A stretch of 64,000 bases of DNA from a bacterium. GTDB taxonomy: Bacteria; Bdellovibrionota; Bdellovibrionia; Bdellovibrionales; Bdellovibrionaceae. Positions 1 to 64,000 of the stretch are shown in pieces. The first letter of the stretch is position 1, and every line of letters begins with the position of its first letter. Where the stretch lies: NCBI GenBank assembly GCA_019752925.1, contig JAIELP010000003.1:1-64000 (forward strand). The letters are read 5' to 3'. The notes beneath the pieces are model-generated. The model made no database searches. It worked only from the letters and a program-made list of their open reading frames with translations, and had not been told where the DNA came from. Made by a program: the position numbers and the translations under genes.

Positions 1-114
1 AGAGCTTTATCAACAAGTTACGGACAAATGACAGCTCCTGCCAGTAATGTTTATGAAGATTACGGTGCGGGTTATACATCGGAAGTTATTGTAGGGGTTA
101 AGTACTTTTTGTGA
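1..114 (+). CDS. C-terminal end of a probable outer-membrane beta-barrel protein (partial)
   Basis: Frame 1 is open from the window edge to a TGA at 112-114, giving 37 residues whose start lies outside the window. The last residues alternate polar and hydrophobic and end VGVKYFL. That is the usual look of the final beta-strand of an outer-membrane barrel, which BamA recognises through a terminal aromatic or hydrophobic residue. The gene converges on trhO with a 22-base gap holding a short perfect dyad (TTGAAT-CT-ATTCAA, 121-134) and no clear terminator. The family cannot be named from this fragment. Confidence 0.55.
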   Translation, partial: RALSTSYGQMTAPASNVYEDYGAGYTSEVIVGVKYFL

Positions 115-136
115 ATAACTTTGAATCTATTCAAAC

Positions 137-1090
137 TTACCATTCTTCCGTTTCAAAGGGTTGAATTTGGCGTGGTGCTTTACGCTCCGGATGTAATTCG
201 TAATGGTGAGCGCAATTTTTTGAACAGGTTTCTTTTTTAAATTCAATTTGCGCGCAATCTTCGCAAATAAATTCGTGAGTATCGCAGCGTTTGCAGTCAA
301 TTTCGGTTTTGCCCGGTTGGCCACAGTGCGGGCAGAGTTTGTATTGTTCTGATGCCTTCATGTTTTGGTCCACAGCTACGCGATGATCAAATACAAAACA
401 TTCACCTTCAAATTGATCGTTAGGATATTCGTTTAAGTAATTTAAAATTCCGCCGTAAAGTTGGTAAACATTTTTGTAACCTTGTTTTTGAACTTCTAAA
501 ATGCCTTTTTCGCAGCGAATGCCGCCGGTGCAAAAAATTAAAACTTTTTTATCTTTTGGAATATTTTTACTTTCAAGGTATTGTGGAAACTCAGTGAATT
601 TATCCGTCATGGGATTTAAAGCGCCCTTAAACGTACCGATTTTGGTTTCATACCAGTTGCGGGTGTCAATAATCACGTGATCTTCATTTTTCATCACTTC
701 ATTCCACTCAGTGGGTGTGAGGTGGTGATTGTTTCTGGTGTCGTGGCCGAAAGGCACTAAAGAGGTGTCGCCTAAAGTTACAATTTCAGGGCGGATTTTA
801 ACTTTAAATCTTCTAAACGGAACCACATCGGATTTTGAATCTTTAAAAAATAAATCGGGAACTTTAAAGTATTCACGTATTCCTTGTTTAAAGGCTTCAA
901 ATGTTTCTGGGGTTTTTGCACAAATAGTAGCGTTAAAACCTTCTGTGCCAATAATGATGAGGCCACGGCAATTCGTCTTTGTGGCTAAATCTTCAAGGTA
1001 AAGCTGTGTTTTTTCTGGGTTTTCGTCTTTTTGGAATTTATAAAACGTGGAGATTAAATAGACTGCTTTTTGAGCAGATGGCGTAGTCAT
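137..1090 (-). CDS. trhO: tRNA uridine(34) hydroxylase, rhodanese-domain protein TrhO (YceA family)
   Basis: 317 residues. An N-terminal acylphosphatase-like region of about 110 residues is followed by a rhodanese domain carrying the active-site loop FCTGGIRCEK (Cys near residue 188). The C-terminal tail of about 70 residues is rich in Cys-x2-Cys pairs (CPHC, CKRC, CEDC) and probably binds zinc. TrhO-family enzymes hydroxylate the wobble uridine of tRNAs as a first step to 5-methoxyuridine-type modifications. The ATG is preceded by AAAGGGG at good spacing. The gene diverges from prfC across 122 bases. Confidence 0.9.
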   Translation of the reverse strand: MTTPSAQKAVYLISTFYKFQKDENPEKTQLYLEDLATKTNCRGLIIIGTEGFNATICAKTPETFEAFKQGIREYFKVPDLFFKDSKSDVVPFRRFKVKIRPEIVTLGDTSLVPFGHDTRNNHHLTPTEWNEVMKNEDHVIIDTRNWYETKIGTFKGALNPMTDKFTEFPQYLESKNIPKDKKVLIFCTGGIRCEKGILEVQKQGYKNVYQLYGGILNYLNEYPNDQFEGECFVFDHRVAVDQNMKASEQYKLCPHCGQPGKTEIDCKRCDTHEFICEDCAQIEFKKETCSKNCAHHYELHPERKAPRQIQPFETEEW

Positions 1091-1134
1091 AGAGACCCCT
1101 TTCAGTTATCAGCCGGTGGCTCCAAACCACCATG

Positions 1135-1164
1135 AGCTAAAAGTTAATGTGTGTACACTTAGCT
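1135..1164. repeat. Imperfect dyad between divergent trhO and prfC
   Basis: The arms AGCTAAAAGT (1135-1144) and ACACTTAGCT (1155-1164) match at 8 of 10 positions, and the centre-right holds the perfect palindrome GTGTACAC (1151-1158). It lies in the only intergenic space shared by two divergent genes, so it could be an operator or a weak hairpin. No T-tract follows, so it is not an intrinsic terminator. Confidence 0.25.
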
Positions 1165-1212
1165 AAAAAAAAATACTTAGTCAATTGCTCTTAAAAAAGA
1201 TACAAATAGCGC

Positions 1213-2823
1213 ATGTCAAATTTAGCCGTACCTGCGGTTCAAAAAGAAATTGAACGTAGAAGAACATTTGCAATTATCTCCCATCCCGATGCGGGTAAAA
1301 CCACGCTGACCGAAAAACTTTTATTTCACGGCGGTGTTATTCACGAAACCGGTGAGGTTAAAGGTAAGTCGGGAACTAAAGCCGTAACTTCGGATTGGAT
1401 GGAACTTGAACGCCAAAAAGGTATTTCGATTACATCTTCGGTTATGACTTTTGATTATAACAAATTACGCATCAACTTACTGGATACGCCGGGCCATAAA
1501 GATTTCTCGGAAGATACTTACCGCGTATTAATGGCCGTTGAAAGTGCCTGTATGTTAATTGACGTGGCTAAGGGTGTGGAAGATCGTACTAAAAAACTTT
1601 ACGAAGTTTGCCGTTTAAGAAATATCCCTATTTTTACATTTGTTAACAAACTCGACCGTGAGGGTAAAGATCCGCTGACATTAATTGATGAAGTTGAAAA
1701 AACTCTGAATATGCAATGTTATCCGGTAACTTGGCCACTGGGTATCGGGCAGAGATTTAAAGGTATTTACAACCGCTTAAATAAAAAAGTTTATTTCTAC
1801 AATCAGCGCCGCGAAGATGATCTTGAAGTTGAAGAGTATGATTTTTCAGGCCCGCAAGATCCTATCTTAGAAAAATACTTAGATCCCGAAACTCTTCAGC
1901 AGGTTCGTGATGAATTAGAATTAATTGAAAGCGCACTCCCTCCTTTTGATGTGGATGATTTCTTAACCGGAAAAATTTCTCCGGTTACATTTGGTTCTGC
2001 AAAACAGAACTTTGGCGTGGACACATTTCTTGAGTTCTTTACAAAGTTTGCTCCAGGACCAAAACCTCGCCCGACCAAAAAAGGCGATGAGCTGAATCCG
2101 CTTTCAAGCAATTTTACGGGCTTTGTATTTAAAATTCAGGCCAATATGGATAAGCGCCACCGCGATCGTATTGCATTTTTGCGTATCTGCTCAGGTAAAT
2201 TTGAGCGCGGTATGAAAATCAATCACGCGCGTTTAGAACGTGAATTCAGATTGTCGTATTCGAGCCAGTTTATTGCGGCCGATAAAGCCACGGTCGATGA
2301 AGCCTACGCTGGCGACATCGTCGGTGTGGCCGATACCGGAAACTTTGCCATTGGCGATAGTGTATCTTCACAAGGTTATGTGACCTTTGCTGATATTCCG
2401 AAGTTTGCCCCGGAGCTTTTTGCAAAGCTTTCGGTGCGTGATGCTTTAAAGCGTACAAAACTAAACCAGGCTCTTCAGCATTTATCTGAAGAGGGCGCCA
2501 TTCAATTATTTTTTGATCCTATTATCGGTAATCAAGAAACTATCATCGGCGCGGTGGGTGAACTTCAGTTTGAAGTTTTAGTTCATCGTTTACAAGATGA
2601 GTATAATCTTGAAGTTAAAATGACTCGTTTACCATTTACGGTGGCCCGTTGGCCGCGTACTCAGGAAGGTAAGGGTCTTTCGCAGTTAAAAGGCAACTTC
2701 CAGATGTTTAAAGATGTGATTGATCAACCGGTATTATTATTAAATCAGGAATGGGATCTCAACTGGGCCCAAAAAGAAAATCCAGACGTGGTGTTTGCAT
2801 CCAGCATTTCAAGAGCAAGATAA
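1213..2823 (+). CDS. prfC: Peptide chain release factor 3 (RF3 GTPase)
   Basis: 536 residues, the usual RF3 length. The translational GTPase G1 motif HPDAGKTTLTEKL lies near residue 24, G2/G3 follow (GISITSS, DTPGHKDFSEDTYR), and G4 is NKLDREG. RF3 recycles RF1/RF2 from the ribosome after peptide release and helps quality control after miscoding. The C-terminal half (VGELQFEVLVHRLQDEY) is typical of RF3 and EF-G relatives. No strong Shine-Dalgarno is visible before the ATG. An ABC transporter pair follows 5 bases after the stop. Confidence 0.95.
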   Translation: MSNLAVPAVQKEIERRRTFAIISHPDAGKTTLTEKLLFHGGVIHETGEVKGKSGTKAVTSDWMELERQKGISITSSVMTFDYNKLRINLLDTPGHKDFSEDTYRVLMAVESACMLIDVAKGVEDRTKKLYEVCRLRNIPIFTFVNKLDREGKDPLTLIDEVEKTLNMQCYPVTWPLGIGQRFKGIYNRLNKKVYFYNQRREDDLEVEEYDFSGPQDPILEKYLDPETLQQVRDELELIESALPPFDVDDFLTGKISPVTFGSAKQNFGVDTFLEFFTKFAPGPKPRPTKKGDELNPLSSNFTGFVFKIQANMDKRHRDRIAFLRICSGKFERGMKINHARLEREFRLSYSSQFIAADKATVDEAYAGDIVGVADTGNFAIGDSVSSQGYVTFADIPKFAPELFAKLSVRDALKRTKLNQALQHLSEEGAIQLFFDPIIGNQETIIGAVGELQFEVLVHRLQDEYNLEVKMTRLPFTVARWPRTQEGKGLSQLKGNFQMFKDVIDQPVLLLNQEWDLNWAQKENPDVVFASSISRAR

Positions 2824-2828
2824 GGTTT

Positions 2829-3698
2829 ATGATGAAAGCTTTAGAAGTTAAAGATATTAAAAAAACCTACGCTGACAAAGTGGCAGGTAAAAAAGTAGAA
2901 GCCCTTAAAGGAATCAGCTTTGATATAGAAAAAGGTCAGATTTTTGGTCTGTTAGGGCCAAACGGCGCAGGTAAAACTACGTTGATTGCTTCTATCACCA
3001 CATTAGAAAAACCAACAAGTGGTGAGCTTTTGGTTTTTGGTGACAGTGTTATCGAAAGCCCGCTTAAAACAAAAATGAAAGTTGGCGTAGTTCACCAAGA
3101 AGTGATCAACACCGGCTTTTTTACAATTGAAGAAATTTTAGATTTTCAGTCGGGCTATTACGGCATTCATAGAAATCATGAGCGCTGCGATTACTTGATG
3201 CATAAGTTATCTTTGTATGAACACCGTAATAAAAAAGTTAAACAGCTGTCGGGCGGTATGAAACGACGTTTGATGATTGCAAAAGCTTTAGTACACACGC
3301 CAAAATTACTTTTACTGGATGAACCTACAGCTGGGGTTGATGTGGGACTGCGTGAGTCTCTTTGGAAGTTTGTGCAGGAACTTAAAAATGAAGGCATGTC
3401 GATTTTATTAACGACGCATTACTTAGAAGAAGCTGAGCAAATGTGTGACGGAGTGGCTATCATCAACAAAGGTCAGTTGCTATTTAATGGAACTCCAAAA
3501 GATATGATCGCAGACTATTCACAGAAAAAATTAATTCTAATCATGAAAAACGGCGAAACAAAAGAGTATATCGAATCTAACAAGGTCGGTATCGGCGAAT
3601 TATTAACTAAGTACGATATCGATATTGCGGAAATTCAGGATATTAAAATTGAAGAAGGGCGCTTAGAAGACGCGTTCTCGAAGATGGTGTCGTTATGA
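2829..3698 (+). CDS. ABC-2 type transporter, ATP-binding subunit
   Basis: 289 residues from the ATG at 2829, which I prefer to an in-frame ATG 78 bases upstream inside prfC. Walker A (GPNGAGKTT), signature (LSGGMKRRL), Walker B with D-loop (LLLDEPTAGVD) and H-loop (TTHYLEEAE) are all intact. It most resembles the CcmA/NodI/YadG type that drives ABC-2 exporters. The stop overlaps the permease start as ATGA (3695-3698), so the two are translationally coupled. Substrate unknown; lipid, polysaccharide or drug export are all possible. Confidence 0.93.
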   Translation: MMKALEVKDIKKTYADKVAGKKVEALKGISFDIEKGQIFGLLGPNGAGKTTLIASITTLEKPTSGELLVFGDSVIESPLKTKMKVGVVHQEVINTGFFTIEEILDFQSGYYGIHRNHERCDYLMHKLSLYEHRNKKVKQLSGGMKRRLMIAKALVHTPKLLLLDEPTAGVDVGLRESLWKFVQELKNEGMSILLTTHYLEEAEQMCDGVAIINKGQLLFNGTPKDMIADYSQKKLILIMKNGETKEYIESNKVGIGELLTKYDIDIAEIQDIKIEEGRLEDAFSKMVSL

Positions 3699-4468
3699 TT
3701 ATATTTTACACGTTAGTAAAAAGAGAAATTAAAAGATTTTTAAAAGTAGTTATTCAAACAGTGGTGAGTCCAATCATCAGCTCGTTTTTGTATTTGTTGG
3801 TTTTCGGGGTTTCGCTAGGAGCTAGCGTAAAATTAAATAACGGCATTAACTACTTATCATTTTTAATTCCAGGTTTGATGGTGATGGGTTTAATTAACAA
3901 TGCTTTTCAAAACTCGTCATCTTCAGTTGTTACCTCTAAATTTTCCGGCGATTTGGAAGATATTCGTGTGGCACCTATTCCTAATTCTTATATCATTTGG
4001 GCTATGGGTTTAGGTGGAGTGTTCCGTGGTAGTCTTGTGGCCGTTATTACCGGTGTTGTGGGAAGCTTATTTCACTACATGCAATTAAATGAGTTGTTGT
4101 ACGTGTCGCATCCAATCTGGTTACTTTACTTTTTTGCAGTGGGCGGATTAATTTTTGCGTTTTTAGGTATTTTTGTTGCGGTGCTGGCTAATACATTTGA
4201 TCAGCTCAGTGCATTTAGTACGTTCATTTTGTTGCCGTTAACGTACTTGGGCGGTGTATTTATTTCCATTGAAAACCTACACCCAATCTGGCAAGCCATT
4301 TCAAAACTAAACCCTTTGTTTTATTTAATTAATGGCTTTAGATATTCAATGCTAGGCCAAGCCGACGTTAATTTAAGTATTGCAGTAGGTGTAAGTTTGG
4401 TCGGTGTATTAGTTACATTTTTTATGGCGCAATTTGCACTTACAAAAGGTTCGTTTGCCCGTTGGTAA
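3695..4468 (+). CDS. ABC-2 type transporter, permease subunit
   Basis: 257 residues with about six hydrophobic segments and the ABC-2 permease hallmark near residues 185-215 (LPLTYLGGVFISIENL followed by NPLFYLINGFRY). It forms the inner-membrane channel for the ATPase encoded just upstream, with a 4-base ATGA overlap. The YadH/NodJ group is the nearest recognisable family. ffh follows after 21 bases, so read-through into the SRP block is possible. Confidence 0.9.
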   Translation: MIIFYTLVKREIKRFLKVVIQTVVSPIISSFLYLLVFGVSLGASVKLNNGINYLSFLIPGLMVMGLINNAFQNSSSSVVTSKFSGDLEDIRVAPIPNSYIIWAMGLGGVFRGSLVAVITGVVGSLFHYMQLNELLYVSHPIWLLYFFAVGGLIFAFLGIFVAVLANTFDQLSAFSTFILLPLTYLGGVFISIENLHPIWQAISKLNPLFYLINGFRYSMLGQADVNLSIAVGVSLVGVLVTFFMAQFALTKGSFARW

Positions 4469-4489
4469 TTTTATTTAATAGGATTTTTT

Positions 4490-5839
4490 ATGTTTGAAAG
4501 TTTGTCGGATAAAATTTTAGGATCAGTCAAAAAATTAAGAGGTCAGGCTCAAATTACTGAAAGTAATATTGAGGATGTGATCAAAGAAATCCGCATGAGT
4601 TTGCTGGATGCCGACGTTAATTTCAAAGTGGTTAAAAATTTTATCGACCGGGTAAAGGTCAAAGCACTTGGTGCCGAAGTTATTAAAAATGTTAACCCAG
4701 GGCAGATGTTCACTAAAATCGTTCATGATGAGTTGGTGCAAACTCTAGGTGGTGATAAAGTTGATGTGAACGTACGCGAAAATCCATCGGTCATTATGAT
4801 GGTGGGTTTGCAGGGTGCGGGTAAAACCACTTCAACTGCAAAACTTGGTTTATACCTACGACAGAAATTAGGAAAAAAAGTAGGTTTTGTTCCGGCCGAT
4901 ATTTACCGTCCGGCCGCTATTGAACAATTACAAATTTTAGCTAAGCAAAATAATTTCAGTTGTTTTGAATCCACCACGTCAATGAAGCCCGAAGAAATTT
5001 TAACTGCAGCATTAGCGTGGGCTAAAAAAGAAATGATTGATGTGTTGTTGCTGGATACCGCCGGTCGTTTGCAAATTGATGATGAGCTCATGACGGAACT
5101 TGAAAACTTAAAAAAAGTTATTGCTCCCACTGAAATTTTATTAGTGGCCGATGCCATGTTAGGTCAGCAAGCGGTGAGTGTAGCTGAAACTTTCCATCAG
5201 CGCTTAGGCTTAACCGGTTTAGTATTAACTAAAGTAGATGGCGACGCCCGCGGAGGTGCAGCTTTATCAATACGTGAAATCACCGGCATTCCGATTAAGT
5301 TTATGGGTGTGGGTGAAAAAGTATCAGCCCTTGAGGTGTTTCATCCCGACAGGTTAGCCGGAAGAATTCTCGATATGGGTGACGTTTTAACTTTAGTTGA
5401 GCGCGCACAAGATGTGATTGATCACAAAGAGGCAGAAAAATCGGCCAAAAGAATGATGAACAATGAGTTCACATTAACAGACTTTTTGGCGCAAATTCAG
5501 CAACTTAAGAAGTTGGGCGGAATTGAATCCATGCTTAAATTTCTTCCCGGAATGGGCGAAATCTCTAAACAAATGAAAAATATGAGCCCTCCAGATGGCG
5601 AAATGAAAAAAATTGAAGCTATTATTAGTTCAATGACTGTTCAGGAGCGGGAAGATCATAGAATCCTTAATGGCTCGCGGCGTCAAAGAATAGCTAATGG
5701 CAGTGGAACGCAGGTTTCCGATGTCAATAAGCTTATAAAGCAGTTTGAAGAGGCCAAAAAGATGATGTCCGGTATGATGAAAATGGGAATGGGAAAAGCC
5801 ATGAAGGCTGGAAAAGGCGGCATGAAGTTTCCATTTTAA
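4490..5839 (+). CDS. ffh: Signal recognition particle GTPase Ffh (SRP54)
   Basis: 449 residues. The N domain is followed by the G domain with GLQGAGKTTSTAKL (near residue 104), DTAGRLQID and TKVDGDARGG. The C-terminal M domain is methionine-rich (MMSGMMKMGMG) and binds 4.5S RNA and signal sequences. Ffh targets nascent inner-membrane and some exported proteins to FtsY and SecYEG. AGGA lies upstream of the ATG. The 4.5S RNA gene is not visible in this window. It heads the ffh-rpsP-khpA block. Confidence 0.97.
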   Translation: MFESLSDKILGSVKKLRGQAQITESNIEDVIKEIRMSLLDADVNFKVVKNFIDRVKVKALGAEVIKNVNPGQMFTKIVHDELVQTLGGDKVDVNVRENPSVIMMVGLQGAGKTTSTAKLGLYLRQKLGKKVGFVPADIYRPAAIEQLQILAKQNNFSCFESTTSMKPEEILTAALAWAKKEMIDVLLLDTAGRLQIDDELMTELENLKKVIAPTEILLVADAMLGQQAVSVAETFHQRLGLTGLVLTKVDGDARGGAALSIREITGIPIKFMGVGEKVSALEVFHPDRLAGRILDMGDVLTLVERAQDVIDHKEAEKSAKRMMNNEFTLTDFLAQIQQLKKLGGIESMLKFLPGMGEISKQMKNMSPPDGEMKKIEAIISSMTVQEREDHRILNGSRRQRIANGSGTQVSDVNKLIKQFEEAKKMMSGMMKMGMGKAMKAGKGGMKFPF

Positions 5840-5870
5840 GGAGATTTCAGGGCTTTTTTAATAAAATCAT

Positions 5871-5898
5871 TTGATAATCCGCGCAATTAGGTTATAAA
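5871..5898 (+). promoter_or_regulatory. Putative sigma-70 type promoter for rpsP
   Basis: TTGATA (5871-5876), a 16-base spacer and TATAAA (5893-5898) lie in the 114-base gap between ffh and rpsP. The start would leave a leader of about 45-50 bases containing the AAGGAAGG ribosome-binding site. Confidence 0.5.
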
Positions 5899-5953
5899 TC
5901 TACGTTCGTAAATCGAAAGTTTGCGTGATCGATATTATAAGGAAGGTATTCTC

Positions 5954-6247
5954 ATGGTCGTTATTCGTTTAGCTCGCGTTGGTAAAAAGCATGATCCTGC
6001 ATACAGAATCACTGTGGCAGATTCTCGTCGTTATGTAACTGGTAAGTTTATTGAAGTTATTGGAACATACATTCCAACTCCAATGGGCAAACAACAAAAA
6101 GTTACTTTGAATGTTGAAAAAGCTAAAGACTGGTTAACTAAGGGTGCACAGCCTACAGATACAGTTCGTCACGTTCTGAAATTGGCCGGAGTAACAACTA
6201 AACCTTCAAAAAAACAAGCTAAGGCTTCTAAAAAACCTAAAGCTTAG
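5954..6247 (+). CDS. rpsP: 30S ribosomal protein S16
   Basis: 97 residues. The start at 5954 is fixed by the conserved N-terminus MVVIRLARVGKKHDPAYRI and by AAGGAAGG at proper spacing; an upstream in-frame start at 5921 would add 11 non-conserved residues. S16 is needed for 30S assembly. The C-terminus ends in a Lys/Ala-rich tail (KKQAKASKKPKA) longer than the minimal E. coli protein. It is followed by khpA, as in many bacteria. Confidence 0.96.
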   Translation: MVVIRLARVGKKHDPAYRITVADSRRYVTGKFIEVIGTYIPTPMGKQQKVTLNVEKAKDWLTKGAQPTDTVRHVLKLAGVTTKPSKKQAKASKKPKA

Positions 6248-6373
6248 TTTTGATTGTTAAGCCTCTGTTAAATTTTAAATTTTGGAACATTAATTAGGTC
6301 TAAGTTTAAAATAACAGTTGTCATCACAATCTGTTTTTGAATAAAGTCATAAACAGGTGTGGGAGTAGATAAG

Positions 6374-6613
6374 ATGGATAATTTAAAAGAACTTGTTGAA
6401 CACATGGCCAAATCTCTGGTGGATAAACCTGAAAACGTTGTTGTAGATGAAATCCCAGGACAGCAAACAACTTTGTTAGCTCTTAAGGTTGATAAAGAAG
6501 ATTTAGGCAAAGTGATTGGTAAACAAGGTAAAACAGCCGCTGCAATGAGAACCATTATTAGAGCAGCAGGTACAAAGCTAAATAAACGTTACCATTTAGA
6601 TATCGTTGAATAG
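6374..6613 (+). CDS. khpA: KH-domain RNA-binding protein KhpA (YlqC family)
   Basis: 79 residues, single KH domain with the GxxG loop in VIGKQGKTAAAMRTII. KhpA-family proteins are small RNA chaperones or regulators that often partner KhpB (Jag); the gene typically sits between rpsP and rimM, as here. I chose ATG 6374 because GGGAG lies 8 bases upstream; a GTG at 6359 would add five residues. An intrinsic terminator follows its stop. Confidence 0.92.
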   Translation: MDNLKELVEHMAKSLVDKPENVVVDEIPGQQTTLLALKVDKEDLGKVIGKQGKTAAAMRTIIRAAGTKLNKRYHLDIVE

Positions 6614-6635
6614 ATTTTAAAAACAAATTAAATCT

Positions 6636-6665
6636 AAAAAGGAGCTGAAAAGCTCCTTTTTTTTT
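6636..6665 (+). terminator. Intrinsic terminator between khpA and rimM
   Basis: A perfect 6-bp GC-rich stem, GGAGCT (6641-6646) and AGCTCC (6651-6656), with a GAAA tetraloop, is preceded by five A and followed by nine T (6657-6665). This is a textbook Rho-independent terminator and lies only 11 bases before the rimM ATG. Confidence 0.88.
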
Positions 6666-6676
6666 GAAAAAATATT

Positions 6677-7240
6677 ATGGCAGAACAAAGCGGTAAAAAT
6701 TTAAACGGCAAAAAACATGTAGGTAAAGTGATGGATGCTCACGGCATCCGTGGCGACATTTATTGCTTAGTTTTTTCTGGCGATGCTAACTGGTTAGATG
6801 AAATCAGCACGCTGACTTTGAAACACCGAAACAAAGAAGAAGAGTTTGAAATCAGCAGAGCTAAAATTTTCAAAAAAGGTTTCATTGCCAAACTTAAAGG
6901 GTTTGACGACCGTAACCGTGCTGAAGCTTATAAAGGTGCTGAACTGTGGATCCCGGCCGAGCTCTTTATTTCAAAAGACGGTGAGTCTATTTATTTAAGT
7001 GAATTATTAAATTTTACTATTGAAGATCAGATACTAGGAGTTATTGGGAGTGTTGAAGCTTTTTCAAGTAATGGAGCTCAGGATTTGCTCATTATAAAGA
7101 ACACAAAAAAAGAATTTGAAATCCCCTTTGTTAAAGACTTTGTTTTAAATGTGGACTTTGAAAATCAAAAAATCAAAACGCATTTACCTGAAGGTTTAGT
7201 TGATATCAATGATGTGATCGGAACTCCGGACGATGCTTAA
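6677..7240 (+). CDS. rimM: Ribosome maturation factor RimM
   Basis: 187 residues. The N-terminal RimM domain opens HVGKVMDAHGIRGDIYCLVF, with the conserved hGIrG motif, followed by a PRC-barrel-like C-terminal half ending FVKDFVLNVDFENQKIKTHLPEGL. RimM acts in late 30S maturation near S19 and the 16S head. No Shine-Dalgarno precedes the ATG: the leader between the terminator T-tract and the start is GAAAAAATATT. The 3' end overlaps trmD by 8 bases. Confidence 0.93.
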   Translation: MAEQSGKNLNGKKHVGKVMDAHGIRGDIYCLVFSGDANWLDEISTLTLKHRNKEEEFEISRAKIFKKGFIAKLKGFDDRNRAEAYKGAELWIPAELFISKDGESIYLSELLNFTIEDQILGVIGSVEAFSSNGAQDLLIIKNTKKEFEIPFVKDFVLNVDFENQKIKTHLPEGLVDINDVIGTPDDA

Positions 7241-7931
7241 ATTAAAAGTTATTACTTTGTTTCCGGATTTAATTAAAAGTTATTTGCAGGATGCATTGAT
7301 TGCAAAAGCTATCGGGCAAAGCCTGATGTCAGTGGATTTAATTAATCTTAGAGACTTTTCAGATAATCCTTATAAGTCTGTAGACGATACTCCCTTCGGT
7401 GGCGGCGATGGAATGTTGATACGTGCAGATATTCTTGAAAAGGCTCTTCTCTCACTTAGAAATACGAGTATAAAGCAGCATGTAATCTATTTTACTCCGC
7501 AGGGCCAATTGCTTGATCAGCCAATGGTAGAAACATATAGCCGCTCAGAAGAAAATGAAGAAATTATTTTAATTTGCGGCCGTTATGCGGGGATTGATCA
7601 AAGATTTATCGAGCAGTATGTTAATCAGGAAATCTCAATCGGTAATTATGTATTATCAGGCGGGGAATTGCCGGCTTTAGTTTTAATTGAAGCTGTTTCC
7701 AGATTTATTCCTGGAGTTTTGGGTAAACTTCAATCAGCTCAGGAAGACTCGTTACAAAACAACCTACTAGAAGCACCTCAATACACCAAACCTCAGGTTT
7801 GGAACGGTCAAAAAGTTCCAGATGTACTTTTATCAGGCCATCATCAAAAAATTTCTGAATGGAAAAAAGAAATGGCTTTAAAAATCACAGCTCAAAAAAG
7901 GCCTGATCTCTTGAAGGATTCTAAAAAATGA
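7233..7931 (+). CDS. trmD: tRNA (guanine-N1-)-methyltransferase TrmD
   Basis: 232 residues. TrmD methylates G37 of tRNAs reading CNN codons and prevents +1 frameshifting. Trefoil-knot motifs are present: TPFGGGDGMLI, ILICGRYAGIDQRF and YVLSGGELPALVLIEA, then the C-terminal linker with APQYTKPQVW. It overlaps rimM at its start and overlaps the next methyltransferase gene by ATGA at its end. Confidence 0.97.
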   Translation: MLKLKVITLFPDLIKSYLQDALIAKAIGQSLMSVDLINLRDFSDNPYKSVDDTPFGGGDGMLIRADILEKALLSLRNTSIKQHVIYFTPQGQLLDQPMVETYSRSEENEEIILICGRYAGIDQRFIEQYVNQEISIGNYVLSGGELPALVLIEAVSRFIPGVLGKLQSAQEDSLQNNLLEAPQYTKPQVWNGQKVPDVLLSGHHQKISEWKKEMALKITAQKRPDLLKDSKK

Positions 7932-8497
7932 AACGTAAAGCACCCTTGGCTGTAGCTCTCATGCATTATCCAACTAAAGACCGCGTGGGCGACCTAGTGG
8001 CCACCAACGTAACTAATTTTGATATTCATGATATAGCCAGAGCCTGCCGTGTTTATGGGGTAGACCGCTATTATATTATTCACCCCATTAAAGAGCAGTT
8101 GATGTTTGTTGAAAGGGTTCTGGACCACTGGAATGTGGGCGAGGGGTCTAAATTTAATCCCATGAGAAAAACCGCTCTTAGGGACGTTAGAACCGCCGAG
8201 AACCTCCAGCAAGCCATGAAAGATTGGGGCCATGAAAATGCTAAGCTTGTGGTAACCAGCGCCCGTAGCTGTGAAGGACAGCAGCCTTATAGCTTTAAAA
8301 GCTTTAAAACCGCATTAGAGACCGAAGATCAGCCCTATTTTCTACTTTTTGGAACAGGCTTTGGTTTAACGCGGGATTTCATAGATAGCTGCCATGGTAT
8401 TTTGGAGCCCATTAAAGGCAATTCGGCCGATGATTACCGTCACTTAAGTGTGAGGTCTGCCGTGAGTATCTGTCTTGACCGACTACTTGGGTCATGA
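7928..8497 (+). CDS. SPOUT-class RNA methyltransferase (PF09936, Methyltrn_RNA_4 type)
   Basis: 189 residues. The family is known from the trmD-rplS interval in delta-proteobacteria and some other lineages. N-terminal LAVALMHYPTKDR, the central FLLFGTGFGL and the C-terminal knot segment LEPIKGNSADDYRHLS fit it. The fold should be a SAM-binding trefoil knot acting on RNA, but the target nucleotide is not established from sequence. It is translationally coupled to trmD by a 4-base overlap and lies 60 bases before rplS. Confidence 0.82.
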   Translation: MKRKAPLAVALMHYPTKDRVGDLVATNVTNFDIHDIARACRVYGVDRYYIIHPIKEQLMFVERVLDHWNVGEGSKFNPMRKTALRDVRTAENLQQAMKDWGHENAKLVVTSARSCEGQQPYSFKSFKTALETEDQPYFLLFGTGFGLTRDFIDSCHGILEPIKGNSADDYRHLSVRSAVSICLDRLLGS

Positions 8498-8557
8498 TAA
8501 TTCATATTCTCTTTAATTAAGAAAGATTAATTATTTTAATAAGGTTAGGGACTTAAC

Positions 8558-9004
8558 ATGGCAAAAAAAGAAGCGACAAAATCAGCTAAATCAACAAAAG
8601 CTAAAAAATCTACTGCATCAAGCTTTACAGGTAAAGAAACTAACCTTGTTAAACGTGTAACTGCTAAGAAAAACAATAACGCTAAAATCGCAGCTTTCAA
8701 CTCTGGTGATACTGTAAATGTTTACGTTAAAGTTATCGAAGGCGAAAAAGAACGCGTTCAGTTGTACAAAGGTGTTGTAACTAAAATTCAAGGTCACGCT
8801 CACAAAACTTTTACAGTTCGTAAAATTTCTGCTGGTGTAGGCGTTGAAAGAACTTTCCCGTTCAATTCACCTGCAATTGATTCAGTTGAATTAGTTTCTC
8901 ACGGTAAGGTACGCAGAGCTAAACTTTACTACTTACGTGGTTTAGATGGTAAAGCGGCTCGTATCGAGTCTGAATTAGCAGCTCCAGAATCAACTAAAGC
9001 TTAG
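8558..9004 (+). CDS. rplS: 50S ribosomal protein L19 with Lys/Ser/Thr-rich N-terminal extension
   Basis: 148 residues against about 115 for E. coli L19. The conserved L19 core starts near residue 46 ([14 protein letters not shown]) and runs through [31 protein letters not shown] to [14 protein letters not shown]. About 29 extra residues, almost all Lys, Ala, Ser and Thr, precede it. L19 sits at the 30S-50S interface near bridge B8. The ATG follows a weak AAGG. A 12-bp dyad covers the stop codon. Confidence 0.96.
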
Positions 9005-9018
9005 TCCTAAGCTTTAGT
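8993..9018. repeat. Perfect 12-bp inverted repeat spanning the rplS stop codon
   Basis: ACTAAAGCTTAG (8993-9004) and CTAAGCTTTAGT (9007-9018) are perfectly complementary with a 2-base spacer; the left arm ends with the TAG stop of rplS. Only TCTT follows, so this is a poor intrinsic terminator. A transcript-end stabiliser or attenuator of rnhB expression is plausible. A two-base loop would open to four or more in RNA. Confidence 0.7.
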
Positions 9019-9029
9019 TCTTAGGCTTC

Positions 9030-9650
9030 ATGCCTGCAAAGAAAATACAAAAATTAAATTTAAAGACCTTATCGACTCCCTTAATAGGAGTCGATGAAGT
9101 TGGTCGTGGCTGCTTAGCCGGTCCTGTTGTAGCGGCCGCCGTTATTTTTAAGTCTGATATCGACGTTAAACTCTACAAAGACTCCAAACAAATTTCCGAA
9201 GAAAAACGCAATGAACTTTCTCAAAGTATTCATGAAAATCATTTTGTTTCTATAGGTTGGTCTTCAGTCGAAGAAATCGACGAGCTTAATATTTTACAAG
9301 CTACATTTGTGGCCATGAAGCGTGCTCTGGATGATTTAGCCAAACAAACTAAAATAGTAGCTGGCACTATTTTAGTTGATGGCCGCGATCGTATTCCGAA
9401 TATGGGATTAATTCAGCAGTTGCCTATCATTAAAGGTGACTCCCGCGTGAGTGTGATTTCTGCAGCTTCCATAGCAGCAAAGGTAGCGCGCGATACATTT
9501 ATGCAAAAACTCGCGCTCGAATTTGACCAATACGGTTTTGAAAAACACAAAGGCTATGGAACACTCTACCACCGACAACAAATTCAAAAAGTTGGTCCAA
9601 GCAAGTGGCATCGCCAAAGCTTCGGTGGAGTTAAAGAGTTTGTGCGATAA
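9030..9650 (+). CDS. rnhB: Ribonuclease HII
   Basis: 206 residues. RNase HII cleaves 5' of ribonucleotides embedded in DNA and removes RNA from hybrids. The catalytic carboxylates are visible in GVDEVGRGCLAGPVV (Asp and Glu), ILVDGRD and the KGDSRVSVISAASIAAKVARD block. Length and motif order are normal. Its 3' end overlaps the start region of the YraN-family gene. The start is 25 bases after rplS, behind the dyad at its stop. Confidence 0.95.
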   Translation: MPAKKIQKLNLKTLSTPLIGVDEVGRGCLAGPVVAAAVIFKSDIDVKLYKDSKQISEEKRNELSQSIHENHFVSIGWSSVEEIDELNILQATFVAMKRALDDLAKQTKIVAGTILVDGRDRIPNMGLIQQLPIIKGDSRVSVISAASIAAKVARDTFMQKLALEFDQYGFEKHKGYGTLYHRQQIQKVGPSKWHRQSFGGVKEFVR

Positions 9651-9990
9651 GCCTCTTATTAAAGGACGCTCGCAATATTTAGGTTATAAAGCCGAATACA
9701 ATGTTATTAAATTACTTCAATCTCGCGCTTGGAATTTACAATTTCACCGGCTTAAAACAGAAATTGCAGAAGTGGATCTTATTTTTGAAAAGTCCGATCA
9801 AGTGCTTTTACTGGAAGTTAAAACTTTAAATAATTCATGGCGGGCATTTGATCGCATTCATGCAAACCAGTTGAGGCGAATGCAAAATAATTTATTATTT
9901 TTTAGAAAAAAATTCCGCCAAATAAAATTCAGGGCTTATGTTGTTTGGGTAAGCCCTGAAAATAAAATTAGTTTTGTAGAAGTAAGTTAG
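9640..9990 (+). CDS. UPF0102 (YraN) family putative endonuclease-fold protein
   Basis: 116 residues from TTG 9640. The restriction-endonuclease-like UPF0102 core is GYKAEYNVIKLL, then AEVDLIF and LLEVKTLN (the Asp and Glu-x-Lys active-site pattern). I chose TTG 9640 because GGAG (9627-9630) lies 9 bases upstream and the overlap with rnhB is then 11 bases. In-frame ATGs at 9523 and 9556 would overlap rnhB by about 95-128 bases; GTG 9625 is also possible. The rnhB-yraN order is common. No function is proven for the family. Its 3' part carries a terminator for the convergent gene. Confidence 0.75.
   Translation: MCDKPLIKGRSQYLGYKAEYNVIKLLQSRAWNLQFHRLKTEIAEVDLIFEKSDQVLLLEVKTLNNSWRAFDRIHANQLRRMQNNLLFFRKKFRQIKFRAYVVWVSPENKISFVEVS
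9921..9960 (-). terminator. Minus-strand terminator embedded in the yraN coding region
   Basis: A perfect 11-bp stem, TTCAGGGCTTA (9928-9938) and TAAGCCCTGAA (9950-9960), with an 11-base loop. Read on the minus strand it is followed by TTTTATTT, making a good Rho-independent terminator for the beta-barrel gene ending at 10005. On the plus strand no T-tract follows. It lies wholly inside the last 70 bases of the UPF0102 gene. Confidence 0.68.
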
Positions 9991-10004
9991 AATGGATCGT
10001 GTTT

Positions 10005-10775
10005 TTAGAAACCAAGTATTAGGCCCACATTTAATCTGAAGCCCGAAAGATCTACTTTAACGTCTTGTCCTGAAGCATATCTCAAGATTTGTCCTGAAGT
10101 AACTGCAACAGCGGCATGATTGGCGTCAGCCGTCATATTGCTACTCGTTGCGTATTCGTAACCGGCCCCAATTGTGGCCTTAACATTATTTGAAAAATGA
10201 TAATTATAGGCGGCTCTAAGCTTGGCAACGACAGGGTTTGCTTTCCAAATTACGTCGTCTGTTCCACCATTAGTAATGACCCAATGAAATTCATATTTTA
10301 GGGCATAGCCAAGACCAGCGCCGAATTCGTAGGAAGAGTTTGCATTTATACTTTTTACCCAGTCATAGGTTAAATAAACCGACTGAAACTGTACAGTGTC
10401 CTGAACGGTGGCTGAGGTTGGGGTAATGGTTGTACTTTGAAGCTCTTGATTTGAAGCATTGTACTCAACGCCTAAATAACCAGGTCCTAGTAAATAGCCG
10501 GCTCCAATATTGAAGCCATTCATAGCATTAAATGTACCGAGCGTGCGGGTGGTGCCTCCAAAAGTTGTTACTGAACGAAAATCATTAAGGTCTTTTGGGC
10601 TGATCATGCTGTATTCGTATTTTGCTAAAAATCTTACTTTTGTATTGCTTCCGCTTGAAGATGAACTTTTTGCAGCAGTGGAAGGAGAGCCACGCGATTG
10701 CGCCAAAGAAAACTGTGAACATGCAAGAATTACGGCAAAAGAAATAAACAAAAATTGAAACCGATTATTTTTCAC
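10005..10775 (-). CDS. Outer-membrane beta-barrel family protein, function unknown
   Basis: 256 residues. A signal peptide (hydrophobic core FLFISFAVILA, cleavage after SLA near residue 25) is followed by a Ser-rich linker and then eight or so amphipathic strands, ending with a phenylalanine (NVGLILGF), as expected for a BamA-inserted barrel. Strand signatures such as FNIGAGYLLGPGYLGVEYN resemble OmpA/OmpW-like small barrels, but no family can be assigned. It starts at GTG with AAAGGAG 8 bases upstream, is served by a good promoter, and is monocistronic between yraN and lptD. Confidence 0.82.
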   Translation of the reverse strand: MKNNRFQFLFISFAVILACSQFSLAQSRGSPSTAAKSSSSSGSNTKVRFLAKYEYSMISPKDLNDFRSVTTFGGTTRTLGTFNAMNGFNIGAGYLLGPGYLGVEYNASNQELQSTTITPTSATVQDTVQFQSVYLTYDWVKSINANSSYEFGAGLGYALKYEFHWVITNGGTDDVIWKANPVVAKLRAAYNYHFSNNVKATIGAGYEYATSSNMTADANHAAVAVTSGQILRYASGQDVKVDLSGFRLNVGLILGF

Positions 10776-10804
10776 GAAAGGCTCCTTTATAGCTCATTCT
10801 CTAT

Positions 10805-10834
10805 AGTATATTGATTAAATTCTGCGCTGGTCAA
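10805..10834 (-). promoter_or_regulatory. Sigma-70 type promoter of the beta-barrel gene
   Basis: On the minus strand TTGACC (10834-10829), an 18-base spacer and TATACT (10810-10805). The predicted start near 10798 gives a leader of about 22 bases containing the AAAGGAG ribosome-binding site. It lies in the 100-base gap downstream of lptD. Confidence 0.6.
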
Positions 10835-10875
10835 GGCTGGGTCTTGTTTTGTGAGGTTAACAAACTCATTAGAAG

Positions 10876-13296
10876 CTAATTGATATTGAGTTCTGCTGGT
10901 GGAATCACCTTTGTAGGCTTGCCATCAAATGAGAAATCAAATTTAATTTTCCATTCAGCTTCAAGGCCAACTTTTTGATCGCGATAAAAGTTAACAGCCC
11001 AGCATTCTCCTGGAGGTTTCAACTGAGTTATGAGAGAGAATTTTTTAAGACGTGAGTTGCTGTCACGATCAGGACTGGCATCAAAAATGACCCCAGTCAG
11101 TACGTTTACATAGCTAGAAACAAAGCCGATGGCGAAAGAAATATCATCTTGCTTAGGTTCTTGAGTTCTGTTGCTGGATAAACCGATTTTAAAATATTGC
11201 TGATTTTCATTTAAATAACTAAGTGTGGTTAAAGTATTGGTGGCTGATAAATATGGAAAATAATTCACCTGAGTATAACTTTGTATCTGATCTAAATCTA
11301 AAGTAAGAGTGCCAGCTAAATCCGACAGTGGCTGATTTGTGCCCGTACCGTACTGGTCTTGATACAGATCGTAGGATTGGGTTAAGCGGAAATTTAAAAT
11401 AGTTTTATAAGAATTGTCTTCTCGTTTCTTCCGGACTAAGCGATCTAGTAATGAAAACGATATAATATGACGATCATATACACGATCGCTGTAATCATAA
11501 AGAATTCCGCCAGCGCTATTTAAATCGCTATCTGAAATAATACTTCGGGAAGAGTAAGGTGCTTCGCTTACGTTGGTAGCGCCAAAAAAGGGATGTTGAT
11601 CCTGCTGAATCCAAGGAACTGTCGAGTATCTTATTTCAGGTATGATTTCGTTTTTGTATTTGATACCAGTCGTTTCGTAATCACTATCATAAATATTAAA
11701 AAACTTTGTACGCGTATTAAGTTCAAATTGTAAGTAGCGACGAGAGGCTGTTTCTTTAGTACCTGTCGGAAATAAATAATCAGCTTCATTGTATGAAATT
11801 CGCGGGCTGATGTTCATGAACCGGCCTAAATTAAATGTGTTGGTATTGATGGTGGCTTTTGCCTGAAATCTATCACCAGTGCGAATAATATCGGTGCCTT
11901 CTAAATAATTCTGATCGTTGGTTGGATTGCAGCCAGCAATGGCCTGATTTTCACAAGCAGGATCATTACTGGTATTCGAGACATAGCGCTGACCAGCACC
12001 ATCTGTGCTAATGTCGTCATAGGAGCGACCCCGTGCAAAACGGGTAAAGTTAGAAGTAAAGGTAAAATACAAAGGTAGATCGTTAATCTGAGTTAACGTA
12101 GAATCTAAATGAACTTCAGGTGCGCGGTGAACTGAAAAATTATTTGAAGCCAATGGATCAGCCTGAAGTAAGTTACGGTAATAAGCAAATTCAGTTGTTA
12201 ATGCTGTATGTTCATACGATTTAGAATAACTGATTTTATTTTCCAGAGAAGAATCCGAATAGTTAGTAAATTCATCATAAAAATCTTTTGGATATTGTAA
12301 ATCGCTGACTAACATGAGCTGAGCTCTGAATTTACTTGAGCTATCAGGAGAGTACTGATGATTTGAGTTTAAGGCCCAGCGACCAAACTGAGATTCTTTT
12401 TCGTTACTTTGACGGTAATTATTATAACGAGATTCAGAAGCAAAAACTTTATCATTAAAATAAGCAAAATGTGTATTGCCATTTGAGGATTCGCTAAGAA
12501 CATATCTGTGTTCAACAAGTGGTTTTAAGCCGCCTAGCTCATAGTTTTTAAATGTGAATGTGGCATCTTGAGTTCGGGAAATAGCCCAGAATAAACTTTG
12601 GGTAACGACTAGTCGGCGGTTACGTATGTAGCCGATTTCTGGAGTTAGTAACCCGGTTTGGCGTTCTGACTTAAGTGGCACAACAAGGTATGGTAGCCAA
12701 AAAATGGGTAAGCCTACAACACGAAGAAAACTGTTTTTAATATAGGCGTATCCACCCAGTTCGGCCTTAATTTTCGTTCCTTCAAAACTCCACGTGGCAG
12801 GGCAGTTAGAGCATGTGGTGTAATCAGCATTATCTACATAAAATTCAGAATCATTTTGTTTTTCAATCAGATCGCCTTGGAATCTTACATTGTTGGATTG
12901 CACGAATCCGTAATAGATCAAAGCCTGATTGTTTTCGTAATCGAGAACAATCTCTTTACCACCGATTTGATAAGTCGTGGTTTGAACGATTACATCTCCT
13001 TTTAGGTGGGCTTGTTTTTTCTTAAAATTAATTTCAATAAAGTCAGCCGAAAAAAATTGGGTTTTATATATAACTCTTACATTTCCCTTAAGAGTCATGA
13101 TTTCATTTTCATTGTCGCGTTCAAGATCGTCAGAAGTAATTAAGAAACCTTTGATTTTTGCGCTGGTATTACTGGTGTTTTCATCGAGCTTAGGTAATGT
13201 GCTGTCGCCTGAACTAGGCTTTGCAGTCTCTTGGGCTAGACCAAAGTGAGCGCAGAAAAATACTAAAATAAATATCAGGTGGCGGATCCATTTCAT
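10876..13296 (-). CDS. lptD: LPS-assembly protein LptD (OstA/Imp)
   Basis: 806 residues from ATG 13296. A signal peptide is followed by a periplasmic OstA/beta-jellyroll domain of about 170 residues (EIMTLKGNVRVIYKTQFFSA, then HLKGDVIV) and a long outer-membrane barrel with the family segment LRVVGLPIFWLPYL. LptD with LptE inserts lipopolysaccharide into the outer leaflet. Cys residues occur in CSNC, twice in the mid-barrel and in the final GECW, so disulfides resembling those of E. coli LptD are possible. Other in-frame starts lie at 13317 (ATG) and 13338 (GTG); none has a clear ribosome-binding site, and 13296 gives the most compact signal peptide. Confidence 0.92.
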   Translation of the reverse strand: MKWIRHLIFILVFFCAHFGLAQETAKPSSGDSTLPKLDENTSNTSAKIKGFLITSDDLERDNENEIMTLKGNVRVIYKTQFFSADFIEINFKKKQAHLKGDVIVQTTTYQIGGKEIVLDYENNQALIYYGFVQSNNVRFQGDLIEKQNDSEFYVDNADYTTCSNCPATWSFEGTKIKAELGGYAYIKNSFLRVVGLPIFWLPYLVVPLKSERQTGLLTPEIGYIRNRRLVVTQSLFWAISRTQDATFTFKNYELGGLKPLVEHRYVLSESSNGNTHFAYFNDKVFASESRYNNYRQSNEKESQFGRWALNSNHQYSPDSSSKFRAQLMLVSDLQYPKDFYDEFTNYSDSSLENKISYSKSYEHTALTTEFAYYRNLLQADPLASNNFSVHRAPEVHLDSTLTQINDLPLYFTFTSNFTRFARGRSYDDISTDGAGQRYVSNTSNDPACENQAIAGCNPTNDQNYLEGTDIIRTGDRFQAKATINTNTFNLGRFMNISPRISYNEADYLFPTGTKETASRRYLQFELNTRTKFFNIYDSDYETTGIKYKNEIIPEIRYSTVPWIQQDQHPFFGATNVSEAPYSSRSIISDSDLNSAGGILYDYSDRVYDRHIISFSLLDRLVRKKREDNSYKTILNFRLTQSYDLYQDQYGTGTNQPLSDLAGTLTLDLDQIQSYTQVNYFPYLSATNTLTTLSYLNENQQYFKIGLSSNRTQEPKQDDISFAIGFVSSYVNVLTGVIFDASPDRDSNSRLKKFSLITQLKPPGECWAVNFYRDQKVGLEAEWKIKFDFSFDGKPTKVIPPAELNIN

Positions 13297-13398
13297 TTGC
13301 TTTAAAAAGCTTATCATTTCGTATTGAAATGTCACCACTTAGACTTAGGTACATTCATTAATTCTGAGCAATTCCGATAAGTTTACAACGAGGTATAC

Positions 13399-13710
13399 AT
13401 GCGTGCACATTATTACGAAGTTGGCGATATGATGGTAGTTGAGGTTAGTGGTCGTATCGAGGCAGATCAGAATAAACCCTTCAGAGACGTTTGTGAGAAA
13501 AAACTTAAAAATAAAAAAGTAGTGTTCTGTCTCGATAAGCTGAATTTTACAGCATCAGCTAATATTCTTACATTTTTTGAATCCATTAAAATGATTGAAG
13601 ACGCAAGACTTGTAGGTCTAAAGGCAGACTTTCATAAACTGTTAGACCTAAAGGGTATTACGGGAATAAAAAGCTTTGCGAGTTTGTCGGAAGCTCTTAA
13701 TTTTGTTTAG
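13399..13710 (+). CDS. STAS-domain protein (anti-sigma factor antagonist-like)
   Basis: 103 residues covering one STAS domain: VVEVSGRIEADQ, VVFCLDKLNFTASANILTFF, a helix, then KGITGIKSFASLSEALNFV. In SpoIIAA-type proteins the loop after the third strand reads DSSGLG and its Ser is phosphorylated; here it reads ASANIL, so one Ser is retained but the Asp and Gly are lost. GAGG precedes the ATG. No anti-sigma or kinase partner is adjacent. It may be a switch protein of a divergent type. Confidence 0.72.
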   Translation: MRAHYYEVGDMMVVEVSGRIEADQNKPFRDVCEKKLKNKKVVFCLDKLNFTASANILTFFESIKMIEDARLVGLKADFHKLLDLKGITGIKSFASLSEALNFV

Positions 13711-14734
13711 AGCTCATTTCTAAACTCAGTTGATTATTCAATTTTTCAAGACGAGCTAATCTTTCATTAATAATGCCCAGCTCGTCTATTTTTTTAGAAA
13801 GTTGCGTTCTGGTAACTTCTAGGTTCATTTCCATGTCGCTAGCTTTGTTTTGAGACTGTAATGTTTGGGCTTTTAACTCAGTCATGGTTTGCTCTAAGCT
13901 CAATACTCGGGCCTCTGCGGCAGCTTTTTTCTGAGATAAATCCATAATCTGCTTTTGATCTTCTTCATGAGTGCGTTTGAAGCGAATCACTTCATTTTCA
14001 AAGTAATTTTTAAACTCTACTGATTTTTTTAGACGGGTAATCTCTTTTTCTCCATCTTCACATTTGCTTTGTAAATCGATAATTTCTTTTGAGAAAGAGT
14101 GGATTTGCTCTTCATAGGTGCGCATCATTGCATTTTTTTCGGCATGCAGACTGATGATCTCATTAGATTTTTGATGTGCATCTATTTCCATTTTTTTACT
14201 GAACTCTTGATAAGTGTGAGTTAAGTTTGCATTGATTTTTTGCGATTGAATTAACTGGGATTTTAAATCGATAATTTCTTTTTTAAGCTGAACGATGAAA
14301 GGCTTAACTACTTCCTGAATTTTAGTGTGAAACTTGGAGAAGCGTTTGATCTCGGTCATTTGGGTGGCATTGATTTTTTGGTAAGAAGCCACTTTTTCCA
14401 TAGCCATTTGAGCTTTGGTTTCAAGATCGGCGTTCATTTTTTCCAAACCTTCATTTTTTTCAAGTAGGATCTGGTTTTTTTCGTGATAGTTTTGAGCTTC
14501 AAAAAACAATTTGTTTTTTTCTTCAATTAATTTGTTATTTTCTGTTTCAAACAGTAAGAGGCGGCGATAGTTGAGTTTTAGTTTATTCTGTAGCTCTTCA
14601 TTTTCTTTGTGAAGTTCGTTTAAAATAAGCGAGTTAGAAACAGTGTTGTTGATCTCTGCAGGTGCGGGTCTTGCGTATTTTGCAGTTGAATTTTCGGCGT
14701 CTATTATCTCTAAATCTTTTATTTCAAAATCCAT
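13697..14734 (-). CDS. Long coiled-coil protein, function unknown
   Basis: 345 residues. After about 35 residues of low-complexity N-terminus the chain is almost entirely heptad-like, rich in Glu, Lys, Gln and Leu, with no Pro after residue 150. No signal peptide or membrane segment is visible, so it is probably cytoplasmic. A very strong AGGAGGA precedes the ATG, suggesting high translation. It converges on the STAS gene with a 14-base overlap. Structural, cell-pole or scaffold roles are possible, but no family is recognised. Confidence 0.78.
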   Translation of the reverse strand: MDFEIKDLEIIDAENSTAKYARPAPAEINNTVSNSLILNELHKENEELQNKLKLNYRRLLLFETENNKLIEEKNKLFFEAQNYHEKNQILLEKNEGLEKMNADLETKAQMAMEKVASYQKINATQMTEIKRFSKFHTKIQEVVKPFIVQLKKEIIDLKSQLIQSQKINANLTHTYQEFSKKMEIDAHQKSNEIISLHAEKNAMMRTYEEQIHSFSKEIIDLQSKCEDGEKEITRLKKSVEFKNYFENEVIRFKRTHEEDQKQIMDLSQKKAAAEARVLSLEQTMTELKAQTLQSQNKASDMEMNLEVTRTQLSKKIDELGIINERLARLEKLNNQLSLEMSSKQN

Positions 14735-14810
14735 AACTTCCTCCTGAAGTCAGCCGAGTTGGCGTATAAACCCAACTCCCTAAGTCCAGTTTGCCATAAA
14801 ATGGTCCAGG

Positions 14811-15440
14811 TTGAATCAATCTGAAACAAAACTAGACCTCGGACTAGATTCATTTTATAAAAAATTTACCGATAAGTGTCTTATGGGTGAAGCAGCGCTA
14901 AAACAGGGTTCCAATGCCGGTAATAAATCCAATGATATCGATGTATCGGATTTAGGCCGCCCGGATACGCTGAGATATAACATTTTAACGATGGTTATTA
15001 ACGAAGAGTATGATCGTGCGATCAGAACTCTTAAAGAGTTCATAGAAGCTGATTCTGAATACCCAAATTTTAAAATGCGAATCGAACGTTACTCTTTACA
15101 TGCTATTGATTTGATCTACGCAATCAGAACTAAGCGAAATTTTCCTGGCTTAAGTGGGTTAACTCGTACAAAGCAGCAAGAGCTTAAAGATAAGTTTCGC
15201 GAGCATTTTAAAGAGCTGCGCTTTATGATGAAAAAAATAGAAGATTGTATGGAAGAGCTAAGGCTTAACGATGTTCGCTCAACAAACATGGTGGTTAAAT
15301 CTTTCTGGTTTTCGCTGGTTGTGATTTTTGCCTGTGGCTTCTTTTTAGAAGTAATACGAGGCTTGGGTTACACTATGGAAATTGTATTTAATGAATACCT
15401 TGAAAAAGGCTTCAACCTGTTTTTTGATAAATTCTTCTAA
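14811..15440 (+). CDS. Single-pass membrane protein, function unknown
   Basis: 209 residues from TTG 14811. About 155 charged, mostly helical residues (YDRAIRTLKEFIEADSEYP, then YSLHAIDLIYAIRTKRNFP) precede one strong transmembrane segment (FWFSLVVIFACGFFLEVI, near residues 163-181) and a short tail. The soluble part should lie in the cytoplasm. The start is weakly supported: only AGG lies just upstream, and the next Met is residue 25. It diverges from the coiled-coil gene by 76 bases. No family recognised. Confidence 0.65.
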   Translation: MNQSETKLDLGLDSFYKKFTDKCLMGEAALKQGSNAGNKSNDIDVSDLGRPDTLRYNILTMVINEEYDRAIRTLKEFIEADSEYPNFKMRIERYSLHAIDLIYAIRTKRNFPGLSGLTRTKQQELKDKFREHFKELRFMMKKIEDCMEELRLNDVRSTNMVVKSFWFSLVVIFACGFFLEVIRGLGYTMEIVFNEYLEKGFNLFFDKFF

Positions 15441-15462
15441 GTATCTGTATTGCCTATAAAAA

Positions 15463-16623
15463 CTAATTTTTAGTCGCCTGTTTGAGTACTTCCAGTATAT
15501 GGGCTCGAGGTAGTGATTTTCCATTTAAGAAAATAGCTGGAGTACCTTCAACTTTAGCCAAAGCGCCTTCTTGAGTGCTTTTTTTGATTTCGGCAAAAGT
15601 CTCAGTTGAGTCAGCACACTCAGCTAACTGTTTTGCATCGATAGCTAAGTCCTTTTCAATTTGAGGTAACAGGCTTTTGGCGTCGCTTACATTGAAATGT
15701 TCTTCCTGTCTTTCAAAGATCCAGTGATGCATGTCCCAGCCTTTTTTGGCAATTTTTTCGGCGCATAAGGCAAAGGCCGCTAAAGTACAGCGGGAGCTGT
15801 CGCCTTTGTGCGTAACGCCGTCGTTGCAGTTGCCATCAAGTGGGTAAGGTTTGTACACGAACAAAACATCGGTCCGGCCTTTAAGGAAAGTATGAATAGT
15901 TTGCGAAGCTGTTTTACAATGTGGGCATTTGAAATCAGCAAACTCAACTAAAGTGTACTTAGGTTGAGTTACGTTGTTGCTTAGGCCTACGTTATTGTCA
16001 AAGGTGTATTCGGTGCTGGCTTTCCACTGAGCTATCCAACCCGGAATGTATTTGTTAAGTTCATCTAAACCGTAACTTTTCAAAATCATACCATTGGTCA
16101 TCCAGGCAAAAAAGGGAATTAAAGCCAAGGCGATAACGTGCGATTTGTATTCACCAAAATAGTTCTTAAATTCAAATTTATCACCGGCATCCGCGATCAG
16201 GTTCCAGCCTAAAAACAGGTTAGCAATCGCAAAAACATAAGTAGCTGTACAGAACGGACAAAGGACTTTAATTACAAAAAAGGAAAGAAAGCCAAATATA
16301 ACAGATACAACAACAGCCGAGGCGAGCATTCCTCTGACCGTATTTTTTAAGTAAATTGAAGGTTCGATGAAGCCCAATTGATAAAAAGCTACGAAACATA
16401 ATAGTACAAAACTGAAAATTGCACCTAATACGGCAATAGGTAGTCCGGCTACTTCAGCATAACTGCTATTTGCGGCCGCATCACAGTTGATAGAGCTGCT
16501 GATTGAGCAAAGTGAGTCGCCACCTAGACCTACTTTAAGAGCATAATGGTGTATTGTTAAATAAGTAAACAAACCAATAGTTATTAAAAGACTTACAATA
16601 AGTAGTTTCGATTTTTTTGTCAT
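15463..16623 (-). CDS. VKOR-DsbA-like fusion: membrane disulfide oxidoreductase with thioredoxin domain
   Basis: 386 residues from ATG 16623; a TTG at 16662 would add 13 residues. Residues 1-160 form a VKOR domain with four or five membrane helices, the loop cysteines C39 and C47 and the quinone-side pair C122-P-F-C125. Residues 225-386 form a DsbA/DsbG-like thioredoxin with C233-P-H-C236 in FADFKCPHCK and cis-Pro in VEGTPAIFLNG. Such fusions re-oxidise their own periplasmic thioredoxin using quinone, replacing DsbB plus DsbA. It diverges from the ChaN-like gene across 76 bases. Confidence 0.9.
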   Translation of the reverse strand: MTKKSKLLIVSLLITIGLFTYLTIHHYALKVGLGGDSLCSISSSINCDAAANSSYAEVAGLPIAVLGAIFSFVLLCFVAFYQLGFIEPSIYLKNTVRGMLASAVVVSVIFGFLSFFVIKVLCPFCTATYVFAIANLFLGWNLIADAGDKFEFKNYFGEYKSHVIALALIPFFAWMTNGMILKSYGLDELNKYIPGWIAQWKASTEYTFDNNVGLSNNVTQPKYTLVEFADFKCPHCKTASQTIHTFLKGRTDVLFVYKPYPLDGNCNDGVTHKGDSSRCTLAAFALCAEKIAKKGWDMHHWIFERQEEHFNVSDAKSLLPQIEKDLAIDAKQLAECADSTETFAEIKKSTQEGALAKVEGTPAIFLNGKSLPRAHILEVLKQATKN

Positions 16624-16699
16624 AGATAGTATGATTTTATTATTCAGGAACGAAATCAACAATTGTTTTAATAAAATGGATAATTAATAATAAAACGAT

Positions 16700-18292
16700 A
16701 TGGATTCGACGCAACTGGTTCAAATCCGAAAAGACTTCTATCTCAATATCAAAAAAAGAGTGGAATCTATTTTGGGTCAGGAAACCAAAGAACTTAAAAA
16801 CTACCGAGACAGCTATGATAAAGAGCTGGGTAAACTGCCATGGCAAGCAGTGGATAAGCGCCACTTATTTTCACGACTGAAATTGGCAGATATTGTTTTG
16901 GTTGGGGATTTTCATGCGCAAAAGCAATCCACCCGGGGATTTTTGCGAATAATCCGAAAAATGAAAACGCCTCTTGTAATTGCTTTAGAATGTTTGAGCG
17001 TGCAGGATCAACTGGCAATAGATTTATATTTATCGGGCGAAATCAGTGAAAAAGATTTTTTAACCCGAGTTGCCTGGAAAAAAAACTGGGGATTCCCTTG
17101 GGAAAACTACAAACCGCTATTTAAATGGGCGCAACAGAATAAAATCAAAATTTACGGTATTAATGCGGCGGCAAAGGCTAAAACTTTAAAAGACCGCGAC
17201 ATTTTGTCTGCGGAAGCGATTAAAAAAGTTCAGCAAATTCATAAAAATGCAAAAATATTTGTGCAGTACGGGGATTTGCATCTAGCCTCCATGCATTTGC
17301 CAAAAACGATTCACAAAATTATGCCCAAAGCTGATGTCTGTGTTATTTATCAAAGTCCTGAAATTTTATATTTTAAGATTATGGAAAAACAAAAAGAAAT
17401 CAGCACTGATGTTGTTAAGTTAGGTGCTGATAAGTGGGCTTTGAACGGTTTGCCGCCATGGATTAAATGGCAGGATTACTTACTGTTTTTGGAAAGCGGA
17501 TACGATAAAAAAATTCAGATTAACGATGTGGATCCAACTGATACTGTGGCCGCAACGGTGGAATTTTTAACTCAATCGTTTGGTTTGAGCTCAGATGTTT
17601 CGTCGCTGTCGGTGTATACGTCTGATGATAATAATTTTTTTGAATTGATTGAAGATTGCCCGATGGCGCTCAGAAACAAAATTATTGAAAATGTACAAGA
17701 GGGGATTTCTTTTTACGTTCCTGAAATGGAATGCGGTTATTTGGCGCGCTATTCGGTGAATCATGTTACGAGGGTGGCTGCTCAGTACATTTATTTTAAT
17801 GAAGGTAGCTTTACTAAAACTATTATAGACCCTAAAAAGGATTATTTAAAAATTATATGGCTTGAAGCGGTTATTTATTTTTTCAGTAAAGTTAAAAACC
17901 CTAAGCGTAAAACGGATACTATGCAGGATATACGCAATGCACTTCAAAAAGAGCAGTTTGATGATCGCGGGAAAGAGGCTCTGATGCTGGCTCTTACGCA
18001 GAAACTTTCTGAGTTGCAATTCTTGTCCGAAGGCCGCTTTAGGGCTTTGAGCGAAGCTGTAATTCGTAAATACAGTAAAAAAAGTTTTTTCATCTCAGCA
18101 CAGATTATCGGTGGAATTATGGGTGAGAAAATATTTTATGCATTTAACAAAAAGATGATCCAGCTTCCTGTTAATAAAAGCTTAATTTTTAAAAACCTAC
18201 AGATGAGTTCTTTTAATAAAGCTTATTACGAATCGCTCGAAATGATCGAATCATGGCCGGTGTCTTTCAGAAGTAAGTACGATAAGCTCTAA
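16700..18292 (+). CDS. ChaN/Tiki-superfamily protein with an extra C-terminal domain
   Basis: 530 residues. Residues about 55-260 match the ChaN-like haem-binding/TIKI fold: DIVLVGDFHAQ, VIALECLSVQDQ, then FVQYGDLHLASMHLP. The His and Glu of VGDFHA and ALECLS correspond to the putative metal or haem site. Classical ChaN is an outer-membrane lipoprotein of under 300 residues; this protein has no signal peptide or lipobox and carries about 270 extra C-terminal residues of unknown fold, with many aromatic residues and ending KYDKL. No Shine-Dalgarno is seen; a TAATAA lies 9 bases before the ATG. Convergent 4-base overlap with the HU gene. Confidence 0.72.
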   Translation: MDSTQLVQIRKDFYLNIKKRVESILGQETKELKNYRDSYDKELGKLPWQAVDKRHLFSRLKLADIVLVGDFHAQKQSTRGFLRIIRKMKTPLVIALECLSVQDQLAIDLYLSGEISEKDFLTRVAWKKNWGFPWENYKPLFKWAQQNKIKIYGINAAAKAKTLKDRDILSAEAIKKVQQIHKNAKIFVQYGDLHLASMHLPKTIHKIMPKADVCVIYQSPEILYFKIMEKQKEISTDVVKLGADKWALNGLPPWIKWQDYLLFLESGYDKKIQINDVDPTDTVAATVEFLTQSFGLSSDVSSLSVYTSDDNNFFELIEDCPMALRNKIIENVQEGISFYVPEMECGYLARYSVNHVTRVAAQYIYFNEGSFTKTIIDPKKDYLKIIWLEAVIYFFSKVKNPKRKTDTMQDIRNALQKEQFDDRGKEALMLALTQKLSELQFLSEGRFRALSEAVIRKYSKKSFFISAQIIGGIMGEKIFYAFNKKMIQLPVNKSLIFKNLQMSSFNKAYYESLEMIESWPVSFRSKYDKL

Positions 18293-18564
18293 TTTTTTAC
18301 GAGATCTTTAAATTCTTTACCCGGTTTAAAACGGGGCACTGTGGTGTTGGGAACTTTGATTGTTTGACCGGTTTTTGGATTACGTCCGGTTTTAGCTTTT
18401 CGTACAGTTTTGCAAAATGAACCAAAGCCGACAATTTTGACCTCTTCGCCACTGGAAACAGTTTTTTGGATAATATTCAGGGTTACATCCAAATAGTTCT
18501 CAATTTGAGATTTTGTCATTTTTGTTTTACTAGCTATAGCAGTTACTAGTTCAGCTTTATTCAT
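18289..18564 (-). CDS. HU/IHF-family nucleoid DNA-binding protein
   Basis: 91 residues, the normal HU length. MNKAELVTAIA, the dimer core and the beta-arm segment GRNPKTGQTIKVPNTTVPRFKPGKEFKD are all conserved, including the DNA-intercalating Pro region. HU bends and compacts DNA without strong sequence preference; the tail is HU-like rather than clearly IHF. GGAG precedes the ATG. It is alone on its strand, 149 bases from the divergent gene. Confidence 0.95.
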   Translation of the reverse strand: MNKAELVTAIASKTKMTKSQIENYLDVTLNIIQKTVSSGEEVKIVGFGSFCKTVRKAKTGRNPKTGQTIKVPNTTVPRFKPGKEFKDLVKN

Positions 18565-18713
18565 TTGTTACTCCGGCAAAGAGAATAGATTATCGGAAAA
18601 AATATCTTTGTCATCAGTAGAGATGCGAGCTGTAAATTAACCCCATTACATAGTGCATTGTTCTGTTTTGAGACGATTAAACTTTGACCACAACCTAGCC
18701 GAATAGCTAATAC

Positions 18714-19256
18714 ATGAAGAAGTTCGACTGGTTTTTTTTCACAATTATAAGCTTGGTGCTGATGCTGTCAGGACTCTTCTACTTTGCTTCGCAAAGTTTA
18801 AATCAGTTCGAAAATAATGCCGCGTTAAAAGCCAAGTTCGAACGTCAGCAAAGTTTAGTTAACCTTAAGAAAAAACTCGAAAATCTGGCTCGTGCAGAGA
18901 AAGCTCAGCAGCGCGGTATAGCCAGTATACCGATGTTGTCTAAAACCGATTTTGAGTCAGATATTGAAACAACATTAGAGCCTGAACTGCTGGCAAAAAA
19001 ATTTTACATGCAGGCTAAAAACAAATGTTATGAGCAAAATCAGGAAATTGAATGTATTAAAATAATCGATACTTCGGTCAGTCAGTTTCCGGATTCGGAA
19101 TGGACGGCGGAATCTCTTGTATTGCTGACGGATTTTTATTACAGAACTAAGCGTATCGGACAGGCTAAGCAGGTTTTAAATGTACTCAAGACCGAATTTA
19201 AAAATAACAAATCTATTCAAAATAAAGTGATCATAATTGAAAGGCATCTGCTTTGA
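18714..19256 (+). CDS. Membrane-anchored periplasmic protein with TPR-like C-terminus
   Basis: 180 residues. One N-terminal membrane anchor (WFFFTIISLVLMLSGLFYFA, residues 6-25) is followed by a Lys/Gln-rich helical linker and a C-terminal helical region (YEQNQEIECIKIIDTSVSQF, then AKQVLNVLKTEFKNN) with the size and spacing of one or two tetratricopeptide repeats, as in YfgC/CpoB-like proteins. No Shine-Dalgarno is seen. Its stop overlaps the next start (TTGA), so the pair is probably co-translated. Function unknown. Confidence 0.68.
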   Translation: MKKFDWFFFTIISLVLMLSGLFYFASQSLNQFENNAALKAKFERQQSLVNLKKKLENLARAEKAQQRGIASIPMLSKTDFESDIETTLEPELLAKKFYMQAKNKCYEQNQEIECIKIIDTSVSQFPDSEWTAESLVLLTDFYYRTKRIGQAKQVLNVLKTEFKNNKSIQNKVIIIERHLL

Positions 19257-19930
19257 GATACGTGGTATTTTTATTTTTATTAACTTTGGTGCGGGTGGTT
19301 CAAGCGCAATTAGTGCAAGTTCCTGAAAACTGTATTAATCGGGTCAGCCCCTGCTTAGTGAGAAGTGAAGACCGTGATTTTAAATTTAATCAACGTGGTC
19401 AAACAGTAAAAATTTTAAAAGAAACTATTGTTAAAATGAGCTTTGACGAAAATCAGAATAACTTTGAAATTCTTGAGGGCCGCATTACTTTGCTCGAACA
19501 GGAAAAAATGCCGCTAGAACTTAAAATAAACTCTAAATCCGTTAGGTCCGGCAAGCTCTATGCAACTCGGTTTTCTAAAGATTTAAAAGTTTTGGATTTT
19601 AATGACTTTGTTTTGAGTGAGTATCTGATAGATCCACCAAAAACTCTTCCGCAATTGATCAAAGGCGATTTTATTAATAAAAAAGACTTTATTGAGTACA
19701 CTAAGTATTTTTTTAGAAGCACGGCTCAATATAAAGGTTTTCTGACGTCAATTGAGACCGACTGGAAGCGTGAGTTTGAGCGCCAGACCAATAGCCAAAC
19801 CAAAGTCCTGATGAGATCTATAGCATCTGAACAGCAGCAGGCGGAAATTGAGGCGGCTCGAAAAGCCAGAGAAGCTAAAGAGTCAAAAAAAGTACGGGAT
19901 ACATTTTTTTACAGGACATTCGAGAGGTAA
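19253..19930 (+). CDS. Exported protein, function unknown, paired with the upstream anchor protein
   Basis: 225 residues from TTG 19253. A signal peptide (VVFLFLLTLVRVVQA, cleavage near residue 18) is followed by a domain with two Cys (C22 and C29 region), beta-rich to residue 110. The C-terminus is a charged helix rich in Glu, Ala, Arg and Lys (about residues 190-215). It looks like a periplasmic FecR-like or structural protein, but no family is recognised. The overlap with 18714-19256 and the downstream pyk 17 bases away suggest one transcript. Confidence 0.65.
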   Translation: MRYVVFLFLLTLVRVVQAQLVQVPENCINRVSPCLVRSEDRDFKFNQRGQTVKILKETIVKMSFDENQNNFEILEGRITLLEQEKMPLELKINSKSVRSGKLYATRFSKDLKVLDFNDFVLSEYLIDPPKTLPQLIKGDFINKKDFIEYTKYFFRSTAQYKGFLTSIETDWKREFERQTNSQTKVLMRSIASEQQQAEIEAARKAREAKESKKVRDTFFYRTFER

Positions 19931-19947
19931 AGATCTAACCTTGAATA

Positions 19948-21435
19948 ATGTTAGCAACAAGAAGAGCAAAAATCGTAGCCACAATTGGCCCATCTACAAA
20001 AGATCCTCAAAACCTTAAAAAAGCTATTGAAGCTGGCATGAATGTCGCGCGCTTGAATTTCAGTCATGGAAAACATGAAGAACATTTGGCCGTTATACAT
20101 AATGTGCGTGCAATTTCAAAAGAGCTGCGAGCGCCGGTTACAATACTTCAGGATCTGCAGGGGCCAAAGGTTCGTGTAGGTTTATTTGAAAAAGGTTCAA
20201 TCCCATTAACTCCTAAACAGATTGTAACGGTTACTATCGATGATGTAATGGGAAAAGAAGGTTTAATTCCGAGCGACTTTAAGGAATTGTGTAAAGCCTG
20301 TAAACCGGGAACGCAAATTTTATTAGATGATGGATTAATTGAATTAAAAGTTTTAAGTGTTGAGCAAACTCAGCTGCAAGCCGAAGTAGTTTACGGCGGA
20401 ACTCTAAAAAATCGTAAAGGTATGAACTTGCCGGGAGTTAATCTTCCGGTTGAAGCCATGACTCCGAAAGATAAAGAAGATTTAGAATTTGGCTTAAAAA
20501 ATGGTGTGGATTATGTAGCACTTAGTTTTGTTCGACATGGTAAAGACATTCGTCAGTTACGTGAGATGATCGAAAAAGCCGGTTCTCCAGCAAAAATAGT
20601 TGCAAAAATTGAAATGCTTGAAGCGCTAGATAATTTAGAAGAAATCGTGCGCTTAAGTGATGTGGTCATGGTGGCCCGTGGTGACTTAGCTGTTGAAGTG
20701 GGACAAAGCCGATTGCCAAGTTCGCAAAAAAGAATTATCAGTTTATGTAATCAATTAGGTAAGCCGGTTATCACTGCAACCCAAATGCTGGATTCGATGG
20801 TTGAAAATCCGCGTCCAACCAGAGCTGAAATTACAGATATAGCAAATGCCGTATTAGATGGAACTGATGCTTTGATGTTATCGGCGGAATCAGCCAGCGG
20901 TAAATATCCGTTTAAAGCTATCCGCACTATGCATGAAATTATTGTAGAAGTTGAAAAAACAGAAGAGTCTTATTATAAAATTTCGTTAGACAGTGAATTG
21001 TTAAGTACTCCGGCCGCAATCGCCGCCAGTTCGGCACTTTCGGCTTTAAAACTCAATGCAACTGCAATTGTATGCTTAACTACTTCTGGTAAGACGGCGC
21101 AAATTATTGCAGGTTTCAGACCTAAAGCACAGATAGTAGCTATAACCACAGACACCGAAGTTTTAAACCGTTTGGAAATCACCTGGGGTTTACAAACTCT
21201 GCATTTAAATCCATACAGCAACTTAAAAGATATTATTCAGCAAGTGGAAAAACTTTTGATCGAAAATGGTTTATCAAAAACCGGCGATCGCATTATTTTC
21301 ACGCTGGGACAGCCAATAGCAGACCGTGGTAAAACAAACTCACTTCACGTGCATGTATTGGGCGGTGAAGAATACAAAAAATCAAAAACGACGGATTTAC
21401 CTTTAAGATTTAAACCACTTATAGAGCTGGATTAA
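19948..21435 (+). CDS. pyk: Pyruvate kinase
   Basis: 495 residues. ATP-forming last step of glycolysis: phosphoenolpyruvate plus ADP to pyruvate. Conserved blocks: RRAKIVATIGPST, ARLNFSHG, LQDLQGPKVRVG, the active site KIEMLEALDNLEEIV, MVARGDLAVEVG and TATQMLDSMVENPRPTRAE. The C-terminal regulatory domain is present to residue 480. GAGG precedes the ATG. A DUF4388 gene starts 4 bases after its stop. Confidence 0.97.
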   Translation: MLATRRAKIVATIGPSTKDPQNLKKAIEAGMNVARLNFSHGKHEEHLAVIHNVRAISKELRAPVTILQDLQGPKVRVGLFEKGSIPLTPKQIVTVTIDDVMGKEGLIPSDFKELCKACKPGTQILLDDGLIELKVLSVEQTQLQAEVVYGGTLKNRKGMNLPGVNLPVEAMTPKDKEDLEFGLKNGVDYVALSFVRHGKDIRQLREMIEKAGSPAKIVAKIEMLEALDNLEEIVRLSDVVMVARGDLAVEVGQSRLPSSQKRIISLCNQLGKPVITATQMLDSMVENPRPTRAEITDIANAVLDGTDALMLSAESASGKYPFKAIRTMHEIIVEVEKTEESYYKISLDSELLSTPAAIAASSALSALKLNATAIVCLTTSGKTAQIIAGFRPKAQIVAITTDTEVLNRLEITWGLQTLHLNPYSNLKDIIQQVEKLLIENGLSKTGDRIIFTLGQPIADRGKTNSLHVHVLGGEEYKKSKTTDLPLRFKPLIELD

Positions 21436-21439
21436 ATAT

Positions 21440-22702
21440 TTGAATAAGCAGGAAGAGCGCAAACGCATACAGACATTGTTGAGTTTGATTGATCCGCGCT
21501 GGTCTAGTAAAGATCGCATTAAATTAATTGAACAAGTGGGTACCATTAGTGGATTTGATATGGTGTTTATCCTGGCAATAGTCACTCGTTATAACTTTTC
21601 AGGAAATCTAAGTATTGTTAATGAAGAAAATGAACTGAGTGGTGTGGCATTTATTTACGGCGATATCGTAAGGGTTGATTATCCTGATCAGGAACATATG
21701 TTAGGCAATGTCATTGTGGACAGTGAAGTATTGTCCAACATTGAGATGCAGGAAATTATCGAAAAAAGTAAAGGCTATCGCCTCGGCGATTACCTTCTGG
21801 TCAAAAAACATTTAACCGAAGCACAATTACGTCAAATTTTATTAAAGCAATCACGCTTAAGGCTGACAAAGTACTTAAGCAGTAAAAACTTAAGAATGAA
21901 TTTTACATTCGAAGGGCAAAGCAACGACAGTGTTTTAATCAGTAAAGTTAATTATACCGAAATTCTGTATTCATGGCTATTTGAAGTTTTTCATGATGAT
22001 TGGATGGGGACTTATGCTGAGTATTATGCAACCAATGATATTGTTATTAATCTTCAAGCTGATGATTTTCAGTACCTAAAAGATTTTCCTAAAGTTTCCG
22101 ATGTTGTTGGCAAGTTGGTATTGATGAAAAAAGAAAGTATAAATTACAACGACGTATTTAAAATAGCCAATATGCCACGTCATGATTTAATTCGTGTATT
22201 ACACTTTTTGGTTTTAACTGGTTACATTTTAATCCGTCGTAATAAGATAGGGTTCAACTTAGGTACTACAGGACTTAAATTTAATCCGGAACAACTGGAT
22301 ATGGATTTGCTTGAAACCAAAAAATTTTTACTGGCAAAAAAATATTTTGAAGCCTTTGGTATACTTAATAAGTACTCAACTCTGATCAGCAGTCATGAAA
22401 AGGTAAACTTTTATTTTATCTGGATTAAACTGATAGGCGCATTTTATAATAACCATTTACTCGATTTAAAAAAAATCGCGCAGGATATTTCAGAAATAGA
22501 TGCATACCAGATTGAACCTGCTGAATACTACTATGTCCGAGCTTTGTCGTCGGCTGTCACTAAAAATTACGCCGAAAGTGATCAGTACTACGCAAAAGCA
22601 GTTGAATACAATGCTTTGTATAAAAGCTTTCCTGTAAATGATAACTCGTCATTTACGGCTATAATTAAAAAATTCTTTAAAACTTTAGGTGTAACTAGTT
22701 AA
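21440..22702 (+). CDS. DUF4388 (PATAN-like) domain protein
   Basis: 420 residues from TTG 21440. The N-terminal 120 residues fit DUF4388/PATAN (NFSGNLSIVNEENELSGVAFIYGD split over residues 53-75), a domain common in delta-proteobacterial and cyanobacterial response regulators. A winged-helix-like middle (NYNDVFKIANMPRHDLIRVL, then LTGYILIRRNKIGF) and a TPR-like C-terminus follow. There is no receiver domain. It is probably a cytoplasmic signalling or adaptor protein. It starts 4 bases after pyk and converges on scoB with an 8-base overlap. Confidence 0.72.
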   Translation: MNKQEERKRIQTLLSLIDPRWSSKDRIKLIEQVGTISGFDMVFILAIVTRYNFSGNLSIVNEENELSGVAFIYGDIVRVDYPDQEHMLGNVIVDSEVLSNIEMQEIIEKSKGYRLGDYLLVKKHLTEAQLRQILLKQSRLRLTKYLSSKNLRMNFTFEGQSNDSVLISKVNYTEILYSWLFEVFHDDWMGTYAEYYATNDIVINLQADDFQYLKDFPKVSDVVGKLVLMKKESINYNDVFKIANMPRHDLIRVLHFLVLTGYILIRRNKIGFNLGTTGLKFNPEQLDMDLLETKKFLLAKKYFEAFGILNKYSTLISSHEKVNFYFIWIKLIGAFYNNHLLDLKKIAQDISEIDAYQIEPAEYYYVRALSSAVTKNYAESDQYYAKAVEYNALYKSFPVNDNSSFTAIIKKFFKTLGVTS

Positions 22703-23354
22703 AACTCATTTTTTTGCATTCAGGGTGGACTACCATCTTACCCTCGGTAGCGGCTAAAACCTGTTCAGCTGTCATATCCGGAGCGTATTCTAGTAATACA
22801 AAGCCTTGAGGTGTAACTTCAATAACGCCAAAATCAGAAACGATTTTTTTAATACACTGAACACCTGTTAAAGGTAATGTGCATTTTGTGCGTAATTTAG
22901 AATTACCTTCTTTGTCCGTGTGTTGCATGGCTACGATTACATTTTTTGCACCGGCCACTAAATCCATGGCGCCACCCATGCCTTTAACCATTTTGCCCGG
23001 AACCATCCAGTTGGCGATGCTACCGTACTGATCTACTTCCATAGCACCTAGAACAGTAAGATCAATGTGGCCACCACGAATCATGGCAAAGCTATCAGCT
23101 GAGCTAAAAAAGCTAGAGCCTTTTAATGCTGTGATAGTTTGTTTACCAGCGTTGATAAGGTCTGCGTCTTCTTGACCTTCAATTGGAAAAGGTCCCATGC
23201 CTAAAAGTCCATTTTCACTCTGTAACATAACAGTTTTTGTGGATGGAATATAATTGGCAACTAAAGTGGGGATACCGATGCCCAAATTAACTGTGTATCC
23301 GTCTTTAACTTCTTGAGCAATACGTTGAGCAATTTGTTCTCTTGATAAAGGCAT
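22695..23354 (-). CDS. scoB: 3-oxoacid CoA-transferase, subunit B
   Basis: 219 residues. The catalytic glutamate lies in LQSENGLLGMGPFP (Glu near residue 46). The beta-subunit signature IRGGHIDLTVLGAMEVDQYG and the C-terminal MTAEQVLAATEG are typical of ScoB/AtoA. With ScoA it moves CoA between succinyl-CoA (or another acyl-CoA) and acetoacetate. It follows scoA by 3 bases in an operon with thiolase, an arrangement for acetoacetate use. Confidence 0.93.
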   Translation of the reverse strand: MPLSREQIAQRIAQEVKDGYTVNLGIGIPTLVANYIPSTKTVMLQSENGLLGMGPFPIEGQEDADLINAGKQTITALKGSSFFSSADSFAMIRGGHIDLTVLGAMEVDQYGSIANWMVPGKMVKGMGGAMDLVAGAKNVIVAMQHTDKEGNSKLRTKCTLPLTGVQCIKKIVSDFGVIEVTPQGFVLLEYAPDMTAEQVLAATEGKMVVHPECKKMSFN

Positions 23355-23357
23355 GGC

Positions 23358-24059
23358 TTAAGCTCTTTTCTGAACGGTACGCTGTTCAATACGTTTTTCA
23401 TGATTTTGCCCTAGAAATATTCTTTGTACAAAAACACCAGGAGTGTGAATTTGATCCGGATCTAATTCGCCAACTTCAACAAGCTCTTCAACTTCGGCTA
23501 TTGTGATTTTTCCTGCAGTGGCTACCATTGGATTAAAATTACGTGCTGTTTTACGGTAAACTAAGTTACCGAATTTATCGCCTTTCCAAGCTTTAACCAA
23601 TGCAAAGTCGCCAGTGATACCTTTTTCAAGAACGTACTCACGTCCATCAAATTCACGAATTTCTTTACCTTCAGCAATTTTAGTTCCAACCCCTGTTGGA
23701 GTGTAAAAGCCTGGAATGCCGGCGCCACCGGCGCGTAAACGTTCAGCTAAAGTGCCTTGCGGACAAAACTCTAACTCTAATTCGCCCGACATAAATTGTT
23801 TTTCAAAGGTTGCATTCTCACCAACGTAGCTTGAAAGCATTTTTTTAATCTGACGAGTTTGTAGCAATAAGCCTAAACCGAAATCATCAACACCTGCATT
23901 GTTAGAAACACAAGTTAAGCCTTTTACGCCTGAATCACGCAAAGCTTCGATAGAGTTTTCAGGAATACCGCAAAGACCAAAACCACCCACTAAGATGGTC
24001 ATGTTGTCTTTTACGCCCTCAAGAGCTGATTTAGCATCTTTGTAAACTTTGTTAGTCAT
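23358..24059 (-). CDS. scoA: 3-oxoacid CoA-transferase, subunit A
   Basis: 233 residues. The alpha-subunit hallmark [17 protein letters not shown] lies near residue 23, then [16 protein letters not shown] and the C-terminal [18 protein letters not shown] segment. It forms a heterotetramer with ScoB. AAAAGG precedes the ATG. It is the middle gene of the thiolase-scoA-scoB operon, 5 bases after the thiolase stop. Confidence 0.94.
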
Positions 24060-24064
24060 TTAAA

Positions 24065-25240
24065 TTAAACCTTTTCAATAATTAAAGAAACCGCTTCGCC
24101 ACCGCCGATACATAAAGTAGCTAAACCGCGTTTTAAGTTATTAGTGTGTAATGAGTGCACTAATGTAGTTAAGATACGCGCGCCAGAAGCACCGATCGGG
24201 TGACCAATTGCAATTGCGCCACCGTGTATATTTGTTTTTTCTGCAGGAATTTCTAAAGATTTTTGTGCAGCCATCGTGACGTTAGCAAAAGCTTCATTGA
24301 TTTCGTAGTGATCGATTTCAGCAATTTTTAAATTAGCTAATTCTAAAGATTTTTTGATAGCGCCAACCGGAGCTGTCGTAAAGTACTTAGGTTCTTGTGC
24401 AAAAGTGGCGTAAGATAAAATAGTTGCTAATGGTTTTAAACCGCGTTTTTTAGCTTCTGATTCGCTCATTAAAACTAAAGCGGCAGCACCGTCATTAATT
24501 TTAGACGCATTAGCCGCAGTAATAGTACCTTCTTTATCAAAAGCCGGTTTTAATCCAGGAATTTTATCGAACAAAGCTTTTCCCGGCTCTTCATCAGTAT
24601 CAACTACTATATTACCTTTTTTACCTTCGATAGTTACAGCAGCGATTTCGTTTTTGAAAAGGCCTGAAGCAATAGCTTTTTGTGCTTTTTTATAGGAATC
24701 AATTGCGAAAGTATCTTGAGCTTCACGTGTGAAGTTAAATTCTTTTGAACAAATTTCTGCAGCGTTACCCATATGGAAATTATTGTATGGATCCCAAAGA
24801 CCATCTTTAATCATTGAATCGACGATTGATTGCGAGCCCATACGATAACCAACACGTGAATTTTCTAATAAGTGTGGAGCTAATGTCATATTTTCTTGAC
24901 CACCGGCTACTGCAATTACAGATTGTCCTAAACGAATGCTATCGCTTGCTAACATCACAGCTTTTAAACCTGATCCACAAACTTTATTAATCGTTAAACA
25001 TGGAGTTGAGTTAGCAACGCCAGCGTAGATCGCCGCTTGACGAGCAGGAGCTTGTCCAGCACCAGCAGTTAATACCTGACCCATTATAACTTCAGAAACA
25101 TCAACACCTTTAACATTAGCTTTTTCAAGCGCAGCTTTAATTGCGATTGAACCCAGTTTAGTTGCTGGAAGGTTAGCGAATGCTCCCTGAAATGTAGCAA
25201 CGGGCGTACGGGCGGCAGATACGATGACAACTTTTTCCAT
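24065..25240 (-). CDS. Acetyl-CoA C-acetyltransferase (thiolase)
   Basis: 391 residues. Active-site Cys is in NKVCGSGLKAVMLA (near residue 88); the His and second Cys lie in GGAIAIGHPIGASG and TLCIGGGEAVS. The last motif usually reads CIGGGMG, so the Glu is a small deviation. It condenses or cleaves acetoacetyl-CoA. With ScoAB this makes a short ketone-body or butanoate route. AAGGAG precedes the ATG. It is the first gene of the operon. Confidence 0.95.
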   Translation of the reverse strand: MEKVVIVSAARTPVATFQGAFANLPATKLGSIAIKAALEKANVKGVDVSEVIMGQVLTAGAGQAPARQAAIYAGVANSTPCLTINKVCGSGLKAVMLASDSIRLGQSVIAVAGGQENMTLAPHLLENSRVGYRMGSQSIVDSMIKDGLWDPYNNFHMGNAAEICSKEFNFTREAQDTFAIDSYKKAQKAIASGLFKNEIAAVTIEGKKGNIVVDTDEEPGKALFDKIPGLKPAFDKEGTITAANASKINDGAAALVLMSESEAKKRGLKPLATILSYATFAQEPKYFTTAPVGAIKKSLELANLKIAEIDHYEINEAFANVTMAAQKSLEIPAEKTNIHGGAIAIGHPIGASGARILTTLVHSLHTNNLKRGLATLCIGGGEAVSLIIEKV

Positions 25241-25357
25241 GAAATTCTCCTTGGATGAATTAATTAATAAATTTAAAAAATACCTCGGAACTTTAGCATC
25301 TAGTTTTAATAATTAAAAGCTGTTGACTATTAGGTCGTATTCCCACAAATGTGATTT

Positions 25358-26218
25358 ATGGCAAAAACAAAACCCACACCAAAAGCGACTAAAAATAAAG
25401 CAAAACCGGCTAAACCAGCTAAAGTTGTTAAAAAAGACGACAAAAAAGCGGTTAAGAAGCCTGTAGTTCAGGCAAAAGCTAAACCAGCTAAAGCGGTAGC
25501 TGCTGCGCCTGCTAAAAAAGTTGATCCTAAAAAAGAGAAAGAAGCGGCTAAAGTAGCAGCGTCTGGCTCTAAAAATAACGCAAAAGCTAAAGCGGTAGTG
25601 ACTGAAATTCCCGTAGCTAAAGCTCAACAAAAGCCAACCAAGGCTGATTCTAAGATTAAAACTAAAGCTAAAAAAACTGACAAAAAAGCTGACGACGATA
25701 TGGAAGACGATTTAATCGGCGACGATTTCGGCGAAAGTGAAATTGCAGAATACGAAGAAGATTTAAAAGCCGTTGAAGACGACGAAGATGATACAGACGT
25801 TGAATTATCGGAAGATGATGAAGACGACAAAAAAGATGAAGAAGTTTATTTAACAGACTCTGAAGGTCGTAGACTTTGCAAAGTTCGCGATTGCGATCAG
25901 GTAGCAACTGTTGATACTTATTGTCGTTATCATTACTTGTTGTTATGGAAAAAAATCCAAATACGTAAGAGTATTCTTAACGATGGTAAACTTGAAAAGT
26001 ATTTAGAAGACTTAACATCTCGCTATCCAGATAAATTCCTTGAAGTAATTAAAAAAGATCTTAAATCTGAAAAAGATTTCTTATCGGTTATTCAAGAAAT
26101 GGAATTGGATGAAAATGCGCTTAATGAAATCGAAAATGAAGATGAAGTGCAGTCATTTGCTGATGAAATCCGTGGTATCGGCGAAGCTCCGAGCATGGAC
26201 GAAGACGGCGATTTTTAG
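25358..26218 (+). CDS. Histone H1-like basic / acidic / zinc-finger protein
   Basis: 286 residues in three parts. Residues 1-115 are almost only Lys, Ala, Pro and Val, as in bacterial H1-like proteins. Residues 116-170 are a strongly acidic Asp/Glu run. The C-terminal region holds a compact C174-x4-C179-x9-C189-x2-H192 site (CKVRDCDQVATVDTYCRYHY) that should bind zinc, followed by helices ending in another acidic tail. DNA or RNA binding and transcription-linked roles are plausible, but no named family is recognised. A bidirectional terminator follows. An antisense Ser-rich open frame here is a shadow. Confidence 0.8.
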   Translation: MAKTKPTPKATKNKAKPAKPAKVVKKDDKKAVKKPVVQAKAKPAKAVAAAPAKKVDPKKEKEAAKVAASGSKNNAKAKAVVTEIPVAKAQQKPTKADSKIKTKAKKTDKKADDDMEDDLIGDDFGESEIAEYEEDLKAVEDDEDDTDVELSEDDEDDKKDEEVYLTDSEGRRLCKVRDCDQVATVDTYCRYHYLLLWKKIQIRKSILNDGKLEKYLEDLTSRYPDKFLEVIKKDLKSEKDFLSVIQEMELDENALNEIENEDEVQSFADEIRGIGEAPSMDEDGDF

Positions 26219-26226
26219 TAAAACTT

Positions 26227-26252
26227 AAAGCCCCTAAAACAAAAGGGGCTTT
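26227..26252. terminator. Bidirectional terminator between convergent genes
   Basis: AAAGCCCCT (26227-26235) and AGGGGCTTT (26244-26252) form a perfect 9-bp stem with an 8-base AT loop, placed between the H1-like gene and the permease gene. The T-tracts are short on both strands (CTTTAA on plus; CTTTAAGTTT on minus). The right arm overlaps the stop codon of the permease gene. Confidence 0.75.
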
Positions 26253-27195
26253 AAAAATAGACCAAACTCACCATGTACCAATAAAGTGGTAAACCAATTA
26301 AAATATTAAATGGAAATGTAACTCCAAGAGCCATTGTTAGGTAAATACCTGCATTGGCTTGTGGTAGTGATTGTTTCAATGCGGCTGGTACGGCTATGTA
26401 CGAAGCACCTGCGGCCAGAGTCATCAATAAAAAAGTTTGAGTAGCACTGATTGAAAACAACATACCCCATGCTAAAGCCAGTCCGGCTGATACAATTGGC
26501 GTTAATATGCCAATAGGTATAAGCCAAAGAGGTATCTGCATTTTTTTTAACGAAGTGCCGGATTTAATGCCTAAATCTAAAAGGAAAAAAGTTAAAAAGC
26601 CTTTAAATAAATCTAAAACAAATGCTCCCACACTTTCTTTGCCGAAAGGGCCAGAGATGTAGCCTACAATCACACTTCCTATAAGTAAAAACACCGATCC
26701 ATTTAAAAGTGCTTCGTGAACAAGTTGTGTAACAGAGAGAGAGGTTTTTTGTAATGAATGTCGACCAACTAAAAACAAAGAAACAATGATGGCAGGTGCT
26801 TCCATCAGTGCTAATACAGCTATCATGCTACCAGAAAATTCTAAATTGCGATTGTCGAGCCATGTGGTGGCCGCTACAAACGTAACGGCGCTGACAGAAC
26901 CATAGGTGGCTCCAATGGCAGCTGAGTCATATATTGAAATTTTACTTTTTAATAAGTAAAAAAGAAAAATCGGTGTCATTATTGAAACAATAATTCCGCC
27001 AAGCAAGCAATAGATAAACTCAACGGAAAAGCCGGTATTGGCCAGAGAAAGTCCGCCTTTAAATCCGATGGCCATTAAAAGATACAGAGCTAAGAATTTG
27101 GAAAATACAGCGGGTACTCTTAATCCGGTGTTAAAAAGCACAGAGAGAAGCCCTAATATAAAAAATAAAATTGGTGGATCTTTTAAAATTTGCAT
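26251..27195 (-). CDS. SbtA-like sodium-dependent bicarbonate transporter family permease
   Basis: 314 residues with eight to ten membrane helices and the family sequence LLMAIGFKGGLSLANTGF near residue 38, plus IGATYGSVSAVTFVAATTWL near 95 and MTLAAGASYIAVPAAL near 263. Cyanobacterial SbtA is a high-affinity Na+/HCO3- symporter; the many homologues outside cyanobacteria are of unproven substrate. No adjacent SbtB-like PII gene is seen here. No strong Shine-Dalgarno precedes the ATG. It diverges from the DUF4360 gene. Confidence 0.85.
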   Translation of the reverse strand: MQILKDPPILFFILGLLSVLFNTGLRVPAVFSKFLALYLLMAIGFKGGLSLANTGFSVEFIYCLLGGIIVSIMTPIFLFYLLKSKISIYDSAAIGATYGSVSAVTFVAATTWLDNRNLEFSGSMIAVLALMEAPAIIVSLFLVGRHSLQKTSLSVTQLVHEALLNGSVFLLIGSVIVGYISGPFGKESVGAFVLDLFKGFLTFFLLDLGIKSGTSLKKMQIPLWLIPIGILTPIVSAGLALAWGMLFSISATQTFLLMTLAAGASYIAVPAALKQSLPQANAGIYLTMALGVTFPFNILIGLPLYWYMVSLVYF

Positions 27196-27290
27196 AGGTA
27201 CTTGTAAAGTAAAGCACTGATTCTAGCAAGTGCTCAGCCTCTTTATTGGATCTCTTCAGGTTTAATGGTGGTCAGTGTGTTACCAGTTAT

Positions 27291-27320
27291 TTGGCTCAGG
27301 CTTTGCTTTAGGCTTATAAC
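27291..27320 (+). promoter_or_regulatory. Putative promoter of the DUF4360 gene
   Basis: TTGGCT (27291-27296), an 18-base spacer and TATAAC (27315-27320) lie in the 157-base divergent gap. The predicted start near 27327 gives a leader of about 26 bases with AAAGGAG before the ATG. Confidence 0.45.
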
Positions 27321-27352
27321 GAACTTATTAAGCTTTAAAGGAGCCCTAGCCT

Positions 27353-28099
27353 ATGAAAACTGTATTATTTTCAACTTCTGTATTGTTGTTAGCGAGCCTA
27401 GTGAGCCTTGGCGCCTTTGCCCAAAACCTGCCACCACGTGCGATGATCAATGATGTGCAAATAGCTGGCTCTGGCTGTGAGGCGGGTTCTGCCACAGCGG
27501 TTATCACGCCGGATCTAAATTTCATGAGTGTTTTATACGATAAATTCAGCGCTGAAATCGGAAAAGGTACAGCTAATCCGGGCGCAAAAAGTATTGAAAA
27601 AAAATGTACCATTCAAGTGCGCATGTTTGTACCGGCTGGATGGAACTTTAAATTTGATTCAGTCGAGTACCGTGGTTTTGCGGCAGTACCTAATCAAGGT
27701 GCTTTAGCATACCAACTTATTAGTGTTGAAGCTGACGGTGGACGTGGTTTAGCCTTTGATCAAAACGTTATCCGCGGACCTAAAATGGAAAACTACGCAA
27801 CTGTTGTTACTAATCGCGGCGGAAACATGAAATTGGATCCTAATGGTAAACCACTGGATAACTTAGGTGGTTTAATTAATATCATTGGCGGATTAAAAAA
27901 TTCAGTGGACAGTTTAAAAGCCGGAGATTTACTTGGATGTTCTACAAAAGACCAAGAAGTTATGATCAGAATTAAATCGGTGATCGGTGTACGTAATCTA
28001 TTGGCGAGCTTAACTAAGCCAGCTGTTAAAATTGTTGTTGATTCGACAGATGCTTCGTTTAAACAGAATTTAAGAATAAACTGGAGAAAGTGTTTATAG
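27353..28099 (+). CDS. DUF4360-type secreted protein
   Basis: 248 residues. A signal peptide (LLLASLVSLGAFA, cleavage near residue 23) precedes a domain with the DUF4360 pattern: VQIAGSGCEAGSATAVITPD, then SIEKKCTIQVRMFVPAGWNF. Cys residues near 42, 83, 203 and 247 could form disulfides. The family is exported and of unknown function, often in predatory or multicellular bacteria and in fungi. AAAGGAG precedes the ATG. A small GCACT-TTT-AGTGC hairpin lies just past the stop, towards the convergent gene. Confidence 0.82.
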   Translation: MKTVLFSTSVLLLASLVSLGAFAQNLPPRAMINDVQIAGSGCEAGSATAVITPDLNFMSVLYDKFSAEIGKGTANPGAKSIEKKCTIQVRMFVPAGWNFKFDSVEYRGFAAVPNQGALAYQLISVEADGGRGLAFDQNVIRGPKMENYATVVTNRGGNMKLDPNGKPLDNLGGLINIIGGLKNSVDSLKAGDLLGCSTKDQEVMIRIKSVIGVRNLLASLTKPAVKIVVDSTDASFKQNLRINWRKCL

Positions 28100-28111
28100 T
28101 GAAAGGCACTT

Positions 28112-28777
28112 TTAGTGCATATCTTCTTTTTTCTTTTTCTTCTTTGAATCCAATGGATTGTCGGTGGCAACTCGGAAAATTTTTGGTTTAGATGTGTCGA
28201 TTTCTTCATCGTTAGCCATTGGAACTTCGTCTTCGTCGCTGGGCTCGGAGTCTTCAAAATCAGCGGGGTCCAGTTCGCCTTCAACTTCTAAGTCTTCGCT
28301 AATTTCTAAACCTAGAGCATCGGTGCCATGTAAAAGCTCTTCGCCTTCATTAATTCCAAGTAAACGGTTAGCTTCGGCCTCTAAGTCTGTGTTTGCGCTT
28401 GTGTATTGCAGCCAGATTTTTTGTTTTTCAAAAGGATACTCGGTCCAAACCAGTGGAAGTTCATGATCTTCATCATTGTCGAAATACTCCAACATAATGC
28501 TAGCAATCACGTCCACCGCTACATTGATTTGAGTGATCGTGTTTTGTTTTTGGGCAGAGTGATCCACTGAAACATCGAAATTATGGAATCTTAGTTCGCC
28601 TTTATTGTTTATGCCGACGCGCATCAAGATCTCGGTAGGGTAAATTCTACCATCTACTTTAAGGGCTTTACCCTCGAGTTGAGGCTTAAAATTTTCTTCA
28701 AAAAGAGTTTTTATCTGCTTAGACAGCTCCGGAGGTAAACCTGACCACTTTTTTGACTCTTTTTTACGAGGTTGCAT
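28112..28777 (-). CDS. Acidic protein, function unknown
   Basis: 221 residues, no signal peptide. Residues 1-125 look like a folded domain (SKQIKTLFEENFKPQLEG, VDGRIYPTEILMRVGINN). Residues 130-190 are strongly acidic (Glu/Asp about one in three) and the end is Lys-rich with six consecutive Lys (KKKKKKED). AAGGGA lies 8 bases before the ATG. It diverges from miaB by 87 bases. No family recognised; this basic/acidic patterning recalls the 25358 protein but without a Cys site. Confidence 0.68.
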   Translation of the reverse strand: MQPRKKESKKWSGLPPELSKQIKTLFEENFKPQLEGKALKVDGRIYPTEILMRVGINNKGELRFHNFDVSVDHSAQKQNTITQINVAVDVIASIMLEYFDNDEDHELPLVWTEYPFEKQKIWLQYTSANTDLEAEANRLLGINEGEELLHGTDALGLEISEDLEVEGELDPADFEDSEPSDEDEVPMANDEEIDTSKPKIFRVATDNPLDSKKKKKKEDMH

Positions 28778-28798
28778 GTCTAAAATCCCTTACTTTTG

Positions 28799-28827
28799 TT
28801 GACTGAAATTGGAGATGTTTCTATAAC
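28799..28827 (+). promoter_or_regulatory. Sigma-70 type promoter of miaB
   Basis: TTGACT (28799-28804), a 17-base spacer and TATAAC (28822-28827): near-consensus with ideal spacing. The predicted start near 28834 lies downstream of the longest possible miaB reading-frame start (TTG 28796), so it decides the start codon in favour of ATG 28865. Confidence 0.7.
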
Positions 28828-28864
28828 TCGATTTCACCAAATTGCACAATGGGAAAATACCGAA

Positions 28865-30283
28865 ATGAGCGAAAATCAATCAAGCCTTGATTCTATCACA
28901 TCTAATGAAATGAACAAGTCGAACACTCAGGATATTAATATTCCACTAAGTCCTAGTATCAATCATGATATCGGTCAGGGGCGCGGTGTTTATATTTCTA
29001 CTTACGGTTGTCAGATGAATGTGAACGATACCGAGCGCATGTATTCGCTTTTAGAAATGTCTAACTTTTCAATTGTTAAAGAACCTGAAGAGGCTTCATT
29101 AATTATTATTAATGCGTGCTCGATTCGTGAGAAGCCAGTACATAAAGTTTACTCAGAAGTTGGCCGCTATAAAAAATTAAAAGATAAAAATCCAAACTTG
29201 CGTATTGGTGTTGGTGGCTGTGTAGGCCAACAGGAAAAAGATAAACTAATTAAAAACCAACCTATGATCGACTTTGTATTTGGTACCGATAATATCGACT
29301 CATTACCAAACTTAGTGGCGCAAACCTATGAATCCCGTGAAAAAGTTATTAATGCTAAATTTGAACACCGTGCTCCTTATCATGTTGAAACTTTAGTTCG
29401 TAATCCAGGAGTATCTACATTTGTTAACATCACTAAGGGCTGCGACAATTTCTGTACCTTCTGTATTGTTCCGTACACGCGCGGACGCGAAAAATCACGC
29501 CCGACTTCGCATGTATTAATGGATGTACGTAATTTAGTAAACCGCGGAGTGAAAGAAGTTACTTTATTAGGCCAAAATGTTAATTCATATGAATCAGAAG
29601 ACGGACATGACTTTGCAGATCTTCTTAAGAAGGTGGCTGCAGAAACTGACATTCAGCGTATTCGCTACACAACTTCGCATCCAAAAGATTTTAACGAAAA
29701 GTTAATGCACGTCATGGCAGATCATCAGGATAAAATCTGTGAATATGTGCACTTGCCGGCGCAAAGCGGTAACTCGCGTATTTTAAATTTAATGAATCGC
29801 GGTTATACACGCGAAGAGTACCTGGAAAAAATTGCTACAATGAAAAAGTATATTCCTAACTTGGTGTTATCAACTGACATCATCGTTGGATTCCCGGGTG
29901 AAACAGAAGAAGAATTCCAAGACACTGTTAGCTTAGTAAAAGAAGTGGGTTATGAAACTATGTTTGCTTTCATGTATTCGCCACGTCCCTTTACAAAAGC
30001 CGCTTCTTTCGCAGACCAAGTTCCTGAAGAAGTTAAAAACAGAAGATTAAATGAATTATTCGATGCTCACGAAAAACAGGCCTTTGAAATTGCCAAAAAA
30101 TACGATGGCCAGATTTTAAATGTATTAGTGGAGCAAATTAATGAGCAAGGAAAGGCCCAAGGCCGCAGTACTCAAAACAAATTAGTTTATTTCTTGGGTA
30201 GCGAAAGCTTAATCGGAAAAACAGTTCCGGTTAAAATCACTTTTGCTTCACCAAATGTTTTACGTGGAGAATTGGTTCAATAA
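28865..30283 (+). CDS. miaB: tRNA-2-methylthio-N6-dimethylallyladenosine synthase MiaB
   Basis: 472 residues from ATG 28865. Three N-terminal cluster cysteines (STYGCQMN, NACSIREKP, GVGGCVGQ), radical-SAM CDNFCTFCIVPYTRGRE, and a C-terminal TRAM domain (GKAQGRSTQNKLVYF, then VPVKITFASPNVLRGELV). It methylthiolates i6A37 of tRNAs using two Fe-S clusters. The longer frame from TTG 28796 begins upstream of the probable transcription start. GGGAAAA precedes the ATG. The stop overlaps the next start as TAATG. Confidence 0.96.
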   Translation: MSENQSSLDSITSNEMNKSNTQDINIPLSPSINHDIGQGRGVYISTYGCQMNVNDTERMYSLLEMSNFSIVKEPEEASLIIINACSIREKPVHKVYSEVGRYKKLKDKNPNLRIGVGGCVGQQEKDKLIKNQPMIDFVFGTDNIDSLPNLVAQTYESREKVINAKFEHRAPYHVETLVRNPGVSTFVNITKGCDNFCTFCIVPYTRGREKSRPTSHVLMDVRNLVNRGVKEVTLLGQNVNSYESEDGHDFADLLKKVAAETDIQRIRYTTSHPKDFNEKLMHVMADHQDKICEYVHLPAQSGNSRILNLMNRGYTREEYLEKIATMKKYIPNLVLSTDIIVGFPGETEEEFQDTVSLVKEVGYETMFAFMYSPRPFTKAASFADQVPEEVKNRRLNELFDAHEKQAFEIAKKYDGQILNVLVEQINEQGKAQGRSTQNKLVYFLGSESLIGKTVPVKITFASPNVLRGELVQ

Positions 30284-30840
30284 TGACAACTGGTAAGAAT
30301 GTAAATTTCACGGCAGATATTTTATTTGCAAAACCTCTGGATGAAACCGTTAATTTTGACGAAAAAGATTTAGTCGAGCTAGTTCCCTATGGATTATCTC
30401 TTTCAAACGATGCCACTAGACCTTTCATGATTTTAAAAGATATAAGCGGTGAAATGACTTTACCGGTGCCGATCAGCCAGCTCGAGGCGGGCGTGACTTT
30501 AACTCAGTCGGCGCATTCGGCAGTTCCGCCAACAACTCATGTGTTTTCTGAAAAGATTTTAGACAGCTTGGATATTAAGTTAGAGCGCTGTGTGTTTGTT
30601 GAAATCAAGGGTGTTCACCAGTACGTGCGTGTCTACATGAAGAATCATCCACAGTATCAAAGTTTAAAGTTTAAGGCGGATGAAGTGATGAGCCTTTGTA
30701 TTCATATGAAAGTTCCGATCTATGCAACTAAGAGTTTTATCAACCGATCTAAGCAAATGAGTGCCGAGATCGTACAGATGGCTCAAGGTGCACAACAAAA
30801 TCCTTTAAACTTAATTAAACCTCATACTTACTTAATGTAG
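30283..30840 (+). CDS. Bifunctional nuclease (BFN, DUF151) family protein
   Basis: 185 residues. The BFN core is visible: VELVPYGLSLSNDATRPFMI, GEMTLPVPISQLEAG, PPTTHVFSEKILDSLDI, and ADEVMSLCIHMKVPIYATKS at the C-terminal end of the domain. Family members have reported RNase/DNase activity in plants and mycobacteria, and are often next to miaB in delta-proteobacteria; activity here is inferred. The start overlaps the miaB stop (TAATG). Confidence 0.82.
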   Translation: MTTGKNVNFTADILFAKPLDETVNFDEKDLVELVPYGLSLSNDATRPFMILKDISGEMTLPVPISQLEAGVTLTQSAHSAVPPTTHVFSEKILDSLDIKLERCVFVEIKGVHQYVRVYMKNHPQYQSLKFKADEVMSLCIHMKVPIYATKSFINRSKQMSAEIVQMAQGAQQNPLNLIKPHTYLM

Positions 30841-30848
30841 GACTTTAA

Positions 30849-31355
30849 ATGCCTTTAATAAATGCCCGTGGCCATAGCCCAACAATTGGAAAAGATGTTT
30901 TCTTAGCTGAAGGCGCTCAGGTCATCGGCGATGTTAGAATCGGCGATGGATCTTCGGTTTGGTTTAATACCACATTAAGAGGCGACGTAATGCCGATTAC
31001 GATCGGTACTGAAACCAATATTCAGGACGGAAGCGTTTTGCACGGTACTTTCGGAAAATATGCCTGCGAAGTAGGAGATCGGGTGACGATAGGGCATACG
31101 GTAATCCTTCATGGCTGTAAAATAGGCAACAGATGCTTAATTGGCATGGGATCTATCGTAATGGATGGCGCTGAAATAGGCGAGTTCTCAGTGGTCGGAG
31201 CCGGATCTTTAGTAACAGAGGGTAAAAAATTTCCTCCTAAATCCTTGATAGTTGGCAGACCAGCGGTTGTTAAACGTCCGCTAAACGAAGAGGAACTCAA
31301 ATTTTTGGAGCAGTCAGCCGATAATTATCTTCTGTATAAAACTTGGTACAAATAG
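30849..31355 (+). CDS. Gamma-carbonic-anhydrase-like hexapeptide-repeat protein (YrdA/PaaY family)
   Basis: 168 residues. Left-handed beta-helix built of [IV]-G-D-x-x type hexapeptide turns (VIGDVRIGDGSSVWFN, TIGTETNIQDGSVLHGTFG). Three His ligands for zinc sit in VLHGT, IGHTV and ILHGC, followed by a C-terminal helix. YrdA-type proteins bind zinc but many lack carbonic anhydrase activity. It lies 8 bases after the BFN gene, in the miaB transcript. Confidence 0.88.
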   Translation: MPLINARGHSPTIGKDVFLAEGAQVIGDVRIGDGSSVWFNTTLRGDVMPITIGTETNIQDGSVLHGTFGKYACEVGDRVTIGHTVILHGCKIGNRCLIGMGSIVMDGAEIGEFSVVGAGSLVTEGKKFPPKSLIVGRPAVVKRPLNEEELKFLEQSADNYLLYKTWYK

Positions 31356-31388
31356 TACAATTTACTAAATTTTAAGAGGGGGTTCTGA

Positions 31389-32852
31389 GTGGATTCAAAA
31401 TTTGAATTAGCACTTACTTTTGACGATATTCTTCTAGTGCCGCAATACTCTGAAGTGGTTCCCACCGAAGTGATTCCAAAAACATTTTTTGCCAGACAGC
31501 TCTATTTAAATTCTCCGTTAATTTCAGCAGCCATGGACACCGTTACCGAAAATAAAATTGCGAGAATCATGGCGCAAAACGGTGGTTTAGGTATTTTACA
31601 TAAAAATATGTCCATAGAAGACCAAGCCTTCCAGGTTGAAAAAGTTAAAAAATACGAAAGCGGCATGATTCAGGACCCAATTACTCTTTCGCCGGATCAT
31701 TATGTAAGTGAAGCTTTGCAAGTTATGGCAAAGTACTCGATCAGCGGTGTGCCTATTACTGTACAAGGTAAATTAGTAGGTATTTTAACAAATCGAGATT
31801 TACGTTTTGAAACCAATGCCAATCAGCCCATTAAAAATATCATGACTAAAGATAATTTAGTGACCGCTCCGGTTGGAACTACTTTAGAGCAAGCTAAAAA
31901 GATTTTGCAAAAACACCGTATTGAAAAATTGCCAGTGGTCGATAACTCAGGAATGTTAAAAGGTTTAATTACCATCAAAGATATCGAAAAAGCCGAAGCT
32001 TATCCGCAAGCCACTAAAGACTCTAAAGGCCGCTTAGTAACAGGCGCAGCAGTAGGAGTCAGTGCAGACTCAGCAGACCGTGTAGATGCATTAGTAGGGG
32101 CGGGGGCTGATATTATTTGTATTGATACAGCCCATGGACATTCTAAAAACGTAATCAATATGGTTAAACACGTTCGTAACAAATACAAAGATGTCATCAT
32201 CGTTGCAGGTAATGTAGTTACTGAAGAAGGAACAACAGAATTAATTAATGCCGGAGCTGATGTTGTTAAAGTAGGTGTTGGACCTGGAAGTATTTGTACG
32301 ACTCGAGTTGTAGCCGGTGTGGGAGTTCCGCAAATTTCAGCTATTATGAAATGCGCCGGAGCTGCAAAAAAATTAGGTAAAACAATTATCGCTGACGGCG
32401 GTGTTAAATTTTCTGGTGATATAGCAAAAGCCTTAGCTCTGGGAGCCAACACAGTGATGATAGGTAACTTATTAGCCGGCGCTGAAGAATCTCCGGGCGA
32501 AACGATTTTATACCAAGGCCGAACTTACAAAATGTATCGCGGTATGGGCTCTATAGGTGCCATGGAAAAAGGCTCTAAAGACCGCTATGGCCAAATGGAA
32601 ACTAACGATCTGGATAAGTTAGTACCAGAAGGTATCGAAGGTAAAGTTCCTTACAAAGGAAATGCCAGTGGCATTATCCACCAGTTAATCGGCGGATTAA
32701 AATCAGGAATGGGCTACTTAGGTGCACGTAATATTGAAGAGCTTCAAGCTAAGGCTAAGTTTGTTCAGATTACCGGACAGGGTTTAAAAGAATCTCATGT
32801 GCATGATGTAAGTATTACGAAAGAAGCTCCGAATTACCGATTGGAATCATAA
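31389..32852 (+). CDS. guaB: Inosine-5'-monophosphate dehydrogenase
   Basis: 487 residues from GTG 31389 with GAGGGGG upstream. Two CBS domains lie within residues 90-205; catalytic Cys is in GPGSICTTRVVAGVGVPQ and the flap is KDRYGQME. It makes XMP from IMP, the committing step to GTP. guaA follows after 23 bases and dnaE after guaA. Confidence 0.97.
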   Translation: MDSKFELALTFDDILLVPQYSEVVPTEVIPKTFFARQLYLNSPLISAAMDTVTENKIARIMAQNGGLGILHKNMSIEDQAFQVEKVKKYESGMIQDPITLSPDHYVSEALQVMAKYSISGVPITVQGKLVGILTNRDLRFETNANQPIKNIMTKDNLVTAPVGTTLEQAKKILQKHRIEKLPVVDNSGMLKGLITIKDIEKAEAYPQATKDSKGRLVTGAAVGVSADSADRVDALVGAGADIICIDTAHGHSKNVINMVKHVRNKYKDVIIVAGNVVTEEGTTELINAGADVVKVGVGPGSICTTRVVAGVGVPQISAIMKCAGAAKKLGKTIIADGGVKFSGDIAKALALGANTVMIGNLLAGAEESPGETILYQGRTYKMYRGMGSIGAMEKGSKDRYGQMETNDLDKLVPEGIEGKVPYKGNASGIIHQLIGGLKSGMGYLGARNIEELQAKAKFVQITGQGLKESHVHDVSITKEAPNYRLES

Positions 32853-32875
32853 TTAATTTTTGAGGGGATTTTAAT

Positions 32876-34435
32876 TTGAGTACTGAAAATAAAAATGGTT
32901 TTTTAATTTTAGACTTTGGATCGCAAGTGACAATGCTGATTGCGCGGCGTTTACGTGAATTAGGCTATTACTCGGAAATTAAAGCTTACAATGAATCTTT
33001 AGAAAACATTAAAAAATTTAATCCGGATGGAATCATCTTAAGCGGTGGTCCCAATTCCGTATACGACGAAAATAGTCCAAAGCGCGATGTTAATGAGTTG
33101 TTAGAAATTGCCCCGGTGTTAGGTATTTGCTATGGCATGCAACTGATTGCTCACCAATTAGGTGGCAAAGTAGAAAAGGGTACAACTCGCGAATACGGTT
33201 TAACTGAAATTCAATGGAGTTCGGCTGTTCATACTGAGCTTAGTATGACTTGGCCTACTCAGCATAAAATCTGGATGAGTCACGGTGATGTGGTTACACA
33301 AATTCCTACAGGCAGTCGCGAACTTTTAAAAACCGATAAACATATAGCAGGTTTTGTAGCCGATAAATTTATGGGTTTACAATATCACCCCGAGGTTTCG
33401 CACTCTGAGTATGGCAAAGAATTTTTAAATTTCTTTGCTAGCTGGTGTAAAGCACAACCGAGTTGGAAACATGAACAGGTTTTAACCGCAGCTACTAAAT
33501 ACGTGATTAATACGGTTGGACCGGAAGATCATGTTTTGTGCGCGCTGAGCGGCGGCGTGGATTCTTCGGTTGTAGCAACTCTGTTAACTAAAGTATTGGG
33601 TCCTGAACGTGTTCACTGTGTTTTTGTAAATAACGGATTATTGCGTTACAAAGAATTTGAAAACGTAATGTCAGCTTACAAAGGTATCGGCTTAAATGTT
33701 ATCGGCATAGATGCCGAAGAAACATTCTTAGATGCGCTGGCAGGAAAAACTGATCCAGAAGCTAAAAGAAAAACTATCGGTGAACTTTTTATTAAAGTAT
33801 TCGAACACACCATTAATAAACAATTAGTTCTATATAAAGATAAAATTAAATTTTTGGCTCAAGGAACTTTGTACCCTGATGTAATCGAGAGTGTTTCTTC
33901 ATTAGGCGGAAGCGTCACTATTAAATCCCACCACAATGTGGGTGGCTTGCCCGAAAAAATGAATTTGAAACTCGTAGAACCGGTAAGAAATTTATTTAAA
34001 GATGAAGTTCGTAGACTGGGTTACGATTTAGGTTTGGCAGAAGGTTTTATTTCGCGTCATCCATTTCCTGGGCCAGGCTTGGGTATTCGTATCATTGGCG
34101 AAGTCACTAAAGAAAAATTAGAAATTATGAAAAAGGCCGATCACATTTTCATCGAAGCTTTAAAGCGCGAGGGTTTGTATCATAATATTTGGCAAGCCTT
34201 CTGTGTTCTGCTACCGGTGCAAACTGTAGGAGTGCAGGGAGATGGAAGAACCTATGAAAGTGTATTGGCACTACGTGCGGTTACTTCTGTTGATGGTATG
34301 ACGGCTGATTGGTTTGATTTTGAATCTCGATTTTTGCGTAAAGTCTCTAATGAAATTACCAATCAAGTGCGCGGCATTAACCGTGTGGTTTACGATATTA
34401 CTAGTAAACCTCCTGCAACGATCGAGTGGGAGTAA
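32876..34435 (+). CDS. guaA: GMP synthase (glutamine-hydrolysing)
   Basis: 519 residues from TTG 32876 with GAGGGG 8 bases upstream. The glutaminase triad Cys is in LGICYGMQLIAHQLGG and His/Glu in LQYHPEVSHSEYG. The ATP-pyrophosphatase P-loop is ALSGGVDSSVVATLL and the dimerisation domain ends PPATIEWE. It converts XMP to GMP. It is the middle gene of guaB-guaA-dnaE. Confidence 0.97.
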   Translation: MSTENKNGFLILDFGSQVTMLIARRLRELGYYSEIKAYNESLENIKKFNPDGIILSGGPNSVYDENSPKRDVNELLEIAPVLGICYGMQLIAHQLGGKVEKGTTREYGLTEIQWSSAVHTELSMTWPTQHKIWMSHGDVVTQIPTGSRELLKTDKHIAGFVADKFMGLQYHPEVSHSEYGKEFLNFFASWCKAQPSWKHEQVLTAATKYVINTVGPEDHVLCALSGGVDSSVVATLLTKVLGPERVHCVFVNNGLLRYKEFENVMSAYKGIGLNVIGIDAEETFLDALAGKTDPEAKRKTIGELFIKVFEHTINKQLVLYKDKIKFLAQGTLYPDVIESVSSLGGSVTIKSHHNVGGLPEKMNLKLVEPVRNLFKDEVRRLGYDLGLAEGFISRHPFPGPGLGIRIIGEVTKEKLEIMKKADHIFIEALKREGLYHNIWQAFCVLLPVQTVGVQGDGRTYESVLALRAVTSVDGMTADWFDFESRFLRKVSNEITNQVRGINRVVYDITSKPPATIEWE

Positions 34436-34438
34436 TAT

Positions 34439-37400
34439 TTGAGTTTCGTTCACTTACATACGCATTCTGAATATTCACTTCTTGAGGCAGCCTGCCGTGT
34501 AAAAGCTATTGCAAAAAAAGCCGCTGAATACCAAATGCCGGCTGCTGCACTAACTGATAACGGCAATATGTTCGGTGCTATTGAGTTTTACTTTGCCTGC
34601 TTAGATAAAGGCGTAAAACCTATTTTAGGTTTAGATGCTTATGTCGCACCTAATTCACGTTTAGAAAAAAAGCAGGATCCTAATCAAAAATTTTCTGAAA
34701 TTGCATTAGGACCAAAAAGAATAGTTTTATTAGCGCAAAACTTTAAGGGCTATCAGAATTTATGTAAATTAAGCTCCATAGGTTACCAAGAAGGCTTTTA
34801 CTGGAAGCCCCGCATTGATGCTGAAATTATTAAAGAATACAACTCGGACTTAATATGCTTAACCGGCGGATATCGCGGTGAAGTTGTAGATACTTTTTTA
34901 AAAGAAGGCCCTGAAGCCGCTTTAAAAAAGATTAAAGAATTAAAAGAAATTTTTGATGACCGCTTATATTTAGAAATGTGTAAAACCCGACCGGAGTGGG
35001 ATTCCATTAATAAATTTCTTTTAGAGGCTTCTAAAATCACTAAAGTACCAGTTGTGGCTACAAACGATGTTCACTACATCAGTGCCGACGATCAAATTGC
35101 TCAGGAAGTTTTAGTTTGTATTGGATCCAATAAAACTTTAGCCGATGACAGCCGTTTTAAATTAGGTAGTTCTGAATTTTACTTTAAAAATTCTGAAAAA
35201 ATGCAGGCTCTGTTTAAAGACAGCCCTGAAGCTTTACAGAACACTTTAGAAATTGCCGGGCGCTGTGATGTTAAGTTCAAGCTTAAAGACGATAAAGGTA
35301 AAGCCATTTACCATTTACCAAGTTTTCCCACCGAAGAAGGCCGCACAGTATTTGAAGAGATCGCTTACAGATCTAAATTGGGTTTAGAACGCCGATTTGA
35401 AGAAGCAGCAGCACATGGTGCGCAGTTTACCGACGAAAAGAAAAAAGAATACTATGATAGGTTAAATTTTGAATTAGGTATTATTGATCGCATGGGTTTT
35501 AACGGTTACTTCTTAATCGTACAAGACTTCATTAACTGGGCTAAAAATAATGATATTCCGGTAGGGCCGGGCCGTGGTTCCGGGGCGGGTTCATTGGTCG
35601 CTTACAGTTTAAGAATTACCGATCTTGATCCTTTACCTAATTTCTTACTGTTTGAGCGTTTCTTAAACCCCGAACGTGTTTCCATGCCCGATTTTGATAT
35701 TGATTTCTGTCAGGATAGACGTCAGGAAGTGATTCAGTACGTAACTCAAAAATACGGAGCTCAATCTGTTTCGCAGATTATCACTTACGGAAAATTACAA
35801 ACTCGTGCAGCTATTAAAGACGTAGGCCGCGTATTAGGCTTAACTTTCCCTGAAGTTGATGCAGTTTCTAAACTAATTCCGGAAAAATTAGGTATTACTT
35901 TAAGTGATTCATTAGAGCAAGAGCCGCGCTTACGCGAAATGATGGAGTTAAATCCAACAGTTGATACTTTGATAGGTTTAGCTTTAAAAGTTGAAGGAAT
36001 GGTTCGTCATGCGGGTATTCATGCAGCTGGTGTTATTATTGCCGACGGAGATTTAAGAGCTCACGCGCCTATGTACAAAGGTGCGGATGACGAAAATGTA
36101 GTTCAGTACGATATGAAGCACGCCGAAAAAATCGGATTAATTAAATTCGATTTTTTAGGGCTAAAAACTTTAACTCATATTAATCAGGCGCTAAAAATTG
36201 TTAAAAAGAACCGAAATATCAGCATTGCCGAAAAAGATATTAATATTAATGATCCAAAAATTTACGAATTACTTTCTCGCGGAGATACAGCAGGAGTGTT
36301 CCAGTTTGAAGGTGAGGGTATTACGGATGCTACCCGTAAAATTAAACCGTCGAGCTTTGCGGACATTACAGCTATTACGTCATTATACCGTCCGGGCCCC
36401 ATGGCGAATATTCCTGAGTTCACTGATCGTAAACACGGAAAAAGCCCAGTAGAATATCCAATTGCTGAAACAAAAAAAGTTTTAGAAGAAACCTACGGAA
36501 TTATGGTTTACCAAGAGCAGGTTATGGGTATTGCCTCGCTCATTTCGGGCTATTCTCTGGGTGAAGCCGATATGCTTCGCCGTGCGATGGGTAAAAAAAT
36601 TAAAGAAGAAATGGATCAACATCGTGTACGTTTTGTTAAAGGCGCGGTCGAGCGCGGTCACGATCAGAAAAAATCAGAAGATTTATTCGAATTAATGTAT
36701 AAATTTGCCGATTACGGTTTCAATAAATCCCATGCGGCAGCCTATTCGGTTATTACAGCGCAAACAGCCTGGGTTAAACATTATTACCCGGCAGAATTTT
36801 TTGCGGCCTTATTGTCCACTGAGGTTGGTGATACTGATAAAGTTGTTAAGTACGTTAAAGATGCTCAGAAGCGTGGTTTAGTTGTTAGACCTCCTCACGT
36901 AAACTTCTCAGATTATTTATTTACCGCTAACGGGGATGAAATTTATTTCGGATTAGGTGGTATTAAAGGCGTAGGGCAAGCAGCCGTTGATGCTATTTTA
37001 GAAGCGCGCAATCAAATGCCAGATAAAAAATTTAATACAGTTGAAGAATTCTTTAATGCGGTTGATTTGCGTCGTGTAAATAAAAAAGTAATTGAAAACT
37101 TAATTAAGGCCGGAGCATTTGACGATTTCGGCTACCATCGATCTCAGCTTTATACCGGATACCCACAGTTTTTAGACCGAGCGGTTGAGTCGCAAAAAGA
37201 CAAAGCACTTGGACAGGTATCATTGTTCGATATGGGTTCGCAGGAAGAATCTAAAGTGGTTCTTCCTAAAACCGCGGCATGGACACGTATTCAGTCGCTG
37301 TCATTTGAAAAAGAAGTTTTAGGATTCTATTTAAGTGATCATCCGCTAAGAGGCTTTGAAAACTTTTCGAAGGTGTGGTCTTCGGCTAGCGTTACAGGCT

Positions 37401-37975
37401 TACCGGAGTATTTCTCTCGTCATAACGAAGCTAATAAAGATAAGCCAAAAGAAAAACCCAAATGGGGTGAGCCTCGTAACAAAACTCGAGTGGTTATTGC
37501 TGGTCTAATTTCTGAGTATAAAGAGCTCATTACAAAAAAAGGCACGCGTATGGCTTTTGGCCGTGTGGAAGACTTAACAGGCTCGGTAGAACTTGTTATT
37601 TTTCCGGATACTTATGCTAAGTTTTCTCACTTGTTAAAAGAAGAGAAGCCTTTGCTCGTAGGTGGTGGTCTTGAGGTAGAAGAGGGTAATCCCAAAATTA
37701 TAGTGGACAGCTTTGCGCTGTTTGATGAAGTTTTAAGAAAAACTAAAAAAATATCAATGCGTTTAGATAAGATCGATATGGATGACTTTGAAAAACTCAA
37801 TAATCTCCTTATAACCAATAAAGGAAACACCGACGTTCGTCTTGTTATCAATATAGATGGTGAGGATATTGAGGTTTTTCCAGAAAGCCCTCACCAAATA
37901 CAGATTTCAGATGAGTTTTTTGAGGGGATTTACCAGTTGTTTGGCCGTACGGACTTTATTGAAGTAAACAGTTAA
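34439..37975 (+). CDS. dnaE: DNA polymerase III subunit alpha
   Basis: 1178 residues from TTG 34439, 3 bases after guaA. PHP domain at the N-terminus (HLHTHSEYS, residues 5-13), palm with catalytic Asp pair PDFDIDF (near 418) and RPGPM motif, helix-hairpin-helix and OB region at the end, and the beta-clamp-binding motif QVSLFD near residue 926. The usual PHP motif TDHGN reads TDNGN (T39-N43), losing one metal-ligand His. It is the replicative polymerase catalytic subunit. Confidence 0.96.
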   Translation: MSFVHLHTHSEYSLLEAACRVKAIAKKAAEYQMPAAALTDNGNMFGAIEFYFACLDKGVKPILGLDAYVAPNSRLEKKQDPNQKFSEIALGPKRIVLLAQNFKGYQNLCKLSSIGYQEGFYWKPRIDAEIIKEYNSDLICLTGGYRGEVVDTFLKEGPEAALKKIKELKEIFDDRLYLEMCKTRPEWDSINKFLLEASKITKVPVVATNDVHYISADDQIAQEVLVCIGSNKTLADDSRFKLGSSEFYFKNSEKMQALFKDSPEALQNTLEIAGRCDVKFKLKDDKGKAIYHLPSFPTEEGRTVFEEIAYRSKLGLERRFEEAAAHGAQFTDEKKKEYYDRLNFELGIIDRMGFNGYFLIVQDFINWAKNNDIPVGPGRGSGAGSLVAYSLRITDLDPLPNFLLFERFLNPERVSMPDFDIDFCQDRRQEVIQYVTQKYGAQSVSQIITYGKLQTRAAIKDVGRVLGLTFPEVDAVSKLIPEKLGITLSDSLEQEPRLREMMELNPTVDTLIGLALKVEGMVRHAGIHAAGVIIADGDLRAHAPMYKGADDENVVQYDMKHAEKIGLIKFDFLGLKTLTHINQALKIVKKNRNISIAEKDININDPKIYELLSRGDTAGVFQFEGEGITDATRKIKPSSFADITAITSLYRPGPMANIPEFTDRKHGKSPVEYPIAETKKVLEETYGIMVYQEQVMGIASLISGYSLGEADMLRRAMGKKIKEEMDQHRVRFVKGAVERGHDQKKSEDLFELMYKFADYGFNKSHAAAYSVITAQTAWVKHYYPAEFFAALLSTEVGDTDKVVKYVKDAQKRGLVVRPPHVNFSDYLFTANGDEIYFGLGGIKGVGQAAVDAILEARNQMPDKKFNTVEEFFNAVDLRRVNKKVIENLIKAGAFDDFGYHRSQLYTGYPQFLDRAVESQKDKALGQVSLFDMGSQEESKVVLPKTAAWTRIQSLSFEKEVLGFYLSDHPLRGFENFSKVWSSASVTGLPEYFSRHNEANKDKPKEKPKWGEPRNKTRVVIAGLISEYKELITKKGTRMAFGRVEDLTGSVELVIFPDTYAKFSHLLKEEKPLLVGGGLEVEEGNPKIIVDSFALFDEVLRKTKKISMRLDKIDMDDFEKLNNLLITNKGNTDVRLVINIDGEDIEVFPESPHQIQISDEFFEGIYQLFGRTDFIEVNS

Positions 37976-38012
37976 GTTATCATGATAGGTGAATAACCGA
38001 GAGGGAAAATAT

Positions 38013-39029
38013 ATGAAAAAACAGACCTTAGCTGCGCTTGTATTATCATCTTATTTTTTATCGTCATGTAACTTAGTTCAACGTCATGAAATTCCGGAAG
38101 AAGCCCCTACTCAGGTAGTTGAAACTCCGCAAGCGCCGGAGGTTCCAGCTAAACCGAATGTTTTAAAAAAAAATATTAAAGATCAGGATTTAAAGAAAAA
38201 TCAGGACGATAAAGAGTTAAAAAAGCGTGTCGTTATTTTACCTTTCTTAGATAAAAAAAACACACGTGACTTAAATGTATTAAAAAAAGCACGTGAAGCG
38301 TTTATTGACAGTTTGAATGCCACTGATGAACTCATTGCCCTAGATTCAAGCGTACTTAAACTTGATTTAAGCAAATACATTAAAGATAACATGTATGATT
38401 TAAAAACCCTGGCTAAAGATTCGCAAACTGCGGGCATTAGTTGTATTCTTGAGGGGCGTATTATCGATATGCGTTTTAAAGATGAAGATACATCTAAAGT
38501 GGATAATTCAAGTTCTTTAAAATCTCGCCCGGTAAGTTTTGAAATAGTTGTTCAAGCTCGTATGCTCAATATTAGATCTGAACAGGAATTGTTTAATACG
38601 GTAAAAACGGTCAGTATTGATGAGGAAGGTTCTGTAATTCCTGAAAACATAACCTCTGAAAACTTCTTTAACCGTAACAATGAACTAACAGAATTATTAA
38701 TTAAAGATGCCTTTTTAGATTTTAACACCAAACTGGTAGAGTCACTTAAATACATTATCTGGGAAGGTCGTATTGCAGCTTTACAGGGCGATCGTATCTA
38801 TATAAATGTGGGGCAGATTTCAGGCGTGCAAATAGGCGACATTCTAAAAGTAGTCGATGACGGCAATGAAATTTATGATACAGAGTTGGGCTATCACTTA
38901 GGAAAAGTTCCTGGGAAAGCTAAAGGCACTTTAGAAGTTGTAGGCTTTTTCGGACAAGATGGCGCTGTAAGTGTTATTCATTCCGGAGCAGGATTTAAGG
39001 AAAATGACCGAATTGAACTCTACAAATAA
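38013..39029 (+). CDS. Lipoprotein with FlgT-like C-terminal domain
   Basis: 338 residues from ATG 38013, with GAGAGGG upstream; a GTG at 37989 is less likely. Lipobox LSSC gives a lipid-anchored Cys near residue 18, then a Pro/Lys-rich linker. Residues 70-180 resemble CsgG/TolB-like assembly domains (KRVVILPFLDKKNTRDLNVL). The C-terminal 90 residues (IYINVGQISGVQIGDILKVV) resemble the C-terminal domain of FlgT, a flagellar H-ring protein. Outer-membrane or periplasmic role likely. Its end overlaps lipB by 26 bases. Confidence 0.7.
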   Translation: MKKQTLAALVLSSYFLSSCNLVQRHEIPEEAPTQVVETPQAPEVPAKPNVLKKNIKDQDLKKNQDDKELKKRVVILPFLDKKNTRDLNVLKKAREAFIDSLNATDELIALDSSVLKLDLSKYIKDNMYDLKTLAKDSQTAGISCILEGRIIDMRFKDEDTSKVDNSSSLKSRPVSFEIVVQARMLNIRSEQELFNTVKTVSIDEEGSVIPENITSENFFNRNNELTELLIKDAFLDFNTKLVESLKYIIWEGRIAALQGDRIYINVGQISGVQIGDILKVVDDGNEIYDTELGYHLGKVPGKAKGTLEVVGFFGQDGAVSVIHSGAGFKENDRIELYK

Positions 39030-39645
39030 TAAAAAATCTTCATTAGAGGCCTCATTCATGGGGTTAATGGATTACACTAAGTCTGTAGAATTACAGAAAG
39101 ATCTGATGTTGTTGTCACAGCAAAGTAAAAATAATTATGTCATCGGTTTAGAGCATCCGGGCGTGGTCACTTTAGGTTATCGTGCAAATATTCAGGATGA
39201 AATCTACGATGATACTTTTTTACCTGTTGAAAGAATTTCCCGAGGAGGCCTTGCAACTATTCACTCCGAGGGACAATTGGTTATTTATCCGGTTATCAAT
39301 TTACGTGAGCTTAATATCGGGGCACGTGAGTATGTATTGATATTACTTGAAACCACTCAAGAGTTATTAAAACTTTTAGGTATAGAATCACATATAGATG
39401 ATAAAGCCATTGGTCTTTATACCAAATCGGGGAAAATTGCTTTTTGCGGTATTCAGATCAAAAACGGTATTTCACAACATGGTTTAAGTTTGAATGTTCG
39501 TAACGATCTTTCTTTGTTTAATCAAATACGCTCATGCGGTGTGCAAAATTCAACATTCGATAGCTTGGGTCAACATCAAGTGAGTCATACGCTTTCAGAG
39601 TTATATCAGCTGTGGATTGATATTTTCAAAAACCGAATCAATTAA
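39004..39645 (+). CDS. lipB: Octanoyl-[acyl-carrier-protein] transferase LipB
   Basis: 213 residues from ATG 39004, preceded by AAGGAAA within the upstream gene. The motifs RGGLATIHSEGQLVIYP (residues 80-96, with ESEG-like variation from the usual yHGPGQ) and catalytic K144 (SGKIAFCGI) and C178 (SCGV) are present. It transfers octanoyl groups to lipoyl domains, the first step of lipoate assembly. LipA is not in this window. It is co-transcribed with the FlgT-like lipoprotein gene through a 26-base overlap. Confidence 0.92.
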   Translation: MTELNSTNNKKSSLEASFMGLMDYTKSVELQKDLMLLSQQSKNNYVIGLEHPGVVTLGYRANIQDEIYDDTFLPVERISRGGLATIHSEGQLVIYPVINLRELNIGAREYVLILLETTQELLKLLGIESHIDDKAIGLYTKSGKIAFCGIQIKNGISQHGLSLNVRNDLSLFNQIRSCGVQNSTFDSLGQHQVSHTLSELYQLWIDIFKNRIN

Positions 39646-39669
39646 AAATATTTTAAATCTCCACTTCCT

Positions 39670-39685
39670 TGGTCGTGCTCGACCA
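39670..39685. repeat. Hairpin downstream of lipB
   Basis: TGGTCG (39670-39675), TGCT loop, CGACCA (39680-39685): a perfect 6-bp GC-rich stem 24 bases after the lipB stop. No T-tract follows, so termination would have to be Rho-dependent or assisted. Confidence 0.4.
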
Positions 39686-39728
39686 TAGACCTACGAATGA
39701 ATTTAGTATTTCGCAGAGTATTAAAAAT

Positions 39729-39755
39729 TAAGAATCTTAATGTATCTTCCGAAAA
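39729..39755 (+). promoter_or_regulatory. Sigma-28 (FliA)-like promoter before the chemoreceptor gene
   Basis: TAAG (39729-39732), 15 bases, then TCCGAAAA (39748-39755). The E. coli FliA consensus is TAAAGTTT-N11-GCCGATAA; the -10 matches 6 of 8. The predicted start leaves a leader of about 27 bases with AGAGGA before the ATG. A chemoreceptor is a classic FliA target. Confidence 0.5.
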
Positions 39756-39788
39756 TATGAGATCAGGAAACATAAAGAGGACGATGAC

Positions 39789-41816
39789 ATGACTAAAAGA
39801 ACTATGCCAATGACCGTGAAGTTAATCTTAACAAATCTTTCTTACATGGTGCCAATTGCTGTTTTGCTCTGGCAAATGGTTAAGGTGCACCAAGCTAATA
39901 TTGATTTCTCTGAATGGGAACGCAAAGGTAATTTTTATCAGTTACCATTGGAAAACACCTTTGAATTAGTAGGTCAGCATGCATGGCTGTCGCAACGTGC
40001 GTTAGCCGGCGATAACAGAGCTCAGCAGGAATTGGCACAGATTCAAAGTAAAATTGTAGCATCAATAGAAGAAGTTAAGGTTCAACAAGCTAAATATGGT
40101 GAAGATTTACAGTTTACTGATGCAGGTTTGGCACAACGTCAACGGGAGCAGTATCGTATTGAGGTTCTTGAAAAAGAATGGACTGATTTTGTACCGCAAG
40201 CACTCAAGATGTCGGCCGACAAAAATTTAGAAAGTCATCAGCGCTTTGTATCTATTATACGTAATATGATTACTCACCTAGGTGATACTTCAAACCTGAT
40301 CCTCGATCCGGATTTAGATACTTATTATACTATGGATGTAACGCTTCTGGCGCTGCCACAAATGCAAGACCGTTTGTTGGAGATTGCAGTTAAGGGTGAA
40401 TCTTTAATTCGAAAGAAAAACTTAACTGACGATGATAAAAAATGGCTAACAACTGTTGCGGCTTTATTAAAGCAATCGGACCTTGATCGTATTATGGCCG
40501 ACTCAGTTACTATCTTTAATGAAGATAAAAACTTCTTAGGTGTAAGTCCGACTTTACACTCAAATTTAAGTCCAGCATTGGAAGACGCCAAAAAGAAAGT
40601 AGAGGAAGTTCTTGCTAACTTAAATGAAATGAATCAATCAAATTATGTGAACTTACCTCTTGAAAGATTTCAAGCTTCAGTTGCTGCGGCCCATGCCAGT
40701 AGCTTCAATTTATGGAGAGTGGCGGCTCATGAGCTCGAATTAATGATGAAAACACGTGTTGATGCAAATGTAGCTAAAAAGAATAATAGTATTTTATACG
40801 GAATTATCGCTTTGATCGTAGCTGCAATTATCTCAACAGGTCTCGGTATGAGCATACGCTCTAATGTATTAAATAACATTTCAGACGTAGTGCAAAAATT
40901 AAGAAGCACAATTAAAGTTGTTTATGAATCAAATACTCAACTATTAAGAGCTTCTGAAGATTTGGCAACAGGAACTAAAGAGCAATCGAATGCCATTCAT
41001 AAAACCGTAACAACATTAGATGAAATTAACTCCATGACAGATCGAAGTGCGCAAGGCGCTCAGAATTCTGCTAACGAAGCAAAAGACAGCAGATTTGCCG
41101 CGCAAGAAGGTAAAGATTCAGTTAGCGTATTATTAACGACCTTATCTGACATCAATGCCAGCAATGTTAGTTTGATTAGTCAAGTGACCGACAGTAATCA
41201 CAAGATTGTTGAAATTTTCGGGATGATCCAGGAAATCAGTAACAAAACAAAAGTAATTAACGAAATCGTATTCCAGACAAAATTATTATCATTTAATGCT
41301 TCTGTAGAGGCGGCTCGAGCAGGAGAGCATGGTAAAGGCTTTGCGGTTGTTGCAGAAGAAGTAGGTAAATTAGCCCAACTTAGTGGTGATTCGGCAAAAG
41401 AAATTACAGAATTACTTGAGAAGAGTACATTTAAAGTACAACAGATTGTTGACGATACTAAACGCAATATCGAAGTAGTTGTGAAACAAAGTAAAGAAAA
41501 AATGGATCTGGGTTTAAAAATCGGTAGAGAATGTGAAAACAACTTAGGTGTGGCTGTTTCTAAAGTAGAAAACGTAACAATGCTAATGGATGAAATTGCA
41601 GCAGCTACTAAAGAACAAGCTGTGGGCGTAACTGAAATCGGTAGCGCTATGAACTTATTAAACCGTACAACTGAGCAGAACTCATCAACGGCTGTGCAAG
41701 CAGCTAGCTTAGCTCGCGAGTTGGATCAGCAAGCGGCTAGCTTAAATGATACTATCCGCGATTTAGAATTACGTGTAGGTTTGAAAACAGCAGCTAAAAA
41801 CGACATTCCAGCTTAG
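39789..41816 (+). CDS. Methyl-accepting chemotaxis protein
   Basis: 675 residues. First membrane segment residues 13-28, a helical periplasmic sensor of about 300 residues, second membrane segment near residues 337-355 ([16 protein letters not shown]), then a long coiled-coil signalling domain. The tip reads [21 protein letters not shown] then [19 protein letters not shown], which contacts CheA/CheW. No clear HAMP consensus follows the second segment and no C-terminal methylation-docking pentapeptide is present. AGAGGA precedes the ATG. Confidence 0.93.
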
Positions 41817-41831
41817 TTTTGATGGAGGTCC

Positions 41832-43697
41832 ATGCTATTTTCATTTAATACTCAACATAAAAAATATTTCTTTTTAACGAATATTGCTATTTTTATGTTG
41901 TTGTTTTCGCAATTTAATAATTGCGGGAAATTAAACTCACTTAACGGCGAATCCTCCTTTAGTAGCATGGAGCTGGTGTCTTTGAGTGACGATGGGGTTC
42001 CGGTTAACAGCAGTAATCCGTTCATTTTGAAATGTATTAATTCATCGGATGGTTATGTGGTCAGCAATGCGCTGAAGGCTTCCGTAATGCCGCGAAAAAT
42101 GATCAATGGTAAATTAAGCTCTATAGACTGGAATCAAGATGAGGATTTAGTCGCGACGTTAGATAATGTGTGTTTAGCTAAAGCTAACTATACAGATACA
42201 ATGTTAAAGTATATAGATTTTAAAAATATACAAGCTGAATTGCCATTTACAGTAGCTGTTATAAAAAAAGAATCTGTAAAAAATCTACAAACATTTATCA
42301 AGCAGGCATTAGCAAGTGAATGTTTGGTAGCCACTGAAAAAAATAAAGCATTTAAAATTAATGCTGACTTACAAGACATCAATTTCGGTTTACAAAAACA
42401 TTTATCGATTATAGGTGCTACAGAAAGTTTTTTAAATACTACATTCTCTTATAATGGCGGAAGCCTTTATAAAACTCAGGTCGCTATTGTTGATACCGGC
42501 GTTGATATCAATAATCCTGACTTAAGAGAGCAAATTGCAGTTGATAGCGGTGGCCAAATGATCGCCTATAATGCGACAGGCGCAACATCATTGGTTTTAG
42601 ATTCAGGTTTTCACGGTACGCACGTAGCCGGACTTGTTGGTGCGGCTTATAGAAATGGAATTTCCGGCACTGGTGTTTGGGGACGTAATGTGGCCATTAT
42701 TCCAGTGCGTGTAACTAACAATGGCGACACGATGAAGTTGGCCGACGTGGCTGGCGGTATTATTTGGGCCGCTTCTCGTGGAGCAGATATAATTAATTTA
42801 AGTTTAGGAACTGAAAGTGATTCGTCTGTACTGAAGAGCGCAATCAGTTATGCAATCAGTAAAAATGCAATGATAGTTGTGGCTGCCGGTAACGATGGGC
42901 GCCAGCTGACCAATGACTTTACCCAGTATCCGGCAATGTACACAAATCAGTTTTACGGATTAATAAGTGTAGGATCTACAGATTTAGAAAATTACAATTT
43001 AAGTAGTTTTAGTAACTACTCATCAAGCCATGTGGACATATTGGCTCCCGGGAGTAATGGGAGTATCGGAATTTACTCAACAATTCCAACGAGCTTAACC
43101 GCTGACGGGCAGAGGTTTGCGGCGAGAGTAACTCACGATGGTAAAAATTCAATTATTCACGGAACTTCAATGTCGACTCCAGTAGTTGGAGGTGCTTTAG
43201 CAGCAGTTATATCCATGGCAAAAGGACGTGGTATTACATTTACCAACCAGGAACTTGAAAATATGTTAGTGGGTGAAGGTTCTCCAAAAAATGCCGGCTA
43301 TTCTAGCTATGCATTCCGTGGAAATTATTTAAACTTTCAGTGGCTCGTTAATTATGCCAAAGTAAAAATTGAGGAAGCTGTGCAAGCTAAACAAAATTCA
43401 GGAAGCGTAACGGCAGGTACCTTAGTCATTTCTTCGCAGCCGGTAAATAAGCAGGCCGTAGTGGGTGAAAAAGTGGAGCTTTCGATAACTTTATTGAATG
43501 CGCCAGCCAATGTAAATTATCAGTGGTATAAAAATAATATTAAGATGGAAGGCGTAACAACCAGGACATTAACTTTCGGAATGATTAACGAAAACAATGC
43601 TGGCAGTTACCACGTTGAAGCTACATCAGGCACAAGCAAAGTGGTCAGTCAAAAAACCAATGTCAAAATTGCCTTAAAATACTGTAATTTAAATTAG
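41832..43697 (+). CDS. Exported subtilisin-like (S8) serine protease with Ig-like C-terminus
   Basis: 621 residues. A hydrophobic N-terminus ends in FNNC, a degenerate lipobox at residue 31. Residues 50-195 hold a pro-like region. The S8 triad is complete: D221 (AIVDTGVD), H261 (GFHGTHVAG) and S446 (HGTSMSTP); oxyanion Asn in AAGNDG. Residues about 535-610 form an Ig-like domain (YQWYKNNIKMEGVT, then NNAGSYHVEATS). GGAGG precedes the ATG, 15 bases after the chemoreceptor stop, so probably one transcript. A surface or secreted protease is inferred. Confidence 0.9.
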   Translation: MLFSFNTQHKKYFFLTNIAIFMLLFSQFNNCGKLNSLNGESSFSSMELVSLSDDGVPVNSSNPFILKCINSSDGYVVSNALKASVMPRKMINGKLSSIDWNQDEDLVATLDNVCLAKANYTDTMLKYIDFKNIQAELPFTVAVIKKESVKNLQTFIKQALASECLVATEKNKAFKINADLQDINFGLQKHLSIIGATESFLNTTFSYNGGSLYKTQVAIVDTGVDINNPDLREQIAVDSGGQMIAYNATGATSLVLDSGFHGTHVAGLVGAAYRNGISGTGVWGRNVAIIPVRVTNNGDTMKLADVAGGIIWAASRGADIINLSLGTESDSSVLKSAISYAISKNAMIVVAAGNDGRQLTNDFTQYPAMYTNQFYGLISVGSTDLENYNLSSFSNYSSSHVDILAPGSNGSIGIYSTIPTSLTADGQRFAARVTHDGKNSIIHGTSMSTPVVGGALAAVISMAKGRGITFTNQELENMLVGEGSPKNAGYSSYAFRGNYLNFQWLVNYAKVKIEEAVQAKQNSGSVTAGTLVISSQPVNKQAVVGEKVELSITLLNAPANVNYQWYKNNIKMEGVTTRTLTFGMINENNAGSYHVEATSGTSKVVSQKTNVKIALKYCNLN

Positions 43698-44368
43698 CCG
43701 AGTAAGTGTGAGCTTTCGATAATAACAAGAACGATAGCTAAAACAATAAGACCAATGCCAACAATTAGCTTTTCATTGTCTTCAAGCCATTGCATATCAT
43801 ATCTATTCATTGTTTTGCTGGAGATCCATGTAAATCCCAGCATGGTAGTTAAAGTACCGAATGCAAGCACTAAGCTAAGCAATACAAAACCCTGCCAACC
43901 GTAGCCGGCGGCACTCAAGTAAACCGGCAAAAAGCTTTCGCAAGGTGAAAAAGTTAAAAGCGATAATAAACTTAAAATTGCCCAGCCATCTTTTGATTTA
44001 ATCTGTAATTCGGCAGAGTGGTTATGCTCATGGTCGTGATCACAGTGAGTGTGTTTATGTCCGCGTTTAAACTGCCATATTTGATAAGCTCCGAAAGAAG
44101 CTATAGAAACACTAGCAATGGCGATAAAATATTTTTGAACATTATGGTAAACGCCAAGGCCCAGAGCAAAAATTCCAGCTCCTAAAAGTGTAGTCATAAT
44201 AATATGACCGAACCCTGCGATTAATAAGATAGATTGAGTTTTAGACCAGCTCCATTTTTGTGTGCGTGATGCCATCACAAATGGCAACCAATGGGTCGGT
44301 AGCATCGAGTGCAAAATCGATATAAAAAGTCCTGTAATTAAAATTGGTAAAATGCTGAAATCACTCAT
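43694..44368 (-). CDS. Membrane protein with His-rich loop, probable metal-ion transporter-like
   Basis: 224 residues with about six membrane helices. A cytoplasmic or periplasmic loop carries HKHTHCDHDHEHNH near residue 110, characteristic of nickel/cobalt/zinc transporters. The first helix has LHSMLPTHWLPF and the third FSPCESFLPVYL, resembling the NicO/HupE-UreJ or TauE-like families. I cannot choose between them. It converges with the S8 protease gene by 4 bases. Confidence 0.65.
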   Translation of the reverse strand: MSDFSILPILITGLFISILHSMLPTHWLPFVMASRTQKWSWSKTQSILLIAGFGHIIMTTLLGAGIFALGLGVYHNVQKYFIAIASVSIASFGAYQIWQFKRGHKHTHCDHDHEHNHSAELQIKSKDGWAILSLLSLLTFSPCESFLPVYLSAAGYGWQGFVLLSLVLAFGTLTTMLGFTWISSKTMNRYDMQWLEDNEKLIVGIGLIVLAIVLVIIESSHLLG

Positions 44369-44505
44369 GAAAGAAAACTTTTAAACTCACATGCTGAATA
44401 AGGCAAGTAAGACCCTTTAGAAGCTTGAAAACATTCTTAAAAACTGCTAGTTTTTACAAACTTTATGTCTGTGGCTGCCTTATTTTGATCAGGGCTGGCT
44501 TAAAT

Positions 44506-44581
44506 CGTCCTTTAGCGCAGTTGGTAGCGCATTCCCATGACATGGGAGGGGTCGTAGGTTCGAGTCCTACAAGGACGACCA
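44506..44581 (+). tRNA. tRNA-Val (anticodon GAC)
   Basis: A full cloverleaf with encoded CCA. Acceptor CGTCCTT/AAGGACG; D stem GCGC/GCGC with loop AGTTGGTA; anticodon stem TTCCC/GGGAG with the 7-base loop ATGACAT and anticodon GAC at 44539-44541; 5-base variable region; T stem GTAGG/CCTAC with loop TTCGAGT; discriminator A and CCA at 44579-44581. The T33 before the anticodon and the stem lengths place the anticodon as GAC, not CAT. Confidence 0.97.
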
Positions 44582-44630
44582 ATTTTTCGGGAGCTTAAAG
44601 CCCTGAATTCCATTGAATAATTGAAATCGG

Positions 44631-44651
44631 CCTTTTAAGCTTTTTAAAAGG
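44631..44651. repeat. AT-rich inverted repeat before the 44661 gene
   Basis: CCTTTTAA (44631-44638) and TTAAAAGG (44644-44651) form an 8-bp stem with a 5-base loop between tRNA-Val and the next gene. The right arm runs into the GGGGAT ribosome-binding site, so folding could limit its translation. It could also end the tRNA transcript. Confidence 0.4.
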
Positions 44652-44660
44652 GGATTTTAT

Positions 44661-44996
44661 ATGAAATCTTTAATCGTCTTATTAACAGTAATGTTAAGTT
44701 CATTAATGTCACAATCAGCTACGTTGGAATGTAAATCTTTTATTAATCTCGATGAAGTAACAAGTTCAAATGTTATAACTTCTCTAAAAAAACAGGTTCT
44801 CATCGACAAACTAGATGAGATTACTACTTATGTTACAGAAACTAAGTCTAATGTATTTTCATTGGAAGCATTTATCCCATCATTAGAACAACGCATTTAC
44901 AGTGAGGCTGCGTTAAATAATTTAAATGACGAAATTAAATCGACGGCATGGGCGCGTGAAATTTTAGTAGATGTTGTTTGTAAAAGAATTCGTTGA
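44661..44996 (+). CDS. Small exported protein, function unknown
   Basis: 111 residues. A signal peptide (LIVLLTVMLSSLMSQSA, cleavage near residue 20) precedes an 85-residue alpha-helical domain. Only two Cys (C24 and C107), near the two ends of the mature chain, could form one disulfide. GGGGAT precedes the ATG. Its stop overlaps the arfB start as TGATG. No family recognised. Confidence 0.65.
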   Translation: MKSLIVLLTVMLSSLMSQSATLECKSFINLDEVTSSNVITSLKKQVLIDKLDEITTYVTETKSNVFSLEAFIPSLEQRIYSEAALNNLNDEIKSTAWAREILVDVVCKRIR

Positions 44997-45397
44997 TGAA
45001 AATTGTTATACCATGGAATGAGTTAGAGTTTACAGCTACGCGTTCATCGGGAGCGGGTGGTCAGCATGTGAACAAAACTAATTCGGCGGTGCAGCTCAGA
45101 TTTTCTGTTATGCGGTCACTAGTATTAACGGATTACCAAAAGCACAGAATTATCAAAAAACTGGCACACCGTATAGTAGGAGATAATGAAATTTTAATCC
45201 GTAGTGAAGAAGAGCGGGATCAAAAACGAAATAAAGACAAGGCCTACGAAGATTTAAATAAAATGATTAATGTGGCGCTGATTGAGCCAAAAAAACGCGT
45301 AGCCACTAAACCTAAAAAAAGCTCTATCCAAAAACGTTTGAATACTAAAAAACACAACAGTGAAATAAAAAAAGGCCGTTCCGGAAAATGGGATTAG
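44996..45397 (+). CDS. arfB: Alternative ribosome-rescue factor / peptidyl-tRNA hydrolase ArfB (YaeJ)
   Basis: 133 residues. The catalytic GGQ motif is in SGAGGQHVNKTNSAVQL (residues 21-23). A C-terminal basic tail (KKSSIQKRLNTKKHNS) enters the empty mRNA channel of stalled ribosomes in the E. coli homologue. Length and tail fit ArfB, not RF1/RF2. Translationally coupled to the small exported protein (1-base overlap TGATG). An in-frame TTG directly before, at 44993, is an alternative start. Confidence 0.93.
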   Translation: MKIVIPWNELEFTATRSSGAGGQHVNKTNSAVQLRFSVMRSLVLTDYQKHRIIKKLAHRIVGDNEILIRSEEERDQKRNKDKAYEDLNKMINVALIEPKKRVATKPKKSSIQKRLNTKKHNSEIKKGRSGKWD

Positions 45398-46725
45398 CTC
45401 AGAAATTTTAAAAATTTAAGAAATTTGTATTTGTTTCTATTGTAGGGTGGCATCACAACCTGATGCATAAATGAAAAGTAATGTTGTTGAATGATGGCGC
45501 GATGGTGACTCATCTCTAAAAAACCGAAATGTCCGTGATATTTACCATAACCGCTTTGTCCAACTCCGCCGAATGGCAGATGATGATTGGCAAAGTGTAA
45601 CAACACTGAATTAATCCCGGCGCCACCGGAAGAAAAACTATTAAGTACAAAATCGATATGCTGTTTATTTTTAGAAAATATGTAGAGCGACAGAGGTTTT
45701 TCGTAATGAGGAATAATTTTTACTAATTCCTGAATATTTTTGTATTTAATAATAGGTAAAGCCGGACCAAAAATTTCTTCCTGCATTAGCGGATGCTTAA
45801 TATTTTCGATTTCAACTATGCAAAGTGGATTGACGTTAAGGTCTTCATTGGTAGAGCACATTTTTTGAATACGCTCATGATGCTTACTGTTAATAATATG
45901 AGCCTTATTGCTTTTTTTATTTTCAGAAGAAAGCTTATTGAGTTTTGAAAGTAATTCGTGATGAATAGATTCATGAACGATCAAATAATCTGGAGCTATG
46001 CATGTTTGAGCGCGGTTTAAAAACTTACCCCAAAATATTTTTTGAGCAGCTTCTTCGAGGTCTGCTGTTTCGTCAACTATAGTTGGCGATTTTCCGCCAA
46101 GTTCAAGCGTGAGCGGTATGAGTCTTTCGGCGCAGCTTTTAGCTACAATACGGCCAACTTGCGTGGATCCGGTAAAAAACACGTGATCGAAATCATATGA
46201 TAGTAATTCTTCAGTTTTTTCTTTTCCGCCAAGCTCTACTTTGACTTCATCTGACATAAAGCAATCTTCGCATAATTTTTTAATCAGATCAGAGGTTCTT
46301 GGAGTGAGTTCTGAGGGCTTAATAACAACAGTATTACCGGCGCTAAGCGCAGCGATTAACGGGGCGATAGCTAATTGAAACGGATAATTCCAAGGTGATA
46401 TAACTAAGATTACGCCTTTATTTTCATAGCGTATTCGGCTGCTGTGCCCTAGTAAAGAGGATGGAGTTTTTACTTTTTGATCCGACATCCATTTTTTTAA
46501 ATTTTTAACTATATAAGTAATTTCTGAGACTACAGGGCGCACTTCAGAAATTATTGTTTCAAAGGGAGGTTTATTAAAATCTTTTTTTAAAGCTTCGACA
46601 ATTAAAGCTTGGTTAGCATTGATCCAATTTAAAACTTTTAGGAGTCTTTGCTGACGGCTTTTATAATTTTCAAATCTGAAGGTCTGGCTTTTTTGTTTCA
46701 GCGAACTGAATAATGGGTGGTTCAT
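45394..46725 (-). CDS. Aldehyde dehydrogenase (class-3/YwdH-like)
   Basis: 443 residues, typical of the short class-3 type. Catalytic Cys in NRAQTCIAPDYLIV and Glu in PLTLELGGKSP; the cofactor site GSTQVGR is intact. No membrane segment of note; the C-terminus is hydrophobic/Lys-rich (NKYKFLKFLKFLS). It oxidises fatty or aromatic aldehydes. The start overlaps the ttcA stop (ATGA), preceded by TAAGGAA. Operon mscS-like, ttcA, aldehyde dehydrogenase. Confidence 0.92.
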   Translation of the reverse strand: MNHPLFSSLKQKSQTFRFENYKSRQQRLLKVLNWINANQALIVEALKKDFNKPPFETIISEVRPVVSEITYIVKNLKKWMSDQKVKTPSSLLGHSSRIRYENKGVILVISPWNYPFQLAIAPLIAALSAGNTVVIKPSELTPRTSDLIKKLCEDCFMSDEVKVELGGKEKTEELLSYDFDHVFFTGSTQVGRIVAKSCAERLIPLTLELGGKSPTIVDETADLEEAAQKIFWGKFLNRAQTCIAPDYLIVHESIHHELLSKLNKLSSENKKSNKAHIINSKHHERIQKMCSTNEDLNVNPLCIVEIENIKHPLMQEEIFGPALPIIKYKNIQELVKIIPHYEKPLSLYIFSKNKQHIDFVLNSFSSGGAGINSVLLHFANHHLPFGGVGQSGYGKYHGHFGFLEMSHHRAIIQQHYFSFMHQVVMPPYNRNKYKFLKFLKFLS

Positions 46726-47501
46726 AATTCCTTAAAGTTATAAAGCTTATGATCCATTAAATGACTTGGTCGGGTATTTTGCAAAGCATTTGTAAATGAT
46801 GCAGCTAAATTCGGAATTTCATGTTCTAAGTCGCGCACCAACTTTTTCATGCGTTTACGCTTCATACCTTCTTGAGAGCCGCAAAGATTGCAAGGAATAA
46901 CGGGAAAGTTCCAAGCCTCAGACAGCGAGATTAAATCTTTTTCAGCAACAAACACCATAGGGCGAACAATCGTGTTACGGTCGTCATCTGAACGTAATTT
47001 CGGCGGCATTGTTGATAGCTGTCCAACATAAAATAAATTGAGCAAAGTAGTTTCGATAACATCATCACGGTGATGGCCTAAAGCCATTTTAGTAAATTTA
47101 TTATCAAAAGCATAATCATATAAAATTGCACGGCGCATTTTAGAACATAAAGAACAGTAAACTCCGTCTTTAATTTTTTCAGTAACAACTGAATAGGTAT
47201 CTTTTTGAATTATTTTAAGATCGATACCTTCGTTAGCTAACCATTGCTTGTATAGTTCAGGATCGAAGCCCGGCTGTTTTTGATCCAAAATTACCGCTTC
47301 AAAACTAAAATCAATTTCAGCACGTTTACGGATTTCGTCCATTAAGATTGTTAAAATAGAAGAATCTTTGCCACCGGAAACACAAACCATAAGTTTATCG
47401 CCATCAGCCAGCATATTGAACTCAGCTAATGCTTGAGTAATCTGCTTTCTTATTTTTACCGCTAGAGGGTGGTTACGATCGACTTTATTAGTGCTGAACA
47501 T
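46722..47501 (-). CDS. ttcA: tRNA 2-thiocytidine biosynthesis protein TtcA
   Basis: 259 residues. The PP-loop is VSGGKDSS (near residue 42), and the Fe-S cluster cysteines are in YCSLCSKMRR and PCNLCGSQ. TtcA makes s2C32 of tRNA from ATP and a sulfur donor. AAGG precedes the ATG and overlaps the mscS stop region, 9 bases away; the end overlaps the aldehyde dehydrogenase start. Confidence 0.95.
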   Translation of the reverse strand: MFSTNKVDRNHPLAVKIRKQITQALAEFNMLADGDKLMVCVSGGKDSSILTILMDEIRKRAEIDFSFEAVILDQKQPGFDPELYKQWLANEGIDLKIIQKDTYSVVTEKIKDGVYCSLCSKMRRAILYDYAFDNKFTKMALGHHRDDVIETTLLNLFYVGQLSTMPPKLRSDDDRNTIVRPMVFVAEKDLISLSEAWNFPVIPCNLCGSQEGMKRKRMKKLVRDLEHEIPNLAASFTNALQNTRPSHLMDHKLYNFKEL

Positions 47502-47510
47502 GTTTAAGCC

Positions 47511-48542
47511 TTATAGTTGTTGTATATGAATACTGGGTCTGGCTGTTTGAATACCATTTTTAGCTAGTAAATCAAGGGCTGTTGTAACAACTTTGTCGCC
47601 TATACCGTATTGACGTCCGTAGTTGTCTATAAAGTAAATGAGCTTTATAGAAATTCCATAGTCATTGGTTTCTAAAACAAAGGCTGATGGTGGCGGTTGA
47701 GCGCATATATCAGATATTTGTGTAGCGGCCATTTCCAGTATTTGGATTGTTTTAGGTATATCGGTATTAAACGGAAACTTAAAGGTTTGGCTACGTAATA
47801 TAGGAGCGCCTTCAGGTGAAAAATTAGATACCTGTGACTGGGCTACCAACTTGTTAGGTAAAGTAATCATCTCATCGGCAAAGCCGATTAAAACAGTTGA
47901 TCTCCATGAGAGTTCTTTAACCTGGCCAACAATTTTTATAGAGCCGTTCATGATTTCGAGCCAGTCGCCGATTTCAAAAGTTTTATCAACTTGTAGTGAA
48001 ATGCCTGCAAATAAATTTCCAAGAGTGTCCTGTAGCGCAAGACCCAGAATAATAGAAAAGGCGGCAGATGTGGCAAGTAACGGAGTTAGTTGAACGCCAA
48101 AGAGGTTATTAAAGGTCCAGAACGCAATTACGATAGAAAGAATAAGAGTAAAAATATTAACTAAAAGCAGAGGAACTCCTGCTTTCATCGAGCCTAAAAA
48201 TAAATATTGCAGAACGAGTAATCTACAAGTTTTAACAAAGCAAAGCGCTCCCATAATATATGCGGCAAAACCCAAGTAAGGCAGCAAGCGACGGATATTT
48301 TCGTCGTCCACTGAGGCTTGTTGGCAAAACACGTAAAAAGCAAAAAGTAATCCAAAAACAGCAAAGTTCTGTCCCAGAGCTTTGAGATGGTTTTTGATAT
48401 TTGCATGGCGTTCGGCCGTAGCATTTCTAAGTAAAAATTTATAAAACAACCAAGCGAATAAACCCAACATGGTTACAAAAATAAAAATTTCTAAATCGAG
48501 AACCTGATATAATTTCTGAGTTTGTATAAATCTGTCGTTCAT
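47511..48542 (-). CDS. Small-conductance mechanosensitive channel (MscS family)
   Basis: 343 residues. Four membrane helices precede the pore helix and the MscS beta domain; the signature ILGLALQDTLGNLFAGISL then VDKTFEIGDWLEI is canonical. It releases osmolytes on hypo-osmotic shock. No ribosome-binding site precedes the ATG, but TATAAA lies 10 bases before it with TTGGCA about 15 bases further on, so a leaderless or near-leaderless start is possible. First gene of the minus operon with ttcA. Confidence 0.92.
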   Translation of the reverse strand: MNDRFIQTQKLYQVLDLEIFIFVTMLGLFAWLFYKFLLRNATAERHANIKNHLKALGQNFAVFGLLFAFYVFCQQASVDDENIRRLLPYLGFAAYIMGALCFVKTCRLLVLQYLFLGSMKAGVPLLLVNIFTLILSIVIAFWTFNNLFGVQLTPLLATSAAFSIILGLALQDTLGNLFAGISLQVDKTFEIGDWLEIMNGSIKIVGQVKELSWRSTVLIGFADEMITLPNKLVAQSQVSNFSPEGAPILRSQTFKFPFNTDIPKTIQILEMAATQISDICAQPPPSAFVLETNDYGISIKLIYFIDNYGRQYGIGDKVVTTALDLLAKNGIQTARPSIHIQQL

Positions 48543-48693
48543 ATGTAAATACTTTATACAAACGAGAGTTTTTTGCCAATGAAATACTACCTTATTTTAA
48601 CTGAGCTAACGCCGTTATATTTTGCTTAAAATCTAAATTTAAAAGTGCTATGAAAGCAGGGTCGTCGGGGGACTTCTGCAATTAGCTCATTTT

Positions 48694-49278
48694 TTGTTTT
48701 ATTTTAGCTCTCTGTATAGTGCAAAAGCTTTAGTTATTATGCCACCTAAAACCGTTGTGCCTACAGCTTTTTGTTCACAGATGGAGCTTATCGATCGCGC
48801 TGAAAGGGTATTGTTTCCTGAATCTAGTATTAAAGCTGATCGAGTGGTAATTTCTAAAGCCCGCAAATTCATTTATTTGCTGAATAAAGAACGTGTTTTA
48901 GTTGAGTATCCAGTTTCATTTGGTTTTGGATTTGCTGATGGTGCAAAAGCTCAGTCTGGCGATGGTCGTACTCCGGAGGGTTTGTATTCGATAGATCTTA
49001 AAAACAGTAAATCTAATTACTATAAAGCTCTGCGTATTTCATATCCGAATGCTCAAGATACAAAGTTTGCTTCCGGTTATGCAGCTAACGCCGGTGGTGA
49101 TATTATGATCCATGGTTTTCCAACAAAGGCTATTGATGGACTAAATCCGGCGCAGGTTCCGCTAGATCACTTAACACTTGATTGGACCCGCGGGTGTGTG
49201 GCTGTTACTAATGCCGAAATCGACTTCATATTTGATGCTGTTAATCTTAAAACTCCTGTCGAAATTTGCCCCCTATAG
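48694..49278 (+). CDS. L,D-transpeptidase-like (YkuD-fold) protein, start uncertain
   Basis: 194 residues from TTG 48694. YkuD-type catalytic elements: IMIHGFP and TRGCVAVTN with catalytic Cys near residue 168, and GDGRTPEGLYSI. L,D-transpeptidases make 3-3 crosslinks or attach lipoproteins to peptidoglycan. The signal peptide is incomplete with this start; upstream in-frame codons extend a hydrophobic run (LLQLAHFLFYFSS), but only a CTG (48676) lies there. An ATG at 48650 is in another frame, with a run of five G between. No ribosome-binding site fits TTG 48694. Confidence 0.7.
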   Translation: MFYFSSLYSAKALVIMPPKTVVPTAFCSQMELIDRAERVLFPESSIKADRVVISKARKFIYLLNKERVLVEYPVSFGFGFADGAKAQSGDGRTPEGLYSIDLKNSKSNYYKALRISYPNAQDTKFASGYAANAGGDIMIHGFPTKAIDGLNPAQVPLDHLTLDWTRGCVAVTNAEIDFIFDAVNLKTPVEICPL

Positions 49279-49297
49279 GCCTATTTTTTCACTCTGA

Positions 49298-49317
49298 GGC
49301 TGGACTAAAATCTAGCC
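49298..49317 (+). terminator. Possible weak terminator after the L,D-transpeptidase gene
   Basis: GGCTGGA (49298-49304), a 6-base AT loop and TCTAGCC (49311-49317) form a 7-bp stem with one G-T pair, 20 bases after the stop. The tail is CTTTG, so U-dependent termination would be weak. Confidence 0.35.
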
Positions 49318-49373
49318 CTTTGTAGTCATTCTAAAAGAAGTCCCATAAACTATTAAGGTTAAGGGGAATCATC

Positions 49374-50078
49374 ATGAGTCAAACAGCTTTGAAAAAGCCA
49401 ACCGGCGTTTATATTATTGCAGTTCTTTTTTTACTGGCACCCATCGGAAACATCCTCATTAGTTTTGCGGGATCTGGAATACAAAACTGGTATAACTTCA
49501 GTGTAATGTATCCTTTTTTGCAGAGTATTCCAGCTATGGATTGGGTTTGGTTGGGATTATTATTTGTAACAGGAATTTTGCTTTTCAGACCCCACAAACT
49601 TTCTTGGTCAATGGCGATTTTTACTCTGCTATTGGTGCTTTCCATCAATGCGTACAGATTATTTAATATCGATAGTAACTCGATTGATCCTATATTTTTA
49701 AAAGTATTTTCGATCTTAGCCATTATATGCACGTTAAGTGTTTTAGTTATTGCATCATACTTCAGATTCCCTTACTTGGATCGTCGTGCAAACTGGCTTT
49801 CAAATGTCAGACGTTTTGATATACGTACAACTGCCAGCGTGAACGGTATAAAGGCTGTTACCGAGTCGATTTCATTTACAGGCAGTCGTTTGTCTTTTGA
49901 TGTTCCGAGTGAGTTTAAAAAAGAAGAAATTGTTAAGATTAAATTCCTTGAAGTTTCTAAAGTTGAATTGGAAGCCGAAGTGATTGAAAGACTGGAATTC
50001 GGGGTGCGGGTTGAGTTCAGAAATATCAGTTCTGAATTCAAGCAGGACTTAGATCGATGGCTTAAGACCCGAAGTTAG
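49374..50078 (+). CDS. Four-helix membrane protein with PilZ-like C-terminal domain
   Basis: 234 residues. About four membrane helices span residues 12-130, then a cytoplasmic domain resembling PilZ: RRFDIRTTASVNGIK, SISFTGSRLSF and the C-terminal LEFGVRVEFRNIS. The canonical RxxxR and (D/N)xSxxG motifs for c-di-GMP are only partly conserved: the second reads SISFTG. It could sense c-di-GMP at the membrane, but binding is uncertain. AAGGGG precedes the ATG. Confidence 0.65.
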   Translation: MSQTALKKPTGVYIIAVLFLLAPIGNILISFAGSGIQNWYNFSVMYPFLQSIPAMDWVWLGLLFVTGILLFRPHKLSWSMAIFTLLLVLSINAYRLFNIDSNSIDPIFLKVFSILAIICTLSVLVIASYFRFPYLDRRANWLSNVRRFDIRTTASVNGIKAVTESISFTGSRLSFDVPSEFKKEEIVKIKFLEVSKVELEAEVIERLEFGVRVEFRNISSEFKQDLDRWLKTRS

Positions 50079-50082
50079 CCCA

Positions 50083-50129
50083 GATTGTCTCAATATGAAA
50101 CGTAACATAATGATTGTATGATTGTCTCA
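50083..50129. repeat. Direct repeat GATTGTCTCA before the giant exported protein gene
   Basis: The 10-mer GATTGTCTCA occurs at 50083-50092 and again at 50120-50129, 37 bases apart. The second copy abuts the sigma-28-like -35 element. The interval also holds GTAACATAATG (50102-50112), shared with the 60909 region. They look like regulator sites rather than a coding remnant. Confidence 0.45.
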
Positions 50130-50157
50130 TAAAGTAAACAAGTGAACGTACCGAAAA
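50130..50157 (+). promoter_or_regulatory. Sigma-28 (FliA)-like promoter of the giant exported protein gene
   Basis: TAAAGTAA (50130-50137), a 12-base spacer and ACCGAAAA (50150-50157). Each box matches 6 of 8 positions of TAAAGTTT and GCCGATAA; the spacer is one base longer than the E. coli consensus. The predicted leader is about 55 bases, with GAGGT before the ATG at 50218. Confidence 0.5.
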
Positions 50158-50217
50158 GATAATGTGAAGAATTTTAGGAACTTAAGCGCTTTTCATGCAT
50201 TAAACGAGGTCTAAAAA

Positions 50218-52902
50218 ATGAAGAATAATTTTTATCTAAAATCTGCTAAATGGGCGGCTGCATATTTGTCATGTTTGACTATGGTATTTGCACCTGTAGC
50301 GATGGGTAAAGAAGCTGAAGAGATGACTCAAAAAAGCGTTCAGCAGTTGGTAAAAGATCTGGGGCTCGATAAAAAAATGACTCTAGGTGAGTTCTGGGAA
50401 AAAAATAAAGCCTTAGTTCCGGGCTATGTTTACCGTGATTTAGAAAACTTCGTTAAGCAAAATAAAAACATGCAGATGCCGGAAGTTACAACTGATGTTT
50501 CAAAAGCCACAGACGGCTCTGAAATTCCAGTCCTGCGCTTTACAAAGGACGGTAAAACTCAAACGGCTCAAATCTTTGGCGAAAAAGAAAAGTGGGTCAA
50601 ATTCAACGGCGTAACCTTAAGCGAGCGTGACTTAGAACGTGTTGAAGATGTTTTTAAACGAATTGAAGGCAGTGATATTAAACTTAAGCGTAAAGCTGAT
50701 AAGTATCGTCAGAATAAATCTCAAATCCAAAAAAACAGCGCCGAACAAAAACAATTGGATATTTATAAAAAAGACTTTGCCAGATTTAACGGGTTTCCGC
50801 GAGTAACTCCACAGATGTGGAAGTCTTTAACTAAAGAGCAGAGAGTGGGATACATTGTAAAAATGCGTTTAATGTGGATGAATGCCCGCAAAGTTTTAGC
50901 GGTTTCTCCACAACCGTCAACTCCAGTGAATAAATCAAAACCTTCCGCAGCTGTCGAAAACTTTTATAAAGTTATTTTTGGTGAACAGGCCTATGCTAAG
51001 CCTATTTTGCCGCCTCCTCCAGGGCAGGTTGCCGGTAAACCCATTGCTGAAATGGGCGTGCAAGTAAGAGGAGCATCGGTTCGCGTAAGAGACAACCGAG
51101 GTACAACTCGAGTGGTGTCTATTCCGTACAACGCAGACACTTGTGTAGTTGCCGGCTATATTGGTGCTTACGGTAAAGTAAGTAATGTTAACGGTGATAA
51201 CCGTGCAGGTTGTTCAATTGATTTAGCGTTAGCAACATATAAAAATAATCCAAGTTTAGAATTCGTTCAGAAAGCTAATGAGGCCTGCGCAGCTAAATCT
51301 AGTACGATGGTAGCCTGTAATCCAATTATTTACGGCTATCCAAATGGTGCTGAAGCATGTATCGATAGAAAATCTAATGAGTATCAGCATGCAACTCATT
51401 TTTCGAGTCCAAGTAATAAAGAAACTTGCGATGGTAAAAGCCGGCTTGCAAGCAATGAAGATATAATTAAATTTAATGATAAAGATTATTCCAATGTTCA
51501 GCCGCGCGAAAAACAAATTCAGGCTATTGAAGCCGATCAGCAAAAAGATGATTATGCGTTAACTAACTCTTACTTAAAAGGTGTGCTGACTAAAAAAGAC
51601 GGCATCTTGGCCGCTATGTTTGAAAAAGGCGAGTGGAATTTGGCCTTAGATGAAGAGTTAGTAAAAACACAATTACAATTTGAAGAGGAAATAGATCGCG
51701 CTATTAAAACCTGTGAAGCGGATTTTGCCAAAACGCAAACAAGCTCAGGCGCTGCTATCACGCGCGAAACTAATCAAAAATTAGCCTGTGATCAATTGCA
51801 CCGACGTTGGTTGTTTACAGAAAGGGCTATTGCAAAATTAAGAGATAAAGCCTGTCTTAAACCAGCTCTTTATATCGGGAATTATAATGGAAACGAATCT
51901 TCTTATGCAGATTCGGCGAAAGAAAAAACAGCTTTAAATAAACGTACAATTGACGCTAAAGGAACTGGTCTTTGTGAGTGCCCTTCGTCTACTCCGACAG
52001 TTCCTGTTACCGAAGCAGTTGCACCGACGTCAACATCAGGTGATGTAAGCGCAGCTCAAGCGAAAGCAAAAAGAGTTAGCTTCGGTGAAAAGTGTGAAGA
52101 GCCTCCAGCTCCTGCACCGGAGCCAGTTCCTGCTCCGCCAGCTTGCTCTGACGGTCTTGATGCAACTAAAGTAGATGGCGTAGATGTTTGTGCTTGTAAA
52201 AACAATGCTGCTATTTTTGTAAAACCTGGAGATCCTGCACCTAATTGTGAAAAACCGACGCCGTCTAAGTGTGATAAGCCGGAGGGTATCGCTGGTTTTA
52301 ATTATGAACAATGTAAATGCGATGATGGTAAAAAACTGAAATTCACAGCCGGTGATGATGGTGGTTACGAGTGTGAAGGTAAAAATTGGTTGCCTTGGGT
52401 TTTAGGAGGATTAGCACTACTGTTCTTCTTCTTTAAGAAAAAGAAAAAGGATCCTCCTCCGGTTGTAACACCGCCGGGTCTTTGTCCTTCAGGCAAAACA
52501 GGAACACCGCCTAATTGCGTTTGTGCTAACACATGTTCAGTAGGTACTTTAAACCCAACAACTTGCGGTTGTGACGTGATTCCTCCGGCTTCATGTACTC
52601 CACCAAAAGTGGGAACACCTCCGGCATGCACGTGTCCGGCTGCGCCTTCCTATTGCACGCCTCCACAAAAAATATACGACGCTAACACTTGTCAATGTAC
52701 GGATGTTCCGCAGCCTCCGACATGTGCCGATGGTTCAGTGGCCCCTGGCGGTAATATTTCTTCTTGTCCGACATGTCCGGATGGGTCGTATAGAACAACT
52801 TCATCGACTTCGAGACCAGGCGGCTGCCCGGCTGAAGGCGGAGGAGGCAACAATTGTCCACAGGGCGGCTGCAGTGGCGGATTACCAGGAACAGGAAACT
52901 AG
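50218..52902 (+). CDS. Giant exported protein with internal membrane segment and Cys/Pro-rich tail (paralogue A)
   Basis: 894 residues, no recognised family. Signal peptide to about residue 30. Residues 30-700 hold several shared blocks with the next gene: GLDKKMTLGEFWEKNK, CVVAGYIGAYGKV, ACNPIIYGYPNG, HATHFSSP and ACDQLHRRWLF. A hydrophobic segment (WVLGGLALLFFFF, near 725-740) is followed by five Lys. The last 150 residues are Pro/Gly/Thr-rich with 18 Cys in C-x-C and CPDG-type spacing. GAGGT precedes the ATG. No catalytic motif is seen. A surface or envelope role is plausible. Confidence 0.8.
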   Translation: MKNNFYLKSAKWAAAYLSCLTMVFAPVAMGKEAEEMTQKSVQQLVKDLGLDKKMTLGEFWEKNKALVPGYVYRDLENFVKQNKNMQMPEVTTDVSKATDGSEIPVLRFTKDGKTQTAQIFGEKEKWVKFNGVTLSERDLERVEDVFKRIEGSDIKLKRKADKYRQNKSQIQKNSAEQKQLDIYKKDFARFNGFPRVTPQMWKSLTKEQRVGYIVKMRLMWMNARKVLAVSPQPSTPVNKSKPSAAVENFYKVIFGEQAYAKPILPPPPGQVAGKPIAEMGVQVRGASVRVRDNRGTTRVVSIPYNADTCVVAGYIGAYGKVSNVNGDNRAGCSIDLALATYKNNPSLEFVQKANEACAAKSSTMVACNPIIYGYPNGAEACIDRKSNEYQHATHFSSPSNKETCDGKSRLASNEDIIKFNDKDYSNVQPREKQIQAIEADQQKDDYALTNSYLKGVLTKKDGILAAMFEKGEWNLALDEELVKTQLQFEEEIDRAIKTCEADFAKTQTSSGAAITRETNQKLACDQLHRRWLFTERAIAKLRDKACLKPALYIGNYNGNESSYADSAKEKTALNKRTIDAKGTGLCECPSSTPTVPVTEAVAPTSTSGDVSAAQAKAKRVSFGEKCEEPPAPAPEPVPAPPACSDGLDATKVDGVDVCACKNNAAIFVKPGDPAPNCEKPTPSKCDKPEGIAGFNYEQCKCDDGKKLKFTAGDDGGYECEGKNWLPWVLGGLALLFFFFKKKKKDPPPVVTPPGLCPSGKTGTPPNCVCANTCSVGTLNPTTCGCDVIPPASCTPPKVGTPPACTCPAAPSYCTPPQKIYDANTCQCTDVPQPPTCADGSVAPGGNISSCPTCPDGSYRTTSSTSRPGGCPAEGGGGNNCPQGGCSGGLPGTGN

Positions 52903-52910
52903 GAGCTATT

Positions 52911-55220
52911 ATGAAATGGTTTAAAACGTTAAATATATTCAAATGGACTATGGTGTGGACCTCAATTTGGACGATGACTATGTCACCAGTTGCTCTTGGT
53001 CAGCAAGCTAAGCAAGTTACTAAAAATGAAATGCAGACGGCTTTAGATCAAATGGGTCTTAATAAGTAAATGACACTCGGTGAATTCTATAAAAAAAATA
53101 AATATTTATTTCCAGAGCGTATACGAAAAGAAATTGAGCCAATCTTTATGGCTAATAAAAACATGATGATGCCGTCATTTGAGGTTATTTCATCTAAAAC
53201 TACATCTGGTGAGGAAATTCCAACTGTGAGAATGTCGCAAGGTGGGGAATTAATCAATTTACAATGGTTTGGCGAAAAAGATCGTTTGTTAAAATTCCAA
53301 AATACAAATTTAAGTGAAATAGATGTGATTAATTTTGGAGATATGTACACGCGTATTATTGCCGGCGATGAAAGATTCAGAAAACAGATAGAACCAAAGG
53401 TTCCTCTTAAAAAAGATTCAACTAAAGCACCGGCTAAAGTACTTCCTGATGTAACAACGGCTGAATGGAAAAGCATGACAGCTTATCAAAGAGCCAATTA
53501 CGTAGTTAATATGCGTACTTTGTGGCAAGACGCCCGTGCAGTATTGAATGCTAAAAAAGCTAATATAAAGCCTAAGTCTAAAAAAACTTCTCAGCATATT
53601 TTTGAACAACATCCGTATTTTGCGGCTCTGTTTTACACTCCGGCTGCTGAAGCCAATGGTGCAGCAAAAGTTGTTGTAAGCCAGACGCGTACAGAAAGTC
53701 GTACGGAATACACTTTTATAGGTAATACCTGTATTGTGGCCGGCTATGTTGCTAAGTACGAAACTGTGACGAGTGCACAGGTTTGTAACCATACTGTAGC
53801 CGATAGAGCTTATGCACAAAAAGATAATTCATTATATTTGAAAGCTAAAGAAGTTTGCGCGAGAGATAGTGGCAAAATAGCTTGTAATCCTTATGTTTAC
53901 GGCACACCCAATGGCAGCCCAACTTGCATAACGCCATCTAGAACAGATAATAATTTTCAAAAAGCAACGCACTTCGATGGCCCTTGTGATACAGCCAGCC
54001 GGTTACAGGCGTCTCCTACTGAAGTTGAAATTTTAAAAGATAAAAATAAAACAAATGGACGTTATGAAGATGGTAATCTTTTGTCTGAACAAGAACGTCG
54101 TGAGTTATTTAAAACTGAACAAGGTAAAGAAAACTATAAATTAACTGAAGATTATTTACTAGGTATTTTAAAATTCAGAGGTGTTGTTAAAACTGATGCT
54201 AAAGGCTTGTTCGAAACTGACGTAATGAATGATGAAATTCTTAAGCAAATTAAAATCGACAAACAGGCTTTTGATAGCGAGATTCGCGAAGCTTTGGCTA
54301 GTTGTAAAGCAGAATCAGAGGCAAGTAAGGCTAAACCAGTAACTCACGAAAAAAACTACTGGCAAGCCTGTGATCAATTACATAGACGTCATACTTTTAT
54401 TAAAGAACTTTTTGAATCAAAATGTGAAAGTAAATCACTTAATGAAGAAACATTAAAATGTAAATGTACAACGCCTGGAACAAATGAAGTATTACCAGGC
54501 GCAAAATGCGCTGCTGTGAATCCTCCAGCAGTTGTGGCGGCAGTTCCATCTGCGGATGTTACGCCTGCAGTGGCTCCACCATCAGCTGATGTAACTGAAT
54601 CTAAAAAATCTTGCGAAGAAAGATATCCAGGAGCCGGCGTATCAGAGCCTTCTTGTTTGTGTCCAAACGGACAAGCACCGACAAATGATGCAACTGATGG
54701 CGCATCAGGTATGCAGTCATGGTCATGCGCTTCAAAACCTAATAAGCCTAGTAAAAAAGAAGATGAGTGCGGTATTTTATGTAAAATCTGGAAAGGTGTT
54801 AAGTTAGTTGCGCCGTTTGTAATTGCTGGTGCTGTGGCTTACGGTCTTTACAAATTATTAGCTCCTAAAAAACCAACTTTAAATGCCCCAACGGATAAAT
54901 GTCCGGATGGATCAATTCCTCCGTGCGGTCAAGTTTGTACGGCTCCGTTAAAAAAGCAAGCTAACGGACAATGCTCGTGTGATGGCTGTCCTCCGGGCCA
55001 AACAGCCAATGCTGTTACTTGTACTTGCTCGACAGGTACGGGGACTGGTACTGGTACCACAACTTATTTATGTCCGGATGGTCAAACGCGTAAAGCTAAC
55101 TTGGATGAATGTCCGACATATGCGTGTTGGAATGGCCAAAGCTATCAGAACCCTATGAACTGTCCAACTCAAGTACCAAATACAAATGGTTCAAGTGGAA
55201 CGGGTTCTGGAACTCGCTAA
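52911..55220 (+). pseudogene. Paralogue B, interrupted by an in-frame TAA at 53067-53069
   Basis: The same frame encodes a signal peptide and 52 residues (ATG 52911 to NK), then TAA, then at once an ATG (53070) and 716 residues that continue the alignment with paralogue A. At the stop, A has GLDKKMTLGEF and B has GLNK-stop-MTLGEF, so one base change (AAA to TAA) explains it. B keeps CIVAGYVAKYETV, ACNPYVYGTPNG and ACDQLHRRHTF, a membrane segment near codon 630 and a tail with 12 Cys. It may be a recent pseudogene, a readthrough gene or two polypeptides by reinitiation. AGGAG precedes 52911. Confidence 0.75.
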
Positions 55221-55304
55221 TTAGAAGTGTTTATTCAAATAAAAAAGCAGCCTTACGTCCAGAGCCTAATTGGTTTTGGCGTAAAGCGTGATAACATATT
55301 AGTC

Positions 55305-55880
55305 ATGTTATCTCCAGCGAATGAACACAGAGAAATTCCTAAAAGCCGAACAGGCCGAGTTCCCGTTAAAAAAAATGAAATTGATTTATTTAAAAGAGAT
55401 GATTTCTTTATTGAAGACCATTTAGGTTTTCAAAGCGGTTCTCAAAACCGTTCTGGTTTTAAGCTGGCTTTATGGTCATGGATGTCGGCTTCTATCGATA
55501 CACTTATTTTAATATCAATCAGTTGTTTTTCTATGATTCTATTTTCATTTTTAATGAAAAGTCCTGCGCGTGATTTACTCAATATCGGCTCAATAGAATT
55601 CAATGCAGCAAAACTGTTCATGATTTCGTTTTTATTCAGCTTTTGGGTTTACCTTGTTATGATGCGCATATTTATGGGGGCTTCATTAGGTGAGTGGTCA
55701 TGTCAGTTACGTTTAGGCCAACCTGTTCAAAGAATTAAGACTAGCTACATTTTCCGCGTAATCGCCAGAACAACCCTTATTTTAATAACAGGTGTTATTA
55801 CATTGCCGATACTTTCTTTAATTCTAAAAAGAGACATCGCCGGTGAATTAACCGGTTTAAAAATTTATTCCCTAACTTAA
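55305..55880 (+). CDS. RDD-family membrane protein
   Basis: 191 residues from ATG 55305. An N-terminal charged segment precedes three or four membrane helices; FKLALWSWMSASIDTLILI and IFMGASLGEWSCQLRL fit the RDD family, small inner-membrane proteins of unclear function, sometimes Na+(or Li+)/H+ antiport-linked. An upstream in-frame GTG (55227) would add 26 residues but overlaps no better signal. It converges on the methyltransferase gene by 9 bases. It lies 84 bases after paralogue B. Confidence 0.72.
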   Translation: MLSPANEHREIPKSRTGRVPVKKNEIDLFKRDDFFIEDHLGFQSGSQNRSGFKLALWSWMSASIDTLILISISCFSMILFSFLMKSPARDLLNIGSIEFNAAKLFMISFLFSFWVYLVMMRIFMGASLGEWSCQLRLGQPVQRIKTSYIFRVIARTTLILITGVITLPILSLILKRDIAGELTGLKIYSLT

Positions 55881-57005
55881 TTTTTTTAAAAAGCTACAAA
55901 TTTCGTAATGCGCTGTTTGTGGAAATTGGTCAATAATTATTATGTCACACAACTCATAATGTTCTGATAATTTAGAGATATCCAGCGACATAGTTTCGGG
56001 AAAGCAGGAAACATAGATAATATAATCTGCACCGGTTTTGATAATTTCATCCGTAAAATTCTTTAAGCCTGAACGTGCAGGGTTAACAAAAGCCAGATCG
56101 AACTTTTTATTTTGTTGTAGACTTTTCTTATGAAAATCTCCTATTAATAGTTGGAAATTATCAGTTAAGTCTAAATCTTTAACATTATTAACAAGTTGCT
56201 CAGCAGAAGACTCATTGATTTCACAGCAAGTCAGTTGGGCTCCCGTGCTTAAAAATGGAATTGAAAACTGACCTATGCCAGATCCGAATTCCAGTATGGA
56301 ATTTATATTTTTTGATTGCTGTAACCAGTTCATGGTTGTGTCCACAAGCTTTTCAGCACTGATCCATGAAGGTTGTGTAAAATCTGATATTAAGCACTTA
56401 AGTGGTAATATTTTTTTACTAGCATCTGCAGTTTGAAACCATGAGTTAGGTTCGGGATCGGTTAATTTCAGTTGAGTGTTTTCGCGCATTAATTTTTTTC
56501 CTTTTTGCCCAATCTCTACGGAAAAACCTGCGTCCAAAAGCTGTTCAAGCAACACTTTGTCATCTAAAAAGTGCTTAATTTCAACATTTGAAAAATCGAG
56601 CCAGCAACCTTTGGCTCCATTTGGCGATACTCTTAAGCGTACACTTCCTTTTTTTAAAGGCGTGTTGTTATAGAAAAACTTAAATTGAATAAAATCAGAA
56701 TAGACTTTTTGTAATTCAGGAGAAAGTTGAAGGCAACGATCGATCTGAATAATGTTTTTAGATCTATTGTAAAAGCCGAAAACATGCTTCTTTGCCGATT
56801 CATCGTATTGAATGGTAAAATCACAGCGATGTCTTAATTGCGATTCGCCGGCACTTACAAAACCAATTGATTTGCTAAATTGAATTTTATGAGTTTCTAA
56901 AGTTTCTTTAAGATTCTGTTTTTTTTGCACAATTTGCTGTGAATAAGACTTATCCCACAGGTCGCAACCGGAACATTCTGCAAAATACTCGCAAGTTAAG
57001 TTCAT
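55872..57005 (-). CDS. RumA/TrmA-type RNA (uracil-5-)-methyltransferase
   Basis: 377 residues. N-terminal 4Fe-4S cysteines CEYFAECSGCDLW plus a fourth at RCL, then a SAM-binding Rossmann domain with EFGSGIGQFSIPFL, FVNPARSGL and the catalytic nucleophile YVSCFPETM. These enzymes form m5U in rRNA or tRNA. No TRAM domain is present, so it is closer to RlmC/RlmD-like short forms. The start ATGA overlaps the 2H phosphoesterase gene stop. Confidence 0.9.
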   Translation of the reverse strand: MNLTCEYFAECSGCDLWDKSYSQQIVQKKQNLKETLETHKIQFSKSIGFVSAGESQLRHRCDFTIQYDESAKKHVFGFYNRSKNIIQIDRCLQLSPELQKVYSDFIQFKFFYNNTPLKKGSVRLRVSPNGAKGCWLDFSNVEIKHFLDDKVLLEQLLDAGFSVEIGQKGKKLMRENTQLKLTDPEPNSWFQTADASKKILPLKCLISDFTQPSWISAEKLVDTTMNWLQQSKNINSILEFGSGIGQFSIPFLSTGAQLTCCEINESSAEQLVNNVKDLDLTDNFQLLIGDFHKKSLQQNKKFDLAFVNPARSGLKNFTDEIIKTGADYIIYVSCFPETMSLDISKLSEHYELCDIIIIDQFPQTAHYEICSFLKKLS

Positions 57006-57553
57006 AGTTTAATATCAATATCTTTCATGCAGGATTTAGAGTCTTTAATAACTCCGTCTTCATAGTGTAGATCTTTTTCAGTAAAACCTAAAGTTATGTG
57101 TGGATAAAACAAATCCGGATCGAATTTAGACTTTGGAACCTGACTTAGTTTAGATATTTCGCGGCGGAACGCCAGCAGGTCGGGTGAATCCACAACTATG
57201 TAATAGGTTTTCAACTTCTTTTCATTTAGATTTTTCTCTGAGCTGCCTATACAAACCTGCTTGAATCTGTAAACACCCTTATTTAAAGCCACATAAGTCT
57301 CTGTTATTTTTCGGGCATTCATCTTAGATAACTTTGGATCTGTTAGCACTTTAAACTCAGGAGGCGATATAATCGTTATGTGGGCTTCGCCGCGATCTTT
57401 TAGGGGTCCAACTTTGTTAATTAATTGAGCTAACATCTCTTTATATTGTGGATAGGGAAGATTCAGCGAGAGATAATTTTTTTCAGTTGCTGCTGAAAAT
57501 GCAGGGCTGGCAAGCAGTATCAAATATAATAAAATCCCGATTGATTTTGACAT
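57002..57553 (-). CDS. Exported 2H phosphoesterase-fold protein
   Basis: 183 residues. A signal peptide (LLYLILLASPAFS, cleavage near residue 20) precedes a domain with two H-x-T motifs: H58-I-T60 and H152-I-T154, the catalytic pair of 2H phosphoesterases (2',5' RNA ligase/cyclic phosphodiesterase superfamily). Spacing of 94 residues is normal. The signal peptide implies periplasmic or secreted activity, unusual for the superfamily. Its stop overlaps the methyltransferase gene start (ATGA). Confidence 0.78.
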   Translation of the reverse strand: MSKSIGILLYLILLASPAFSAATEKNYLSLNLPYPQYKEMLAQLINKVGPLKDRGEAHITIISPPEFKVLTDPKLSKMNARKITETYVALNKGVYRFKQVCIGSSEKNLNEKKLKTYYIVVDSPDLLAFRREISKLSQVPKSKFDPDLFYPHITLGFTEKDLHYEDGVIKDSKSCMKDIDIKL

Positions 57554-57575
57554 ATTTAGTCTCTCTTCGTAAAAA
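57547..57575 (+). promoter_or_regulatory. Putative promoter of the M28 protease gene
   Basis: TTGACA (57547-57552, perfect consensus), 17-base spacer, then TAAAAA (57570-57575). The transcript would begin at about 57582, right at the ATG 57583, so the mRNA would be leaderless or nearly so. The -35 box overlaps the start codon of the divergent 2H gene (57551-57553). Confidence 0.4.
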
Positions 57576-57582
57576 GTTATCT

Positions 57583-60504
57583 ATGAAAAAATATATCATA
57601 GCCTTATCTGTTCTTGTAGCTTTCGTTAGTTTAAATTCTGCAATTGTTAGCGCTGATTCTAAAACAGCGACTCCCTCAACCAACTTTGTTGATCAATCCA
57701 ATACATTAATCAGCAACTCTAAGCAGTTAACTTTTGTAGGAACCAGATCAGGTGAGGGTTACTTTAGTGCTGACGGTAAAAAAATGATTTACCAGTCAGA
57801 ACGCGAAGAAGGTAATCCATTTTACCAAATATTTATTCTAGACCTTGAGTCAGGTAAAAGCTCACGCGTATCAACCGGTACCGGAATGACAACCTGTGGT
57901 TGGATTCATCCCACGCTTAAAAAAGCCATGTGGTCTTCCACTCATTTAGATAAAAAAATTAAAGAAAAAGTTAAAGCTGAGTATGATGAAAGAGCTAAAC
58001 CTGTTAAAAAACGCTATTCTTGGAGTTACGACGATCAGTACGATATTTTTGAATCAGATTTAAATGGTAAACAGGTTAAGCGTTTAACTAAAGAGTTGGG
58101 TTATGATGCTGAGGGTTCATACTCTCCAGATGGTAAACTAATTGCATTCGCTTCAAACCGATCTCAGTATAGCGATAAATTCAGCGATGATGAAAAAAAG
58201 ATTATGGCGCAGGATGGTTCTTACGCTATGGAAATTTACATCATGAAGGCTGATGGTACAGGGGTAAAACGTTTAACTAATACGCGGGGTTACGACGGAG
58301 GCCCGTTCTTCAGTGCTGACGGTAAAAAAATCACATGGAGACGTTTCAGTCCAGATGGTAACCGCGCTGAAATCTACACCATGAATATTGATGGTTCTGA
58401 ACAAAAGCAATTAACTCAGTTGAATTCTTTGTCTTGGGCTCCATTTTTCCATCCATCTGGTGAGTACATTATTTTTGCAACTTCAGTATTAGGTTATGCT
58501 AACTTTGAATTATTTATGGTGGATGCAGAAGGTCGTGGAAAACCTATACGTGTTACAAACTCGGAAGGTTTTGACGGACTTCCTAGCTTTTCACCTGATG
58601 GTAAAAAGCTTTCCTGGACTCACCGTAATGAAAAAGGTGAAAGCCAGATTTACTTAGCAGACTGGGATCACGAACAAGCCCGTAAATTAGTCGGCGCTAC
58701 AGTTCCAGTTCAAAAAGCTGTATTAAATCTTTCTACATCTATTGCTGAGGTCGATGCACGTCAAATTATAAAATATTTGGCTTCTGATGAATTCAAAGGT
58801 CGCATGACGGGTTCTGAGGAAGAAAAAATCTATACCGAACAGATCGCAGCCTTGTTTAAATCATGGGGCCTGGTTCCGGCTATCGGCAGTAGCTTTATTC
58901 AAACTTTTGATTTTACCTCTTCAGTTACAGCAACTGAAAATAACTCAGTTGAGTTTAAGGGTCGCTTCGAGGGCTTTTTAAAACGCGGGCAGGACTATCA
59001 GGTTTTGTCTTACACTAAATCAGGTGATTTCAATGCTCTTCCGGTTATCTTTGCAGGTTACGGAATTAAAGCACCGGCAACTGATAAATTGGCTGAATTT
59101 GATTCATATAAAGAATTAGATGTTAAAGGTAAGTGGGTGATTATATTGGATCATTTGCCAAATCATCCAAACAAAGAAATGAAGCAACATTTACTTTCAT
59201 ACTCTCGTCCGCAGCACAAAATTACCGTGGCTAAAAACAATAATGCGGCTGGGGTAATGATTGTATCGGATACCGGACTTAAGGAAGTAAAGTTTGAAGG
59301 AAGTCTTTCAGAAAGCACTCTACCTGTAATTAAAATTTCAACTAAAGTTTTTGAAAAAATTCTTGAAAAATCTGATGCAAAATTCAAATCATACGCAAAG
59401 CTCGAATCAGACTTTGATTCGCTCGAATCAAGTTCTGGGTTTGTATTAGCCTCGCAATACATAAATGCAAAAATAGAACTCACTCATAATAAATCAGTTG
59501 GCCGTAATGTTATTGCTAAACTGGCCCCTAAATCAGTATCTACAAAAGCAAAGGCTATTTTAATAGGCGCCCATGGAGATCACCTGGGTCTAGGTGAAAA
59601 TTCAGGCTCATCGTTAGCACGTGCTGATGAAAAGTATAAAATTCACTTTGGAGCCGACGACAACGCCTCGGGTGTAGCTGGCGTTCTGGAGTTAGCCAAT
59701 TATTTTTCAGAGCCTTCGCAACAAGCTAAATTAAAAAAACCATTATACTTTGGAGTATGGTCAGGCGAAGAAATCGGGGTTTTAGGTTCTAGCTATTTTG
59801 CAAAATCATGGAAAATTGAAAAAAAAATTGATTTTAAACAAAGTTTTGAAGCTTCGTTGAACATGGATATGATAGGTCGCCTACGTGATAAATTACAGGT
59901 TCAAGGGGTTGGATCCTCAAAAGAATGGTCGGGCCTAGGTGAAGAAGTTGGGTTAATTTCCGGTGTTCCGTTGGTGCTAACAGCAGATCCCTATTTACCT
60001 ACAGATGCCATGTCATTTTATTTAGCGGAGATTCCGTCAATTTCATTTTTTACAGGAACTCACGAAGAGTATCATTCTCCACGCGATACGGCCGAACTTA
60101 TCAACTATCCGGGATTAATTAAAGTTGTTAACATCGTGAAATCTTTCACGGAAAAAATAGCAACAGTTGGCATTAACGTCGTTAAATACGAGAAAGTTGA
60201 AGGTAATTCAGGTCAAAAACTTGAAGGTAGAAGCTTCCGTATATATCTTGGAACAATTCCTGATTACGCTCAAGAGGGGGTCAAAGGCGTAAAAATTTCG
60301 GGAGCCTCGAAGAACTCACCTGCAGAAAAAGCTGGACTAAAAGCAGGCGACGTTATTACTGAATTTGATAAATCCAATATCGAAAATCTATATGATTACG
60401 TTTACGCTCTGCAATCTGCAAAGCCCAATATTACAATTAAAATCGGGGTTTTGCGTGAAGGCAAAAAGCTTGAATTGGAAATCACTCCCGTTCTTAAAGA
60501 GTAA
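57583..60504 (+). CDS. Exported protease: TolB-like propeller, PA insert, M28 peptidase, PDZ domain
   Basis: 973 residues from ATG 57583. Signal peptide to about residue 24. Residues 40-380 carry PD40/TolB-like repeats (FSADGKKMIYQSEREEG, YSPDGKLIAFASNRSQ). Residues 400-620 include a PA-like insert. M28 zinc ligands: IGAHGDHLG, FGADDNASG, VWSGEE, NMDMIGRL and EEYHSPRD. The last 90 residues form a PDZ domain (SPAEKAGLKAGDVITEFDKS). Such aminopeptidases cleave single residues from peptides. It has no ribosome-binding site. Confidence 0.92.
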   Translation: MKKYIIALSVLVAFVSLNSAIVSADSKTATPSTNFVDQSNTLISNSKQLTFVGTRSGEGYFSADGKKMIYQSEREEGNPFYQIFILDLESGKSSRVSTGTGMTTCGWIHPTLKKAMWSSTHLDKKIKEKVKAEYDERAKPVKKRYSWSYDDQYDIFESDLNGKQVKRLTKELGYDAEGSYSPDGKLIAFASNRSQYSDKFSDDEKKIMAQDGSYAMEIYIMKADGTGVKRLTNTRGYDGGPFFSADGKKITWRRFSPDGNRAEIYTMNIDGSEQKQLTQLNSLSWAPFFHPSGEYIIFATSVLGYANFELFMVDAEGRGKPIRVTNSEGFDGLPSFSPDGKKLSWTHRNEKGESQIYLADWDHEQARKLVGATVPVQKAVLNLSTSIAEVDARQIIKYLASDEFKGRMTGSEEEKIYTEQIAALFKSWGLVPAIGSSFIQTFDFTSSVTATENNSVEFKGRFEGFLKRGQDYQVLSYTKSGDFNALPVIFAGYGIKAPATDKLAEFDSYKELDVKGKWVIILDHLPNHPNKEMKQHLLSYSRPQHKITVAKNNNAAGVMIVSDTGLKEVKFEGSLSESTLPVIKISTKVFEKILEKSDAKFKSYAKLESDFDSLESSSGFVLASQYINAKIELTHNKSVGRNVIAKLAPKSVSTKAKAILIGAHGDHLGLGENSGSSLARADEKYKIHFGADDNASGVAGVLELANYFSEPSQQAKLKKPLYFGVWSGEEIGVLGSSYFAKSWKIEKKIDFKQSFEASLNMDMIGRLRDKLQVQGVGSSKEWSGLGEEVGLISGVPLVLTADPYLPTDAMSFYLAEIPSISFFTGTHEEYHSPRDTAELINYPGLIKVVNIVKSFTEKIATVGINVVKYEKVEGNSGQKLEGRSFRIYLGTIPDYAQEGVKGVKISGASKNSPAEKAGLKAGDVITEFDKSNIENLYDYVYALQSAKPNITIKIGVLREGKKLELEITPVLKE

Positions 60505-60544
60505 TTAGTCTCAAGTCCAGTTCTAGTTATTATTCTATCGACGC

Positions 60545-60586
60545 CCATAAGAAGATTTATATAAAATCATAGACATCTTCTTATGG
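60545..60586. repeat. Perfect 12-bp inverted repeat covering the start of the 60583 gene
   Basis: CCATAAGAAGAT (60545-60556) and ATCTTCTTATGG (60575-60586) are exact complements separated by 18 AT-rich bases (TTATATAAAATCATAGAC). The right arm contains the ATG at 60583-60585, so folding would hide the start codon; alternatively it is an operator around a TATAAA-like element. Confidence 0.6.
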
Positions 60587-60807
60587 AAAAAATTGAAGCC
60601 AGAAAATCAATTGAAAGAAATAAAGCCATCCTCACATTTGCGATGATTTTTTTATTTTCACTTATTCCTTCGTTTATTTTAAAATTTTCAGATAGAAAAG
60701 AATACGTATCCGTTGCATTAGTCGCAATAGCTCTCGCTTTATTATATAAACGCATTCGTCGTTTAAACTACAAGCTTACATCTATAGGTCAATTCGAAAT
60801 AAAGTAG
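60583..60807 (+). CDS. Small two-helix membrane protein, function unknown
   Basis: 74 residues. Charged N-terminus (MEKIEARKSIERNK), two hydrophobic segments (AILTFAMIFLFSLIPSFIL and VSVALVAIALALLY) linked by SDRKEY, and a basic end. The start codon sits in a 12-bp inverted repeat and no ribosome-binding site is visible, so translation may be conditional. A real gene is likely but not certain. It lies 78 bases after the M28 protease gene. Confidence 0.55.
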   Translation: MEKIEARKSIERNKAILTFAMIFLFSLIPSFILKFSDRKEYVSVALVAIALALLYKRIRRLNYKLTSIGQFEIK

Positions 60808-60827
60808 TTTCTTATGTCTACCGATTA
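60800..60827 (+). promoter_or_regulatory. Sigma-28-like promoter before the radical-SAM gene
   Basis: TAAAGTAG (60800-60807), 12 bases, then ACCGATTA (60820-60827): each box 6 of 8 to TAAAGTTT and GCCGATAA, with the same 12-base spacer as at 50130. It overlaps the stop of the small membrane gene. The predicted leader to ATG 60917 would be about 83 bases. Confidence 0.35.
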
Positions 60828-60916
60828 TGTATTAGACTAAACGGGTGAAAGAGTGTTTTTTCTAGTTCTGAAAGTTATTAATATCATTGCTGAAAAAGTA
60901 TGGTATATGTAACATA

Positions 60917-61783
60917 ATGTTTGAGCGATTATACATTGAAATAAGTAACATATGTAATCTCCAGTGCACATTCTGCCCGGAAGTAATAAGAGAGAAAAAG
61001 ATACTCTCTGTTGCCGATTTTCGTAAATTTGCTACTCAAGCAAAGCCTCTGACAAAACAAGTTTGTTTACACTTGATGGGTGAGCCTTTAGCGCACCCAC
61101 AGTTTTCAGAAATTATGGATATCTGTGATGAACTCGGTCTTAAAATATTTCTTACCACCAATGGAACTTTATTAAAGCGTCATTCTGAAAAGCTTTTAAA
61201 TTGGAAATCACTGGAGCAGATTAATTTTTCGGTGCATTCGTATTTTGCCAATCCGGAAAAACACACATTAAACGATTATTTAGCGCCAATTCTTGATTTT
61301 TGCGATCAAGCTCATAAGAAGCTTACGCCATTTTATATTAACTTAAGATTATGGAATCTGGAAAAAACCAACTTTCAAAAAGACCAAAACCTAAAGGTTT
61401 TTGCCATCATAAATCCTTATTTTAATGTAAATTTAAATGAAAACATCGACGTAAAGCTCAATAAATCCAAGAAAATTACGCACAAAAGTTACATTCATTT
61501 TGATACAGAATTTATCTGGCCCGACCAAAAGCAAGAGTTCCGCTCTCGTGAAGGAAGTTGTTACGGACTTCGTAAACAACTGGCTATTCATGCTAACGGC
61601 GATGTGGTTCCCTGCTGCTTAGATAAAGAAAGCGTTTTGAAGCTAGGAAACTTACATCAAAATAGTATTTCTGAAGTACTTAAAACCGATAAGGCGCAAA
61701 AAATCAGGACCGGTTTTGAACGGGGAGAGCTCGTAGAAGATCTCTGTCAGAAGTGTCAGTACGCAGATAGGTTTAAAAAATGA
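60917..61783 (+). CDS. Radical-SAM protein with SPASM-like C-terminus
   Basis: 288 residues from ATG 60917; a TTG at 60887 is an alternative. The 4Fe-4S site CNLQCTFC (residues 13-20) is followed by LHLMGEPLAHP and TTNGTLL typical of the SAM barrel. The C-terminal SPASM-like part has CYGLRKQLAIHANGDVVPCC and then CQKCQY. SPASM proteins usually carry extra auxiliary clusters and modify peptides or act in maturases. The substrate is unknown. It overlaps the aspartoacylase-like gene (ATGA, 61780-61783). Confidence 0.88.
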   Translation: MFERLYIEISNICNLQCTFCPEVIREKKILSVADFRKFATQAKPLTKQVCLHLMGEPLAHPQFSEIMDICDELGLKIFLTTNGTLLKRHSEKLLNWKSLEQINFSVHSYFANPEKHTLNDYLAPILDFCDQAHKKLTPFYINLRLWNLEKTNFQKDQNLKVFAIINPYFNVNLNENIDVKLNKSKKITHKSYIHFDTEFIWPDQKQEFRSREGSCYGLRKQLAIHANGDVVPCCLDKESVLKLGNLHQNSISEVLKTDKAQKIRTGFERGELVEDLCQKCQYADRFKK

Positions 61784-62715
61784 TTTCATCGGCAATTCAG
61801 TTTGAATATGATATGTTTACTTCTCTCAAAAAGAAATTCGCTGAAACTCATCCGCATTACAAACAAATCAACGAACACGGATTTGCCTTAACTAATGATT
61901 CTAATAAGTTAGATTTATTAGTTACCGGATTAACTCATGGTGATGAAGTCATAGGATTACAGATTATTAATCTTTTGTTGAACGACATTATGTTACATAA
62001 AAAGTTCGATTTAAAAATTGGCTTTTTACTAAATAACTTACCGGCATTTCATCAAGGCCAAAGATATTTAGAATCTGATTTAAATCGTTCGTTTATGGTT
62101 TCTGAAATTAAAACGTCTGAACAGAAAATTGCATCTGATATTCAAAATATAATAGAAAATCTGCAGATAAAATTGATTTTAGATCTTCATCAAACATCAG
62201 AACCCACGAAAGACTGTTTTGCCGTAATTCCTGAGGTTCCTGAATTGATTCAATTGGCTTATCAATTTTCACCTAAAAGTCCGATAGTTAGCTTTTCTTC
62301 CGAAGGATTTTCTTCCGAAGGAAAAACCTTGCTTGAATATGCACAAAATACCGGGGTTAAATCATTAACTTTTGAAATAGGACAAAAAGGCTTAAATGCA
62401 GATCTTGCAAACCAGTTTAAAACCATCATTTTTAATGCCTTAAGTAGTCTTGATGAAATCCTTCAAAAATCAGTGAAAAACCTTGGTTATTTGATGATTA
62501 ATCAGATGATTCCGAACATTAATGGGTATGCATTAAAGCCTGGCTTAAAAAGCCTAGATCCAGTGGTTAAAGATCAGATTTTGGCGGATAATCAGATAAC
62601 AGCTGACGTGTTTAAGAGTCCGATTGACGGCTATATTATATTTCCTCGTTACCATAACATAAGAGCCGTGGAATCAAATATAGGTGTTTTGGCCACTGAG
62701 AAGCGTTTAAACTGA
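61780..62715 (+). CDS. Succinylglutamate desuccinylase/aspartoacylase-family protein
   Basis: 311 residues. The carboxypeptidase-like zinc site is LLVTGLTHGDEVIG (His and Glu near 49-52) and LILDLHQTSEPTKD (His near 134), with LESDLNRSFMV matching the conserved NRxF arginine region. AstE/AspA-family enzymes release acyl groups (succinyl, acetyl, or others) from amino acids. It is co-translated with the radical-SAM gene by a 4-base overlap. Substrate unknown. Confidence 0.85.
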   Translation: MISSAIQFEYDMFTSLKKKFAETHPHYKQINEHGFALTNDSNKLDLLVTGLTHGDEVIGLQIINLLLNDIMLHKKFDLKIGFLLNNLPAFHQGQRYLESDLNRSFMVSEIKTSEQKIASDIQNIIENLQIKLILDLHQTSEPTKDCFAVIPEVPELIQLAYQFSPKSPIVSFSSEGFSSEGKTLLEYAQNTGVKSLTFEIGQKGLNADLANQFKTIIFNALSSLDEILQKSVKNLGYLMINQMIPNINGYALKPGLKSLDPVVKDQILADNQITADVFKSPIDGYIIFPRYHNIRAVESNIGVLATEKRLN

Positions 62716-62757
62716 CTTCTAGGTTATTATCTTATAAGTTATATTATGTTACATTTG

Positions 62758-62785
62758 TTGCGTATCTGAATAGTCTTGTTAAAAT
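62758..62785 (+). promoter_or_regulatory. Putative promoter of the S9A peptidase gene
   Basis: TTGCGT (62758-62763), a 16-base spacer ending TGT (extended -10) and TAAAAT (62780-62785), 33 bases before the ATG at 62819. The -35 box is weak (3 of 6) but the extended -10 compensates. Confidence 0.35.
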
Positions 62786-62818
62786 GACACTTACTATTTA
62801 TTGGGACATAATTTTTCC

Positions 62819-64000
62819 ATGAAAAATACAACATATTTTAAATTAATAACCCTACTGACTTTTATCTTAACGATAGGCTGTCAATCAATGAAAACACAGA
62901 GCACCGAGACCCCATCCACCACTCTCAATCATCTGGATTATCTTGAGCAGGTTGAGGGTGAAAATGCACTCACTTTTGCAAAGAAAAACAATGCGATTTC
63001 AGATGCTCGACTCAAGACCGACGGACGTTATAAAAAAACATATAACGAAATCTTAAAAATTGTATCAGCAAAAGACAAACTTCCACTTTTTTATATTTTA
63101 AACGATGAGATTTTTAATTTTTGGCAAGATGCTATTCATGTTAAAGGCATCTTGAGAAAAACCAGCGCAGCATCTTTCAACACAGGGAAACCTAACTGGA
63201 AAACCGTACTAGATATAGATGCCTTAAGTAAAAATGAAAAAGAAAATTGGGTTTATAAAGGAATCACCTGCCTAGAGCCTTCTTCAAATTACTGTATGGT
63301 GCGATTATCGCGCGGCGGAAAAGATGCTAGCGTATTTCGAGAGTTTGATCTCCAATCTCAGCAATTTGTTAAAAATGGATTCTATATTCCCGAATCTAAG
63401 TCCCGTGTAGAGTGGTTTAGTAAAGATATTTTACTAGTAGGGGATGCAACTGACCCCTCTACCCTAACAAGTTCAGGCTACCCTTCTCAGATTAAGTTTT
63501 TAAATAGAGGCTCTAGTTTAGCTAATTCGGAAATCATCTTTAAATGCAATAGTGACTGCGTGTCAGCGTGGGTTACTACCCATTTAATTGATTCCAATAG
63601 ACGCGTAATACTTGTGGGCGCCAGTATCACTTTTTATCAAACATCATATTTTGTGTATGATCCAAAAGCAGATACACTGAGCCAGATACCTATACCTTAC
63701 ACTGCAGATCTTAAGGGTCTATTCAGAGGTCGAATTATTTTTGTAACACGAGATCCTCTATCTGATTTGCCGCCAGGAACATTAGCTTCAATACCATTTA
63801 GCGATGCAAAAAAAGGTGTTAACACAATAATAAGAACATTGTTTAAGCCGTCGGCTAACGAATTCCTAGAAGACGTTAGCTTTTCCAAAGATTCTGTCTG
63901 GGTTACAACATTAAGAGATGTAAAAAAGCAGCTCTACGAATTTTATGTTAATCCTAACAACTCCTGGACATCAGAACGTCCTAGCATTGCAGGTAAAGAT
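62819..64000 (+). CDS. Prolyl-oligopeptidase (S9A) lipoprotein, N-terminal part (truncated by window)
   Basis: 394 codons open to the window edge from ATG 62819. The lipobox TIGC gives a lipid-anchored Cys at about residue 21. The N-terminal propeller start HLDYLEQVEGENALTFAKK, then SDARLKTDGRYKKTYNEIL and NFWQDAIHVKGILRKTS, matches the prolyl oligopeptidase family of beta-propeller plus alpha/beta-hydrolase serine peptidases. The catalytic domain lies beyond the window. It cuts short peptides after Pro or similar residues. Confidence 0.85.
   Translation, partial: MKNTTYFKLITLLTFILTIGCQSMKTQSTETPSTTLNHLDYLEQVEGENALTFAKKNNAISDARLKTDGRYKKTYNEILKIVSAKDKLPLFYILNDEIFNFWQDAIHVKGILRKTSAASFNTGKPNWKTVLDIDALSKNEKENWVYKGITCLEPSSNYCMVRLSRGGKDASVFREFDLQSQQFVKNGFYIPESKSRVEWFSKDILLVGDATDPSTLTSSGYPSQIKFLNRGSSLANSEIIFKCNSDCVSAWVTTHLIDSNRRVILVGASITFYQTSYFVYDPKADTLSQIPIPYTADLKGLFRGRIIFVTRDPLSDLPPGTLASIPFSDAKKGVNTIIRTLFKPSANEFLEDVSFSKDSVWVTTLRDVKKQLYEFYVNPNNSWTSERPSIAGKD

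Follow-up and report, generated by a model that had tools for sequence, protein, structure and literature searches.

The window, a stretch of 64,000 nt from the genome (2.74 Mb, 14 contigs, 94% completeness) of a Bdellovibrio-type predator of the Bdellovibrionaceae, carries two adjacent paralogous genes, A and B, that are preceded by a PilZ-domain gene and followed by a gene for an RDD-like membrane protein (Table 1). The products of A and B share ∼35% identity. Gene A ends at a TAG codon (52900-52902), and five bases separate the TAGGAG motif that includes this codon from the ATG start of B at 52911. The reading frame of B reaches its terminal TAA at 55218-55220, and is interrupted near its beginning by another TAA. 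If B and the RDD-like gene are co-transcribed, polarity from the stop codon inside B would reach the latter. Scans for promoters and terminators gave results no richer than those obtained with shuffled sequences.

Table 1. Features of the A-B locus, in window positions.
Feature	Coordinates	Strand	Description
Paralogue A	50218..52902	+	Intact, 894 aa; exported-type, Cys-rich; C-terminal transmembrane segment
TAGGAG, Shine-Dalgarno-like, serving B	52900..52905	+	Overlaps the stop codon of A; duplex -6.5 kcal/mol
Paralogue B, overall	52911-55220	+	Interrupted by an in-frame TAA
B, first 52 codons	52911..53066	+	Signal-like sequence (...MSPVALG/QQA...) and start of the mature N-terminus
In-frame TAA in B	53067..53069	+	Sense codon in B orthologues (CAA, AGT, TCG, TCA, CCA, AAA)
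B, remainder	53070..55220	+	716 codons and terminal stop, free of decay; reinitiation possible at ATG 53070
RDD-like membrane protein gene, downstream of B	55305..55880	+	PF06271, 22.1 bits, just missing the cut-off of 24.1

Judged from sequence, A and B are a tandem pair of large Cys-rich proteins, predicted to be exported, that is conserved in a Bdellovibrio-type genus. Most genomes of this genus, whose members are titled Bdellovibrio, Pseudobdellovibrio or Bdellovibrionaceae and include the complete chromosome of Bdellovibrio sp. qaytius, carry both genes; most of the relatives compared are metagenome assemblies. More distant homologues of the pair at 50218-55220 occur in related genera of the family, and one relative contains an additional B-like copy away from the tandem locus (G001:C16:18500-19894). 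A first contig scan with B alone as the query gave no match. Neither B nor any sequence in alignment A1 had a Pfam match at E 0.01, and A had solely PF07295, at 13 bits and below the cut-off of 26.1. There were no NCBIfam matches for either protein, and a PDB sequence search of the pair found none. The AlphaFold model of B is weak (pLDDT 59), and a PDB fold search with this model gave no significant match.

The initial annotation had described a TAA directly abutting an in-frame ATG in B, followed by 716 codons free of any further stop. Both statements are correct, and the frame is open to 55220. It had also pointed to a signal-like N-terminus and to the continuity between GLNK, before the stop, and MTLGEF, after it. 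The signal-like sequence and the continuity with homologues are both borne out; the N-terminal region of B, taken across the stop, is 54-56% identical to the orthologues of genomes G010 and G002. The residues ahead of the TAA are MKWFKTLNIFKWTMVWTSIWTMTMSPVALGQQAKQVTKNEMQTALDQMGLNK. Used as a query, residues 1-108 of B gave 23 matches in 12 of the 14 genomes of the genus, and among them the B gene of the window is alone in having a stop inside the N-terminal match. The other 22 homologous N-termini, including those of nine other B genes, are all uninterrupted at the site. A second genome of the same species was searched for and none was found.

We then examined which codon the relatives carry at this position, a comparison that the initial annotation had proposed with AAA, TAA and CAA in mind. 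TAA occurs in none of them. The two best tblastn matches, in G010 and G004, have CAA, and the remaining B orthologues encode Ser, Pro or Lys (AGT in G002; TCG in G003; TCA in G001, G005 and G013; CCA in G009; AAA in G012), while paralogue A has AAA. The methionine that follows is ancestral in many members of the family (MTxGEF), so that the stop is the sole novelty. Because the two best-matching B orthologues carry CAA, the stop would most simply have arisen by a CAA to TAA transition, TCA and AAA being likewise one step away; we infer this direction from the aligned codons. The earlier proposal of a single AAA to TAA change is thus right in that one substitution suffices, whereas its AAA was taken from paralogue A and the two best-matching B orthologues point to CAA.

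To evaluate decay, we counted in B the positions downstream of the stop that are conserved in other family members. B retains 48 of 49, 87 of 88 and 113 of 115 such positions at conservation thresholds of 100, 90 and 80%, respectively, which is the best or joint best result among 11 sequences. With the part after the stop undecayed, B thus bears one lesion only, and its remainder has been under family constraint until now or very recently. In the B homologue of another genome, G008, an in-frame TAG lies within a transmembrane segment (L010:1133-1135, on G008:C65; same record as L070), and the frame stays open past it; the source is a fragmented metagenome assembly. This second stop may fit a gene that is occasionally dispensable, on the sequence of a contig that is a fragment.

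The quality of the assembly was assessed by comparing the ORFs of G002, G003, G004 and G010 with the window and 376 kb more of the same genome. In 76 distinct genes, amounting to 25,016 compared codons, the stop of B is the only interior nonsense codon and frameshifts number zero; the remaining stops fall within the first 30 alignment columns and are read as lying upstream of the true starts. Poor assembly quality in general was consequently rejected. The main rival to a genuine nonsense allele is that the gene itself is intact and the TAA is erroneous, through a fault in consensus, assembly or base calling, or else stems from a minority strain in a mixed assembly. The complete lack of decay past the stop is what such an error would leave, and the assembly is in 14 contigs and 94% complete, with relatives that are largely metagenome assemblies. 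The clean background just described argues against it, as does the position of the stop, which is not in a homopolymer of the kind prone to indels. Isolated substitution errors are rare in a polished consensus. We regard an error as unlikely, though it deserves serious consideration. A decoding of the TAA as sense, with production of full-length exported B, is less probable still. The undecayed downstream frame is just what readthrough would preserve, and frequent readthrough has been proposed for stops that lie in frame within conserved genes of bacteria (PMC7918605). B resembles the putative readthrough genes of that study (Belinky et al. 2021) in having an in-frame stop within conserved coding sequence; unlike them, its stop is shared with no relative and comes with no recoding element that we could find. 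The same authors regard many such stops as short-lived. An alternative genetic code was rejected, given that TAA, the predominant stop in this genome, ends 103 of 149 long ORFs. Three genes of the RF-1 family, all of them open, were read as both release factors plus a short paralogue of the rescue type; a short RF-1 domain protein is encoded at window positions 44993-45397 and is possibly an ArfB-type ribosome rescue hydrolase. Among 29 tRNA matches, for which 150 of 233 candidates were scored, none had the TTA anticodon of a UAA suppressor. The RNA that surrounds the stop is less stably folded than shuffled sequences (z 1.56) and contains no Rfam element. The readthrough option of the initial annotation thus finds neither a suppressor tRNA among the candidates scored, nor a missing release factor, nor a cis-acting RNA element.

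The abutting ATG raised the further option that termination at the TAA is followed by reinitiation, so that a short peptide is exported, a separate protein of 716 residues stays in the cytoplasm, and both are functional. Single substitutions can create a stop in B by 370 routes. Of these, 4 (1.1%) put the stop immediately ahead of an ATG, and with all start codons counted the number is 7 (1.9%). A coincidence of 1-2% is mild and was singled out post hoc; it slightly favours a reinitiation that is tolerated or selected and cannot carry the claim. Eight other open frames in 440 kb of the genome have an in-frame stop and start with no gap, and their translations, compared by eye, resemble different neighbouring genes, the case at L057 being doubtful. 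In this last record, L057:319-1280 (on G000:C12) consists of consecutive in-frame open segments split by TGA, with a repeated motif AKLPVxxSSxxV*FAMPVIVG, and probably is the antisense of a repetitive gene. Zero-gap junctions show that the geometry is translatable, which speaks for reinitiation; as they are common between neighbouring genes, they are normal in this genome and a TAA-ATG does not in itself mark regulation. The undecayed 716 residues and, in the weak structural model, a first helix starting at residue 3 also agree with a second product. On the other side, Shine-Dalgarno pairing at ATG 53070 is weak (-3.1 kcal/mol) compared with that of the normal start of B, whose ribosome-binding site is good (-6.5 kcal/mol), and the split that a functional pair would be expected to keep is found in none of the 22 other copies. 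The Cys-rich domains and the membrane segment, which are of the exported-family type, would moreover be left without a signal. The zero-gap stop-ATG is a feature that B shares with gene junctions here and with translational coupling at abutting stop-starts of operons; it differs from the latter in that its halves form one ancestral protein, no relative is split and the second half loses the export signal. In E. coli, coupling where stop and start codons adjoin or overlap was found to be independent of ribosome recycling, and the authors of that study argue against coupling models based on reinitiation; reinitiation by one and the same ribosome is thus not required at such junctions (PMC7538156). 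Taken together, these data make functional reinitiation improbable, and a newly evolved split, in which a tiny secreted peptide and the reinitiated cytoplasmic protein have acquired a new role, more improbable still.

The explanation that we consider likely is that the TAA of B marks a nonsense allele, either very recent or still segregating, by which the exported B protein is silenced while A is left intact. This is the recent-mutation option of the initial annotation, and it agrees with the features of a young pseudogene: every relative has an uninterrupted frame at the stop, and B has a single lesion, explicable by one substitution, that no further decay has followed. A single base change, in the simplest case from CAA to TAA, would stop translation prematurely at codon 53. 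Ribosomes that begin at the normal start would then make a 52-residue peptide that is mostly signal sequence, so exported B would be lost or nearly lost. We infer this loss of export, and also the recent or segregating state of the mutation, the latter because of the absence of decay downstream of the stop and from that alone. The inherited methionine codon at 53070 may permit some passive reinitiation, generating a cytoplasmic product devoid of signal and perhaps softening polarity on the next gene. In experimentally evolved Bdellovibrio populations, nonsense substitutions reach high frequency, for instance a C-to-T change producing Q156* (PMC9888234). With recent ochre alleles and young bacterial pseudogenes B shares an early stop due to a single substitution, intact relatives and an undecayed remainder; in contrast to the typical young pseudogene, its stop directly precedes an in-frame ATG, and next to the gene stands its tandem paralogue, which is intact.

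Overall, the regulatory readings found no positive support, and the interruption of B looks like ordinary loss of function or a base-call error and not like new gene regulation. If reinitiation were true, one substitution would relocate a protein through the loss of its signal peptide. Beyond annotation the finding has little significance. A start called automatically at ATG 53070 would point to a cytoplasmic gene of 716 residues; B should instead be listed as the gene of an exported protein that probably carries a nonsense allele.
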